The notes under the pieces were generated by a model, which did no database searches, was not told where the DNA came from, and saw nothing but the letters and a program-made list of their open reading frames with translations. 64,000 nt of DNA from Lepiota brunneoincarnata (taxonomy: Eukaryota; Basidiomycota; Agaricomycetes; Agaricales; Agaricaceae), in assembly GCA_023014365.1 (NCBI GenBank), contig JAEBUN010000038.1:1-64000 (forward strand), written 5' to 3'. Both the position numbers and the translations under genes were made by a program. Positions 1 to 64,000 of this stretch are shown piece after piece (the first letter of the stretch is position 1; every line of letters begins with the position of its first letter).

Positions 1-1242
1 TCATCTGGTGCAAATACATCTGGCCTAGTGTCTGCACCTTTGTCAAAGATTTCTGTAAGTCTTGCATCACCTGTATGAGGTCTAAACCCCAGCACCACCA
101 CCCCTATGGTCTCCTCAAGCAACTCCCCATCCCCGAACGCCCTTGGAACTTAATCTCCATGGACTTCATTGAGAAACTCCCCATCTCTTCTGGCTACGAT
201 GCCATCCTAGTAATAGTCAACAGACTCACCAAGCAATCCTTATTCATCCCCACCTACGATACTGTCACCTCCTCCAACCTTGCCTGCCTATTCATCCTCC
301 ACATCTTCTCCAAGCACAGTGTACCCAAACATGTTACCTCCAACCATGGCTCCAAATTTGTCTCTCACTTCTTCCACTCATTGGGACAAGCCCTCAACAT
401 GAAACTACACTTTACTTTGGGCTACCACCCAGAAGGTGATAGACAGACAGAATGCACTAACCAGACCCTGGAACAATATCTCTGGGTCTATTGTAACTAC
501 CAACAGGACAATTGGTCCAAATTACTACCACTAGCTGAGTTTGCTTACAACAACACTCCTAGTGCCACCACTGGTATCTCCCCATTCTTTGCTAGTAAAG
601 GATACCATCCGAACATCACAGTTCATCCTGAATGTGATCTTGCCTCTGCTTGGGCCCACCATTTTGCGGTTGATCTTGACAACCTACATACATACCACCT
701 TGAAGTCAGAAATAGCATTAGCCCAGCAATGATACCAGACCTCCACTGATGCCCACCATCTCCTGGCTCTGGACTTCAAGGTTGGGCAAAAAGTGTTCGT
801 TAAAGCTCAGTTCTTCTGCACCACCCATCCCTCCAAAAAACTCTCCAAAAAGTTCCTTGGACCCTATGAGGTCATCACCCAAGCAGGTACCCACTCCTTC
901 ACCCTCTGACTCCCCAACTCCATACATGGAGTACACCCAGTTTTCCATGTTTCTATGCTTGAACCAGCCACACCTAATACCATACCTGCCCAATCAGACC
1001 CGCCACCTGCGCCAGTTTCTATTGATGGTGAACCCAAATACGAGATTGCTTGCATCATCGACTCAAAGATTGATCGGTGCCACACATGCAAACTCCTCTA
1101 CAAAGTCATTTGGTTAGGTTATAAAGACACTGAAGAAGAGTCTTCATGGTTACCAGCTACCAAGCTTGAACATGCCATAGATCTAGTAGAGGCTTTCCAT
1201 TCCTCTTACCCTGCTAAGCCTGGCCCCCTCCGTTCACTCTGA
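1..1242 (+). pseudogene. Decayed GypA pol: integrase core, GPY/F region and chromodomain
   Basis: The product would be the C-terminal third of a Ty3/gypsy polyprotein, which inserts the cDNA and, through the chromodomain, is thought to target chromatin. Visible parts in order are the end of the zinc-binding region (CMRSKPQ), the catalytic core (MDFIEKLP with the first Asp, then a changed second-Asp segment), the TEC(T)NQTLEQ segment with the third acidic residue, and a chromodomain-like end (YKVIWLGY). A 4-bp insertion near 688-697 shifts the frame, and a CGA to TGA change near 908 adds a stop. In the second-Asp segment Asp has become Asn (SNHGSKF against SDRGSEF in the intact copy). The gene is dead. 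Confidence 0.88.
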
Positions 1243-1320
1243 GTTTTCTACTGATCACCCATCACACCAAGAAACAACAAGATTTATCAAAAAAAAAAAA
1301 CAACACAAACTACTACCAAA

Positions 1321-2347
1321 TTACTTATTGTCTCCAGAGGGGCCCAGTGACTGTGCAGCATCATCTTCCATCAAGCCCTGCACCTCCTCTTCTAAGGCAG
1401 CCCTGACACTCTCCTCTGAACCCTCTGTCTCCATAACATTTCCACTCAACCAATTATGATCCACCTGCACCTCCCAATACTGTAGTTGCTCATAATGGCC
1501 CACCACCTGCTCCACCTTGTCCACCTTCTCCCCCAATCAAGTGATGGACCACTTGGGTTGTACCTCCAGGATGTTGACCTTGACAGTCTCCTGGTGCTTT
1601 TCCTCAATGAGCCATTTCAACTCTACAACACCCACTGATTAGCATACATCATAATACAGGACTCCTTACTTACCCCCAAACTGTTGGCCCAACAACCCGC
1701 TGGTCCCACTCAGCTCCGTCTCCTCTTGGCTTCCACATCATTTCTTCATTTTACTACACTGACAGCAACTTCTGGTGTTACTAAAACCCTATCAGTATGT
1801 ATCCCAGAAACCTTCAAAAAACAACTCACCTGCCAGCGACCTCACACTGAACCCCATCTCGCTCACACCTCCAGCAGGGGTTCTCACCCCCGAATATGTT
1901 TGCATGGCCCCATCACAGGGCCATCCTCACCCTTGCTTTTCCCTTACCCCCTGTATCCCCAGAGTCCTCTTCCTCCTCCTCTTCCTCCTCATTTTCTGTC
2001 TTGTCACTATCCATGTAATCAGATTCCGACTCCTCCGTATCTACCTCCATCAGTTCTTTCAGCAGGTGGCTCAGCAATGCCCCCGCAGTAGTTGCAATGA
2101 GCCTGGCCCAAATTGTCTGACACTCTGCCTCAGCAGCCTTGTCTTGTTGCTACCTGATCTCTTCCACCAGGTGCTCCCTCACCTGCTCCTCTGCTTGTCG
2201 CTGACACAGCGCTATCAGCCACTGCCACTCCTCCTCCTCCAACCTCTCAATTTCCAGTTGCTCCCGCTCCTCTTGCTCAGCCTTCTCCCTCAGCAGTTGC
2301 GCCTTGTGCTCCACAGCAGTTGGTTGTTGGGATGGTTATCTGCTCAT
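1321..2347 (-). pseudogene. Decayed copy of the GypA antisense Zn(II)2Cys6 gene
   Basis: This region is collinear with the intact gene at 5811-6899. The start codon is at 2347-2345 and is followed after three codons by TAA. All six zinc-cluster cysteines are still encoded, as CWRCERDGVQC in exon 1 and CCQCSKMKK-stop-C in exon 2, where CGA has become TGA. Both introns are in the same places: 1829-1781 (49 bp, GTGAGT to TAG) and 1673-1623 (51 bp, GTAAGT to TAG). Intron 1 has diverged more from the young copy than the flanking exons have. An A/T-rich TATA-like motif lies upstream near 2400-2406. The conserved splice sites here support the splice model of the intact gene. Confidence 0.8.
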
Positions 2348-2480
2348 GGGAGTATGGGGTTAAGTTGTGCTCTCCCAACCTGAACCAGTTCACTCCGTTT
2401 TTATACCCTGGCAGAGTTTTCCGATGGGCCCCAGTCTAGACCACCTAGGGCCTTGAGGCTTGGCCCTAAAGGGGGGGCAC

Positions 2481-3146
2481 TGTCATATCCATGCCAAATC
2501 CAGAGCTTAACCATTATACTTTGGCTTCTCGACTGCACATGGTGCTCCACATAACAACCCTCTGCCCTCCAACTCGGCCCCGACTTGCTCCAACTGTAAC
2601 CCATTGCCCCAATCACACAACCATCTCCGCATGTGCTGTGGTTACCTGACCCTCGGTGCTACTTCCCAGTTCTCCATTCTCCATCTGTAACCAAGAGACG
2701 TTATCAGTCTCCATACCTGTACCGGTCTCCATTCCATTCATAATCCATTTGTAATCCATTTGTAACCATATTGGTCTCCACTTCACTCCATCCATAGTCA
2801 GTATGAGTCATAGTTCATAAGACCAGTAGTATATATACCATATGTACTTGACTTGTACTCCTCAGTCTGATAATCAAATCAAGCAGCAGACCAGCTCCCT
2901 GTTCCATATCCTCTCTTCTCTTCTGCCTCACTCTGCTTTGGCCCCAACCACCTGAAATACAGACCTTGGACAGTAAGAGGGCAAAGCACATAAGCTGAGG
3001 CTGCAAGTCCAACCCCCCACCTGAAGTACTCTGCCTTAGTCCCGAAGTCTACATATGTACTGACTTTGCCCCATCCCCCAGTTACCTTATATTAAGGATA
3101 CTACCCCGACCCTCCACTTTGGTCCCAACCCGCACTGGCTCTAACA
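2481..3146 (+). repeat. 3' LTR of GypA copy 1 (666 bp)
   Basis: It begins TGTCATATCC and ends CTCTAACA, and aligns along its length with the 651-bp LTRs of the intact copy. The 11-base motif AGTCTGATAAT (2864-2874) downstream of a TATATATA box is retained. It shares non-CpG variants with the LTR at 17324-17840 that the young copy lacks, including an extra 'attacaaatgg' unit and 'caggtggt' in place of 'caggaagt'. It is followed directly by ATAAC, the 5-bp target duplication, and then Tc1-A coding sequence. Confidence 0.92.
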
Positions 3147-4148
3147 ATAACTCAATGCAGCCATATTCTTTCTATTTTGGACAAAGGCCACTCTGCTACC
3201 CATATTGCTTTTACCACTGGTCTTGGCCTCAGCACTATATCTTGTCTTTGCTCCAAACATTGTTCAACACTTTCAAAGTCACTTGGTGGCCACCCAACCA
3301 AGCTTTCTGTTGGCAATATTCAATATGCCACTCATCTTATCACATCCCACAAGGCTGAAAATGCCTCCCAAATCACCAGAACCCCCTGTACTGTCATTGA
3401 CCAACCTCTATCCTCCAAAACAGTTCACAGAGCACTCAAAAAAGCTGGAATGAAGGCTGTAGTCAAGTGGAAAAGGCATAAACTCTCTGTTATACACAAG
3501 AGGAAAAGATTGGAGTGGGCAGAGGCACATGCAGACTGGACCCTGGAAGACTGGAAGAGGGTGGTTTGATCAGATGAGACCAAAATCAATTGCTTAGGGT
3601 CAGATAGCAGGGTTTGGGTCTGGAAAAGAGCAGGAAAGAGGCTTAGTGATAGGCTGGTGCAGGAAACCACAAAGTTTGGAGGAGGTTCTATCCTGGTATG
3701 GGGCTGTATGCTGTGGGAGGGTCCAGGGTTGGCAGCCAAGATTAATGGTAAGATGGATGGTAATCTATTTGTCACCATTTTGGGGGATGAACTCAAGGGG
3801 AGCCTGGAGTGGTATGACAAAGAGATGGAGAATATTGTCTTTCAACAAGATAATGATCCCAAACATAGGTGCATAAAGGCTCAAAAATGGTTCAAAGCAG
3901 CTGAAATGGAGTTTATGGTATGGCCTCCACAATCTCCAGACCTTAATCCAATTGAACATTTGTGGACTCACCTTAAAATCAAGTTAGGGGAGTATGACAC
4001 TCCACCTCAGGGGATGAAAGAATTATGGGATAGGACACAAAAGGAATGGGATCAGATTCCAGCAGAAGTGTGTCAGAATCTGATAGAGAGTATGCCTGAT
4101 AGGGTTCAAGCTGTCTTGGATGCTAGGGGAGGGTATACAAAGTACTAA
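3147..4148 (+). pseudogene. Tc1-A transposase, broken
   Basis: This is a DD34E transposase pseudogene related to the open frame at 48473-49459. The helix-turn-helix part is read from about 3177. A TGA at 3568-3570 replaces the Trp of the conserved WSDETK motif, and the frame then continues to the stop at 4146-4148. QQDNDPKH (second Asp) and SPDLNPIEHLW (catalytic Glu) are intact. This copy keeps the ten residues after the first catalytic Asp that the copies at 42529 and 48235 have lost. Confidence 0.85.
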
Positions 4149-4386
4149 AAGTGTAATTATTGGTAATTTCTTAGAGATGGACAAAACCCTTCCAATGACC
4201 TTAAATGATTGTTTAATTCACTGACTTCCCAAAATGGCATATGTCATAATGATGTTTGGCAAGATGATACATGAGCTATATAGGTATTCCCAATTAAAAT
4301 ATGAAGGTTTCATCCTTAGTAGGTGGACAGTTATTAACATATTTGTTGAAGTATAAAAATCATTGGAAGAGTTTTGTCCCTTACTG
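3147..4386 (+). mobile_element. Tc1-A copy 1, 3' part (split by GypA)
   Basis: This is the transposase-bearing part of a Tc1/mariner element of the DD34E type. It starts at the GypA insertion site and ends at the outer terminal repeat CCCTTACTG, followed by a TA target base pair (4387-4388). Its about 210-bp right terminal repeat is at 4177-4386. The missing 5' part matches the piece at 23389-23745. Together they give 1592 bp after removing one 5-bp duplication, against 1593 bp for the uninterrupted copy at 51209-52801. Confidence 0.9.
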
Positions 4387-4388
4387 TA

Positions 4389-5027
4389 TCTCTGTACATA
4401 ATATTGTTTGTAGTTTACATCAAGATAACAGTGACATGCATATATTTCTTGATATTCCAAATATTCTCTTTTATGATATTGAACAAAAATATAAAATATT
4501 CAATAGATATCTCAAGGTAGGATAACAAGTGAATATTCATTATATCTACAGCTATTATATCTATATTTCAGCACATAAATCTCATGTTTAAATATAGTCA
4601 TACACCAGCAGTATACCCTGTAATATACCTGAGTCCTAAACCAGTTGTAAGGCTGCTACAAGTTCTCGGGGGTAAAAGATGTCCATTCGGTAACTACATG
4701 GCATGTATTTTAAAGGTTCTACATGTCTGTGTTTCTATGAAAATTGGGAATAAAAGGAGTGCTATGGTATGTAAATGAGAGACTGAGAGTGTAAATGAGC
4801 GAGTTTTCTATGTAAAAATGAGTGTGAAGGTGAAAGGAATTATGTGTAAGATAAGAATAATTAAAGAGCAAGCCAAATTACCACTATACACTAGATAATC
4901 GCAACATCCTTGCATAGCCAAGAGGGTGTCCCTACACAGTACCAGTAATATACCCAGTTATTTACCTCTGGTGGGTTTCCTATTTGGCCATATAAAATCT
5001 GGATTTAGTTTTCTAAACCCTTGCAGA
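4389..5027. other. 639 bp without recognisable gene
   Basis: AT-rich sequence with only short open frames. I see no repeat shared with the rest of the window. It is flanked on the left by the Tc1-A target base pair and on the right by the LTR of the young GypA. It may be the local sequence into which Tc1-A first inserted. Confidence 0.5.
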
Positions 5028-5678
5028 TGTTAGAGCCGGTGCGGGTCGGGACCGAAGCGGAGGGTCGGGGTGGTATCCTTGGTATAAGGTAACCGGGGGA
5101 CAGGGCGAAGTCAGTACGTAGACTTCGGGACCGAGGCGGAGTACGTCGGGCGGGGGGTTGGACTTGCGGCCTCAGCTTATGTGCTGTGCCCTCCTACTGT
5201 CCTAGTCCGTATTTCAGGAAGTCGGAGCCGAAGCGGAGCGAGGCAGAAGAGAGGAGAGGATATGGAACAGGGAGCTGGTCCGCTGCTCGATTCGATTATC
5301 AGACTGAGGAGTACAAGCCAAGTACCTACGGTATATATACTACTGGCCTTACGAACTATGACTCGTACTGACTACGTGCGGAGTGAAGCGGAGACCCATA
5401 TGGTTACAAACGGATTACAAACGAAATGGAGACCGGTACGGGTATGGAGACTGGTAACGTATCTTGACTACGGACGGGAAATGGAGACGGGGAAATAGAG
5501 ACAGCGAGGTTCAGGTGACCACGGCACGTGTGGAGGTGGTCGCGTGATCGGGGCAGTGGGTTGCGGTCGGAGTGAGTCGGGGCCGAGTCGGAGGGCAGAG
5601 GGTTGTTGTGTGGAACACACGTGGAGTCGAGAAGCCGAAGTTTAAGTGATTAGACTTATAGTTGGCATGGATATGACA
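5028..5678 (-). repeat. 3' LTR of GypA copy 2 (651 bp)
   Basis: On the plus strand it runs TGTTAGAGCC to GGATATGACA. It differs from the 5' LTR at five sites, all C/T or G/A, four of them in CpG. The region just outside (5679 onward) is the polypurine tract of the element. Confidence 0.95.
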
Positions 5679-5692
5679 GTGCCCCCCCTTTA
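5679..5692 (-). other. Polypurine tract of GypA copy 2
   Basis: On the sense (minus) strand this reads TAAAGGGGGGGCAC directly before the 3' LTR, the expected place for second-strand priming. The same tract precedes the LTR of copy 1 at 2468-2480. Confidence 0.75.
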
Positions 5693-5753
5693 GGGCCAAG
5701 CCTCGAGGCCCTAGGCGGTCCAGACCGGGTCCATCGGAAGACATCCGCCCGAG

Positions 5754-5760
5754 TATAAAA
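5754..5760 (+). promoter_or_regulatory. TATA box of the antisense gene
   Basis: TATAAAA lies 51 bp upstream of the ATG at 5811, between the polypurine tract and the gene. It points away from the LTR and opposite to gag-pol. An equivalent A/T-rich motif is kept in the decayed copy near 2400-2406. It would give the gene its own promoter inside the retrotransposon. Confidence 0.6.
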
Positions 5761-5810
5761 ACCGGCGAACTGGTTCGGTCCGGAAATACACAACTTGACC
5801 TCCTACCACC

Positions 5811-6899
5811 ATGAGCAGCCAATCGTCTCGACAACCAACCGCGGCGGAGCGCAAGGCGCAGTTACTGAGGGAAAAGGCGGAGCAGGAGGAGCGGATGCGG
5901 CTGGAGATCGAGAGGTTGGAAGAGGAGGAACGGCGAGAGGAGGAACGGCGATTGGCGGTAGAGCGCCAAGAGGAAGAACGGCGACGGATGATTGAACTGC
6001 GTCAACGGCAAGCGGAGGAGCGGGCAAGGGAGCGACGGGCGGAAGAGATCAGGCGACAGCAAGAGGAAGCTGCTGAGGACGAACGTCGGGCGATCCGGGC
6101 CCGACTTGTCGCGATGACTACGACGGCTTCATCCAGCCGCCTGCCGGAGCAGCCTATGGAAGTCGACCATGAAGAGTCCGACCCGAATTACACGGGCGAT
6201 GACGCGGCGAGGGACGAAGAGGAGGAGGAGGAGGAGGAGGACTCCAAAGGTTCGGAGGTAAAGGGAAAGGGAAAAGGAAAGGCGAGGGCGGCCCCGCGGC
6301 GGGGCAACAAACACGTATTCGGAGGCGATAACCCGTGCTGGAGATGTCAGCGGGATGAGGTCCGGTGCGAGATTGCCGGCGGGTAAGTAAATACAAGAGT
6401 TTCTACGATGATAATTGCTGACAAAGGCCCCAGCAACACTAGGAGTTGCCGACGGTGTAGCAAAATGAAGAAACGATGTGGGGGTCAAGAAGAGACGGAG
6501 CCGAGCGGAGCCGGAGGTTTGTCGGGCCAGCAATTCGAAGGTGAGTAAGGAATCCTGTATTATGATGGATGCCAATTGATGGACCTTGTAGAGTTGAAAC
6601 GGCTCATCGAAGAAAGGCACCAGGAGACCGTCAAGAAAATCTACACCCTGGAGGTGCGAATTGAGCGGTCCATCGCTCGGTTGGGGGAAAAGGTCGACAA
6701 GATGGGGTCGCTTGCTGGCCGCTACGAGCAACTACGGCGTTGGGAGGCTCAGGTGGACGGAAATTGGTCGAGTGGAAATTTTTCAGAGACGGAGGGTTCG
6801 GAGGGGAGTGTCGGGCCCGCTTCGGAGGAGGAGGTGCAGGATTTGATGGAAGAAGTGAATGGGTCGCCCGGGCTCTCTGGAGACGACACCGATAGGTAG
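5811..6899 (+). CDS. Antisense, spliced Zn(II)2Cys6 protein carried inside GypA (328 aa)
   Basis: Three exons: 5811-6382, 6434-6540 and 6592-6899, with 51-bp introns (GTAAGT..CAG and GTGAGT..TAG). The product has an Arg/Glu-rich helical or coiled-coil segment (about residues 12-105), an acidic run (about 126-146), a basic KGKGKGKARA patch, then a zinc cluster formed only after splicing: Cys176, 179, 186 and Cys196, 199, 206. The spacing is C-X2-C-X6-C-X9-C-X2-C-X6-C, the pattern of fungal Zn(II)2Cys6 DNA-binding domains. A second helical segment and an acidic C-terminus follow. The gene converges on pol with 69 bp between stop codons and is present in decayed form in copy 1. A nuclear DNA-binding role is inferred from the motif only; whether it regulates the element or host genes is unknown. 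Confidence 0.82.
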
Positions 6900-6968
6900 T
6901 TGTACGGGGTTGTTTTTTGGGTTTGTTTAATACATGGTTGTTTCTTGGTGTGATGTGTGGTCAGTAAC

Positions 6969-9900
6969 TCAAAGTGAGTGAAGAGGACCAGGCTTTGCAG
7001 GGTAAGAGGAATGAAAAGCCTCTACGAGATCTATAGCATGTTCAAGCTCGGTGGCTGGCAACCACGAGGACTCTTCTTCAGTGTCTTCGTAACCTAACCA
7101 GATGACTTTATAGAGGAGCTTGCACGCGCGGCGCCGATCGATCTTAGAGTCGACGATGCGGGCAATCTCGTATTCTGGTTCACCGTCAATGGAAACCGGC
7201 GCGGGCGGCGGATCCGATCGGGCGGGTATGGTGTTAGGTGTGGCTGGTTCGAGCATGGAAACATGGAAGACTGGGTGTACTCCACGCATGGAGTCAGGAA
7301 GTCGGAGTGTAAGGGAGTGAGTACCTGCTTGTGCAATGATCTCATAAGGCCCAAGGTACTTTTCGGAGAGTTTTTTGGAGGGACGGGTGGTGCGGAAGAA
7401 TTGGGCTTTCACAAATACCTTTTGTCCAACCTTGAAGTCCGGGGCGGGGAGTCGGCGGGCGTCGGCGGAGGTCTGATAACGTTGCTGGGCTAGCGCTATT
7501 TCGGACTTCAAGGTGGTGTGTAGGTCGTCGAGGTCAACAGCAAAATGGCGGGCCCGAGCGGAGGCGAGATCGCGTTCAGGATGAACTGTGATGTTCGGAT
7601 GGTATCCTTTATTAGCGAAGAGTGGGGAGATACCGGTGGTGGCACTAGGAGCGTTGTTGTAAGCAAACTCAGCTAGGGGTAGTAATTCGGACCAATTGTC
7701 CTGTTGGTAGTTACAATAGACCCGAAGGTATTGTTCGAGGGTCTGGTTGGTGCGTTCCGTTTGTCCGTCGCCTTCTGGATGGTAGCCCGAGGTGAAATGT
7801 AGCTTCATGTCAAGGGCTTGTCCCAATGAGCGGAAGAAGTGGGAGACGAATTCGGAGCCGCGGTCGGAGGTAACATGTTCGGGTACGCCGTGCTTGGAGA
7901 AGACGTGGAGGACGAATAGGCGGGCGAGGTCGGAGGAGGTGACGGTATCATAAGTCGGGATGAAGAGGGATTGCTTGGTGAGTCTGTCAACGATTACTAG
8001 GATGGCGTCGTAGCCGGAGGAGGCGGGGAGTTTTTCGATGAAGTCCATGGAGATTGAATTCCAAGGGCGTTCGGGAATGGGGAGTTGTTTGAGGAGACCG
8101 TAGGGACGGTGGCGCTGGGGTTTAGACCTCATACAGGTGACACAAGACTTACAGAAATCCTTGACGAAGGTGCGGACACTAGGCCAGGTGTATTCGCGCC
8201 GGATGAGTTCTAGCGTTTTGTTCTGACCGAAGTGTCTGGCTAGGACATGATCATGCTTGTACTGGAGGACCCGAAGTCGGAGATTGTCGGCGTCAGGGAC
8301 GTAGATTCTGTCGTCTAGGAGGAGGAAACCTTTATTGTTAACTGACCAACGGCCTTCTGGGCTAGCAAGGTGGGCGGAAGCGGTCGGATCCGCTGGTAGG
8401 GCGGCGAGGATATCGCGGTGTAGCTGGTCGAGATCCATGACTACAGCTGCGCGAAGGGAAGGGGCGTAAAGAGTGGTGGCACGGACGGAGGCCGCGAGTT
8501 GTTCATGAGTGAACACAGGCCGGAAGTTGTGCGGGTTGACCGATGCATAGTCGCTATTCCCCCCTTTAGGGTAGACGTCCCATCGTCTAGTTAGGGCGTC
8601 AGGCTTGGTACCGAGGCGGCCGGGTCGGAAACGGATGACGAGGTGGAACTGGGATAGGAACTCGGACCAACGAGCTTGGCGGCGAGTGAGGATTTTGGTG
8701 GTGCAGAAGTATTCAAGGTTTTTGTGGTCGGTGACTACATCAATAGTAAGAGGGGCACCCTCAAGATAGTGCCGCCAGATACGAAAAGCCTCGAATATCG
8801 CCAGGAGTTCCTTGTCGTGGGTGTCATAATTAAGTTCGGCCGTGTTAAAGGTGCGGGAATGGAATGCAACGGGGTGAACCTCTCCGTCATCGGTGATGAT
8901 AGAGAGGATAGCCGCAAGGGCGTAGTCGGAGGCGTCGGTCTCGACAATGATCTGAGCATCGGGGGCCCAAGGAGTGAGGACGGGGGCGGATATGAATGCT
9001 TCTTTCAGGGAACTGAAGGATTCGCGGCATTCGTCGGTGAAATTCCATTTCACATCTTTGCGGGTGAGGCGGGTGAGCGGAACGACGATGTCGGAGTAAC
9101 CGTGAATGAAGCGACGGTAGAAATTGGCGAAACCTAAGAAGGACTGGATGTCCTTGACTTTCTTAGGTTCAGGCCACTCCTGGATGGTCTTGACCTTGGA
9201 TTGGTCCATTCGGAGACCGTCGGGGGAAAGAATGTAGCCGAGGTATTCCACTGTGTCAGAGTGGAATTGGCATTTGTCGGGGCGGGCGTATAGGCCGTGT
9301 TGTCGGAGCCGCTTGAGGACCTCCTTGACTTGGTCACGATGGATACTATGATTGTCGGAGTATATCAGAATGTCGTCAAGGTAAATAGTAACGCAGACGT
9401 CGAGCATGTCCTTGAATATATCGTTCATGAACCGCTGGAAGGTGGCGGGGGCATTGGTGAGGCCGAAAGGCATAACCATCCATTCGAAGGAGCCGTAGCG
9501 GGTCCGAAAGGCGGTCTTCCATTCGTCGCCGTCAGCAACGCGGACTAGATGGTAAGCGTGACGGAGGTCGATTTTGGTATATACGCGAGCTTTGCGAGGG
9601 GAGTCTAAGAGGTCGGAGATGAGCGGAAGGGGGTAGCAATCCTTCTTGGTAATATGGTTGAGACCTCTAAAATCAACACATAAACGGAGGGAGCCATCCT
9701 TTTTCTTGACGAAGAGGACCGGGGCTCCATGAGGAGAAGTGGAGGGGCGAATGAAGCCAATAGATAAATGTTCGTCAATGAAATCACGTAGAGCTCCAAG
9801 CTCTGATTGTGAAAGGGAGTAAATGGTACCGACCGGAGGCTGACCGCCATCCTCTAGGTTAATCTGGAGGTCGTAAGGGCGGTGTGGAGCAAGTGTGTCA

Positions 9901-10772
9901 GCACGCGATTTACTGAAAACGTCAGCGAACTTGTGGTATTCCTCGGGGATAGACGAGAGGTCAGGCGGTTCCTCGGAGACAGAAGAAGACGCGGCCGATG
10001 CGGAGGCGGCGGAAAGATTGATTCGGAATTGTTGGGAGCCAGGGAGCTTGGCAGCGCGGATAAAGGCAGGAGCGTTTATCAAGGAGATGTGCGGTTTTGC
10101 AAGGGGGACAGATTGGGACGAGGTCCCGGACAGGGGTGGTGAACCTAGGTCAGGAGAGTCAGGGGCGGCCATAGGCGGAGCCGATGCGGGTGCGACGCAG
10201 GTAGAGACGGAAGCAGGATTCTCGAGTAGGGATGGCCGGAAAGTAATACTGCCCAAAGCCCAGTCAATCAACGGATTGTAGCGGGTGAGCCAGTTGTGTC
10301 CTAAGACCACAGAACAGGAAGAGTCGAGCCGGGTGACATAAGTGTCCAAAATGATAGATTCACCGGAGGGGAAAGATACAGGCAGTTGCGCAAGCTCCGT
10401 AATGTAGGCATTTGAGGTCCCATCAAATAACCGAAGTTCAATAGCTGGAATGGACGAGGTTGGAATACTATGAGAACGAACAAAAGATGAGTCCACAAAA
10501 CAGTGAGTAGAACCACTATCAACAAGGGCTTTGAAAGGAGAAAGAGAAGAGAAATCAGAACTAACTACATTGTCCGTTGTAGAAATCGGGTCCGAAGCGG
10601 AGAGTACGGAAGCGGAGACAGAAGATACAGAAGTAATTAAAGGAGAAGTTAATGTGATATGAAAGGAGTTCGGGTCGGAAAGAGCGGACGCATTGAGACG
10701 GAAACTCTCTGGAGCACAGCAGAGTTCAATGCGATCCTCAGTCTGTGCAGAGGCCTGAGGACCGCCGACTAT
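6969..10772 (-). CDS. pol: GypA pol polyprotein: protease, RT, RNase H, integrase, chromodomain
   Basis: Open for about 1267 codons in the -1 frame relative to gag, with no ATG near its beginning, so it is most likely made as a Gag-Pol fusion. In order: aspartic protease (VDSGSTH, DSG at 10512-10520), reverse transcriptase with YLDD at 9372-9383, RNase H (ETDASDYALAA), zinc-binding region (HDH..C..C, near 8130-8260), integrase core (MDFIEKLP near 8040, SDRGSEF near 7855, GQTERTN near 7755), the GPY/F module (YLGPYEI) and a chromodomain (about 6990-7180, YKVIWLGYED). All catalytic acidic residues seen are intact. It should copy the element RNA and insert the DNA. It is the only intact retroelement pol in the window. 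Confidence 0.95.
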   Translation of the reverse strand: MVGGPQASAQTEDRIELCCAPESFRLNASALSDPNSFHITLTSPLITSVSSVSASVLSASDPISTTDNVVSSDFSSLSPFKALVDSGSTHCFVDSSFVRSHSIPTSSIPAIELRLFDGTSNAYITELAQLPVSFPSGESIILDTYVTRLDSSCSVVLGHNWLTRYNPLIDWALGSITFRPSLLENPASVSTCVAPASAPPMAAPDSPDLGSPPLSGTSSQSVPLAKPHISLINAPAFIRAAKLPGSQQFRINLSAASASAASSSVSEEPPDLSSIPEEYHKFADVFSKSRADTLAPHRPYDLQINLEDGGQPPVGTIYSLSQSELGALRDFIDEHLSIGFIRPSTSPHGAPVLFVKKKDGSLRLCVDFRGLNHITKKDCYPLPLISDLLDSPRKARVYTKIDLRHAYHLVRVADGDEWKTAFRTRYGSFEWMVMPFGLTNAPATFQRFMNDIFKDMLDVCVTIYLDDILIYSDNHSIHRDQVKEVLKRLRQHGLYARPDKCQFHSDTVEYLGYILSPDGLRMDQSKVKTIQEWPEPKKVKDIQSFLGFANFYRRFIHGYSDIVVPLTRLTRKDVKWNFTDECRESFSSLKEAFISAPVLTPWAPDAQIIVETDASDYALAAILSIITDDGEVHPVAFHSRTFNTAELNYDTHDKELLAIFEAFRIWRHYLEGAPLTIDVVTDHKNLEYFCTTKILTRRQARWSEFLSQFHLVIRFRPGRLGTKPDALTRRWDVYPKGGNSDYASVNPHNFRPVFTHEQLAASVRATTLYAPSLRAAVVMDLDQLHRDILAALPADPTASAHLASPEGRWSVNNKGFLLLDDRIYVPDADNLRLRVLQYKHDHVLARHFGQNKTLELIRREYTWPSVRTFVKDFCKSCVTCMRSKPQRHRPYGLLKQLPIPERPWNSISMDFIEKLPASSGYDAILVIVDRLTKQSLFIPTYDTVTSSDLARLFVLHVFSKHGVPEHVTSDRGSEFVSHFFRSLGQALDMKLHFTSGYHPEGDGQTERTNQTLEQYLRVYCNYQQDNWSELLPLAEFAYNNAPSATTGISPLFANKGYHPNITVHPERDLASARARHFAVDLDDLHTTLKSEIALAQQRYQTSADARRLPAPDFKVGQKVFVKAQFFRTTRPSKKLSEKYLGPYEIIAQAGTHSLTLRLPDSMRGVHPVFHVSMLEPATPNTIPARSDPPPAPVSIDGEPEYEIARIVDSKIDRRRACKLLYKVIWLGYEDTEEESSWLPATELEHAIDLVEAFHSSYPAKPGPLHSL

Positions 10773-10777
10773 TTTTC
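10769..10777 (-). promoter_or_regulatory. Putative -1 frameshift site at the gag stop
   Basis: On the sense strand the gag end reads GGAAAAATAG: Glu GAA, Lys AAA, then stop TAG. Pol is open in the -1 frame through this point (GGA AAA ATA) and for many codons upstream. Slippage on the A5 run just before the stop would join gag to pol. The same ten bases are conserved in the decayed copy at 14558-14567. No downstream structure was assessed. Confidence 0.55.
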
Positions 10778-12169
10778 CGAGCTCGGGAGAGCCGGCGCGT
10801 CTGTCTCGGGGAGCTGAGCCTGTCGGCCTTTAGCCTTGGCATCAGGGAATTTTTTCTTGTCGCAGTTAGCAGCCCTGTGATTGGGATCTGCGCAGACAAG
10901 GCAGAGGTTATTGTCGAAACGTCGTTGACGTTCCTCGGGGGTTAATTTACCGTCCTTACCAAGTTTACTAGTAAGGTCGGATTTGGGCGGGGCCGATTTC
11001 TGACCGGCGGACGGGTTGGGCGGATTGCCCTTGAGGCTGGTGTTGGGCGTGCTGCCTCTGTTATTATTGGCAGGCTTGGCGGCAGGTTGCAGGTTGGTCG
11101 AGGTGGAAGGGGATGGGTTACCTCCAGGTTTCCTAGAGGCGGTCGGGTCCGAAACGGATTTGGCGCGGGCCTTCTCGCGTTGGCGTTCCCAGTAGCGAGC
11201 ATCGATCTTCATCGCTGCTGCTCGCATTTCGATGAAGGTATCGGGCTTGCCGTCGGGCCGATTGGACAGAATGTCCTGGATGCGGTCGGGGAGGCCTTTG
11301 TAGTAGCGGTGACAGAATACTTCGTCACCCCAGTGGAGTTGGCCAGCTAGGCGGAGAAAGTCGACGTTGTAGACGGCGATCTTCTCGTCATAGCGCATTC
11401 GGAGGGAGTCGAGCTGCTCAGCAGCTTCTCCAGTCGGATCCGCGGGACCGAAATTGGTCTGCAGTTCCAGGGTGAACTGGTCCCAGTCCTCGATCCAGTC
11501 GTGTATTATTCTGTGGTTGTCGGCCTCGTCGAGGCCGATTTCGAAGTGTTGCTGTGCCACGCCTGTGAGGTATGTCAACGCGAAGTTGACCTTGGTGGCG
11601 GGGATAGCGAACTGGGCCGGGTTAGTACGGAAATAGAGCCGACATTGGAAGAGGAAGGGTTTGAGTTTGGCGGGGTCGGAACCTGTAAAGATGTCAGGTT
11701 CGCGAGCTTTGGTACGGGGAGATCGAGGAGGCTGTGGGGCTTGAGAGTTCCCACGGCCGTCCATTTGGTCGGCTATGCGTTGGAAAACTCGGAGTATGAG
11801 TCTATCATGGTCGTCTCGGGTGTTGCCAGGTGGGATGTTGTTGTTGTTGTCGCCGTTGTCTGATGGTTCGTCGTCGCCCGGGGGCCCGTCCCCATTGTCA
11901 GGGTAGTCGTCGGGATCACCAGGGTCGCTGGGATCAGGATTGGGGTCGGGGCCGTCGTCGGGGCCGTCGGGAGTCCGGAATACTGAAGGTTGTATATCTT
12001 CAGAGAAACAGTCTGGGGTCGAGGGTGCGATCGATTGTTGGTGAGAGCGAGAAGCCCTCGGGGAGTCGGGTTGCAGTTCCTCGGAAGGAGGTTGTCGAGT
12101 GATGCGTTTGCTACGGCGAGCGGCTGGAGTTACCAGAGTGCGAGTACGGGTAACTGTTCGAGAGACCAT
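10769..12169 (-). CDS. gag: GypA gag: capsid-nucleocapsid (466 aa)
   Basis: Structural protein of the virus-like particle. The N-terminal region is basic and then rich in Pro, Asp and Asn (about residues 65-125). The central part matches the Retrotrans_gag type (about 150-300, with FLFQCRLYF and HWGDEVFCHRYYKGLP). A single CCHC zinc knuckle, CLVCADPNHRAANC, is at about 423-436, near the C-terminus, and would bind RNA. The ATG at 12169-12167 is 54 bases downstream of the 5' LTR. The frame is intact, while the copy at 14558-17270 is broken. Confidence 0.93.
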   Translation of the reverse strand: MVSRTVTRTRTLVTPAARRSKRITRQPPSEELQPDSPRASRSHQQSIAPSTPDCFSEDIQPSVFRTPDGPDDGPDPNPDPSDPGDPDDYPDNGDGPPGDDEPSDNGDNNNNIPPGNTRDDHDRLILRVFQRIADQMDGRGNSQAPQPPRSPRTKAREPDIFTGSDPAKLKPFLFQCRLYFRTNPAQFAIPATKVNFALTYLTGVAQQHFEIGLDEADNHRIIHDWIEDWDQFTLELQTNFGPADPTGEAAEQLDSLRMRYDEKIAVYNVDFLRLAGQLHWGDEVFCHRYYKGLPDRIQDILSNRPDGKPDTFIEMRAAAMKIDARYWERQREKARAKSVSDPTASRKPGGNPSPSTSTNLQPAAKPANNNRGSTPNTSLKGNPPNPSAGQKSAPPKSDLTSKLGKDGKLTPEERQRRFDNNLCLVCADPNHRAANCDKKKFPDAKAKGRQAQLPETDAPALPSSEK

Positions 12170-12209
12170 GGTTAGAAAAATTCAGAGTGTGGTGGACAGG
12201 AGGAGTTTG

Positions 12210-12220
12210 AGTCTGATAAT
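12210..12220 (-). other. Self-complementary primer binding site of GypA
   Basis: Two bases after the 5' LTR the sense strand reads ATTATCAGACT. Its exact reverse complement, AGTCTGATAAT, lies in the LTR about 27 bases downstream of a TATATATA box (12490-12500), where the transcript should start. This is the arrangement known from Tf1 self-priming, in which the first 11 bases of the RNA pair with the primer site. No tRNA match is obvious. Confidence 0.75.
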
Positions 12221-12222
12221 AC

Positions 12223-12873
12223 TGTTAGAGCCGGTGCGGGTCGGGACCGAAGCGGAGGGTCGGGGTGGTATCCTTGGTATAAGGTAACCAGGGGACAGGG
12301 CGAAGTCAGTACGTAGACTTTGGGACCGAGGCGGAGTACGTCGGGCGGGGGGTTGGACTTGCGGCCTCAGCTTATGTGCTGTGCCCTCCTACTGTCCTAG
12401 TCCGTATTTCAGGAAGTCGGAGCCGAAGCGGAGCGAGGCAGAAGAGAGGAGAGGATATGGAACAGGGAGCTGGTCCGCTGCTCGATTCGATTATCAGACT
12501 GAGGAGTACAAGCCAAGTACCTACGGTATATATACTACTGGTCTTACGAACTATGACTCATACTGACTACGTGCGGAGTGAAGCGGAGACCCATATGGTT
12601 ACAAACGGATTACAAACGAAATGGAGACCGGTACGGGTATGGAGACTGGTAACGTATCTTGACTACGGACGGGAAATGGAGATGGGGAAATAGAGACAGC
12701 GAGGTTCAGGTGACCACGGCACGTGTGGAGGTGGTCGCGTGATCGGGGCAGTGGGTTGCGGTCGGAGTGAGTCGGGGCCGAGTCGGAGGGCAGAGGGTTG
12801 TTGTGTGGAACACACGTGGAGTCGAGAAGCCGAAGTTTAAGTGATTAGACTTATAGTTGGCATGGATATGACA
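12223..12873 (-). repeat. 5' LTR of GypA copy 2 (651 bp)
   Basis: Same length and termini as the 3' LTR at 5028-5678, with five transitions between them. Its outer end abuts decayed GypA pol sequence at 12874 without a matching target duplication. Confidence 0.95.
12500..12534 (-). promoter_or_regulatory. GypA LTR promoter and inferred transcript start
   Basis: TATATATA at 12527-12534 is followed 26 bases later on the sense strand by AGTCTGATAAT, starting at 12500. Spacing and the match to the primer site suggest transcription starts at or very near position 12500. The box and the 11-mer are both conserved in the LTRs at 2481-3146 and 17324-17840. Confidence 0.6.
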
Positions 12874-14559
12874 CTTTGTGGGTGAGGTAAGTGAGCAAAA
12901 TGATGATGTTGGAGTAACTGTGAATGAAGCAACGGTAGAAATTGGCGAAACCTAAGAAGGACTGGATGTCCTTGACTTTCTTGGGTTCCGGCCACTCCTG
13001 GATGGTCTTGACCTTAGATTGGTCCATTTGGAGACCATCAGGGGAAAGGATGTAGCCAAGGTATTCCACTGTGTCAGAGTGGAACTGGCATTTGTCAGGG
13101 CAGGCATATAGACTGTGTTGTCAGAGCCGCTTGAGGACCTCCTTGACTTGGTCATGATGGATACTATGATTGTCAGAGTATATCAGAATGTCATCAAGGT
13201 AGATAGTAATGCAGACATTGAGCATGTCTTTGAATATATTGTTCATGAACTGCTGGAAAGTGGCCAGGGCATTGGTGAGGCTGAAAGGCATGACCATCCA
13301 TTTGAAGGAGCCATAGTGGGTCTGAAAGGTGGTCTTCCATTGGTTGCCGTCAGCAACATGGACAAGATGGTAGGCATAATGGAGGTCAATTTTGGTATAT
13401 ACGTGGGCTTTGCAAGGGAAATCTAAGAGGTCAGAGATGAGTGGAAGGGGATAGCGGTCCTTCTTGGTAATACGATTGAGACCTCTAAAATCAACACATA
13501 AGTGGAGGGAGCCGTCCTTTTTCTTGACAAAGAGGACCAGGGCTTCATGAGGAGAAGTGGAAGGGTGAATGAAACCAATGGACATATGTTTGTCAATAAA
13601 ATCACATAGAGCTCCAAGCTCTGATTGTGAAAGGGAATAAATAGTACTGACCGGAGGCTGACCACTGTCCTCTAGGTAAATCTGGAGGTTGTAAGGGCAG
13701 TGTGGAGTAAGTGTGTCAGCACACAATTTACTGAAAACATTGGCAAACTCATGGTATTCCTCAGGGATGGATGAGAGGTCAGCTGGGTCATCGGAGATAG
13801 AAGAGGACATGGCTGATGTGGAAGTGGCAGAGAGGTTGATTCGGAATTGTTGGGAGCCAGGGAGCTTGGCAGCATGGATAAAGGCAGGGGCATTTATCAG
13901 GGATATGTGCAGTTTTGCAAGGGGGACAGATTGGGACAAGGTCCCAGACAGGGGTGGCCATAGGTGGGGCCAATGTGGGTATGATGCAGGTAGAGACAGA
14001 AGCAGGATTCTCAAGTAGGGATGGCTGGAAAGTAATACTGCCCAAAGCCCAGTCAATCAATGGATTGTAGTGGGTGAGCCAGTTGTGTCCTAAGACCACA
14101 GAACAGGAAGAGTCAAGCTGGGTGACATAAGTGTCCAAGATAATAGATTCACCAGAGGGGAAAGATACGAGCAGTTGTGCAAGCTCTGTAATGTGGGCAT
14201 TTGAGGTCCCATCAAATAACCAAAGTTCAATAGCTGGGATGGACAAGGTTGGAATACTATGAGAACAAACAAAAGATGAGTCCACAAAACAGTGAGTAGA
14301 ACCACTATCAACAAGAGCTTTGAAAGGAGAAAGAGAAGAGAAATAAGAACTAACTACATTGTCCATTGTAGAAAGTGGGTCCAAATCGGAGAGTTTGGAA
14401 GTGGAAACAGAAGATAAAGGAGTAACTAAAGGAGAAGTTAATGTGATATGAAAGGAGTTCGGGTTGGAAAGAGTGGACACATTGAGATGGAAACTCTCTG
14501 GAGCACAGCAGAGTTCAATGTGATCCTCAGTCTGTGCAGAGGCCTGAGGACCACCGACT
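12874..14559 (-). pseudogene. Decayed GypA pol: RT and protease part
   Basis: Collinear with 9056-10771 of the intact copy. YLDD is still read near 13188-13199, and the protease segment VDSGSTHCFVDSS is preserved near 14290-14330. Frame changes near 13070-13125 and 13790-14060 split it into three open pieces. Some Arg codons of the intact copy read His, Gln, Cys or Trp here, as expected from CpG decay. It is truncated at 12874 by the LTR of copy 2. Confidence 0.88.
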
Positions 14560-17270
14560 ATTTTTCCAAGCTTGGGAGAGCTGGCACATCTGTTTCAGGA
14601 AGCTGAGCCTGTCAGCCTTTAGCCTTGGCATCAGGGAATTTCTTCTTGTTGCAGTTGGCAGCCCTGTGATTGGGATCTGCGCAGACAAGGCAGAGGTTAT
14701 TGTTGAAATGTTGTTGATGTTCCTCAGGGGTTAATTTACCATCCTTACCAAGTTTACTAGTAAGGTTGGATTTGGGTGGGGCCGATTTCTGACTGGCAGG
14801 TGGATTGGGTGGATTGCCCTTGAAGTTATTATTGTTGGGGGTGCTGCCTTTGTTGTTACTGTTGGCAGGCTTGGTGGTAGGTTGGGTGTTGGTTGAGGTG
14901 GATGGGGATGGATTGCCTCCAAGTTTCCTAAAGGTGGTTGGGTCTGAAGTGGCTTTGGTGCAGGCCTTCTCACATTGGCACTCCCAGTAGCAAGCATCAA
15001 TCTTCATTGCTGCTGCTCACATTTTGATGAAGGTGTCAGGCTTGCTATCAGGCCGATTGGACAGAATGTCCTGGATGTGGTCAGGGAGGCCTTTGTAGTA
15101 GCAGTGACAGAATACTTCATCACCCCAGTGGAGTTGGCCAGCTAGATGGAGGAAATTGACATTGTAAACAGCAATCTTCTCATTGTAGTGCTGATACGCC
15201 GATTTCATGCCTATACATGAATTCCATACTCTGGAACAATTCTCTACATAGAATCATTGGCTATATCATTAAAGAACTCTATAGAGGATTGGTACTATAT
15301 CCCGTAGTAGCCAGTTTGACTGAATTGGGGATACTCGAGCCTTGGACATGTTCAAACCAGTTCATTATCACTAAGCTTAGTGATCCAAGCTATCAGAATG
15401 CTCTCCGGAGGGATTCAGGACTCTACATAGCCTATCGAGTATACCCCAGTCGCATCAAGGGACCTTATGAGCAGTTTTCTGATGAACCCAAATGCATTTG
15501 AACATAAAAGAATGTACCTAGCGGCTGTCGCAGGCATATTACATCTATAGCAAGTTCAATAATGATGACCGGACCATGGAATGGAACATCCAACATTCAG
15601 GAAGCAATACCCAATGCCCAAAACCCTAGAAATATCAAAGACTCCTAATTAACAAGTGCTTTGTGGGTCCCAGCACTTTGGCATACTGCTTAACTGAGAT
15701 TAATTACAATGGATCAAGGGATTGTCCATCCACTATACATTCCAATCATAATTGATCCGGAAACTTAATGCACTCATGTGGATGCAGAATAATGCAGACA
15801 AGCACAGAACACATCTGGCTGGATTGCCATTTGTTAATCAGAGAAAAACCCATAACCCAGGGTGAGGTAGAAATGCTGCCGAACCTTCCAAAATGTTCTA
15901 CAGTGCCTGTAACAATTAAGCTTATTGTTTTCTATTTCATATTTACTATCTCTCACATGTATCTAAACAATATAAATATGGTCACGCTTGTTCGTGGAGA
16001 AGGAAGAGGTCTCACCCCCACTTCCACATGCAAGTCTGCGAGCCGTGATCAAGAACGGTTTCAGAGGGCTATTTAGTGTGCGTCGTTAAGTGTGATTTCT
16101 TCGGTCGTCGACCAACCCAGAGACAGAGACAGAGACCAGAGTTCAGAGTTTAGAGTTCCAGAGTGCTAGAGACAGAGACAGAGACAGAGACCAGAGTTCA
16201 GAGACCAGAGACCAGAGACCAGAGACCCAGCGCTTTGAATTGACAGGGATTGTCCTTTCATTGTTGCACTGTACAGCTAAGATAACTTCAACGGCTGTTT
16301 GTTAACCTCTAAAAACACTACTCTCTTGAATTTTGCTGTCAGAATGCACCCCCAGAACACCCTAAAAGATGAAACTGTTCATTATCTATCTCATTCCACT
16401 TGTATTAGCTTAAGCTTATCGAATTGCGGCTAAGCTTAGTGAAAACAAGCCCACTATCTATATTAAAACCTACAAATGTTTCTACCTTTTCAGCGCATTT
16501 GGAGGGAGTTGAGCTGCTCAGCAGCTTCTCTGGTTGGATCTGCAGGACCAAAATTGGTCTGCAGTTCCAGGGTGAACTGGTCCCAATTCTCAATCCAGTC
16601 ATGTATTATTCTGTGGTTGTCGGCCTTGTCAAGGCTGATTTTGAAGTGTTTCTGTGCCACACCTGTGAGGTATGTTAACGCGAAGTTGACCTTGGTGGCA
16701 GGGATAGCAAACTGGGCTGGGTTAGTATGGAAATAGAGTTGGCATTGGAAGAGGAAGGGTTTGAGTTTGGCAAGGTCAGAACCTGTAAAGATGTCAGGTT
16801 TGCGAGCTTTGGTATGGGGAGTTTGGGGGGGCTGTGGGGCTTGAGAGTTCCCATGGCCATCCATTTGGTCGGCTATGCATTGGAAAACTTGGAGCAGGAG
16901 TCTATCATGGTCATCTCGGTTGTTGCCAGGTGGGATGTTGTTGTTGTTGTCGCTGTTGTCTGATAATTTGTCATCACCCCAGGGGCCCGTCCCCATTGTC
17001 AGGATAGTCATCAGGATCACCAGGGTTGCTGGGATCAGGATTGGGGTCAGGGCCTTTGTCGGGGCCATCAGGGGTCTGGAATAGTGAGGGTTGTATATCT
17101 TTGGAAAATCAGTCTGGAGTCAAGGGCATGACCAATTGTTGGCAAGAGCGAGAAACCCTCAGGAAGCTGGGTTGCAGTTCCTCAGAAGGAGGTTGTTGAG
17201 TTATGTGTTTGCTACAGCAAGTGGCTGGAGTTACCAGAGTGCAAGTACAGGTAACTGTTTGAGAGACCAT
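14558..17270 (-). pseudogene. Decayed GypA gag, interrupted by Rep1.3
   Basis: Start ATG at 17270-17268, stop TAG at 14560-14558. The coding sequence is split by the 1301-bp repeat at 15192-16492 and by further frame damage in the N-terminal third (about 17070-17270). The zinc knuckle CLVCADPNHRAANC is unchanged from the intact copy. The frameshift motif before the stop is also conserved. Confidence 0.85.
15192..16492 (+). mobile_element. Rep1.3 copy 1 (1301 bp, 4-bp target duplication)
   Basis: An insertion in gag that is also present at 58827-60129. It starts TGATACGCCGA and ends CTACCTTTTCA. It is flanked by GTGC (15188-15191) and GCGC (16493-16496), a 4-bp target duplication with one CpG transition; removing the insert and one copy restores gag. 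It contains a 94-codon frame (15217-15501), a 102-codon frame (15768-16076), a TATA-like ATATAAATATG (15969-15979) and a purine-rich 'agagac' microsatellite (16118-16230). There are no long terminal inverted repeats. It could be a solo LTR or a short non-autonomous element; I do not recognise the family. Confidence 0.75.
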
Positions 17271-17323
17271 GGTTAGAAAAATTCAGAGTGTGGTGGATAG
17301 GAGGAGTTTGAGTCTGATAATAC

Positions 17324-17840
17324 TGTTAGAGCTGGTGTGGGTTGGGACCAAAGTGGAGGGTCAGGGTGGTATCCTTGATATAAGGTAACTGGGGGATGGG
17401 GCAAAGTCAGTATGTAGACTTTGGGACCAAGGCGGAGTACTTTGGGTGGGGGGTTGGACTTGTGGCCTCAGCTTATGTGCTGTGCCCTCCTACTGTCCAA
17501 GTCTGTATTTCAGGTGGTCAGGGCCAAAGCGGAGCAAGGCAGAAAAGAAGAGAGGATATGGAACAGGGAGCTGGTCTGCTGCTCGATTCGATTATCAGAC
17601 TGAGGAGTACAAGTTAAGTACCTATGGTATATATACTACTGGTCTTACAAACTATGACTTGTACTGACTACAGACAGAGCAAAGCAGAGACTGATATGGT
17701 TACAAATGGATTACAAATGGATTACAAATGGAATGGAGACCAGTATAGGTATGGAGACTGATAACGTCTCTTGGTTACAGACAGAGAATGGAGAACTGGA
17801 AAGTAGCACCAAGGGTCAGGTGACCACAGCACATGCAGAG
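17324..17840 (-). repeat. 5' LTR of GypA copy 3, outer part
   Basis: Begins TGTTAGAGCT on the plus strand and runs to the copia insertion. The last five bases, CAGAG (17836-17840), are the copia target duplication. The LTR resumes at 23244. The two parts total 662 bp. Confidence 0.9.
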
Positions 17841-18071
17841 TGTTGAGCTTTCCATGACATATCCTGTTTAGGGATTCTTTTGTTTGTACATTGTTTGTTG
17901 ACACTGGGCATGTTTCTGCACATTTATGGATATTCATTAGTAGTGTATATACCTACCAGCCTGCCATTAGACACCTCAGTACTTGCGTTACAAGCTACTG
18001 AGGTGAGTAGAGTCTTCTCATGTTTTTCCCACTATGATACTTATGCCTATGTTAGACTTAGTTATTCTACA
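17841..18071 (+). repeat. Left LTR of CopC1 (231 bp)
   Basis: Runs TGTTGAGCTTTCC to TTATTCTACA and is directly followed by the primer site. It aligns with 22953-23238 except for a 55-bp segment present only in the right LTR. Confidence 0.9.
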
Positions 18072-18084
18072 GGTTATGGGCCCT
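18072..18084 (+). other. CopC1 primer binding site (half-tRNA type)
   Basis: GGTTATGGGCCCT follows the LTR directly. It is complementary, with one change, to the anticodon arm of initiator tRNA-Met (GGGCTCATAACC). Drosophila copia and Ty5 use this internal, half-tRNA priming. CopC2 and CopC5 have the same site. Confidence 0.65.
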
Positions 18085-18132
18085 GACCCAAACAAATTTT
18101 TCTAACACTCATTACAACACATCATACACAAC

Positions 18133-21100
18133 ATGAACACCATAAATAACAACCTCTCCACCTCTGTACCACCTCTTGACCCCCAAGGCACAAACTGGCT
18201 AATATTCTCTGTGCGTTTCCATACCATCATATGTGGAAAAGGACTATGGGGTCACTTTGATGGAAGCAAGCCATGTCCCACCCTTACTACTTCATCCACC
18301 ACCCCTCCTGGTACCCCATCCATCAACAAAGGCAAAGCAAAGAGCACTACCCCCACAGTCCCTGTAGGAACAGATGCAGACATCTGAGAATGGGACAGAA
18401 ATGAGGACATAGCATGTTCCCTGCTGTTGCAACATTTACCAGACTCTATCCTGATAATGACAGAGAGTTTTGACTATGTCAAGGATGTCTGGGATGCCAT
18501 AGTACAAGAATTCACATACTGAGGGGCTTTCAACCAAATGGAGATGTGGGCCAAGTTTTTGGAGTCCAGATGTCCCAAGGATGGTGATGTTAGGATGTTC
18601 CTAAATGACCTGAGGACCAGGAGAGCAGAGCTGTACGCGATGGGAATAACAATCAATGATGATGACTACCAAAGCACAATACTTCGATCATTTCCCTTCC
18701 AACTTGCAAACTTTGCATCATCACAGCTATCTGCAGCGAAGATCATAGGAGGCACGGTACACCCCGATATGTTAGTCACCATGTTGTGTGATGAATGGGA
18801 TCACCTACACGTGTGGAAGTCACATGGGACAAGTTCCAGCTCCAAGGCTAAACCGAAGAATTCAGAGGGGGATGACACTATGGCAGTAGAACATGGTCCC
18901 AAGAAGCCTAGACAGGAGACAAAGGAACCACCCGGAAAATGCTTTAACTGCAACAAGAAAGGCCACTGGAGATTGGACTGTCTGAAACCACCAAAGAAAA
19001 AGAAACAACCAGCTAGTGCCCCAAAGGGGCAGGAGGCCAATGCAGTCGCGATGGATGATGAAGCCTTTTTTGTGGAAACAGAGACCCTGGGTGATGAGGA
19101 CAACCTTACCTCACCAGACATATTCCCAACCTGTGGGGAACAAAATGATGAATGTGCCCTTGCAGACGAAAGTGATGAGATGTCAATTGCAGCTCAGTCA
19201 GAGGAACACCCACCCCATATCATAATCATTGACTCTGGTGCTGCAAGGCACATATCCCCATACCATGAAGCCTTCCGTGATTTCAAAACAATTGAATCGA
19301 AGCCACTACAAGCTGCAAACAAGCAGCAATTCAGTGCTACAGGCAAGGGAAGCATGATAGTGGACCTACCAAATGGTACCAAAATGACAAGCATATGTCT
19401 ATCGGATGTCCTATATGCACCTGAAATAGGATACACTCTCATATCAGTGGGGAAGCTAGATGAACAAGGCATAACCACAAAATTTGCTGAGGGACAATGC
19501 ACTATCCACAACACAAAAGGGAAGAAGATTGCTGAGGTACCATGTTCTGAGAGAGGGCTGTACAGATTTGAGACAGCAGAAGGACATGTAGAAGCAAATA
19601 CCATCAATGAACCGATGTCCCTAGACCAGCTACACCTGCCACCTTGGACACATCTCACCCCAGATCACCCAAAAACTTGTTGAGGGACAAATGATAACTG
19701 GTGTAAATCTCGAAAGACTATCAGCAAATACTCCCATTGAGTGCAAGTCATGCGCTTATGCAAAACTCACCAGGAAGCCCATCTCAAAAGAGTGAACAGG
19801 TGATCAAGCAACAGAATTGGGCCAAGAGATCCACAGCAATGTGTGGGGGCCAGCACCAGTACAGACACAAAGGGAGAAGAGCTACTATGTCACCTTCACT
19901 GATGATTGGTCATGATATACCCATCTCGAGCTGCTAGCAAACAAATCCGATGTGTTTACAACCTACCAAGCATTTAATGTCTGGTGCAAAGTTCAATACA
20001 AAGCTCAGATCAAATGCCTTGATTTGGATTGTGGTGGCAAGTACACTAGTAAGGATTTCAAAGAGTATTTGAAATTGCAAGGGACTAAGCAAAAGCTCAC
20101 CATCCATGACACTCCACAACACAATGGTATAGCAGAACAGCAAAATCAGACCATCCTCGAGTGTGTCTGAGCACTCCTCCATGCAAGCAAGCTTCTCCAG
20201 TATCTATGGGGTGAGGCAGCCAAACATGCAATCTGGCTCATGAACCAAACCAGTACAAGGGCCCTTGATGGAAAGACACCATATGAAATGGTTCATGGTC
20301 GTAAACCTGACATGTCAGAGGTCCATGAGTTTGGAGAGAAGGTGTGGATGTGAGTAGAGGATTGTAACAAGCTGTCAGCGAGGGCAAAGGAGGGATGATG
20401 GCTGGGTTTTGATGAGACCAGCAACAGTGTACAAATTTGGTGGCCTGACACTCAAAAAGTGTCTGTTGAGCAAAATATTCGATATATAAAGGGCCATGTT
20501 GCCACTGCTAGTCTTGAGGGGGAGAGAGTGACATCAACACCAGCAAACAAGACTGCAGAGGCAAACATACCTGCTGCAACAACGAATGCAACAGCGACAT
20601 CCCAAGCCCCAGCCCCAGAGAACTCCTCAACAAAACATATAGAGCAACCAGACACTGCCGAAAATGCCTACCATACACCCCATCCTCAATGTACTTGAAT
20701 GCCAAGCCAGAAAGCTCAAGACCTTCGAGAAGGTTGTGCAGTCATAACTGTAGAGGCAAATGAGTGGGAGGAAGTCCACATTTTTGCTGCAGAGATGGCA
20801 GAGGCTGAGGTACTAGAGCCTCAAAACCTAAAAGAAGCTTGAAAACAAGCAGACTGGCACCTATGGGAGCAAGCAATTTGTGAGGAGCCCAACACACTCC
20901 AGAAAGCAGGAACCTGGGAGCTAGTAGATGCCCCAGAGGGCATAAATGAGGTTGGATCCAAGTGGGTCTTCAAGGCCAAGAAGGATGCCAGTGGGAACAT
21001 GGTCAAATACAAGGCTTGCCTCATAGCACAAGGCTTCTCCCAAGTCCCTGGTGTGGACTATTTTGATACATTTGCACCTGTTGCTAAGCTCCCATCGATC

Positions 21101-22907
21101 AGAACAATCCTGGCAATTGCAGCAGATTGAGACATGGAGATCCACCAGATCAACATAAAGGGAGCATACCTGAATGGTGTCCTCAGCAAGGACAAGACCA
21201 TATATATGTGCCAGCCACCTGGATTTGAGGATCCTGCACACCCCAGGAAAGTGTGCAAGTTGAGGAAGACCCTTTATGACCTAAAACAGTCAGGTTGTCA
21301 ATGGTATCAACAATTATGTGAGATCCTGGTCAGCAACCTTGATTTCACATGCTGTGAAGTTGACCAGTGTGTCTTCTTCAAACATGATGAGCCAGCCCTC
21401 ACCATCCTTGCCATTCATGTTGATGACTGCACTCTCACAGCTACCAATATCACTCTCATTGTCTGGCTGAAGACAAGGATCTCCAAATATGTGGAGATCA
21501 CTGACTTGGGCAAAATCCACTGGCTACTAGGCATCCAGATAGCTTGTGTACGTGAGCAGAACACCCTCAGCATGTCCCAAGACTCCTACATAGAGTCCTT
21601 GCTCCACCATTTTGGTTTCAAAGACCAAAAACCAGTGACAATCCCCATGGACCCCTCCACACGACTTACCTCAGAACATAGCCTGAAAATGACTGCCAAG
21701 ATCACATTTATGGCCAGAATCCCATACCAGGAGGCTGTGGGCACACTAATGTATGCAGCAATTGGCACAAGGCCAGATATCGTGTATGCTGTGCAGGTTG
21801 TCTCAAAATTCTCCAGGAACCCAGGCCCTGCTCACTGGGAGGCCATAAAGCGAATTTTTCACTATCTCAAGGGCACACGAGGGCTGTTAGGGCAACCTGG
21901 GGGCCCAGGCAACTCAGGGGAACTGAGGGGGGCAGAGGCAAACCTGCAGGGGAATCCTAAGTGACATTGACCAGGTATGTACATATGGAGGGCTTACCTG
22001 CAGGGGAATCCTAAGAGAATAGGATGAAGAGACCCCTGCAGGCAAAAACTGTGTATATACATGACTTATATAAGCAATATTAATGAATAGGGGGGTGAAG
22101 CGAACTGTCCCAACACTGCTAATATAGGAATAGGGAAGGATGAAAGGAGGGAGTGAATATGGTGACAAGGGAGTGTCAGGTAATAGGAGAATATAGGATA
22201 GGTGTCAGGGGGAGTCTGAAGGGGGAGAGGGAGGGCTTGTGGGGACCTTCATGGGGTGCTTGGGTTGTTCTGGGTGTCCTGGGGCTTCTGGCGTTTGAAG
22301 GGAGGAAGGTATAGTGTGCTGGAGGGTAAGGGGATGCTTTGAGGGGCTTTAGGGGTGTGGGACTTGTTAGGGGTGTCTTTGAGGCCTCTGAGGTGTCCCC
22401 TTACAAGGGCTAAAACTCACATATGGAGGTTCTAGGGGGAGTCTAGAGGGATACACAGATGCAGATGGAAATATGGCCAAAGATAGGAGGGCCACATCTG
22501 GGTATGCATTTCTCATCAATGGCAGCGCTGTCTCCTGGAGTGCAAAGTGTCAAGAGCTAGTTACCCTGTCCACTACAGAGTCTGAATATGTGGTGGCAAC
22601 ACATGCAGCCAAGGAAGCCCTATGGCTTTGCTCCCTCATCTCCCAGGTCTTTGCAGAAGACCCCACCCCCACAACACTTCACTCTGACAACCAGTTGGCC
22701 ATTGCCCTCACAAAGGACCACCAGTACCACACCCAGATGAAGCATATTGATGTCCAATACCACTTCATTTGATGGGTGATCAAAGAGGGCAAGCTGAGGC
22801 TTGTATACTGCCCCACACATGAAATGATTGCTGACATGTTTACAAAGGCGTTACCTTCACCTAAAGTCAAGCATTTTGCTCAGGCCCTCAGACTTGTCAT
22901 GGCTTGA
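18133..22907 (+). pseudogene. CopC1 gag-pol, decayed
   Basis: A single-frame copia polyprotein broken by stops. In order: gag N-terminus (GTNWLIFSVRF), gag core, CCHC knuckle CFNCNKKGHWRLDC (near 18940-18985), protease (IDSGAARHIS near 19230), integrase (GGKYTSKDF, HNGIAEQQNQT near 20120), RT (HVDD at about 21418-21429, normally YVDD) and RNase H (SGYAFLINGSAVSWSAKCQ near 22500). Most stops look like Arg CGA or Trp TGG changed to TGA. The solo LTR at 21885-22405 also interrupts the frame, which reads through cleanly when the insert is ignored. Confidence 0.88.
21885..22405. repeat. Solo LTR of an unplaced family (521 bp)
   Basis: Starts TGTTAGGGCAACC and ends CCCCTTACA. It is flanked by AGGGC duplications (21880-21884 and 22406-22410). 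Ignoring it and one AGGGC restores the copia frame through RGLKLTYGG. It is G-rich on the plus strand with a TATATAAGC-like stretch near 22068 and no coding sequence. No other copy is in the window. Orientation was not decided. Confidence 0.8.
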
Positions 22908-22952
22908 TGGGGAGTGTTGAGCTAGCAAGCTCATGTTGAGCCAGAAAGCTCA

Positions 22953-23238
22953 TGTTGAGCTTTCCACAACATATCCCATTTAGGGATTCTTTTGTTTGTA
23001 CATTGTTTGTCAGCACTGGGCATGTTTCCACCCATTTATGGATATTTGTTGGTAGTGTATATACCTACCAGCCTGCCATTAGACACCTCAGTACTTGCAT
23101 TACAAGCTACTGAGGTGAGTAGAGTCTTCTCATGTTTTTCCCACTATGATACTTATGCCTATGTTAGACTTAGTTATTTTACAGGTATAGAATATACAGT
23201 ACTTGCATTACAAGCTACTGAGACTTAGTTATTCTACA
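22953..23238 (+). repeat. Right LTR of CopC1 (286 bp), rearranged
   Basis: The main body matches the left LTR. At its 5' side the start motif TGTTGAGC occurs three times (22915, 22934 and 22953), the first right after the polypurine tract. Near the 3' end, a segment ending in the LTR terminus is repeated (about 23184-23238). Either the LTR is 324 bp with internal repeats or the left LTR has lost them. Confidence 0.75.
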
Positions 23239-23243
23239 CAGAG

Positions 23244-23388
23244 ATGGTTGCATGATCAGGGCAATGGGTTACGGTTGGAGCAAGTCGGGGCCAAGTCGGA
23301 GGGCAGAGGGTTGTTATGTGGAGCACCATGTGGAGTTGAGAAGCTGAAGTATAATGGTTAAGCTCTGGGTTTGGCATGGATATAACAG
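23244..23388 (-). repeat. 5' LTR of GypA copy 3, remaining part
   Basis: Continues the LTR interrupted at 17840 and ends GGATATAACA at 23388. The next five bases, GTTAT, are the complement of ATAAC at 3147-3151. They form the target duplication of the GypA insertion into Tc1-A. Confidence 0.88.
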
Positions 23389-23745
23389 TTATAGAGAGAG
23401 ATTGCATGTTAGCAGAATGAGGTTGGGGGGGTGGTGTGAGCTAGGGGAGTGAGCAGCTATATTTATACATTATTCCAACCAGTCACATGACACTTATTTG
23501 GCTGTAATAAACAAAATCATGTGATTAGAGTAGAGATGGACAAAACCCTTCCAATGACCTTGAATGATTGTTTAATTCACTGACTTCCCAAAATGGCATA
23601 TGATGTAATGGTGTTTGGCAGGATGATACATGAGCCATATAGGTATTTCCAATTAAAATATGAAGGTTTCACCTTTAGTAGGTGGGCATTTATTAACATA
23701 TTTGTTGAAGTATAAAAATCATTGGAAGGGTTTTATCCCTTACTG
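23389..23745 (-). mobile_element. Tc1-A copy 1, 5' part (partner of 3147-4386)
   Basis: Contains the first codons of the transposase read leftwards, the 5' leader and the left terminal repeat, which ends at 23745 before a TA (23746-23747). It starts exactly where the other piece stops in the Tc1-A sequence, apart from the shared 5-bp duplication. Confidence 0.88.
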
Positions 23746-23882
23746 TATAGCACTGACAATAAGCAAATATGTTATGTATACAGTAGCTGCCAAAACTCTT
23801 CCATTGTTCTTTTGTCCTAAGCTATGCCTTGAATAACTCTAAATATACTAAACTCAAGGACCTCATATTTTAAATATATATA

Positions 23883-24360
23883 CAGTAAGGGACAAAACCC
23901 TTCCAATAATTTTTATACTTCAACAAATATGTTAACAACTGTCTATCGACTAAAGCTGAAACCATCATATTTTAATAAGGGATACCTATATGGCTCATAT
24001 ACCACCCTGCCAAAATATCACTATATCATATACCATTTTAGGAAGTCAGTGAATTAAACAATTATTTAAGATTATTGGAAAGGTTTTGTCTATCTTTAAG
24101 AAATTACCAATAATTAGACTTTTAGTACTTAGTATAACCTCCTCTTGTATTCAAGATAGCTTGAACCCTATTAGGCATACTTTCTATCAGATTCTGACAC
24201 ACTTCTGCTAAAATCTTACCCCATTCATTTTGTGTCCTCTTCCATAATTCTTGTATTCCCTAAAGTGGAGTTTTATACTTCCATAACTTGATTTTAAGGT
24301 AAGTTCATAGTTTTCAATGGAATTGAAGTCTAAAAACTGTGAGAGCCACACTATGACCTC
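23883..24360 (-). pseudogene. Tc1-A copy 5, truncated and diverged
   Basis: It begins with CAGTAAGGGACAAAACCC after a TA, has the about 210-bp terminal repeat, and then the C-terminal third of a transposase in antisense, with several changes and indels. It is cut at 24360 by the LTR-B repeat. It is clearly more diverged than the other four copies and so older. Confidence 0.8.
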
Positions 24361-25056
24361 TGTTATGATCCTTGCTTCTTCTGTATCCAAAGATAACTGG
24401 AGAAGGCCTTCAATCACTCAAAAAGGTGTCTAAGATGGTTGGCCTTGTAGAGCTTAGTGGATCACACTAACTGAGATAATGAGGGAACACACTAAGTTAA
24501 GGCAAAGAGGGTTAACAATTGCTGTTAACAAGACTAAAACTTAAGGCTTTGATTTCTACTTGTATAGGCCTTTATAAGCCTATGAGATACTATATACTTG
24601 TTATAGGTACTAGAGCTACTCTACTGTCCTGTGCAGCCTTTGCTGCAATCCACATCCTGTCTGATGGCATCCTGCTATATTACTTATTTTATAATGAGTC
24701 ATTGTCCTTGTTCACCATTCCACTACTGTGCAATGTTCCATTGCTTTCTTCTGACTCATATTCTCCTTTTCCTGATCCTATCTTCATGGCTTCTTTTTCA
24801 TTGCTGTTATCTATTCTCTCAGTGTCTCCATCTGTATCAGAGGTTGGATCTATCAGTTCATCATTATTTCCTTCCTCCTTGGGGTACTCTATTATATTCT
24901 CCAGCATTGTCTCCATTCCTGTGTCTCTCACCAAGTCCTGTATAGTCCTCTTCTTCATCTTTATATTCCTGTGCCTGCAATTGGTCCATAGTTTTCTGTA
25001 TCCATCTTGTATAGTTAAAGACTAGCTTCAACTCCTTGTCTGGACTGTTCATAACA
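24361..25056 (-). repeat. LTR-B copy 1 (696 bp), decayed
   Basis: Runs TGTTATGATCC to GTTCATAACA on the plus strand, in the opposite orientation to the 698-bp copy at 30491-31188. It is CpG-poor. Its reading frame, starting at the fifth base (25052, minus) and ending at 24689, is broken by a frame change around 24860-24960. The flanks do not match: the left side is Tc1-A (ACCTC) and the right side is copia gag, so the repeat sits at a recombination junction. Confidence 0.82.
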
Positions 25057-25215
25057 CTTGCCCTGGATAGCTGCTTCAAACCTAAGCATGAAGATAGCCC
25101 AGTTTGATCCTGCCAGGTCAAGTTTCAGAATGGAGGAAGGGAGAATGTCAGTTGTTGTGGAGCTCATCATGTAGAGCTCATCATGTAGATTTAGCAATGG
25201 TTAGGGCTCATAACC
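25057..25215 (-). pseudogene. CopC5: copia gag start and primer site fragment
   Basis: Minus-strand ATG near 25170 opens a frame with LAGSNWAIFMLRFEAAIQG, the typical beginning of copia gag. It stops at the LTR-B boundary. Just upstream, at 25203-25215, the minus strand reads GGTTATGAGCCCT, an exact complement of the initiator tRNA-Met anticodon arm, so a copia LTR should lie at about 25216 onward. The rest of the element is not present next to it. Confidence 0.7.
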
Positions 25216-25789
25216 TATAGGAATAAATAACTACAAACATAAGTAAGGTATAATCATAGTGTCTAAGGTTGTAAGTACTTACCTCAGTCACTTGCTGTAC
25301 ATATGAGTACTGTAGAAAGCCTAACTACATATCCATGGTCTAGCTAACTAGGGGTGCTAAAGTTTGGTTCAGAAGTTTGGTTTGAACCTGAACCTCCTGA
25401 ACTGAACCTAAAAGTTTAGTCCAATTCAGGTTCAGGTTCAGCCCCTGGCCTGCTGGTTTGGTTCATGGTTCAGGCTTGAAGATGAGGGGCCTGAATGCAT
25501 CCAAATGCATTTGAATGTGTTCAAACCAATAAGTTAGCACTTTGCAGTAAATACAGTGTTTGACTGTCAATCAATACACCAGATTGAAATCATTTTTTTG
25601 TACTTCCACATTGCTCCAAATCCCAACAAAAATTAGATAGATGTATGCTAAATAGTATTCTACATCATATGAAATAGTATTATAGAAAGCTGTAGTACAT
25701 GATTATTTGTTATGTTTTTTCCAATTATTGGTACTGAAAAAAGGGAAGACCATCAATTGACACACTGTGACCAATCTGGGACAAAGCTT
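25216..25789. other. Probable copia LTR remnant and low-complexity region
   Basis: The first part follows the CopC5 primer site and should be its LTR, but I cannot define the outer end. From about 25365 to 25480 there are many direct and inverted copies of GGTTCAG/CTGAACC. No gene was seen. Confidence 0.4.
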
Positions 25790-26080
25790 TATCAATCCAT
25801 CACCTTGTTGTCTTTCAAGGGTAGCCCACAGTCAGCTGACTGGAGAATGAAAGTTGAGGAGAACTTGTTCCTTCACTGGGCTGGGTCATCTTAATGCTGC
25901 CAAATATTCTTCCTGAGTTTTCTCCCTGTTTATGCAACATTGTAAGCTCTTCAATACAACTCCAAACTGCTTTGCAAGTACCCAGAGGCCTTGAGGCATT
26001 GCCATAGTCTGTTTTTCCAGGTTATAAGCTTCTGCAGCACTGTCAAGGTTCTTGTTAATTATATCATGACCCCTCTATTT
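25790..26080 (-). pseudogene. Pogo-type transposase fragment
   Basis: Antisense similarity to 62700-62990 of the pogo element: the helix-turn-helix segments around CGLPLNGKQ and the 'cccacagtcagctga' block align. Only about 290 bp remains, with no terminal repeats, so it is an old fragment. Confidence 0.6.
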
Positions 26081-26228
26081 TGACAGCCTCTGAGTCTGCA
26101 TGAGCAACCATAGGAACTAGTTACAGGCTTTCCAAGTAGCAGGAGAGGAGATTTGGGAGGGGGAGAATATTTTGTTTTTTGGGTACCTCTTCCTTTATTC
26201 TAAATGTCACACTCCCAAAGAATCAGTA

Positions 26229-26392
26229 TGTAGAAATTGGTGATTTTGGCAAACTGATGGAATACCAACTTCCAAGATCACATGACTGCCTTGCAGATGC
26301 CATGTGGTAGCTAGAATATATGCACCTAGTCTATGAGTAGATACCCTTGTCTGTTTACTCCCCACCTCACCATTGTTTCGCTCTTGCCAATA
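26229..26392 (+). repeat. Left LTR of CopC3, first 164 bp
   Basis: Begins TGTAGAAATTGG and is cut after GCCAATA (26386-26392), the target duplication of the KDZ insertion. The remaining 40 bp are at 46513-46552. Confidence 0.9.
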
Positions 26393-26930
26393 CAGGTAGT
26401 CAACCTACAGTGTATCAAGTGGGTGGGGCCAGCAAATGCATACACTGTATTGAGTGAATGGGAGCCAGCAGGCCTGCTGGCTCTGCTACCTCACCATAAA
26501 TCTTCATGCCTGGGTCTTATCCCATGGTCAAAGAGGTCCTAAGAGGTCAGGATCACAGATACTAGAAATTCTGGGTTAGGGAGTGGAAAGCGGCAATCTG
26601 GGAGGGGTGGGCTGGCACAACCTAGATATAACTGTCCTTCCATATTAGAATGTATGTGGCAAAGTAACAAGTATGATACATTTGCAAATGCCAGAAATAT
26701 TGACAAATCGAATGCCAGATGTGATACAGGTGCTGGACAATGAGGTGGAACCAGTGGCATGGGTACTACAATGGTCCATATGACAGCACACCACCAACCA
26801 TATATTCTGCAAGCTGTAGCTTGTGCCAAGGCCAGCTGGTGGTTGGCCAGCATCAGTTCAAGAATTGCCAGGATGTAAGTTGGCAAAATGTCAATGGCAA
26901 AAGCCAATGCAATGGACCAGGCAGGAGGCT
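26393..26930 (+). repeat. Left terminal inverted repeat of the KDZ element
   Basis: Starts CAGGTAGTCAACCTACA and aligns in reverse with 45975-46505, at roughly 90% identity by eye, with small indels. Homology stops after GCAGGAGGCT. No coding role was seen. Confidence 0.85.
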
Positions 26931-27064
26931 GTGCAGCATTTAAAAAATACAGGGGACCATGAATACCATGCATTTGGTTTATTTACTATACATAAAAAAC
27001 AAACTAGAGGTATTTACACATAGTCATCAGGGTTGCAAAATGTCTGAAAGTCCTTGGCAGTATA

Positions 27065-28668
27065 CAGTGACCTACAAAACTGTTCCAATGTTTTGTACTT
27101 TTGACTTAAAGTAGTAATAGCTCAATGAATAAAATAGCTCAATTTGTGAAAATACTTACAAACATAGCCAAATATGTCATATCTGACCCTGCCCAGTCGC
27201 ATTATGTAATACCTCCAACTTAGATATTTATGAATTTTGTAAGCATTTTAAGTCCTTGGAATAGTTTTGTCAATGACATATTATACCAGGCCATCCTATT
27301 ATTTCTAGTACTTAGAGTAGCCCCCCTTGGATTTGAGGACAGCTGCTACTCTTATAGGCATACTTTCAATTAACTTCTGACACTCAGAAGCTGAAATAGC
27401 ATCCCACTCCTTCTCTACCCTCTATCACAACTCCTCTATACCCTTGGGAGGAGATTCATACTCTCCCAGCTTTCTCTTCACATAGTCCTATAAGTGTTCA
27501 ATGGAGTTGAGGTCAGGTGACTGTGCTGGCTGGGTTAGGAGCCTAAAATGATTTTTTTGAACTATTCTTTGGCTAATATACTCTTGTATTTGGGATCATT
27601 ATCTTGCTGAAAGATGATATCTCAGGGTTTAAGCTTGTACCACCAGAGACTCTTCTTCAAATCCTCCTCCAAAATTTGCACAGATAACTCTGCATCCATC
27701 TTTCCATCAATCTTCACTGCATAGCCTGGGCCATCCACAGCATACAGCCCCAAACCATCACTGATCCTCCTCTATACTTCAGAGTTTTCTTAACTAATCT
27801 TTCACTGAGTTCCTCTCCCTTCTTTTTCCATGCCCACTTCCTCCCATCTGACCCCAAATGATTGATTTTGGTCTCATTATACTATTCAACCAGCTTCCAG
27901 TCCTCCACAGTCCAATGCTGGTGTGTCAGAGCAAAATCCAGTCTAGCTCTCCTATGCTTGTCAGAGAGTAAAGGCTTTTTTTGCTTGACTACAGCCTTCA
28001 TTCCTGCCTGTTTGAGATGCCTTGCCATAGTCTGTGAAGAGACTGATGTCCCAATGATGGGAGTAAGAGATTTGGCTATATCTACAGCAGTTTCAGCCTT
28101 GCTAGCAGAGATAAGATGGATAGCATGCCAGATATTGGTAGTAGAGAGTTTTGAAGGATGTCCTCCAAGTGATTTGGTAAGGCTGGAACAATTTTTAGAG
28201 GCTAGTCTGGATATAGTACTGCACCCAACACCAGTAATTGCCTGAATTTTAGTATAGGAATGATGAGAATTTAGCATAGAGAGGATAGTTTTCTTTAGAG
28301 TAGAAGATAATGGCTTCATGATAAGTGGGGGGGTTGAGAATGATGGGACATGGCTATCAGCAGATCTATTTATATGTCAAAGATACATGGTCACATAACC
28401 TTGTTGATTCACAATCAATGGAGTTATGTGATTGCTTGGATTAGTATCAAAAATCACCATTGACAAAACTGTTCCAATGACTTAAAATGCTTACAAAATT
28501 CATGATTACCTCATTTGGAGCTATTACATAACGCAACTTTGCGGGGTCAGATACGACATATTTGGCTATGTTTGTCAATATTTTCACAGATTTAGCCATT
28601 TTATTCATTGAGCTATTGCTACTTTAAGTCAAAAGTACAAAACATTGGAACAGTTTTGTGGGTCACTG
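27065..28668 (-). mobile_element. Tc1-B: second Tc1/mariner family (1604 bp), decayed
   Basis: Flanked by TA on both sides. Terminal repeats start CAGTGACC(T/C)ACAAAACTGTTCCAATG and extend about 200 bp, with an inner copy of the ACAAAACTGTTCCAATGA motif. The transposase on the minus strand starts at 28319: a helix-turn-helix N-terminus is open to 27882, then a stop replaces Trp before the D-E-T-K motif. The rest, to about 27310, has several stops and frame changes. It is distinct from Tc1-A in sequence but alike in plan. Confidence 0.85.
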
Positions 28669-28882
28669 TAGGCAGCAGAGTGTGATGTACCTTGATCAGC
28701 TGCTTCCCCTGATGAAAGAAGTTGGGCTGAGCTGGGGGGGCAGGGAGGCAGGCAAAGTGCTTGGAAAGCAAGGACAAGGGAGAGAGAAGGGGAGGAGGAT
28801 GTGTCTAATTCATCAAAGATTTCCCCACCTGAACTATGATTGTCATCTGAGTGGGGAGGAAATTTGTAAGTTTCAGTAGGGT

Positions 28883-29851
28883 TCAGGTGCCAGCCAACTC
28901 ACATGTGGTAACATTGTGAAGGGCAGTGGTGGCATCAGTAAGGACACTGGAATCAAGGCTGCTGCCACTTGTGACTGATTGAGGAGATTCTGCAAGGATG
29001 TTGTAGCCCTGGTTGCCTGCTGCTGGGGGATTATTGGATGCAGATAATGAGAGGGTTGCTGTGTCCATGGCAACATTGAGGGCATAAGTGGCATTGGCAA
29101 GGGTGGTGGAGGTCACACTGTTACTACTTGAACTGGGAGTTTGGGAGTGAGGATTGGTGAGAGCAAGGCTGCTGTGATTGAATACATTCAAGAGACCAAG
29201 GGAGGCATCATGCAGGCAATGAGCAGCATCTGTAAGAATGGCAGAGCTCAAGCTCTGGCCAGTTGAAGAAGAAGAGGTTGAGGAGTTGGGGCCAGTCATT
29301 GACATGACATCTTCAGCTGCTATAGCCGATAGCATGGCAGCAGCATTATTGAGGGCATAAGTGGCATTTGCAAGAATGTCGGAGTCCAGGCTCCAGCCAC
29401 TTGAGCCTGACCTGAGACAATGATGTGCAAATGAGCCAGCCATGGCAGACCTGGCTTCAGGCAAGATGGGAGTTGGTGAGGGAGTGTCAAGATGGAGTGC
29501 TAATGCAGCTGCAGAAAGAAGACCATCATTGGATGAGTTGGCCAAGGACAAGGAAAGAGTCCTAAACTGTGTGTCAGGGGCATTGCAGGGAATGGGTAGT
29601 CTCAGCAAGTGTTGGAGTGCACTGGTGGTGTCCATGCAGTGAATCACAGAGGATGGAGAGGATGGCAATGGTTGGATGGGAAGGGGAGCATCTAAGGCTC
29701 CTTCATGCAGCACAGGAAGGGTAGGTTCAGCAACAACATTGCCAGCAGGCTGAGTGCTTGGCAATAAGCAAGTGAATACAGCAGATGGTGATGGGCCCAG
29801 TGCAAAAGATGATGATAGTGAATGGGGTGTGTGAGTGTCCACCTGATGCAC
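28883..29851 (-). CDS. Ser/Ala-rich repeat protein, KDZ cargo (322 codons open)
   Basis: An open minus-strand frame with no recognised domain. Its C-terminal half has four spaced copies of an about 20-residue motif of the form S(L/V)-x-S-x-(I/V/T)-L-(A/T)-(N/D)-A-(T/A)-x-(A/C)-L, for example ILANATYALNNAA, ILTDAAHCLHDAS, TLANATYALNVAM and VLTDATTALHNVT, separated by Ser/Thr/Pro-rich linkers. The N-terminal half is Pro/Ser-rich. It lies downstream of the transposase on the same strand and may be the last exon of the gene at 30267-31920. The true start is unknown. Function is not inferred. Confidence 0.45.
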   Translation of the reverse strand: MHQVDTHTPHSLSSSFALGPSPSAVFTCLLPSTQPAGNVVAEPTLPVLHEGALDAPLPIQPLPSSPSSVIHCMDTTSALQHLLRLPIPCNAPDTQFRTLSLSLANSSNDGLLSAAALALHLDTPSPTPILPEARSAMAGSFAHHCLRSGSSGWSLDSDILANATYALNNAAAMLSAIAAEDVMSMTGPNSSTSSSSTGQSLSSAILTDAAHCLHDASLGLLNVFNHSSLALTNPHSQTPSSSSNSVTSTTLANATYALNVAMDTATLSLSASNNPPAAGNQGYNILAESPQSVTSGSSLDSSVLTDATTALHNVTTCELAGT

Positions 29852-30490
29852 ACGGGAAAGGGGGAAGGCCTGAAAGTGTGCCAGTATATCATTGGAATGT
29901 AACTCAGTCTGGCCAGGTTGATTTGACAGGATAGATGATGGTTGCCATGTACCTGATGCCTGGGAGAGAAGGTGTTATGGAATCCTCTCCTTGGAAATGA
30001 CCTTGCTGGAGGGAACAATTGTACCCAGAGTGAGGGACCTTATAATTATTGTTGGCAGCATGGCACATCTGCCAGATATCATTGTTATCAAGATCCACTC
30101 CCCATGTCCATTTGAGTGATGGTTCACTCTGAAGCCACTGGTGCTCAGTGCTTAAATGTTCTCTGAATCATTCGGCCAATTCAGAATTTGTTGGGGCCTT
30201 GATTCAAGAAGGCATTGGCTTTGGCTTCACAGGTGCCAAAGTATTCTGGGTTTTGCATTGTTGAGATCATGATATGGCTGCTGTCATTGCCAAAGCTCTG
30301 GCCTTTATGCTTGAGGTGCTGGTAGCTAGTGTCACAGCTGGCAAGCTGCTCTGTGCATTGCCATTGGCTGAACCTGATTGATACCCAAGTGATGGGACTT
30401 CTATTTCCTTTAGAGTGGCCTGCTCATGAAGCTGATGAAATGCAGAGGCTTGCTGCATTATGAGGAGCTGTTTGTTCTTGGCAGAAGCCT

Positions 30491-31188
30491 TGTTATGAAC
30501 AGTCCAGACCGGGAGGAACAAGAACTATTGTTCGACTTTACAAGATGGGTACAGGAGACTACAGACCAATTACGGGCACAAGAATACGAAGACGAGGAAG
30601 GGGAATATTACACCGCCATGCAGGACCTGGCAAGAGAAGCAGGAATGGAGATAACCTTGGAGGATATATTGGAATACCCCGAGGACGAGGAAGATAACCA
30701 TGGATCAACCGACCCAACCTCCGATACGGATGGAAGCACTGAGAGAATGGAGAGCGAGAACGGAGAGGACTCCATGGAGATACAATCGGGAGAAGAAGAT
30801 TATGAGTCAGAGGAAAGCGATGGAACATCGCACAGCAGTAGCAAGAGTACTGACTCATTGTAATATAAATAACACTAGGATGCCATCAGCCAGGATGTGC
30901 ATCATGGTCAGGACTGCGCACGACCAGTAGAACAGCCAAGTAACCTATAACGAGTATATAGCACCTCGTAGGTATATAAGGCCTGTACAAGTAGAGATTA
31001 AAGCCTTAAGCTTTAATCTTGTTAACAGCGGTCGTTTACCTCTCTGCCTTAACTTGGCGTCTTCCCTCGTTATCTCATTGAGCACGATCCACTAAGCTCT
31101 ATAAGGCCAACCATCTCGGACACCTTGTAGAGTGATTGAAGGCCGTCTCCAGTTATCCTCGGATACAGAAGGAGCACGGATCATAACA
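30491..31188 (+). repeat. LTR-B copy 2 (698 bp), young, with an internal reading frame
   Basis: Runs TGTTATGAAC to GATCATAACA between AGCCT duplications (30486-30490 and 31189-31193). It contains TATATAAGG (30970-30978) and TTAAAGCC about 30 bases later, which looks like an LTR promoter and transcript start. It is still CpG-rich, unlike the copy at 24361-25056, so the insertion is recent. The first 370 bp are an open reading frame. With TG...CA ends and a 5-bp duplication it is best read as a solo LTR; a short stand-alone element is the alternative. Confidence 0.82.
30495..30863 (+). CDS. Acidic 122-aa protein encoded inside LTR-B
   Basis: The ATG is at bases 5-7 of the repeat and the stop TAA at 30861-30863. 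The protein is strongly acidic, with a helical N-terminal part (LLFDFTRWVQETTDQLRAQE) and a Glu/Asp/Ser tail. The decayed copy at 24689-25052 keeps the same frame over most of its length, including TRW and the SDTDG motif, which suggests past selection. No transcription start lies upstream inside the repeat, so it would depend on a flanking or internal retroelement promoter. I do not recognise a family. Confidence 0.5.
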   Translation: MNSPDREEQELLFDFTRWVQETTDQLRAQEYEDEEGEYYTAMQDLAREAGMEITLEDILEYPEDEEDNHGSTDPTSDTDGSTERMESENGEDSMEIQSGEEDYESEESDGTSHSSSKSTDSL

Positions 31189-32012
31189 AGCCTTGGCAGT
31201 CTGTATCTTTATTTGGAGGCTATGTAACTGATGGAGTGCATCCATGGCAGCACCACAGTACATTTTGCATCTGGGGCACCCTTTGTCGAGGTAGGGTTTG
31301 GGTGCAAATGGGCGCTTATCTGAGGTGGAATAGGAGGAGGCCACAGCATAGCTCAACTGCATCACTTTGTAATGATGCTCCAGGCATTCAGTCACATTTG
31401 TAACATTAATAAAATCATCCTCACTCAGCACTGTGTTACATTCCCACCAATCAGCAATGTAGCTTGGGGCAGTGCCAGTTGGGTGGCTTGGATGATTTCT
31501 GGCATCAAGGGAGAGAAGCATAGCCAGATCTAGCACATTTTCAGTGTGTGGGTCTAGGTGGTGCTGGGCCAGGTATTGTGTAACCAGTGGCATGTTCAGC
31601 AATCGGCCACTTGCTGTGGCCAAGCCAACAGCAATCATTGAGAAATGCTATGTAACATCACGTCAAATGGCAACAATTGGAATGAGCTGAGAAAATGTCA
31701 ATCATCACACACATACCAGTTCTTTTTCTATGCCTTCAGTAATCCATGCTTCCTTCTCACCAGTAGAATGTTGGATGGCAAGTAATATTGCAAGGAGCCA
31801 CAAGTCACAATAGGATACAATCTCTTGTGATGATGGGACAGAGTCAGATTCATTGCTTGGGGCACATGAAGAAGTTTGCTGCATTGTGTGGTTGAAAAAT
31901 TTGGCAAAGGTCAAGATCACTTGGTTGATAAGAGAAAGATCAATTGATCATGTGATGAATCATAATCTGTATATATATATCTATTCAGTAGCTGTAATAA
32001 GTATCCCAAACA

Positions 32013-35000
32013 TCATTGTGTGGGATGATCGGCAATATCTAGCACCTGACTAAATGAAGAATTGGCATGAGCCGCCATTTTGCCCCACATTGCTGCTTTT
32101 CAGGCTGCATATGCTGCTAGACCAGCAGGTTCAGCATCACTACTGTCCTGTTCAATCCACATGTTCTGTAGATTAAGGAAGTACCTGACTGTCCACTGCA
32201 TTTCATATTGAACCATAATAAATTCTTCCTCCTACCGTTGCTTCTGTGCCCATGCATGAAGCCAATGTACATTGGACTGGGAAGGTGTGTCAGCATTCTG
32301 CTCTAGGGAATGACCAGGTTGTGTGGGCAGAGTTATGGACTTACATTCCTTTAGTGCATCAGGTGAAGACTTATTGTCTCTGGCAAAGTGTGATTGCCAT
32401 ATCCATGAAAGGTAGACTGCAGTTGATCCCAGCTCATTTGTGTTAAGTAGGGCAGTGCTGCACTGTACATCAGCTCTGGCCAATGGCTGAAACTGGGCCA
32501 ACACCAAGGCATCAGCACACAAGCAAATCATTGCTGCCCAGCACTTTGAATATACGTGGCAATGAAATGCAATTTGATTATTGAGCGCAATGATGGCTGT
32601 GTGACTTTGCAGTTGAATTGGCTTGCAGCCAGCCACCTGTAATATGTGGGAGTATTGAAATGACTTTTTGGCAATTGTGGTGCAAAGGCTTTCCAGATGA
32701 TGCAGGGCTTGGGATTGGTACAGGGATAATTCCACGGAACATAGTTTTGCATTAGGGGATTCAAATGTGGATGGCATGCTAATCGGCTGCCTTTCCAGTG
32801 GGGTGCCATTCACCAATGAGTCAGGTGCGTTGGGGTTTGCTGGCTGTGTGGCAACACTATCAGCATTGTCATCCAAGGCATCAAATACATCCCAGACATC
32901 AATGTCATTGGCAGGAATCATACTGCCTTGTGTTATACCCAGATGCTGTTGCCTTGTCACAAGCCTGGCAAACTCATCTGTCAATGCCTGTTGCAGTCAT
33001 TTTGCAAGGTCCTCCTGAGCCAGGTTCATTGGCCCTTGGAGGGTCCCTCTAAGCTCAACTCTGCCATGTGTGTTAGCAGTTATTTTCTTTGCAACATAAA
33101 TAATGTGAGAAATACAAACTGGTGTTCTTCAGCATCAATTACTGACTGGATCCACTCCTCTGTTGGGGTGTATTCTGCTGGGGGTAGAGTTCCCTGGCCT
33201 CCATTGCCATCTTGTGCAGCCAAGATATCCATTGCTTTCAGTGAGCCTATTTGGCAGGCCTCAGCATGCAGAATTGCCACTATCCATTGCTCTACATCCT
33301 GATTGTGTATACCTTTGCTCAATGAACTGAAATATTCTGTTGTGTCCTTCACCATTGCATTTGCCTGGATATATCATGCACATAATGCCATTGCTGTTCA
33401 ACAGAGGCTTAAGGCATGCATGGCATCAGCAGACTGGCAAGGTAGACTTACTAATGTTCAGCATTTTCTTGTGGTTTGAATCACTGGCATGATCATCAAG
33501 TGTCTCGGTATGGTTTGCCAAGGTTGCTGTATGAACAGTTGGTGAAATGGAATTTAAGGATGACCATAAAGATTCTAGAATTTCACCAGCCACTACACCA
33601 CTGCCAGGGATGAAGGACGGCACATACCAGAAAAAGCACTCCTGTCTATGGCCATGCACATGAAAGAGACCAATGGCTCAGTCAATGACCAGATCATTCA
33701 GGAGATGATGGCCAATTCTTTTTTGGAGATGAACCAAATATTAGCAGGCAATATCATAAATCAACATGGCACCTTGCTCTAAATCAAGGTGGGTCGTTTC
33801 CAGAGATTGCAAAAAGACCCAGTCTATGTTCTTTTGCTGCTCCCCCCCAAACAAGTCAGCAATTGCATTTGGTGCAAAGCATCCATGCCGAGCACAAGCT
33901 ATGGCTACTATACCAGTAACATCACAGGCTTTGGAACTAGCCATTGCAAGTTTGATAGCACAAAAGTGGTTCTCACATGGTGCCTTCTGTATTCAGATCA
34001 CAAATAAATGTTTTTGAGGATATGGAAGTACTGCTGGTGAACATACTGTGGACATCTCAATTGCATCTCTCAGGAAGCTGTGATACCGTGCACATGTGGT
34101 AAACATGCTGCCTCCTTGAGACAGCCAAATATCAGAAGTGCCATGGTTTTGCCAAATGTGGTCTGCCTTGAAATTGCTGTCAGCAACAAAGAAATGCCAG
34201 TAAGCCCACCTCCAGACTGCAATCAATATGACATGCAGGACAAAATAGACAAATCTTGACTAACCTGTTTGAATCATCTTTCCAATTAGGAGGCAGATTA
34301 ATGCCAGGCTGGGGGCATGCTGGACAAAAGTTTACAAGCAATCTGGCACTTGTTGGACTTCCTTTCGATGGACTCTGCCCATAGCCTGCCCACTTTCTCT
34401 TTTTTAACCAGTGCCACAACTGTGCCATTCACAGCAGTTCCTGATACAAGTTCGACACTTTGCCAGGTGCCATGGGGGCAGTAAGCCGGCAAAGCTTCTG
34501 GAAGTATTGATATGCTGAGGCCTTGCATTCCAAATTCTCAAGTTGACAATCATCAAGAACATCCGCCATGAACACAGTGCAGTATCGTGTGAATGTGGCT
34601 GGCACTAGATGGCAATACATCAAATTGGCAATAACATCCTCTCTCCTCTGGCAGGTACAAGTCACCAAGGCAATATGGTGTATATCATTTGTGTGTATAA
34701 GCTGCACATATTGATTGCCAAGTGCATCAGGTCAGGGGACAAAGTCCTGTTTGCTTTGAGCTGGGTCCTGCAGCTTTCTGGAAAACTCCCCCATTTGCAT
34801 TTCATCCATTCCCATTGTGGCCTCATCAGCAATGCCACCTTCATCTGAGCTGCATAACCCTTCCTCAATTTCAGGATTGGCCTGGGTATTGCTGAGTGGA
34901 AAAGTATTATGGTCCGGCTCAGCATTATGAGCTGGAGGCCAACTGTTGGACAGGACAGTGTTTCTGCTCACTGTTCCCGCATGCAATGTTTCTTGCTCAG

Positions 35001-35757
35001 CATGATCCTTCAGCTCCTGACCCACCTCAAGCATGTCTATGTGATTTTTCAGTATAGGACACAGGTCTCCTCCACCATCATTGTGTGGCACCATCATATA
35101 TGTTCCAACCTCCCACACACTAGCTGAGGAAAAGAACTGCCCAGTCCACTGCTCCAGCTTGTGCAGAGGAACACCAAAATGGGAGTGCCTCATGCACATC
35201 TGGCAAAGCACCTTGGCTCCAAAACAATCTTGGCATCACCAAATTGCCTGTTGCTCCTCAGTGCAGTTGCAACACTTGCCATTGCCAGGCAATGCTTCGT
35301 GGGCAAGGAGTGCCGCCATTAGACCATTGGCATGTTTGACAAACTCTTCCATCCAGTGTTGTTGCTGCAGGGGTTAGACTTCCTCCTTCTCATGACGATT
35401 GTAAGCAAATTGACTTACTTTATTCAACCTCGGTTTGTTCTTCTCTTCAATATCAAACTCATCACTATTATCATAGCACAGAAACCCACCATCCATTGTT
35501 ACATCATCATCATCATCATCATCATCATCCCTCCCACATTTGGAACCCAACTTGTCTACTATTCCTCATGTGGCTGTCTTAGCTGAGAGTGGAACTTCAT
35601 TTCCTTGCCAATCCTTTCCTGTTTGTTTTGTGCCTGACCCAGACTGGAGTGGGACCTTAATTTTAGTTGCCACTGGTCCATGCAGTGTCTCCACAGTTAT
35701 TTCTTTGTATGTCCAAAATTCAAGTCATTTCATCAGCAGCCCAAATGACCCATCCAT
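32013..35757 (-). pseudogene. KDZ transposase with CxC-type zinc cluster, decayed
   Basis: DNA transposase of the KDZ superfamily. An N-terminal exon (ATG at 35757) contains an Asp10 run coded by (GAT)n at about 35502-35531, then an intron (about 35426-35378). The next exon has the cysteine cluster (CCNCTEEQQAIW-stop-CQDCF, CQMC, H..H), then CTCQRR and LVPATF, FCPACPQPGINLP (near 34310), the catalytic core with ADSNFKADH (near 34170), CARHG (near 33890), LIYDIAC (33741) and GEILESLW (near 33560). The C-terminal tail AAYAAWKAAMW is near 32110. Stops at 35236-35238 (CGA to TGA in the zinc cluster) and elsewhere, plus frame changes, make it inactive as read, although some gaps are introns. It would cut and insert the whole 20-kb element. 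Confidence 0.78.
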
Positions 35758-35935
35758 CCTGTTTCCCTCGCTTGCATTTCTGCAACATTTTCTGAGGCAC
35801 AACCAGGTAATCCATAGGATCCAAAGAAGGCAATCTTGTTGGTATTGGGCAAAGGCAAGTGCACATGTGCTCAGCATGGCAGTAAAAATCAACTTTGGTC
35901 CCTCATGGCCCTTGTTCTTACTGTATCCAATCACC

Positions 35936-37783
35936 ATGCAGACTGTCAAGAAAGCAAGGAAGCCCAGAGCCAACTGCCAATATCCTCCTGCAGAATGGGG
36001 ATTCATTCAAAAATACAAAGAGAATTACCACAAGCAAACTATGCTGGAACAGTGAGGGATTATTTTCAGATCACAAATTCTTCCTGATATCTTCAACTAC
36101 TGGACACATAACAGAGAGATCCCATTGGCAGAGGATGAGATGGAAAAGCATGTCAAGGTATGCAGTAATGGAATACCTTTCTGGCAAATGGTTCTGAAGA
36201 TAGTTAACCAGGCATTGGGAAAGTGGCTTGCAAACAATTGGCATCCTTATGCTTCCAACAGAACAATAAAACCTGGGATCACAATGAACCAAAATCAAGC
36301 TGTCTGGAAGACACAGAAGGTAGCAGTTGAAGATGAGATGAAAGCAATCTTGAACATCAATGAACTCAGACCAGGATCAAAGGATTACTTTCAAACTTAT
36401 ACCAAGGCAGCCAAGCATGTGTATGAATGCATGGACAAATTGGAAAAGGGGGCAATCACAGCATATGTCACATCATACAAGACCAACAGCAATGAGCCTA
36501 AGATAAGAAGACAGTACGTACTAGAAATTACTGTTCAAGGACCTCAACTTATGAATATCTAGGATTGCAACTGTGCAAGCACAACAGTGTATGAAGGAAT
36601 GGTCAAGGAAATGCTGGTTGGAGATGGGAGTTGTCACTATGACATTTTTTGGATTTCTGGACACAGATGGACAGATGATGATTGGTGTGTGAGTGGCCAA
36701 CATATGTCAGAAATCCTATGGACAATAAGAGAAACTGTTTTCAGTTTTGATGAGATGGCATTAACTATGGGTGTTGCAGCAGAGACATTCATGAAGGTGT
36801 ACAAGAGCCCTGTGGAAAAGATGCAAAATGAGTTTGCCTCATATGTTGGGATGCTGCATTGGCAAAAGGACCAATTGCTACAGTTGCCAGGGAACTGCGG
36901 CAAGCATGGCAATCCCATCATTCAAACTGACTGGGAGGGGATTTCCCATCATTAACAACTATCACAATCAATGAATTGAAGAAGCATGTGCTTGAGGAGA
37001 TGATGCGGACTTATCTCACAACCCACTACAGTATGTTTTTCATTCCTTGCTCAAATGCTGGCAAACTTATGAAGACTTGTAGAATTGGCCTCAGCACAGA
37101 GGGCAAGGCATGTGCCATTCAAAATGCTGGAGAAATATCAGCTGAAGTTGGTACAACATAAATTTATCCCTCAGAACTTCAAAATATGTGACCCACGGAA
37201 TATGCCAAAGCTTCAAATTCAGCAGTTTTTTGAACATATCATTGGACGGCAAATGATGCATGGTGCTGAAGCTGCATTCCGGTTCCAGGCCTATTACCAA
37301 AATGGAGAATTTCATGCCACAAATTATCCAGGGACTATGAGCTCATTACCAGCCATTACAAGGAATGTTGAGTCAAGGCAATACAGACAACAAAATGCAG
37401 CAAAGGCTGAGTCCACTGACCCAGTAACTGGCGATCAGCCTATACAGGAGCTTTCAGCAGACAGCCACCAGCTTACAAATCCAGATGGGAATCGCAGCCT
37501 TACATCAGGCTGGCATCAATCAGCAGACAACATAGATTCCGGCATGGTCATTGTCAATCAGCCTTCAATGAATACATTGATCGCAAATGGCTTCCCACCA
37601 ATCATTCCCTCAAATGGTCCCAGTAATGGTGAACCAACATATGCCATGCCAGTATTGTCAATACTTCAGCATGTGCTGCATTTGCAGTCACAGTGTACCC
37701 TGCCTGGGCTTGCTCAAAGTCACCTGGCAAGAGTCCTGGTAAAATGTGGATTACTTTACATGATTGAAAACGAAGTTTGTTAA
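35936..37783 (+). pseudogene. Unknown KDZ cargo gene, plus strand
   Basis: Divergent from the transposase, with 178 bp between start codons. One frame runs from 35936 to 36955 with two stops (TGA 36053-36055, TAG 36560-36562), shifts at a G-run near 36930, and shifts back near 37115 to end at 37783. Visible segments are a basic start (KKARKPRANCQYPPAEWGF), a helical region with YFQTYTKAAKHVYECM, and a Ser/Gln-rich tail. The layout resembles a replication- or adaptor-type accessory gene, but no domain is recognised. No TET/JBP dioxygenase motif, known from other KDZ elements, is seen. Confidence 0.5.
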
Positions 37784-39943
37784 CAAGTTCACTAATTCCA
37801 ACTTTATAAGTTTGTGGGGGAGAGGTTGTTGCAGATCTCCAGAAATATATTCAATTCTAATGTTTTTAGGGTCTTGGTAAGTTATTCTCTTAGTCTCCAA
37901 CTAGACAGACAGTTGTCCTATCTGAATACAATGGGAACTTTGACAGTCATTACTATATAATATGTTAACTAATATCTTCACAATTCAATAAGTCAGGCAA
38001 AATGCAAGCTTTCGCAATCAGTGAACCTCCATAGACCTAGCAGACAACATGTTCTAATGGGCCCTAGCATACTACATCCTTTTCTCTTGACAATACTATA
38101 AATTTACACTACCCAGCAAGACAGGCTTTTGACAAGCTCCTGCAGTAAGTGTCTTTAAGCTAGTAAGGCCTAGTGGACAGCATTATCTAATGGGCCCTAG
38201 CACACTACAGCTTCTGAACAATGCAATAAAACTTTATACTACTCAGTGAGACAGGCTTCTTGCAAGCTCCTGCAGTAAGTATCTTTAAACTAGATAGACC
38301 TAGTGGACAGTGTTTTCAACAGGCCCTAGTGTACTATGTTCGCTTCTCAATTAAACAGCTCTACAATTCAATGGTATACTTCTGAGGCAAGGCCTCTAAG
38401 AGGAACCCAAAGAAACGGAAGTTAGTGAACTTTCTACTTAAGAACAGAAGAGTCATAGCAGCTTGTATTCAGTTCTTGAGTCAAGCAGAAGGGTCTGTCA
38501 ATATCTCAATCATTTCAAAGGGTCTGGTTTTAAAGAGTATAACTCTTTAAGTCTCTGGTGGTCTATGACCAAAGAAAATTGCATAAAATTGCATTATATT
38601 CCTATCCTAATCAACCATACAATCAGGGGGGGGGGAAATAGGCAAGTGGTTTCTTGTCTCCCATGTAATTTACAGACAAGTTTTTATAACAATATACAAT
38701 TGACTTATGGGTATACCTGAAACAAGCCTTCAGCTTCATCATTTTATTGTCTCCTCATAATTTAGGAGCATCATTCTAGGAGTTCCAATATCAGCGACAT
38801 AATTCACTCTCAGGAACTTGCTCCCTAAGTGCCTGGTTATTTATATCACAGCCAGTTGGGTTAGCAAGTTTCCTTGCTAACTCTTATCTAAGGGTTTTTA
38901 TCTTTTTCTTGGATTCTCCACACCCTGGGTTCTTAACCCTAATGTCCTAAAAGTTCACTTCCATAGCCTTCAGGCAGTAAACTAATATTAGAATTTAATT
39001 AGCTTGTTTCATTCTTATCAATCTTTATTTTCTAGTCCATCATTTCTGGTCTCTTTTGTTACTATGAGGGAGCATCTGTCCCTGAGTACCCTCTTGGATA
39101 CCCCCATCCAATCTTTTATCTTTCAATACCATCAGAGCTGTTCCAAGGGGACATTCTTGTCAGGGCATTAGCTAATCCCTACATTCTTTTGTCAAGATTC
39201 ACTCCTGGACCTGTTATTATGACTAGGTACCATCTGGATGACATAGGTGTCGCAACTCGTCCACTTTCTAGAGTTTCTAGAGCAGAGGTGAGGAAATGGG
39301 TCTTTTGTGCAGTCATGAGTATCTTAACTAATATCTTAGTTAACACAGTATTGGATACAATGCTTGGGTACATTCATACCAGAGTCATTCTTCCATAGCC
39401 TTATCACTAATAAGTTAGTTAACATCACTTTTACTTGTCTGGGTGTTCTGGTTCTGTTTCTGAGATGTCTGCCTTCGCATATTTTAGATAGTATTCTAAA
39501 TCTCTCGCACCCAGTGTCTGACCATGGCCATATACTGATATTATTTGGTAATGGAGAGTTAGTTACTTTATTAGCTAGTGATTTCACAAATGAAATGATT
39601 TTGTGGTGCAACACCAGCAGGTCCAGGGTACCAGCCATTACTGGCCATTGACCCCACTTTGATGCCACCTGTTGAAATTGATCCAGGTATGTTCACCACT
39701 GCATACCCAGAATACCTACTAACAATATACCATATCTATAGCCTCAATGCAGCAGTGGCACTCTCAGGAGCAACAACACAATAAGTGATGTAACGGAGAG
39801 GGTATATCAGTTGTAAAGTAACTTGGCTAGCTGGCAAATGAGGGAAGACAAAGCAATATATTTGGAAAATTAAGTCCAAAAAAACAAAAATCCCAAGAAA
39901 GATACACAATAATAGCTGATAAATACAATGTGATAGCTAGATC
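37784..39943. other. 2.2 kb inside the KDZ element without recognised gene
   Basis: Holds a tandem repeat (38036-38370) and short AT-rich open frames. Weak open frames at 39189-39398 and 39364-39651 overlap in different phases and show no known motif. I see no transposon ends here. Confidence 0.45.
38036..38370. repeat. Tandem repeat, about 130-133 bp unit, 2.5 copies
   Basis: Units begin at CCTAG 38036, 38169 and 38299. Each contains a segment like TAATGGGCCCTAGCA and a segment like AAGCTCCTGCAGTAAGT. The copies are diverged by about 15-20% by eye. Confidence 0.7.
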
Positions 39944-42900
39944 TCAAGATCTAGCTTTTTGTTGCACCCAGTTGTCATTGCTGCCTGATGCCTTGCATTT
40001 TTTGAGATATGGGGTATCTACACTTGTGTCCAATGATGGCACCAGTGAGCTACTTAAGCATGGACTGTGTCTCAGGGGTTGGAGGGATGCTGGGGAATTG
40101 GCTGAATCAATATTTCCATGATCACAGTCAGCGTGCGACTGTGAGCAAGTCCAAGGACATGAGAGAGTGCCAGTATGCAGCTCCAACAATGTGGCTTGAT
40201 GGATGATAATATCCTCTTGGGAATATGCTGGAGTAGGGGCAATTAATTGCACCCCTGGGGTCATGGCACTGGGAACAGGAGGGGAAAGAGAGACATTGGC
40301 ACTGGATGGGTGGCTGGCAAGTGGGAAATGTGATGTGGTGGCATTGGGCAATGACAGTGCAGTGATGTTTGCTGGGAGGGGGGGGAGTGGTGGTGGAGAC
40401 ATGGTGGGTGGAACAGCCAAAGTTGCCACTGGTGCTGGGGACAAAGGATTTGCCAGTTGAAAGGTGGTTGCCAGCATTGAGGACAATCTCAGCAAACTCC
40501 CAACAAAATTCACTGGCATATTGTCATCTGTAGCAGCAAGGGGGGATGATGCTGAGGCAACCACTGGCGAGGCCAGCCTTAATGGTGGTAAGGCATCATT
40601 CATTGCTGGCTTCTCATTGATGCATGGTATGTTGGATGGTGATGTCAAGAATATTGTGCATCACCTAGCCTATTGGACTGGGTTAGGGTCATGGAATTCA
40701 ACTTGAGGTACTGCCAGTGGCAGTATGGCTGATGCAGGAGGTGATTGGGATTGTGGCTGCGGCAAGGCCAGGGGTGAGGGGCATTGGTGTGCTGGCAAAG
40801 TTGTCGCATGGTCAGTGGTGAGATCGATTGGTGAGAGTGAGTGTGGTGCAGCAGCTGGGGGATTAATGGCTGGAGGGTGCTCAACTGGCATTGCACCTGA
40901 TGGGCTGGCATCGATATCCATCACCATGGCCACATTTCCACCTGTTTCCCCAACGTATCTAGCTTCAGTAATACCAGTGCCACCCATGACACCTGTGACT
41001 AATGTTCCAACCTGAACCTGCTGGGACAGGCTCTCAACCAATTTCTCCAAGTTCCCAACCCAACTTTCTAAGTCCAGCAAGAGTACTGGTGTTCTAGCAA
41101 CAATCCAGCATTGGATTTCATCCAGCTGAGTGCAAAAGCCCTTCATACTTTCCTCCATCTTGAAAATCCATGTGGCCTGGAAGAGTGCTTTGCCCTCAGC
41201 ATGGCTAAAATGTTTGATCAGCCACTGGTCAAAATAATCCAAGTGTTCTTGGACCCAACCCATGGCTTGAATAGACATTGTGAGTGAGTGAACAGTAAAT
41301 TCCCACATGAGATTAGTAATCGCTTACCCTCTTCATATCCCTCATTATCATCCAGCCCCCACTGAAAATTCAGCATGGGGTAGCCAGTTCACCAGGCGGT
41401 TGGCACCATTGCCATGGGGTGCCATGGCTTTGGCCGGTGCCAAGGTACTTGCCTCCTCCATAGCCCTGGCCTTCCCCTTTGCATTGGCCCTTGATGCCTG
41501 TGCTGCAGCCTTTGACAATGCAACCTCAGGCAGCCTGCCGATATGCTGTGGCCTTTGTCTCATCCTCTGAATTTGTCCAATTCAATTGGTCATCATCATC
41601 GGTATTGACATTGACCCATTTTGTGACCTCTTCTTCTTTGATTCCCCTTTGCCATTTCAGAGGGCACCATGGCACAGGTGTTGGTACTTGCTTGCAATTA
41701 ATACCCCACCTAACACCCACATAATTTGTGCATTGGACCTTTTTGACCCTGCAGTGGCAACAGGCACCTCCATCAGCATCGATCTGACATGGAACCTTGC
41801 TTTGGACACATTGCTGGCATGCTATGTCAAATAGCTGGCTGGTCAGCTGTGGAATGCAATGGGGTCAGCTACCATGTGGTACTACTGGCCTATGTTAGGC
41901 CCATGGTGGCCTGTTAGATTGTTGTGGTCCATTCATTTCCATGTCTGTAATGGCCTGGTGGTGTGGCACAGCTCTGTGTTTGCCTTTGTTGTTTAACAGA
42001 AGGGGTGGTGGTGATTCCAACGGCTTGTAGGAGTCAGATGTTGAGCTTAGTGTGTCAGCTGACAATACAGCAATTGGAGGTCTTGATGCTGTAGCCTGAT
42101 GTGCTTGCCCCACCACCGATGTTTCAGGCATTTCCAATCTTGGTGCTCTGACATGCTGGACTTGTCCAGCTGCTGAAGTTTCCGGAATGTCATCAGCAGG
42201 TGCACTGACTGGCAGGCAAAGCACGTTGCTGTTGCCTGCTCTTCACTGTGCAGGCTGGCAAAGTTGGTGCCCAGTTGTGCACTTGTTCCTGGTGCTGGCT
42301 TGATCGGTCCTGGAAATGTTGCTTGGTCAGAGTTTGCCTTCATGGCATCACCTCAGCCGGAGGTAGTCATAGCCCCTTGTCCCTGCAAATGTCTGCTGAC
42401 TTGTCCCTGTCTGCTTTTTTCCAAGTGTGGCTAAGTAAATCCTGTGCAGCCAAGAAACAATTCATTGGCATGCACCATTTTATTGGCACTCTTCTTTGTG
42501 ACCTTGTCATATTTTTCAAGTGCATTTACAGTAAGGGACAAAACCCTTCCAATGATTTTTATACTTCAACAAATATGTTAATAACTGCCCACCCACTAAA
42601 GGTGAAACCTTCATATTTTAATTGGGAATACCTATATGGCTCATGTATCATCCTGCCATGTATCATTATGTCATATGCCATTTTTGGAAGTCGGTGAATT
42701 AAACAATCATTTAAGGTCATTGGAAGGGTTTTGTCCATCTCTACTCTAATCACATGATTTTGTTTATTAGAACCAAATAAGTGCAAATAAATGTCATGTG
42801 ACTGGTTGGAATAATGTATAAATATAGCTGCTCACTTCCCTAGCTCACACCACCCCCCCAACCTCATTTTGCTAACATGCAATCCCTCTCTATGACTCAA

Positions 42901-44410
42901 TGCAACCATATTCTTTCCCTTTTGGACAAAGGCCACTCTGCTACCCATATTGCTTCTACCACTGGTCTTGGCCTCAGCACTATATCTTGTCTTTGCTCCA
43001 AACATCATTCAACACTTTCAAAGTCACTTGGTGGCTGATCAACCAAGCTTTCTGTTGGCAATATCAAATATGCTACTCATCTTATCACATCCTGCAAGGC
43101 TGAAAATGCCTCCCAAATTACCAGAACCCTTTGGACTGTCATTGGCCAACCTCTATCCTCCAAAACAGTTTGCAGAGCACTCAAAAAAGCTGGAATGAAG
43201 GCTGTAGTCAAGTAGGAAAAGGCCTAAACTCTCTGTTATACACAAGAGGAAAAGATTGGAGTGGGCAGAGGCACATGCAGACTGGACCCTGGAAGACTGG
43301 AAGAGGGTGGTTTGGTCAGATGGCAGGGTTTGGGTCTGGAAAAGAGCAGGGGAGAGGCTTAGTGATAGGCTGGTGCAGGGAACCACAAAGTTTGGAGGAG
43401 GTTCTATCATGGTATGGGGCTGTATGCTGTGGGAGGGTCCAGGGTTGGCAGCCAAGATTAATGGTAAGATGGATGGTGATCTATTTGTCACCATTTTGGA
43501 GGATGAACTCAAGGGGAGCCTGGAGTGGTATGACAAAGAGGTGGAGGATATTGTCTTTCAACAAGATAATGATCCCAAACATAGGTGCACCAAGGCTCAA
43601 AAATGGTTCAAAGCAGCTGAAATGGAGGTTATGGTGTGGCCCCCACAATACTCCAGACCTTAATCCAATTGACATTTGTGGACTCACCTTAAAATCAAGT
43701 TGGGGGAGTATGACACTCCACCTCAGGGGATGGAAGAATTATGGGATAGGACACAAAAGGAATGGGATCAGATTCCAGCAGAAGTGTGTCAGAATCTGAT
43801 AGAGAGTATGCCTGATAGGGTTCAAGCTGTCTTGGATGCCAGGGGAGAGTATACAAAGTACTAAAAGTGTAATTATTGGTAATTTCTTAGAGGTGGACAA
43901 AACCCTTCCAATGACCTTAAATGATTGTTTAATTCACTGACTTCCCAAAATGGCATATGACATAATGATATTTGGCAGGATGATATATGAGTCATATAGG
44001 TATTCCCAATTAAATTGAAGGTTTCATCCTTAGCAGGTGGGCAGTTATTAACATATTTGTTGAAGTATAAAAATCATTGGAAGGGTTTTGTCCCTTACTG
44101 TAGCTGATCCATATTAAATGTTGGATTGCTGCCTTGGCCACACCAGGCAATAATGAATTCAAGTAAGAATTGATGTTTTTTGAAAGTGGCACAAATTGGT
44201 GGCTCATTACTTTTTGTATGCATGAATGTCTTCTGCTGTATGTGGCTTGCCAATTGATGCAATATCATAATTCTAGCACGAACTACATACCATCTCTTCC
44301 AGGTATGTCTCCATCATTTCTGTGACCCAGCTGTTTTGCAGTGCCTGCCAGACATTGCTCTCATACTTTTCCAAGGCCAATGTGATCTCCTTTGCGGTGG
44401 GTGTAGTCAT
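39944..44410 (-). pseudogene. Unknown Pro/Ser-rich KDZ cargo gene, split by Tc1-A
   Basis: Minus-strand open segments share a direction and composition: 44410-44273 (MTTPTAKEITLALEKYESN), 42343-41895, 41720-41348, 41308-40670 (helical, with FDQWLIKHFSHAEGKALFQ) and 40648-39944 (Pro/Ala/Ser-rich). They are joined by gaps that may be introns or decay. The Tc1-A copy at 42529-44100 lies within it. No known domain was recognised. The gene model is tentative. Confidence 0.4.
42529..44100 (+). mobile_element. Tc1-A copy 2 (1572 bp)
   Basis: Full length between TA dinucleotides (42527-42528, 44101-44102), with both about 210-bp terminal repeats. The transposase (42880-43864) is broken by TAG near 43212 and by indels near 43650-43675. 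It lacks the ten codons after the first catalytic Asp, exactly as in the copy at 48235-49807. Confidence 0.92.
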
Positions 44411-44677
44411 GTTAAAAATGGCTTTGATAACAAAGGTTTGATCACATGATGTGAATGTTCTGATAGGCTGAGGAATATGTGAGGGAAACAACCTGTTGTT
44501 TGGATGTGCCTGAAAAAATTTCCAACCCTGGACATGTGATCAGTCCAAAACCCAATGCTTACTAATTACCAACTTCCATAAAATTGCCTTATTTTATACA
44601 GATATGTATAGCCGCAATTCCAATCACTACAACAATATCTCTTGTTCTGTCTGAGGCATTCCACTGGGCCATCTCTC

Positions 44678-45483
44678 ATGAATCCTTTCCCACCTGTCAA
44701 TACTGAACAACTTGACACTCTATCACCATCCAAACATCCAGCAAACAATAATATGCAAGATCTTCTTGTTCCCAGCTATATGACTAATGCTGCTGAGCTT
44801 GCTCACAAAAATATCAAGATGCAAGAACTATTCGGCCTTTGGGACATTATACCAATGGTATGTTATTGTTCCATTAAGACCTGCTACATTGTATTGCACA
44901 TCTGTCACTGCACCTGCATTGTGCCAATTAGGCAGCAATGCATGTGCTCCTGCCAAAAATGCCTGCATGGCTGCCAGCCATGTGTTGCCACAAAGGGGCC
45001 CAATGTTACCAGCCCTGACCGAATTGCCAAATGCTACCCCACCAACACCTTCCCAATAGCAACATCCCCCTTGCCAGCAATCTGGCTTTTGTCTTGCTAA
45101 ATGTTTTTATGTTAGCCAGTTTCAAAAGAGGATTTACCATATGGACTAATAGGCTGCAGGCAACATAATGGCTCCAGCAGTGCCAGTAAGTTGCACTAGC
45201 CCCTACCAAACTTCTTCAGGACCCTTACCTGCCTAATGTCTGTGTCACCAGAGCCTCTCGGAGTATGAGCTCTTTGCTGGGCATGCTGAAGTCAAAGCCC
45301 TCCAACACCATCTCAGCCTGAGTTACAAGGATGTGGCACACAGGCTGTATCATTCAGAGCTGCAACAGCTTGCTGTCCAGGACCAAGCCTACAAAAGATT
45401 GTTCAGCTTACTGCCAGCATGCCGATGAACTCATTGAAGAAGATATTGCCCAGAAAATCTCAAATATTGACAATGGGCAATAA
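44678..45483 (+). pseudogene. Unknown KDZ cargo gene near the right end
   Basis: ATG at 44678 opens MNPFPPVNTEQLDTLSPS and a helical segment, followed by a possible donor (GTATGT, 44857-44862). A coherent downstream block at 45262-45440 (YELFAGHAEVKALQHHLSLS and a Gln-rich helix) ends in one of two frames, the longer stopping at 45481-45483. It is divergent from the gene at 39944-44410. No domain was recognised. Confidence 0.35.
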
Positions 45484-45974
45484 TTCCATCATGTGGTCTT
45501 CCCCACTCCTGATGTTGAGCTCTAGTAACATAATTACTTATGTCAAATATTAAAATTGTAATATTGTTCTTTCCCACTCCAGATTATTTGCTATCATGCA
45601 GCCTTCCTGCTGCTCATTGAATCCTGTATCATAAACATTCAGCACATTTTATGGCAGTTTTAGTGTTGGCCCTGCATTTGGCCCATGTATTAATTATATG
45701 ACTGGTACACTGGCAATATGTGTGCTGCTCATTTTGGCTTCATCAACTTTACATTCCAAACATGTTCACTATCCATGTCAGTTGATCACTAGGCACCCTG
45801 CTACACTATTCTAGCACTACAACCTCACTCAATACCAGTGTAACACAGCTGGCCCCAGCACAGCTGACATTCCTCACAATATATGTTTTTCACCTTGACC
45901 CCATGGACCTTGGTCTGGTATTCCTCCTGCCCTTTGCCAACCCATCCTCCAGCACATGTATCACATCCGGCATT
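45484..45974. other. 491 bp between cargo and right terminal repeat
   Basis: AT-rich sequence up to about 45830, then sequence with further local similarity to the terminal repeat, such as the 'gtgatacatgtgctgga' segment near 45950. No gene seen. Confidence 0.4.
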
Positions 45975-46505
45975 AGCCTCCTGCCCAGCACATTGCATTG
46001 GCTTTTGCCCTTGACATTTTGCCAACTTACATCCCAGCAATTCTTGAAATGATGCCAGCTGGCCTTGGCACAAGTTACATCTTGCAGAATGTATGGCTGG
46101 TGGTGTGCCAGTCATACGGACCATTGTAGTACCCATGCCACTGTTTTGCCACCCCATTGTCCAGCACATGTATCATGTCCAGCATTTGATTTGTCAATAT
46201 TTCTGGCATTCACAAATGTATCATACTTGTCACTTTGCCACATACATTCTAATATGGAAGGACAGTTATATCTAGGTTGTGCCAGCCCACCCCTCCCAGA
46301 TTGCCACTTTCCACTCCCTAACCTGGAATTTCTAGTACCCTGTGATCCTGACCTCTTAGGACCTCTTTGACCATGGGATAAGACCCAGGCATGAAGATTT
46401 ATGGTGAGGTAGCAGAGCCAGCAGGCCTGCTGGCTCCCATTCACTTGATACAGTGTATGCATTTGCTGGTCCCACTTGCTCAATACAATGTAGGTTGACT
46501 ATGTG
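45975..46505 (-). repeat. Right terminal inverted repeat of the KDZ element
   Basis: Inverted copy of 26393-26930. It ends GGTTGACTATGTG before GCCAATA and the rest of the CopC3 LTR. Confidence 0.85.
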
Positions 46506-46512
46506 GCCAATA

Positions 46513-46552
46513 TATGTTGTCATTTATTCACCCTCTTGAGCTTGTTTCAACA
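46513..46552 (+). repeat. Left LTR of CopC3, last 40 bp
   Basis: Matches the end of the right LTR, finishing CTTGTTTCAACA. The base after the KDZ duplication continues the LTR without loss. Confidence 0.88.
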
Positions 46553-46785
46553 TAAACAGACAACCCCTGTCCTTCCTCTCTTGTTGCCTGCCGCCATCAC
46601 CTCATTCCAATCACCATCACCTTGTTGCCTCTATCACTTTCCTGTGCTTGTCACCATTATCGTCATTGTCATCATCAATATTCTCCTGCTATTTTTACCT
46701 CTATTGTTGTTCTGTCATTTACTGCTGCCACTCTTTGCTTGCCTGCTGCTGCTGCCCTGCCCCTGATCCCCTATACCCTTACCTC

Positions 46786-47592
46786 ATGTCCGACACTCAG
46801 TTTGAGAAGCTCAATGACACAAATTATCATGTGTAGAAGCTGTACATGATTGCACTGCTCACCCTAAAAGGGTCTTTTTGGCTATGTTGATGGAACTATA
46901 GGACATTCCTGGGGGGAATGAAACCCTCAAGAGGGTGAGAGACTATTGTACTGCCCAGGCGAAAGCCTGTGCTGAGATTGTCCTTCGAGTATCTCCCCAT
47001 CTTCTTCCTCTTTGCTCCGAAAACCAACCCTGCCCATACCTGGTCCATGCTCACCACCATTTACACATGTCAAGGCTGCTCAACCACACTCTCTCTTCGC
47101 TGTCAGTTCCACAGACTTCACCTAGAATGTGGTGAAGCAACTGTCATTGTACATTGCTTCATGCCCAACACCTTGTGTTTTTGCTTAGGGAAGCTGGTGT
47201 CAGCATCTCTGATGATGATATTATTCTCGCCCTCACTGCTGGACTCCCTTGCTCTTATGACCCTCTTCCTCATTTCCATTGACAACATCCCTGCCCTTGA
47301 ATTCATGTTACAAGGAGTTATTTGCTGTCTCATAAATGAGTGCACCCACCAGAACAACACCCCCTGTTTTGATCACCCACAATTCACCTCTGTGCCCAAG
47401 GCCACTGATGAAGCCCTTGCTGTGGTCCCCTCACCAAGTTGCCACCCCATCTCTGAAGTCACCTGCTACAACTGTAATGGGAAGGGCCACTACCAATCAA
47501 ACTGCCAACTCCCCCATACCACTCCCACTCCCTCTCCACTGCCCATTGTTGCTCATGCTGTCATCGATAATTTCAAGGATGAAGCCTTCTAG
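46786..47592 (+). pseudogene. CopC3 gag-like gene, decayed
   Basis: ATG at 46786 opens MSDTQFEKLNDTNYHV, a copia gag start, followed by stops and frame changes to about 46970. A long open part then ends with the CCHC knuckle CYNCNGKGHYQSNC (near 47464-47505) and the stop TAG at 47590-47592. The stop is 26 bp before the right LTR, with the polypurine tract TTTGAGGGAGAG between. There is no protease, integrase or RT. Confidence 0.8.
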
Positions 47593-47618
47593 TTAACATT
47601 CCATAGTTTGAGGGAGAG

Positions 47619-47822
47619 TGTAGGAATTGGTGATATTGGCAAACTGATGGAATGCTGACTTCCAAGATCACATGACTGCCTCGTGGATGCTATGTCATAA
47701 CTAGAATATATGCACCTAGTCTATGAGTAGATACCCTTGTCTGTTTACTCCCCACCTCACCATTGTTTTGCTCTTGCCAATATATGTTGTCATTTATTCA
47801 CCCTCTTGAGCTTGTTTCAACA
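47619..47822 (+). repeat. Right LTR of CopC3 (204 bp)
   Basis: Runs TGTAGGAATTGG to TTGTTTCAACA and is followed by the CAGTA duplication. Confidence 0.92.
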
Positions 47823-47875
47823 CAGTATTGCTCTACAATCCCAATAGCTGTAAGGGGAACTTCAGGTCACTGCTC

Positions 47876-48035
47876 ACAACCTCAAATTCGGAAATCCAAT
47901 TCCCAACCTCCTAGCACTCAGAAATCCAATTCCCTGCCTCTTAGCACTCAGAAATCCAATTCCCTGCCTCTTAGCACTCAAAAATCTGATTCCCTGCCTT
48001 CCTGCATTCGGAAATCTTATCCCCAGCCCCCTTTG
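47876..48035 (+). repeat. 30-bp minisatellite
   Basis: About five units of AGCACTCAGAAATCCAATTC plus ten more bases, the central two identical and the outer ones diverged. In one plus-strand frame it codes a ten-residue repeat, STQKSNSLPL, within an open stretch to 48095, but no gene context supports translation. Confidence 0.75.
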
Positions 48036-48234
48036 GCCCAGAATTCAGGTCCTCCAGCACTCCAGTGCTCAGAGTTCCTTCCTATGCCCCTCTAATGCAG
48101 ATGTAAACCCTCACTGGCACATGCAACCCTGTCCTGAGCCCATTCCCAACTATACCCACTTTAGACATCCCTGACACCTCATGGCCATTTATGTAGAGTA
48201 GATTACTTAACTTGGACTTACAGCAAGTAGTATA

Positions 48235-49807
48235 CAGTAAGGGACAAAACCCTTCCAATGATTTCTATACTTCAACAAATATGTTAATAACTGCCCACCT
48301 ACTAAGGATGAAACCTTCATATTTTAATTGGGAATACCTATATGACTCATATATCATCCTGCCAAATATCATTATGTCATATGCCATTTTGGGAAGTCAG
48401 TGAATTAAACAATCATTTAAGATCATTGGAAGGGTTTTGTCCATCTCTAAGAAATTACCAATAATTACACTTTTAGTACTTTGTATACTCTCCCCTGGCA
48501 TCCAAGACAGCTTGAACCCTATCAGGCATACTCTCTATCAGATTCTGACACACTTCTGCTGGAATCTGATCCCATTCCTTTTGTGTCCTATCCCATAATT
48601 CTTCCATCCCCTGAGGTGGAGTATCATACTCCCCTAACTTGATTTTAAGGTGAGTCCACAAATGTTCAATTGGATTAAGGTCTGGAGATTGTGGAGGCCA
48701 CACCATAACCTCCATTTCAGCTGCTTTGAACCATTTTTGAGCCTTGGTGCACCTATGTTTGGGATTATTATCTTGTTGAAAGACAATATCCTCCACCTCT
48801 TTGTCATACCACTCCAGGCTCCCCTTGAGTTCATCCTCCAAAATGGTGACAAATAGATCACCATCCATCTTACCATTAATCTTGGCTGCCAACCCTGGAC
48901 CTTCCCACAGCATACAGCCCCTTACCATAATGGAACCTCCTCCAAACTTTGTGGTTCCCTGCACCAGCCTATCACTAAGCCTCTCCCCTGCTCTTTTCCA
49001 GACCCAAACCCTGCCATCTGACCAAACCACCCTCTTCCAGTCTTCCAGGGTCCAGTCTGCATGTGCCTCTGCCCACTCCAATCTTTTCCTCTTGTGTATA
49101 ACAGAGAGTTTAGGCCTTTTCCACTTGACTACAGCCTTCATTCCAGCTTTTTTGAGTGCTCTGCAAACTGTTTTGGATGATAGAGGTTGGTCAATGACAG
49201 TACAAAAGGTTCTGGTAATTTGGGAGGCATTTTCAGCCTTGTGGGATGTGATAAGATGAGTGGCATATTTGATATTGCCAACAGAAAGCTTGGTTGGGTG
49301 GCTACCAAGTGACTTTGAAAGTGTTGAATGATGTTTGGAGCGAAGACAAGATATAGTGCTGAGGCCAAGACCAGTGGTAGAAGCAATATGGGTAGCAGAG
49401 TGGCCTTTGTCCAAAAGGGAAAGAATATGGTTGCATTGAGTCATAGAGAGAGATTGCATGTTAGCAAAATGAGGTTGGGGGGGTGGTGTGAGCTAGGGAA
49501 GTGAGCAGCTATATTTATACATTATTCCAACCAGTCACATGACATTTATTTGCACTTATTTTGCTGTAATAAACAAAATCATGTGATTAGAGTAAAGATG
49601 GACAAAACCCTTCCAATGACCTTAAATGATTGTTTAATTCACTGACTTCCCAAAATGGCATATGACATAATGATATTTGGCAGGATGATATATGAGCCAT
49701 ATAGGTATTCCCAATTAAAATATGAAGGTTTCACCTTTAGTAGGTAGGCAGTTATTAACATATTTGTTGAAGTATAAAAATCATTGGAAGGGTTTTGTCC
49801 CTTACTG
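48235..49807 (-). mobile_element. Tc1-A copy 3 (1573 bp), open transposase
   Basis: Flanked by TA (48233-48234, 49808-49809). It has terminal repeats of about 210 bp, each with the motif GGACAAAACCCTTCCAATGA at its outer end and the same motif inverted at its inner end. It is the only Tc1-A copy with an uninterrupted transposase frame. Confidence 0.93.
48473..49459 (-). CDS. Tc1-A transposase, DD34E type, with 10-residue deletion (328 aa)
   Basis: Cut-and-paste transposase. There are two N-terminal helix-turn-helix segments (about residues 10-110, including LSTISCLRSKH and VCRALKKAGMKAVVKWKR), then the catalytic domain: WSD (first Asp), QQDNNPKH (second Asp) and SPDLNPIEHLW (Glu 35 positions after the second Asp, so DD34E). 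In the copies at 3147 and 51209, WSD is followed by ten residues, ETKINCLGSD, which are missing here. This 30-bp loss lies between two TCAGAT repeats. It removes the end of the first catalytic strand, so activity is doubtful despite the open frame. Confidence 0.85.
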   Translation of the reverse strand: MQSLSMTQCNHILSLLDKGHSATHIASTTGLGLSTISCLRSKHHSTLSKSLGSHPTKLSVGNIKYATHLITSHKAENASQITRTFCTVIDQPLSSKTVCRALKKAGMKAVVKWKRPKLSVIHKRKRLEWAEAHADWTLEDWKRVVWSDGRVWVWKRAGERLSDRLVQGTTKFGGGSIMVRGCMLWEGPGLAAKINGKMDGDLFVTILEDELKGSLEWYDKEVEDIVFQQDNNPKHRCTKAQKWFKAAEMEVMVWPPQSPDLNPIEHLWTHLKIKLGEYDTPPQGMEELWDRTQKEWDQIPAEVCQNLIESMPDRVQAVLDARGEYTKY

Positions 49808-49809
49808 TA

Positions 49810-51208
49810 AGTAGTATAGGTGAGCTTGGAGAAACCTTGCTTGATTCTCTAAGGTTTCCCCCTGCTCAGTTGATGTGATGCAACAACCAGGTTGCCCTTA
49901 CAATAGCTATGCTTCTGAAATGTCTTGGAGGGGTACATAATATGCATATCAACAAAACTAGCTCAAAAGCAAGCCAAGATATACAGTATTACCCATTCAA
50001 ACTTGAACTGACCTTGCAATTAAAGTTGGTTTAGTTCCATTTTGATAGATGTCAGGTAAAGAATCACTTATACCTTTATGTATCTTGCCTCAATGGCTAC
50101 AATATTTAATCCTGTTATAACTACATACAAGACATATTTATCCTGAATTTATCAGAATATATGTGCTAACTGACAAAGCTGAAAAGCCAAGTGTGTTGAT
50201 TGACAGTCCTGTGTTGATTGACGGTCCAACACTGTACAACAATTTACAACAATTTTCCCAGTAGAAATGGGAAGATTGATGTATATCTTGGGGACAGCTG
50301 CAGGGATCAGCAAGCGGTTTTTGCTATTTGATAGCCCCTGCTGACACCTCTTGAACATGCTGCTTCATGCCCCAATTAACCCACCCCTTCCCTCATCATC
50401 ACCATCAACATTGCCTAGGTTCATTCCTCATTTCATAATCTCACACTGCACCATTCATCTTACTACTACCACCATTAGATGCGCATTTCTGAGGGCTTTC
50501 CAACGCCATATTGCACATCCTGGGAAACACTCTTTCAGTGAAGTAAAACATGTTTTTCTTGCTGATCACTATCCCCATGCAGATGTCTCTCTTCTGGGGC
50601 CATTTCTCAACGCCTTGGGACACAGTAACTCGCATCCAGAAGGTCTCTACCATGTCTTTCCAACAAGCTCACTCACATCTAGTTGCGCTTGGTGGTTGTC
50701 TTGCAATTTGAGGACCTTTGTTGTCTCATTACTTTCCCTCCTTGCAGGGTTTCTGGGCCCACTGCCTTGCTTCAGCATGCTTGGGCTTATCTTTTTTATG
50801 TTGGAAGTAAAAACCAATTGTGAATGTCATGGTACACAGGGGGTCCAAGCATTGACTGCTTATCCCTATGATCACCCACCTCCCTGTGGTTTGGCTCCTG
50901 AGCATTTTATTTCTCTTACCCTCTATGTAAAAGGTAGCCAGCATGCCAGGATAGTTATCTACTCCTTCTATTGTTCTGGCTTTACTTTAAATACCATAGC
51001 AAGAATCCCCTGCAGTCTCAATTCTCACAGAGTCACACATACAAGTTTCTGAGGCTATGAGTAGTCTTTATCACTTTTCTCTCATGACTATTACTTATGT
51101 TGTCTATAGAACAATTACTTGTCTTCTAACAGGTATAGAATACACCAGCTCTTGCATATATGAGTTTCTGAGGCTAATGATCACTCATATTCTAACATTT
51201 TACTCTTA
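49810..51208. other. 1.4 kb between Tc1-A copies, no sure gene
   Basis: AT-rich. A 233-codon plus-strand frame (50351-51052) has no known motif and an odd composition, and I do not accept it as a gene. From about 50950 to 51198 the sequence looks like a copia LTR end: a duplicated 'gagtttctgaggct', then AACAGGTATAGAATACACC, similar to the end of the right CopC1 LTR, closing with ATATTCTAACA. Confidence 0.35.
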
Positions 51209-52801
51209 CAGTAAGGGATAAAACCCTTCCAATGATTTTTATACTTCAACAAATATGTTAATAACTGCCCACCTACTAAAGGTGAAACCTTCATATTTTA
51301 ATTGGAAATACCTATATGGCTCATGTATCATCCTGCCAAACACCATTACATCATATGCCATTTTGGGAAGTCAGTGAATTAAACAATCATTCAAGGTCAT
51401 TGGAAGGGTTTTGTCCATCTCTACTCTAATCACATGATTTTGTTTATTACAGCCAAATAAGTGTCATGTGACTGGTTGGAATAATGTATAAATATAGCTG
51501 CTCACTCCCCTAGCTCACACCACCCCCCCAACCTCATTTTGCTAACATGCAATCTCTCTCTATAACTCAATGCAACCATATTCTTTCTATTTGGACAAAG
51601 GCCACTCTGCTACCCATATTGCTTTTACCACTGGTCTTGGCCTCAGCACTATATCTTGTCTTTGCTCCAAACATTGTTCAACACTTTCAAAGTCAATTGG
51701 TGGCCACCCAACCAAGCTTTCTGTTGGCAATATTCAATATGCCACTCATCTTATCACATCCCACAAGGCTGAAAATGCCTCCCAAATCACCAGAACCCCC
51801 TGTACTGTCATTGACCAACCTCTATCCTCCAAAACAGTTTGCAGAGCACTCAAAAAAGCTGGAATGAAGGCTGTAGTCAAGTGGAAAAGGCATAAACTCT
51901 CTGTTATACACAAGAGGAAAAGATTGGAGTGGGCAGAGGCACATGCAGACTGGACCCTGGAAGACTGGAAGAGGGTGGTTTGATCAGATGAGACCAAAAT
52001 CAATTGCTTAGGGTCAGATAGCAGGGTTTGGGTCTGGAAAAGAGCAGGGAAGAGGCTTAGTGATAGGCTGGTGCAGGGAACCACAAAGTTTGGAGGAGGT
52101 TCCATTATGGTAAGGGGCTGTATGCTGTGGGAAGGTCCAGGGTTGGCAGCCAAGATTAATGGTAAGATGGATGGTGATCTATTTGTCACCATTTTGGAGG
52201 ATGAACTCAAGGGGAGCCTGGAGTGGTATGACAAAGAGGTGGAGGATATTGTCTTTCAACAAGATAATGATCCCAAACATAGGTGCACCAAGGCTCAAAA
52301 ATGGTTCAAAGCAGCTGAAATGGAGGTTATGGTGTGGCCCCCATAATCTCCAGACCTTAATCCAATTGAACATTTGTGGACTCACCTTAAAATCAAGTTA
52401 GGGGAGTATGATACTCCACCTCAGGGGATGGAAGAATTATGGGATAGGACACAAAAGGAATGGGATCAGATTCCAGCAGAAGTGTGTCAGAATCTGATAG
52501 AGAGTATGCCTGATAGGGTTCAGGCTGTCTTGGATGCCAGGGGAGGGTATACAAAGTACTAAAAGTGTAATTATTGGTAATTTCTTAGAGATGGACAAAA
52601 CCCTTCCAATGACCTTAAATGATTGTTTAATTCACTGACTTCCCAAAATGGCATATGACAGTAATGATATTTGGCAGGATGATATATGAGTCATATAGGT
52701 ATTCCCAATTAAAATATGAAGGTTTCATACTTAGTAGGTGGGCAGTTATTAACATATTTGTTGAAGTATAAAAATCATTGGAAGGGTTTTGTCCCTTACT
52801 G
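51209..52801 (+). mobile_element. Tc1-A copy 4 (1593 bp), undeleted form
   Basis: Flanked by TA (51207-51208, 52802-52803), with complete terminal repeats. It is the longest full copy and keeps the ten codons missing from copies 2 and 3. Confidence 0.93.
51547..52562 (+). pseudogene. Tc1-A transposase, broken, with full catalytic motif
   Basis: The start region has a frame change at 51580-51595. TGA at 51980-51985 replaces the Trp of WSDETK, and TAA near 52343 replaces a Gln before SPDLNP. QQDNDPKH and PIEHLW remain. Both stops are single C/T or G/A changes. Confidence 0.88.
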
Positions 52802-52803
52802 TA

Positions 52804-53288
52804 TGTAGTCTATCAAGTGCCATATGCAATTCAGGGCTAGTGGTTGATGTTGACTCAGATTGATGGTTAACAAAATACAAGTGTGCTGAATCAGCAATAA
52901 ACTTGGGACAGGGCACTAATGTTAGAATATCAAGCACTCCACTGGCTCAGATACTCAGTTATTGTTCTATTTCATTCCTGTTTCTGATTACTTTTATTGT
53001 TTTATTTCATTTCTAGAGTTTTATTATTACCAGGTGTATATATGTAATAGGTACAAACAGAGATGAACCCCCACATGTTTGCAATGGGTCCCTGCTTTTC
53101 TCACTGATTTCCTTAAATCCAACACAAACATGCAGCAAACCCTCATTATCATGTCCTACCTACAATGTGTTACATTGCAGAAGACAGCCACAGTTCCACC
53201 ATACTGCAGAAGCAACCTGAAGAACCTGATTACCCAAAGAAGATGGCCTTGAAGAACCTCCTCCTTTCCTATTACCAAACCTCTCACA
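52804..53288. other. 485 bp upstream of CopC4 gag, possible LTR
   Basis: TGTTAGAATATC at 52920 is a possible LTR start in front of the copia gag at 53289, with a TATATATG stretch near 53037. I could not find a matching primer site or LTR end, so the assignment is weak. Confidence 0.3.
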
Positions 53289-53911
53289 ATGTCAACCAAA
53301 ACAAGCTCCAAACCAATTTCCATGACATGCCTAAACAACACCAACTATGCCAAGTGGGCTGTATGAATAGAAGCCATCCTTGTAAGACAGGACCTGTGGG
53401 GAATGGTGGAGATTGAAGTAGTGGAAGGGAAGAATGACAATGAAATTGCTGCAGATTTTTTGAAGAAGAAGGAAAAGAGGAGTAAAGAGAAGATGGCCCA
53501 GGCATGGGCCAAGATAATTCTATGAGTGGAGGATAATCAGCTAGTCCATACAATGTCACATGACCCAATGGAGATCTAGCAGACTTTTGACAGGATTTGT
53601 CAAGCAGCTGGCTTTGCTATGACACTCTCCCTCTGGAGGAGGTTTCTTACTGCCAAGAAGACCAATTCCCAAATGATGCAAGCTTAGATTGCTCATATTC
53701 AAGGCTTGGTTTTTTGAATGGAGAAGGCAGGTATTGTTATCCCTGGAACAGGATAAGATTCTCACAATCACAATGGGCCTTCCCTGATCTTATGATAATC
53801 TTATTATCAACTTTGATTCAATGGCCCCTGACACCCTAACATATTCCCTTGTCATTACCCACCTCCTAAACAAAGAAGTCCAACAGGCCACCCAGATGCC
53901 TGTGACACAAG
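53289..53911 (+). pseudogene. CopC4: copia gag remnant, truncated by CopC2
   Basis: ATG at 53289 opens a gag frame with NNTNYAKWAV, DLWGMVE, NQLVHTMSHDPMEI and GFAMTLSLWRRF, typical of copia gag. Within about 480 bp there are five in-frame stops (three TGA, two TAG), most at positions where related proteins have Trp. The element is cut at 53911 by the insertion of CopC2. Confidence 0.75.
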
Positions 53912-54265
53912 TGTTGAAAATAATTTATATTTTCCTTTTCTGGTCACTGATGCTGTCTTGTGCTCACACCTTTATACCTATGACATATGCCTAGTCATAT
54001 GTAGTCTTGAGCCTGAAATGCTATTCACTCATTCTGACTGCATTGACCTCTATGATTCACTATGCATACATATGACTCCTTTCATCTCTACATGAGTAGT
54101 ACACACTGTGGACTCTTACAAGTATAAATACAGCTCTACATTTCTTGTATTATCTTAGAACAATCTAACTTGCTCTACAACTTGCTTTTATCTTCTCTCA
54201 GCAACTCTCTCAAGCTACAATGTGAGTGTCTAGTGCCACTTCGCTTATGCCTTGCTGCTTCAACA
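53912..54265 (+). repeat. 5' LTR of CopC2 (354 bp)
   Basis: Runs TGTTGAAAATAA to GCTTCAACA and is followed by the primer site GGTTATGGGCCCC at 54266-54278, complementary with one change to the initiator tRNA-Met anticodon arm. It contains a TATAAATAC promoter motif (54123-54131). Confidence 0.9.
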
Positions 54266-54479
54266 GGTTATGGGCCCCAATGATTGCCTGTTGGCTTGCA
54301 TAATTACACACTGCATACCAACAAGCTGGATTGCCCTGTTGTGAGCTTGAGAGTTGTTCCAACTCAACAAGTCCACACCATGTCCTTTCCCTCATTGCTA
54401 TAGACAATTGCAGGCTCGTTTCCACATTGTTTGCACTTTACTAGCCACATGTTCGCTAACAAATTTTATATTTAGAACT

Positions 54480-55700
54480 ATGTCTTCTACTAGCTCTAAC
54501 AGATCAATCTTCACTTCCATCCCCATTCTTACTGGCACTGGAAATTATTCCACCTGGGTTAAGTGCATGACTGCCACCTTCAAGTGTGTTGGGCTTTGGA
54601 ATATCATAAATGGAAGGTCTTTCTGCCCTGTGTGAATGACTATCACTGCTGCCAATGGCATGGTTACTGTAATGAACCAAGATGAAATCACTGCGTGGGA
54701 AACGCATGATATGCAGGCCCATGGTGCCATCATAATCTGTCTCTCTGATGCTTTGCTCAAGGATGGAAAAGACACTGCTGCTGAATTATGGTCACACCTC
54801 AAGGCACTCTATGGTATTACTGGCCCTTCAGCTATGTTTGCCATTTTCCAGAGTACCCTTAACTTCTGGTTGTCCAGAACCACCAATCCAAGTGTCGAGA
54901 TCTCAAATCTTGCCACTAAGTTCCACCAATTGCATGCTGCAAATGTGGAGGTGCCAGCACTCCTATGGGCGATGACACTAATCAATGGTATTCCATGGGA
55001 CAATCTTCAAGGGATAATTCTGTTGACTACAGAGTTAGTGCGCATCACCTTTGATAATGTATCTGCCCAAATAACAAATGAATGGAATAGGTGCAATGGT
55101 GCCACTGCCACTAATGCAGCCTGCAATTCTGGAGTCCACTGGCAAGGTGGTAAACCCCAGTGGCAGCAGCAATGCCAGCAGCAGCTGCAGCAACAGAATG
55201 CACCCCAAGGGCAGCAGAAGCCACAACAGCAGCAGGGGAACCCTGGAAACTCCTCTGGCAAAGAGCCAAAGAAGAAGTGTGGACACCATGGTAGAAAAGG
55301 AAAGAAAGCTTCCAAAGTGACGGCTCCTGAAAGCACCCTGCCAGCAGCTATGGGACAATTCACTATATGTTCACCAGCAATCACCAACCTTCCTTTCTCC
55401 CCCCCATCTACTTGTACCCTTGTGAAAAACATCTGCAATGCAAGGCACCATACTGGTCCTGACCATACTCCTTTTGACAATTGGCCTGTTCCTTCTGGTT
55501 GCATGGGAAATCCTGCGACCTCTTCCCATCCCAAACCATTGTCCCCCATTGCCAGTTCCTCTAAGGGACCTTTCAAATCTGTGAAGGCCAGAGCCTGCAC
55601 ATCTTATGACACAAGGACGAAGGAGGCAGGACAACTTGTGGAGTTAACTCTGAGTGGAAGGAGAGAAAACTCCATTGCCACCTGTAGAGAAGATGTTTGA
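54480..55700 (+). pseudogene. CopC2 gag, one in-frame stop
   Basis: ATG at 54480; stop TGA at 54633-54635 after SFCPV, then open to 55698-55700. It has the copia gag pattern (GTGNYSTWVKCMTATFK, then IWxxL-like AAELWSHLKALYGI). A Gln-rich segment (about 55150-55240) precedes a basic CGHHGRKGKKA motif that replaces a usual CCHC knuckle. Apart from the one stop it is well preserved. Confidence 0.82.
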
Positions 55701-58700
55701 GGAAGACAATGAGGAAGATATATCTGGAATGGAAGAGGATAATGATGTTTACATGTGCATAGATTGATTCTCACAGATGAATCTCATTGACAATGGCTTA
55801 CAGTCCCAAGTTTGACAAGGAGGACCCTATGCTTTGGGGAACTCCTCCACCCGATATGCCAGCACCCATGTAGGCACTTTGGACTATAGTAACTACCATT
55901 CTTGTATGCCTTTTATTAAAAATATATACAGCATGTCATGTGATACATCTAAGTGCACAAAATGTAAGGGAAAGAAGAAAGCACTTGAGCCCAATAGCGC
56001 TGAATGGATCTTAGATTCAGGCACCTCCCATCATTTCACAGGGAGTTTAGAGGACTTTGATGATCTCAAAGAAGGCAATTTCAGACCAGTTAGTACCACC
56101 AACAAAGATGCCCCATTGATGATCAAAGGAATAGGTTCCATCCTCCTGCACCATCAGATCCAACATGGTGATAAATCAGAAGTTGCGGTTACATGCTTGA
56201 CTCCTGTTTATTATTGTCCTGGACTTACAATGAGACTACTTTCTGTGGGAACCCTGCTCTGCACAGGATGGAAAGTAGACGGAAATGTGGATCAGATAAC
56301 CTTCTGTGATATGCAAGGAAAAGAGGTGTTGCAGGCTTGTCCCTCATTCCTGCACCCTACTATCTTTTGGGTAGAAGGACAATGCATTCTTCGTGAAAGT
56401 ATGTCCTCCCTGAAGGGTCCCTCTGCAGAGATCTGGCATCATCAACTTGGTCATGCTTTGGAAGAAGTACTCAGACATATGACCAAAAATACTCAGGGAT
56501 GTTCTCCATTTGGTATCCAAAAGGATCCCACATGTCCTGGTTGCACTTTGGGAAAGCAGCATCAGAAGACATTTATGGAATCCCATAAACAAGCATTGTT
56601 ATTCCTAGAATTGATCCATATGGATCTTCTCAAACTTCCTGTGCTCTCGTACCATAAATACAAATGGGTGATAACATTCTTAGATGACTTCTCTTCTCAC
56701 TCTTGGATAGTACTCCTTAAAGCCAAGTCCGATGCCTTCCGTGCATTCTGTGACTTTAGAACTAATGTTGAGTTACAATTCAAGAAACAAATCACATGCT
56801 TATGCAGTGATTGTGGAGGAGCATATATGTCATCAGAATTCCTGGATTTCCTAAAACAACATGGAATAACACATGAGACTAGTGCACCCAACGTGCATCA
56901 ACAAAATGGTCAAGCAGAACATTTGAATAGAACATTAATGGACAAAACACATGCCATGCAACTTGAGGCTTGTCTTCCTCCTTCCTATTGGGAGTTTGCA
57001 TTAGATATGGCTGTACATGTCTATAACCAGACTCCTATGTCTTGTCTCAAATGGAAAACCCTGATTGAAATGGTGATTGGTAAGAAACCAGATATTTCTT
57101 ACCTTAGAGTATTTGGCTGTGGAGCATACATACTTCTACCACAATGTGACAACAAACTGGTGCCTAGATCTGAGCTTATGCTCTTTGTGGGATATGAGTA
57201 TGCAACAAAAGCCTATCAGTTTATTAGATTCAACCAAGGCAATGTTATTTATGTTTCCCCAACTGCCCAGTTCAATGAAGGACTATTCCCTAAATACCAA
57301 GAGTCCTCACAAAAGAAACAAGTTGAGTTAAATCCTCCTCTTCCCAATTTTGACCAATCTCCCGTTCCAGATTTACCACAAGGTGGACCTCCATCTCCAC
57401 CATCAATTCCTCCTTCTAATAATAATCCTCCTAACACTGACAATTCTAATGATTTGCCATCACCCCCAGACACTCCTGGAGCTATGACCCCAGAAGCACC
57501 TAGTGTGCCTTCTCAGTCTCCATCTCCTCCAGCTCCACCTCCTCCTCCCAAACCAAGATGCTCTGCTAGGGTTCCTAAACCTGTCCAGCAACTGGATTAC
57601 GAGAGAAGTGATTTGTCCCAAGGATGAAAAAGGAAAGCTGAGGATGATATAGCTGAGGATTGTCTGTGCTGGAATCCTACCCATGGACATCCAGGTCAAT
57701 TAGATAATCCGGAGGAAATTGAATGCATTCGTGAACGCATGTGGCATGCTCCTCCTGATTTCCCTTGGGGACCAGGATATCCAGTTCAGGGGAAACCAGA
57801 TGTTCAATGGCTTTGCCAAGAACAAGGAGTAGATTTCATAGAGTACTTGTTAGCGCAACAAACTGTGAAACAAGAAGGTGTACCCACCAATTTCCACGAT
57901 TTAATGAAGCTTTCAAAAGCATCATGCAATGAATGGTTAAAGGTATGCCTTGAGGAATTAGAAGCTTTAAAGAAGCACAAAGTATATGATTTGATGCCAC
58001 TCCTGAAAGGTCGAAAGGCTATCAAAAACCATTGGGTTTTTGCTGAAAAATCTGATGGCTGTAAATGTGCTTGCTTAGTGGCAAAAGGTTTCTCTCAGAT
58101 CGAAGGAATCAATTTTGATGAGTTATTCTCTCCAGTTGTCCACTACAAATCCACTAGAATACTTCTTGCATTGGCAGCACTTGAAAACTGGGATATCAAA
58201 GCATTAGATGTAAAAACTGCCTTCTTGAATGGCAAACTGGATGAAGAAATCTATATGGAACAACTGGAAGGATTTCGCATCCCTGGCAAAGAGAATTTGG
58301 TATGGAGGTTACAATGTGCATTATACAGCCTTAAGCAAGCCAGTTTAGCCTGGTGGCACAAGATATCTGAATCTATGCAGACACTTGGCTTTAAGCAATG
58401 TAAATCTGATGCTGGCATATATATTTATCAAGATAAAAAGACTGGTGATATAGTAATTGCCATTGTTTATATTGATGATGTGCTTTTCATGGGAAATAAT
58501 TCCACCCTTCTAAAACAGAAGAAAGGTGAATTTATGGAGCACTGGGATTGCCAGGATCTTCGTGAAGCCAAAGAATTCCTTGGTATGCACATTGTGTGTG
58601 ATAGGAAAAATCAAAAGATATACCTTGACCAATGGAGTTATTTGAAAAAGGTCTTGGAGTGTTTTGGAGTCACTGCTTGACCTGCTCCCACTCCCCTTCC

Positions 58701-58826
58701 CACTGGATATTGACCTTCCACAAATGATGGAGAAGTCAGTCCAGATCTCCATACAAAGTACCAACAGATCATTGGTTCTTTGATGTACCTAATGATTGGC
58801 ATGCAACCTGACATTGCATATGCCAT

Positions 58827-60129
58827 TGAAAAGGTAGAAATGTTCATGGATTTTTAATATAGATAGAGGGCTTGTTTTCACTAAGCTTAGCCGAAATTTG
58901 ATAAGCTTAAGCTAATACAAGTGATATGAGATAGATAATGAACAGTTTTGTCTTTTAGGGTGTTCTGGGGGTGCACTCTGACAGCGAAATTCAAGAGATT
59001 AGTGTTTTAGAGGTTAATGAACAGCTGTTGAAGTTATCTTAGCCATACAGTGCAACAATGAAAGGACAATCCCTGTCAATTCAAAGCACAGGGTCTCTGG
59101 TCTCTGGTCCCTGGTCTCTGAACTCTGTTCTCTGTTTCTGTCTCTGTCTCTAGCACTCTGGAACTCTAAAATCTGGACTCTGTTCTCTGTCTCTGTCTCT
59201 GGGTTGGTTGATGACCAAAGAAATCACACTTAATGATGCACACTAAATAGTCCTTTGAAACCATTCTTGATCATGGCTCACAGACTTGTGTGTGGAAGTG
59301 GGGGTGAGACCTCTTGCTTCTCCACAAACAAGCACAACCATATTTATATTGTTTAGATACATATGAGAGATAGTAAATATGAAATAGAAAACAATAAGCT
59401 TAATTGTTACAGGTACTGCAGAATATTTTGGAAGGTTCAGCAGCATTTCTACCTTGCCCTGGGTTATGGGTTTTTCTCTGATTGACAAATGGCAATCCAG
59501 CCAGATGCGTTCTGTGCTTGTCTGCATTATTCTGTGTCCACACAAGTGCGTTTAAGCCTCCAGATCAATTATGATCAGAATGTGTAATGTATGGACAATC
59601 CCTTGATCTGTTGTAATTAATCTCAGTTAGGCAGTATGCCAAGGTGCCGGGACCCACAAAGCACTCATTAATTATGAGTTTTTGATATTTCTAGGGTTTT
59701 GGGCATCAGATGTTGCCTCCTGAACATTGGATGTTCCGTTCTGTGGTCTAGTCATCATTATTGGACTCACTATAGGTGTAATACACCTGAGACAGCTGCT
59801 AGGTACATTCTTTTATGTTCAAACGCATTCAGTTTCATCAGAAAACTGCTTGTAAGGTCCCTTGATGCAACCAGAGTATACTCGATAGGCTATGTAGAGT
59901 CCTGAATCCCTCCGGAGAGTGTTCTGATAGCTTGGTTCACTAAGCTTAGTGATAATGAGCTGGTTTGAACACTTTTTGAGGCTTGAATATCCTTATTTCA
60001 GTTGAACTGGCTACTATGGGACATAGTACCAATCCTCTATAGAGTTCTTTAATGATATAGCCAATGATTCTATATAGAGAATTGTTCCAGAGTATGGAAT
60101 TCATGTATAGGTGTGAAATCAGCATATCA
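58827..60129 (-). mobile_element. Rep1.3 copy 2 (1303 bp, 4-bp target duplication)
   Basis: Inverted copy of 15192-16492, flanked by CCAT (58823-58826) and CCGT (60130-60133), again a 4-bp duplication differing by one CpG transition. It contains the counterpart of the 102-codon frame (59545-59243, minus; about 80% alike, with a GTG start) and of the IIGYIIKELYRG frame (60176-59946, partly outside). The 'ctctgtctctg' microsatellite is at 59095-59205. Confidence 0.75.
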
Positions 60130-60577
60130 CCGTCACCAATTTGGCACAATTTTCTGCAAATCCTAAGCAAGATCATTATGATAAAGCACTATATACTTGT
60201 CGCTATCTGCTTGGCACACCTAACTATCAAATTGTCTATGACAGAAAGAAGGGTGAAGGAATTATTGGTTATACCGATTCAGATTGGGCATCAGATCCAA
60301 TTAAGCAATGATCTGTAACTGGGAATTTCATCAACATTGCTTCTGGCACTGTTTCTTGGCTTAGCCATAAGCAAAAAACAGTCGCACTCTCTTCCACTGA
60401 AGCAGAATATATGGCTCTCTCTGATTGCAGCCATCAACTGATGTGGATATGCTCCTTATTAAGTGAGCTTATGTTTCAACTTCCCACTATTCCCTTGAAC
60501 AGTGATAATATGGGATCTATCTGCTTAAGCATTAATCCTGCAATGGAAAGACGATCAAAGCATATTGATATCTGATA

Positions 60578-63471
60578 CAGTGATCTGCCGTCATTTGGCA
60601 CAGCAGATTGATTTTATTTTTTCCTGCTTGCATTTCACCTCAGACCATAGAAAGAAATAGTCAAACATATACTAAATAGTGTTCTATGTAACATGGAGCC
60701 TTGTTAAAATGAACCATAGCATGAGAATTTGTGGAATTATTTTTTCTAAGACTTGAGACCCAAAACAGCCAAAAACTGTCATTTGGCACAGTGTGACAAA
60801 AGTGTGACACCTGCTTATCAATCTGCATCTTCCCTATCATGGTTATCCTCTGCTCCGTCTCCCTCACCAATTCCCATGTCCCACTCTACTAGAGCCTTGA
60901 TTTCTGCTCTGGTGGGGCATTTTGGCTGCTTTGGGAGCTCCTTCTGTGGTACATTTTGCTTCAGGAGCTCCTCCCATTCCTTTTCATTGTCCCCTTTTGC
61001 CTTCTCCCACTGCAGTCTTGTTGCCTTCCATCGTACCTCAATGGCATCCTTCAGAACTCACTTCTGAGCCCTTTCATCTGCTCGTATCTTTTTCTCCCTC
61101 TCTTCCCGCTCCAGCTGCTCCGTCAACAACTCAATCTCCCTGGTAAATGATGGATCTGTCAAGACCCTACCCTTCCCACTTGGAAACAAGAGTGTCCGGT
61201 CTTCCTTCTTCTTGTTCTCCTTTACATTTAAAGAATGGTTTTGCTGACACAGTGTAAGGTCCTGAATGACCATCTGGGCATGATTTGCCTCAATGATTAG
61301 ATCTTGAGCCTTGATCTGCTGTTGAGCACTCTTGAGGCTTGTCTCAAGCTCTGAGATGTGTTCAACAAGCTTTCTCCAACCGAAATTACTGGCTCCAGGT
61401 GAGTTTCGAGTGTCGAGGAGACTTCAGTTGGGTTTAGGAAGATCATGTGGATGCTCAATGATTGGATGAAGAATGGAATAGGAGGATTTAAATGGGCTAT
61501 CCAAAACCAGGTATGTATGATACTGAACTTGATGAGAGTGATTCTGACAGCATCCGAGCTTGTTTTCTAGGTGTAAAATCAGTCGGGCTTGCAGATCTGC
61601 ATGCTGGAACTATTAGGTTTGGCCCTGGGGAGGTTATTATTGATATCGAGGGGGGATTGCTGCGAAATACGGCCATCACTTGCTGAATTGGTGATGGTTG
61701 CTGGACAGGAAAGGTTCCCTTTGTAGATTTCGGTATACTTGGTTGTATTTGTTGTTTGGAAATGATATTTGGATTGAAAGGATGAACACCTGTTGCCTTG
61801 AAAGCAGCTCGAATAGTATCTGGGGTGAATGCACGCAAGTAAGCTGTCCCAAAAACACAAGTAAAGTCTGCCTTTGAGAGGGAATTGTGGTTTTCCTTTT
61901 CATATGAATTCAGTTCCTCCTTCCAAACTTCTTTCATCTGAGCAAAGCAGACCACATCCAACCCTTGAAGAGCATGGGTGCAGTGTGGTGGATATCCCAA
62001 GATCACGATGTTATTGTTGATGGCATAGTGTAGAAGTTCACAAGTGTAATGAGATTTATGGCCATCCAGAATGAGAATGCGAGTTTTCCCATTTGCCTTG
62101 TCTTTTGTTGGTGGATTGAAATGCAATTTAATCCAGTCAAGTGCAAGTTCACCATCTGTCCAACCGTTAGGTGAGTGTGCAATCCTTGGTAAAAATATTA
62201 TATTAGTCACAGATCAAGATATTCCTATATTAATATTGACTTACGATGCATTCGCAACATTGTTTTGATTCCACTTTGCCATAAAATGTTTCCCCTTGAA
62301 AATTATCATAGGATGGAGAGCAGAACCATCTGCACAGATGGTTACCAGTACAGTAACATTTTCTCAGTTGGCCCCCCCCTGTTTATGCTGTGTTTTTGTT
62401 CCCTGATGTCCCTATACCCGCTCCTTTCCTGAATGTGATCTTGTGAATCCACTTTCATCCATCCCATAGATATTCTCTGGCAAGATTTGTTTATCAATTA
62501 AATTTGCCTTGATAAGTTCAAACCAGGCCTGTACAGCCTCTGGAGTGAGCGCACTTGCACGGACAGTATCTAGAGATTTACTCCAGTGAGTCTGGATGAC
62601 GTCAGCATGACAATCCCTAAAACCATCAATCCAATGCTCTCCAAGTGGTTTGCATCCATTTCCTTCAACTTCCTGCACAATCGCATTGGCATAGTTCATG
62701 ATTTGTTTCCCATTTAGGGGAAGCCCACAGTCAGCTGATTGAATAATAAAATCCACAAGAACTTGCTCCTTTGCAGGGCTGAGCCGCTGCAGTGAAGCAA
62801 CATATTCTTCTTGAGTCCCCTCTCCATTTACATGCCGTGCAAGACTTCTGTATGGTACCTGGAATTTTTCTGCAAAAAAGCAAAGGCCTGGAGGCTTCTT
62901 TAATGTCTCCTTTTCTTGGATATATGCTGCTGCTGCATCATTAAGGTTCTGGTTCAGTTCTGCCCGAGCCTTCTTCTTTTTGTTGGCAATGGACTCTGCA
63001 TGGAACACCATAGTACCAGTGCAAAAGATGAGTAATGAGAAGGAGATGGGAGGGATGTACAAATTTTTGAGTTTACAAGCATACTTCCACCTGTGTTGAA
63101 TGTCATGCTCTCAAAAAGGCCATCTATCGCTAGCTCCTGAGCTTGCAGCCCTACCAAAATTGACCTACAGATAGCTTGAATGCATATCTACAGAATGGGC
63201 CAAGACTCGCACAGAAATATGTGCTTTTTGTAGTTTGAGTGACATTTGATCTCACCTCGAAAGTTGTTTGGGCATATTTTGAGAGACTTTCAGAGGGAAT
63301 CATGGCATGCCTCCCTCAAATTTGCTTCAATCACCTTAGTTTTAGGTGAAACAGTAGACCTCTATGTAGTGTATTTATCATAATTTTATCAGGATATTAC
63401 GCTGAAGAGATGAGCACTAATCTTAGATTGTGCCAAATGATGGTGGTGTGCCAAATGATGGCAGATCACTG
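60578..63471 (-). mobile_element. Pogo-type DNA transposon (2894 bp)
   Basis: Terminal inverted repeats CAGTGATCTGCC(G/A)TCATTTGGCAC lie at both ends, flanked by TA (60576-60577, 63472-63473), as for pogo/Tigger elements. The core CATTTGGCAC recurs inside the ends (60779-60788, and in inverted form at 63430-63440), which may be extra transposase binding sites. It encodes one decayed transposase. Confidence 0.9.
60880..63011 (-). pseudogene. Pogo-type transposase (psq and CENP-B HTH, DDE_1), decayed
   Basis: Likely start at 63011. Visible are a psq-type helix-turn-helix (YIQEKETLKKPPGLCFFAEK to LARHVNG), a CENP-B-type segment (CGLPLNGKQIMNYANAIV) and the DDE_1 domain: YGMDESGFT (first Asp, near 62455), then two stops (TAG near 62417, TGA near 62362). 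A clean 60-bp intron (62244-62185) is followed by ILDGHKSHYT (second Asp) and LDVVCFAQMKEVW. The C-terminal tail with LLFPSGKGRVLTDPSF lies near 61140-61200 after a broken linker. It would mobilise this element; as read it is inactive. Confidence 0.82.
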
Positions 63472-63664
63472 TATCATTATATTTGGGAATGCGTTGAGAA
63501 TAAAATGATCATGGTGTCACAGATTGATGGAAATGAAAATCCTGCCAATCTTTTGACAAAAAACCTAGGTCAAACAAAGTTTGAATGTTTCTGACCTTTG
63601 TTAGGTATCAAGTTTACAAACTCTACCTCCTAATTCCTCTTCCCAACATCTGAGCAAAGGGGAA

Positions 63665-64000
63665 TGTTGAAAATAATTTATATTTTCCTTTTCTGGTCGC
63701 TGATGCCTGTCTTGTGCTCACACCTTTATACCTATGACATATGCCTAGTCATATGTAGTCTTGAGCCTGAAATGCTATTTGCTCGTTCTGACTGCATTGA
63801 CCTCTATGATTCACTATGCATACATATGACTCCTTTCATCTCTACATGAGTAGTACATGCTGTGGACTCTTACAAGTATAAATACGGCTCTACATTTCTT
63901 GTATTACCTTAGAACAATCTACTTGCTCTATAACTTGCTTTTATCTTCTCTCAGCAACTCTCTCAAGCTACAATGTGAGTGTCTAGTGCCACTTCACTTA
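63665..64000 (+). repeat. 3' LTR of CopC2, truncated by the window
   Basis: Starts TGTTGAAAATAA and matches the first 336 bp of the 5' LTR with about ten differences. It ends at the window edge before the final CTTCAACA. Confidence 0.9.

Follow-up and report, generated by a model that had tools for sequence, protein, structure and literature searches.

The 64,000-nt window analysed here, the whole stretch of Lepiota brunneoincarnata DNA under study, contains a Ty3/gypsy chromovirus that carries, on the strand opposite to pol, what is almost certainly a selected, element-encoded gene, whose transcript is predicted to be spliced. We reach this view because across copies of the element the exons of the gene have low dN/dS values while the introns between them diverge. 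The predicted product is a 328-residue protein with a six-cysteine, zinc-cluster-like motif.

The host element, delimited by its LTR pair and its Pfam domains, occupies positions 5028-12873 on the minus strand. By sequence comparison its 5' LTR (12223-12873) and 3' LTR (5028-5678), each 651 bp long and on the minus strand, are 99.2% identical, with five differences over 651 bp. Internally, on the same strand, frame analysis and Pfam place a gag frame with a Retrotrans_gag domain (10769-12169, with an ATG at 12169 and the stop-to-stop frame reaching 12181), which overlaps a pol frame of 1286 amino acids from stop to stop (6969-10829). Protease, RT, RNase H, integrase, SH3_Tf2-1 and chromodomain all score above their Pfam cut-offs in pol, and the LTR pair, together with gag followed by the order PR-RT-RH-IN with a chromodomain, identifies the element as a Ty3/gypsy chromovirus. 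A polypurine tract, recognised by eye, adjoins the 3' LTR at 5679-5693 (minus strand). Two bases past the 5' LTR begins a putative 11-nt primer-binding site (12210-12220, minus strand), proposed from its complementarity to the element's own LTR at 12490-12500, a partner that starts 34 nt after a TATATA. We take this 11-nt self-complementary arrangement to be that of self-primed Tf1, and the element is, on its sequence, probably Tf1-like and self-primed. With Tf1-type chromoviruses it shares the 11-nt self-complementary primer site, SH3_Tf2-1 and the chromodomain, and it differs from them in having the antisense gene. Among named fungal sequences, those nearest to pol residues 360-900 come from Agaricales (Leucocoprinus birnbaumii, 82% identity; Agaricus bisporus, 78%), and the pol relatives listed in the protein database are mostly 69-83% identical.

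The element abuts an older pol copy at 12875-14618 that is 83-85% identical to pol, and its flanks (GCAGA and CTTTG) differ, so that no target-site duplication is found at the 5028-12873 insertion, a lack likely due to recombination with neighbouring copies. Positions 1-3146 belong to a copy of this element that is older and inverted, with an LTR of about 84% identity at 2399-3146; the antisense gene recurs in it, in decayed form, at 1256-1949 on the minus strand (74% identity over 708 aligned positions). Positions 3096-4148 hold a transposase-like frame, divided by a single stop into frames 3096-3569 and 3570-4148, which we presume, from a motif, to be of Tc1/mariner type.

The antisense gene itself spans 5811-6899 on the plus strand, between pol and the 3' LTR and opposite to pol in orientation, which is the place and orientation of an aORF-3R. 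In its spliced frame, exon 1 (5811-6382, plus strand, 572 nt, ATG at 5811) encodes a predicted N-terminal helix of about 95 residues, an acidic stretch, a basic patch and cysteines 1-3 of the cluster; exon 2 (6434-6540, plus strand, 107 nt) encodes cysteines 4-6 and a linker; and exon 3 (6592-6899, plus strand, 308 nt, stop at 6897-6899) encodes a predicted helix of about 60 residues, possibly a coiled coil, followed by an acidic tail. Both predicted introns are 51 nt long and of GT-AG type on the plus strand, the first (6383-6433) running from GTAAGT to CCCCAG with a CTGAC branch-point-like motif and the second (6541-6591) from GTGAGT to TTGTAG. Intron 1 contains an in-frame stop and splits the cysteine motif (6336-6479, plus strand, in the spliced frame), so that C-X2-C-X6-C-X9-C-X2-C-X6-C arises only once this intron is spliced out. 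A TATAAAA sequence is found at 5754-5760 (plus strand), 57 nt upstream of the ATG. Because the polypurine tract lies on its LTR side, the presumed promoter would be an internal one and not part of the LTR. These features had been proposed in the initial annotation, and its coordinates for a three-exon antisense gene, its TATA box and its claim that a canonical cysteine cluster forms only upon removal of the 51-nt intron are all borne out.

Since a gene model of this kind gains or loses weight with its recurrence, we examined the copies of the gene in the same genome, covering 55.6 Mb in 95 contigs. All counts of matches are lower bounds, being drawn from the best 40 of 202 candidates for the DNA query and the best 150 of 1253 for the RT query; a 134-aa piece gave at least 325 matches from the best 150 of 293 candidates, where one copy may yield several matches. 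Reading 72 loci that contain the gene, eight of which were repeats of places already in the set, gave 64 distinct gene copies; L001-L060 had been selected for their high match scores and L071-L082 for their divergence. The three-exon structure recurs in the 64 copies. In every one the antisense gene is followed immediately by pol in opposite orientation, and 62 have an LTR upstream, so the expected linkage to gypsy pol was found throughout, in this one genome. Intron 1 is bounded by GT-AG in 62 copies and by GC-AA in the remaining two, intron 2 by GT-AG in all 64. Intron 1 measures 47, 48, 49 or 51 nt and has a CTGAY 15-19 nt from its 3' end in every copy, and intron 2 measures 48-52 nt and has a CTRAY in 20 of them. 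TATAAA stands 56-65 nt upstream of the ATG in 56 of the 64, and the six cluster cysteines are likewise retained in 56.

The spliced frame is fully open in 36 of the 64 copies, a fraction that describes this chosen set of related, non-independent copies and is no genome-wide estimate. The start is missing from its place in L074, L075, L077, L079 and L082, and other copies have stops or frame losses. In L015, L019, L027 and others, in-frame stops and R-to-W/Q changes resemble, by eye, C-to-T decay at CGN codons. A locus of another gypsy-like family, L095 (G000 C10:469500-474500), has a Copia-like frame about 250 nt past pol, both labels being assigned by eye.

Could the open frames be chance products and the introns imaginary? 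The sequence is rich in long frames, and the sense strand of all 36 intact copies also has one that is open from stop to stop over 156-264 aa (median 212). That frame is weakened as a rival coding frame because it spans introns of changing length. In the antisense gene, in contrast, the introns change in length by 1-4 nt and the frame is kept, 61 of the 64 copies have an exon 2 of 107 nt, and the splice sites are constant. In addition, the selection signal described next is strongest in the spliced frame, even if a mirror frame echoes it, so that chance is hardly a credible explanation.

To quantify constraint, pairwise dN/dS was calculated by the Nei-Gojobori method for eleven representatives picked for open or nearly open frames, among which L072, L076 and L081 contain one or two stops and L080 lacks an aligned stop. 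Values for all pairs range from 0.12 to 0.44, with the maximum in a close pair. When the window copy is compared with the ten other representatives, exon dN/dS is 0.12-0.36 (0.12-0.37 over all its comparisons with other subfamilies), and in the comparisons with the ten the differences reach 28 of 51 sites for intron 1 and 22 of 50 for intron 2. Random relocation of the substitutions in nine pairs gave mean values of 0.69-0.75, with the lowest of 300 randomisations per pair at 0.35-0.50; a stricter randomisation that kept base and CpG status gave means of 0.71-0.75 in seven pairs, with the lowest of 200 per pair at 0.38-0.49. Within each tested pair the observed dN/dS lies below every randomised value. 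The randomised copies acquire 3.2-6.5 stops on average against none observed, a deficit that adds little here because open copies had been picked. In a six-frame comparison the signal is found only in the spliced frame and, more weakly, in the mirror frame of the opposite strand (0.18-0.44), an echo that is expected because the third codon positions of the two frames pair with one another. Values for the two shifted frames are 1.1-2.3.

The same pattern is seen over shorter times. Among the young copies L001-L016, dN/dS is 0.40 against 0.57 after randomisation (0.50-0.67, 50 rounds), and their pooled pairs hold 45 stops against a randomised average of 79; the value near 1 that the initial annotation had named as speaking against its gene was thus not observed. 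A B-type group of seven copies gives 0.31 against 0.56 (0.49-0.70), with 18 stops against 47, and a third group of 16 copies, for which the estimate stands without a randomised control, gives 0.39. For the last 476 codons of pol (fewer in L021), six pairs yield 0.05-0.07. Judged by 0.12-0.37 against 0.05-0.07, the antisense gene is constrained and yet evolves faster than pol. It therefore displays the protein-level constraint by which an aORF-3R is recognised.

These results bear directly on the idea that the antisense transcript itself acts, as dsRNA or siRNA that limits the element, the reading frame being a by-product. Such a transcript would complement about 1.1 kb of the sense RNA, and a dsRNA or siRNA role has been discussed for plant elements in the part of PMC7264820 available to us. 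An RNA role, however, needs no reading frame, whereas exon dN/dS falls far below the roughly 0.7 of randomised copies while the introns change freely, and the young copies hold fewer stops than their randomised counterparts. We accordingly regard an RNA-only function as very unlikely and retain the reading of a protein-coding gene.

How long the element lineage has held the gene was gauged from diverged relatives, namely ten of the 14 bottom rows among the 150 scored RT relatives, at 84-87% RT identity. Remains of the gene lie beside eight of these ten, in one case as a 38-residue piece, and two are without it. Seven of these stretches were inspected in detail: they are decayed and keep the exon order, and in six an ATGAG start is preceded by TATAAA at a distance of 56-59 nt. 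Because eight of the ten diverged RT relatives examined hold it, the gene appears to be about as old as the sampled lineage in this genome, and this share among the diverged stretches represents the retention in most copies of a lineage that marks an aORF-3R.

A host zinc-cluster gene recently captured by one element family would account for the spliced, host-like structure, and the genome has 25 Zn_clus matches from which such a gene might have come. The presence of the gene in the sampled subfamilies down to those most diverged relatives, its position next to pol in every copy of the set, and a spliced protein that stays under the Zn_clus cut-off speak against this origin, and we consider recent capture largely refuted and highly improbable.

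Searches further afield returned no relatives of the gene. A search of 5.8 billion proteins with spliced residues 160-310 gave none at E <= 0.001 among 454 candidates. An alignment of the C-terminal parts of seven subfamilies, with the best 7988 candidates scored at E <= 10, gave no foreign homologue in a search whose candidate list may have been crowded by acidic and basic runs; its sole match was a 106-aa exon-3 frame, 100% identical and shown like the window's own proteins. Fungal proteins are present in the database, as the Agaricales relatives found by the pol control query show, though the absence of homologues is still weak evidence. A pol scan of viral_contigs, a collection without fungal genomes as such, gave no match, and one of genome_contigs, again without fungal genomes as such, gave two, L083 and L084. 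L083 is a fungal-like element in a MAG record, with a pol 44% identical; only about 360 nt separate its pol from a gag-like frame, and no antisense gene was found in it. L084 is a bacterial sequence that matches weakly, at 30% identity across 126 residues.

What kind of protein the gene encodes was approached by structure prediction and profile searches. Single-sequence AlphaFold models were made of the exon-1 and exon-3 frames separately, from strongly charged sequence and with the second half of the cluster in neither. The exon-1 frame is modelled as one helix over residues 11-106, with block pLDDT values of 95-98 up to residue 100, the exon-3 frame as one helix over residues 3-65, and the first half of the cluster has pLDDT below 50. 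Long helices are thus predicted to flank a zinc-cluster-like domain with a basic patch, an architecture from which dimerisation, zinc binding and DNA binding of the product may be inferred. A search of solved structures gave matches at chance level, the best being troponin I coiled coils (E 0.15); two fission-yeast zinc-cluster chains, one named Pho7, cover the cluster region at E 1.8 and 2.9.

Zn(II)2Cys6 domains follow the spacing C-X2-C-X6-C-X5-12-C-X2-C-X6-8-C, and the antisense product conforms to it in 56 of the 64 copies. The Pfam Zn_clus (PF00172) cut-off of 21 bits was not reached in any scan: the window product scores 7.6 bits, the whole L051 product 14.7 and a first-half piece from a sister copy 16.6, the best value. 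All seven aligned members match Zn_clus weakly (best E 0.011), and the window's own first-half piece and the second-half piece each give no match when searched alone. In two of three first-half pieces, cysteines 1-3 fall on profile positions 15-32, which form the second half of the domain. Moreover, the loop between cysteines 2 and 3 is not basic (QRDEVR, QRDGAP or ERDGVQ), and that of the second half reads SKMKKR. In four host zinc clusters (the pattern occurs in four of ten loci), the first loop has two to five basic residues and the second none to three. The offset of the Zn_clus alignment and the basic loop in the second half raise a suspicion, a thin hint at sequence level, that the halves of the cluster are exchanged relative to the usual Zn(II)2Cys6 order. 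In fungal Zn(II)2Cys6 regulators a helix follows the cluster; the antisense product resembles them in its canonical six-cysteine spacing and in the helix after the cluster, and differs in scoring below the Pfam cut-off, in having its basic residues mainly in the second half and in its extra N-terminal helix. The Zn(II)2Cys6 identity given in the initial annotation is therefore upheld for the spacing and left in doubt by the profile score and by the apparent exchange of halves.

The gene also appears to be a mosaic. The window copy was set against eleven others, one segment at a time. Seven of them (L024, L025, L026, L031, L051, L054 and L057) are near-identical to the window copy in exon 3 (0-1% difference) and at the start of pol (0-4%), and differ from it by 22-24% in exon 1 and at about half of intron 1. 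L018 has the reverse pattern, with 1% difference in exon 1 and 28% in exon 3, and L080 differs from L051 by about 3% in the first half and by 25% in exon 3. The change-over point falls within exon 2, 3' of the cluster and before the putative coiled coil. Because the LTR is again similar to that of the window copy in L051, L054 and L057 (0-7% difference), the exchanged segment seems to be a cassette that reaches roughly from the polypurine tract as far as the cluster. Template switching in mixed particles would be the ordinary explanation of such mosaic genes. A co-change of U3 with the N-terminal half, present in L024-L026 and L031, is absent from L051, L054 and L057 and is not claimed.

Antisense genes at this place have precedents, and the comparison sets out what is new. 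Boty-like elements of Botrytis cinerea have an antisense gene, brtn, between pol and the 3' LTR, according to papers that cite Zhao et al. 2011. Boty is likewise a fungal LTR element with a chromodomain (PMC4227169, available part) and an extra antisense gene at the same place; its host is an ascomycete, and brtn is compared here by its description only. Plant LTR elements carry antisense genes at the same place too, among them gene23 of Grande, which is driven by a promoter of its own and encodes a nuclear protein (PMC7264820, in the part available). As described there and in passages of PMC11963269, the plant genes resemble ours in place, orientation, presence in most copies and conservation, and TRP28 in being predicted to bind DNA; they differ in having other domains, and Retand does not belong to the chromoviruses. 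Neither 'intron' nor 'zinc' appears in the Retand paper, and the main text of Muszewska et al. 2011 (PMC3248453) contains none of the words 'antisense', 'zinc' or 'intron'. In titles and abstract openings, with few subscription journals covered, no fungal element with a spliced or zinc-cluster antisense gene was found. The novelty that the initial annotation had supposed for fungal gypsy elements accordingly does not extend to antisense genes as such, which were in print with brtn, and holds, within the sources covered, for the zinc-cluster type. New here relative to the known antisense genes, as far as sequence can tell, are the predicted splicing, the zinc-cluster motif and the mosaic exchange of halves.

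A further comparison is with HBZ of HTLV-1, which is also encoded by an antisense gene near the 3' LTR and is also of a dimerising, DNA-binding protein type, here as a prediction (PMC3185765, available part). The same source describes spliced antisense transcripts for HTLVs and repression by HBZ of Tax-driven sense transcription. As described there, HBZ is a bZIP protein and not a zinc cluster, and its transcription starts in the LTR, whereas the TATA box here is internal; no bZIP family is found among the Pfam matches of the window up to E 10.

We propose that the antisense gene is a protein-coding accessory gene of a probably self-primed fungal chromovirus lineage. It would be transcribed from the internal TATA box, opposite to gag-pol, and both introns would then be spliced out. 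The genomic sense RNA would carry both introns through reverse transcription, which they would survive because they are introns on the antisense strand only; the initial annotation had argued that antisense introns are tolerated by a retroelement in this way, and both introns are indeed present in all 64 copies, as expected if the sense RNA alone is reverse-transcribed. The product may dimerise via its helices and bind zinc and DNA; in the nucleus it may then act at the promoter or chromatin of its own element, either to adjust sense transcription or to keep expression protected. Since the product of this selected gene looks able to pair and to bind DNA, the element may make its own regulator. 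As a whole, the account of a lineage accessory gene with its own TATA box, two introns and a DNA-binding-like product acting on its own promoter or chromatin seems to us probable; its last step, nuclear action on promoter or chromatin, is a tentative proposal made by analogy with HBZ and with the nuclear gene23 of Grande. In the LTR, the commonest 9-mer (one mismatch allowed) occurs five times against three to five times in 20 shuffles, so no target motif is over-represented by this measure. GA[AG]GCGGAG, considered as a binding motif, is present at four places in the LTR, where shuffled sequences average 0.03, but it had been picked by eye and fails the unbiased test, and was rejected.

The protein might be real and yet serve integration, nuclear import or targeting, in conjunction with the chromodomain integrase or the pre-integration complex, instead of transcription. 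Its basic patch and DNA-binding appearance would fit such a task, and the available part of PMC7264820 discusses whether plant antisense proteins take part in retrotransposition and in entry into the nucleus. A separate antisense promoter and splicing, both predicted, nevertheless suggest expression outside the sense RNA cycle, and the analogue HBZ is a transcription regulator according to the part of PMC3185765 at hand; this alternative appears to us somewhat unlikely. In a more specific version of the regulator proposal, which we consider improbable, the element would encode a regulator that is sequence-specific and has a zinc cluster with swapped halves, and the gene would evolve by cassette exchange, its promoter-to-cluster half and its coiled-coil half being shuffled between lineages at one place in exon 2. 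If that version were true, elements within one genome could change DNA target and dimer partner independently of each other and compete as mutual regulators.

At the level of sequence, this is a clear case of an intron-bearing antisense gene under selection in a retroelement lineage with many near-identical copies, and its conserved splice sites make expression easily testable in ordinary RNA-seq. Such genes may be mis-annotated as host transcription factors in fungal genomes, and the gene described here provides a route to the function of antisense accessory genes in LTR elements, including those of plants and Boty.
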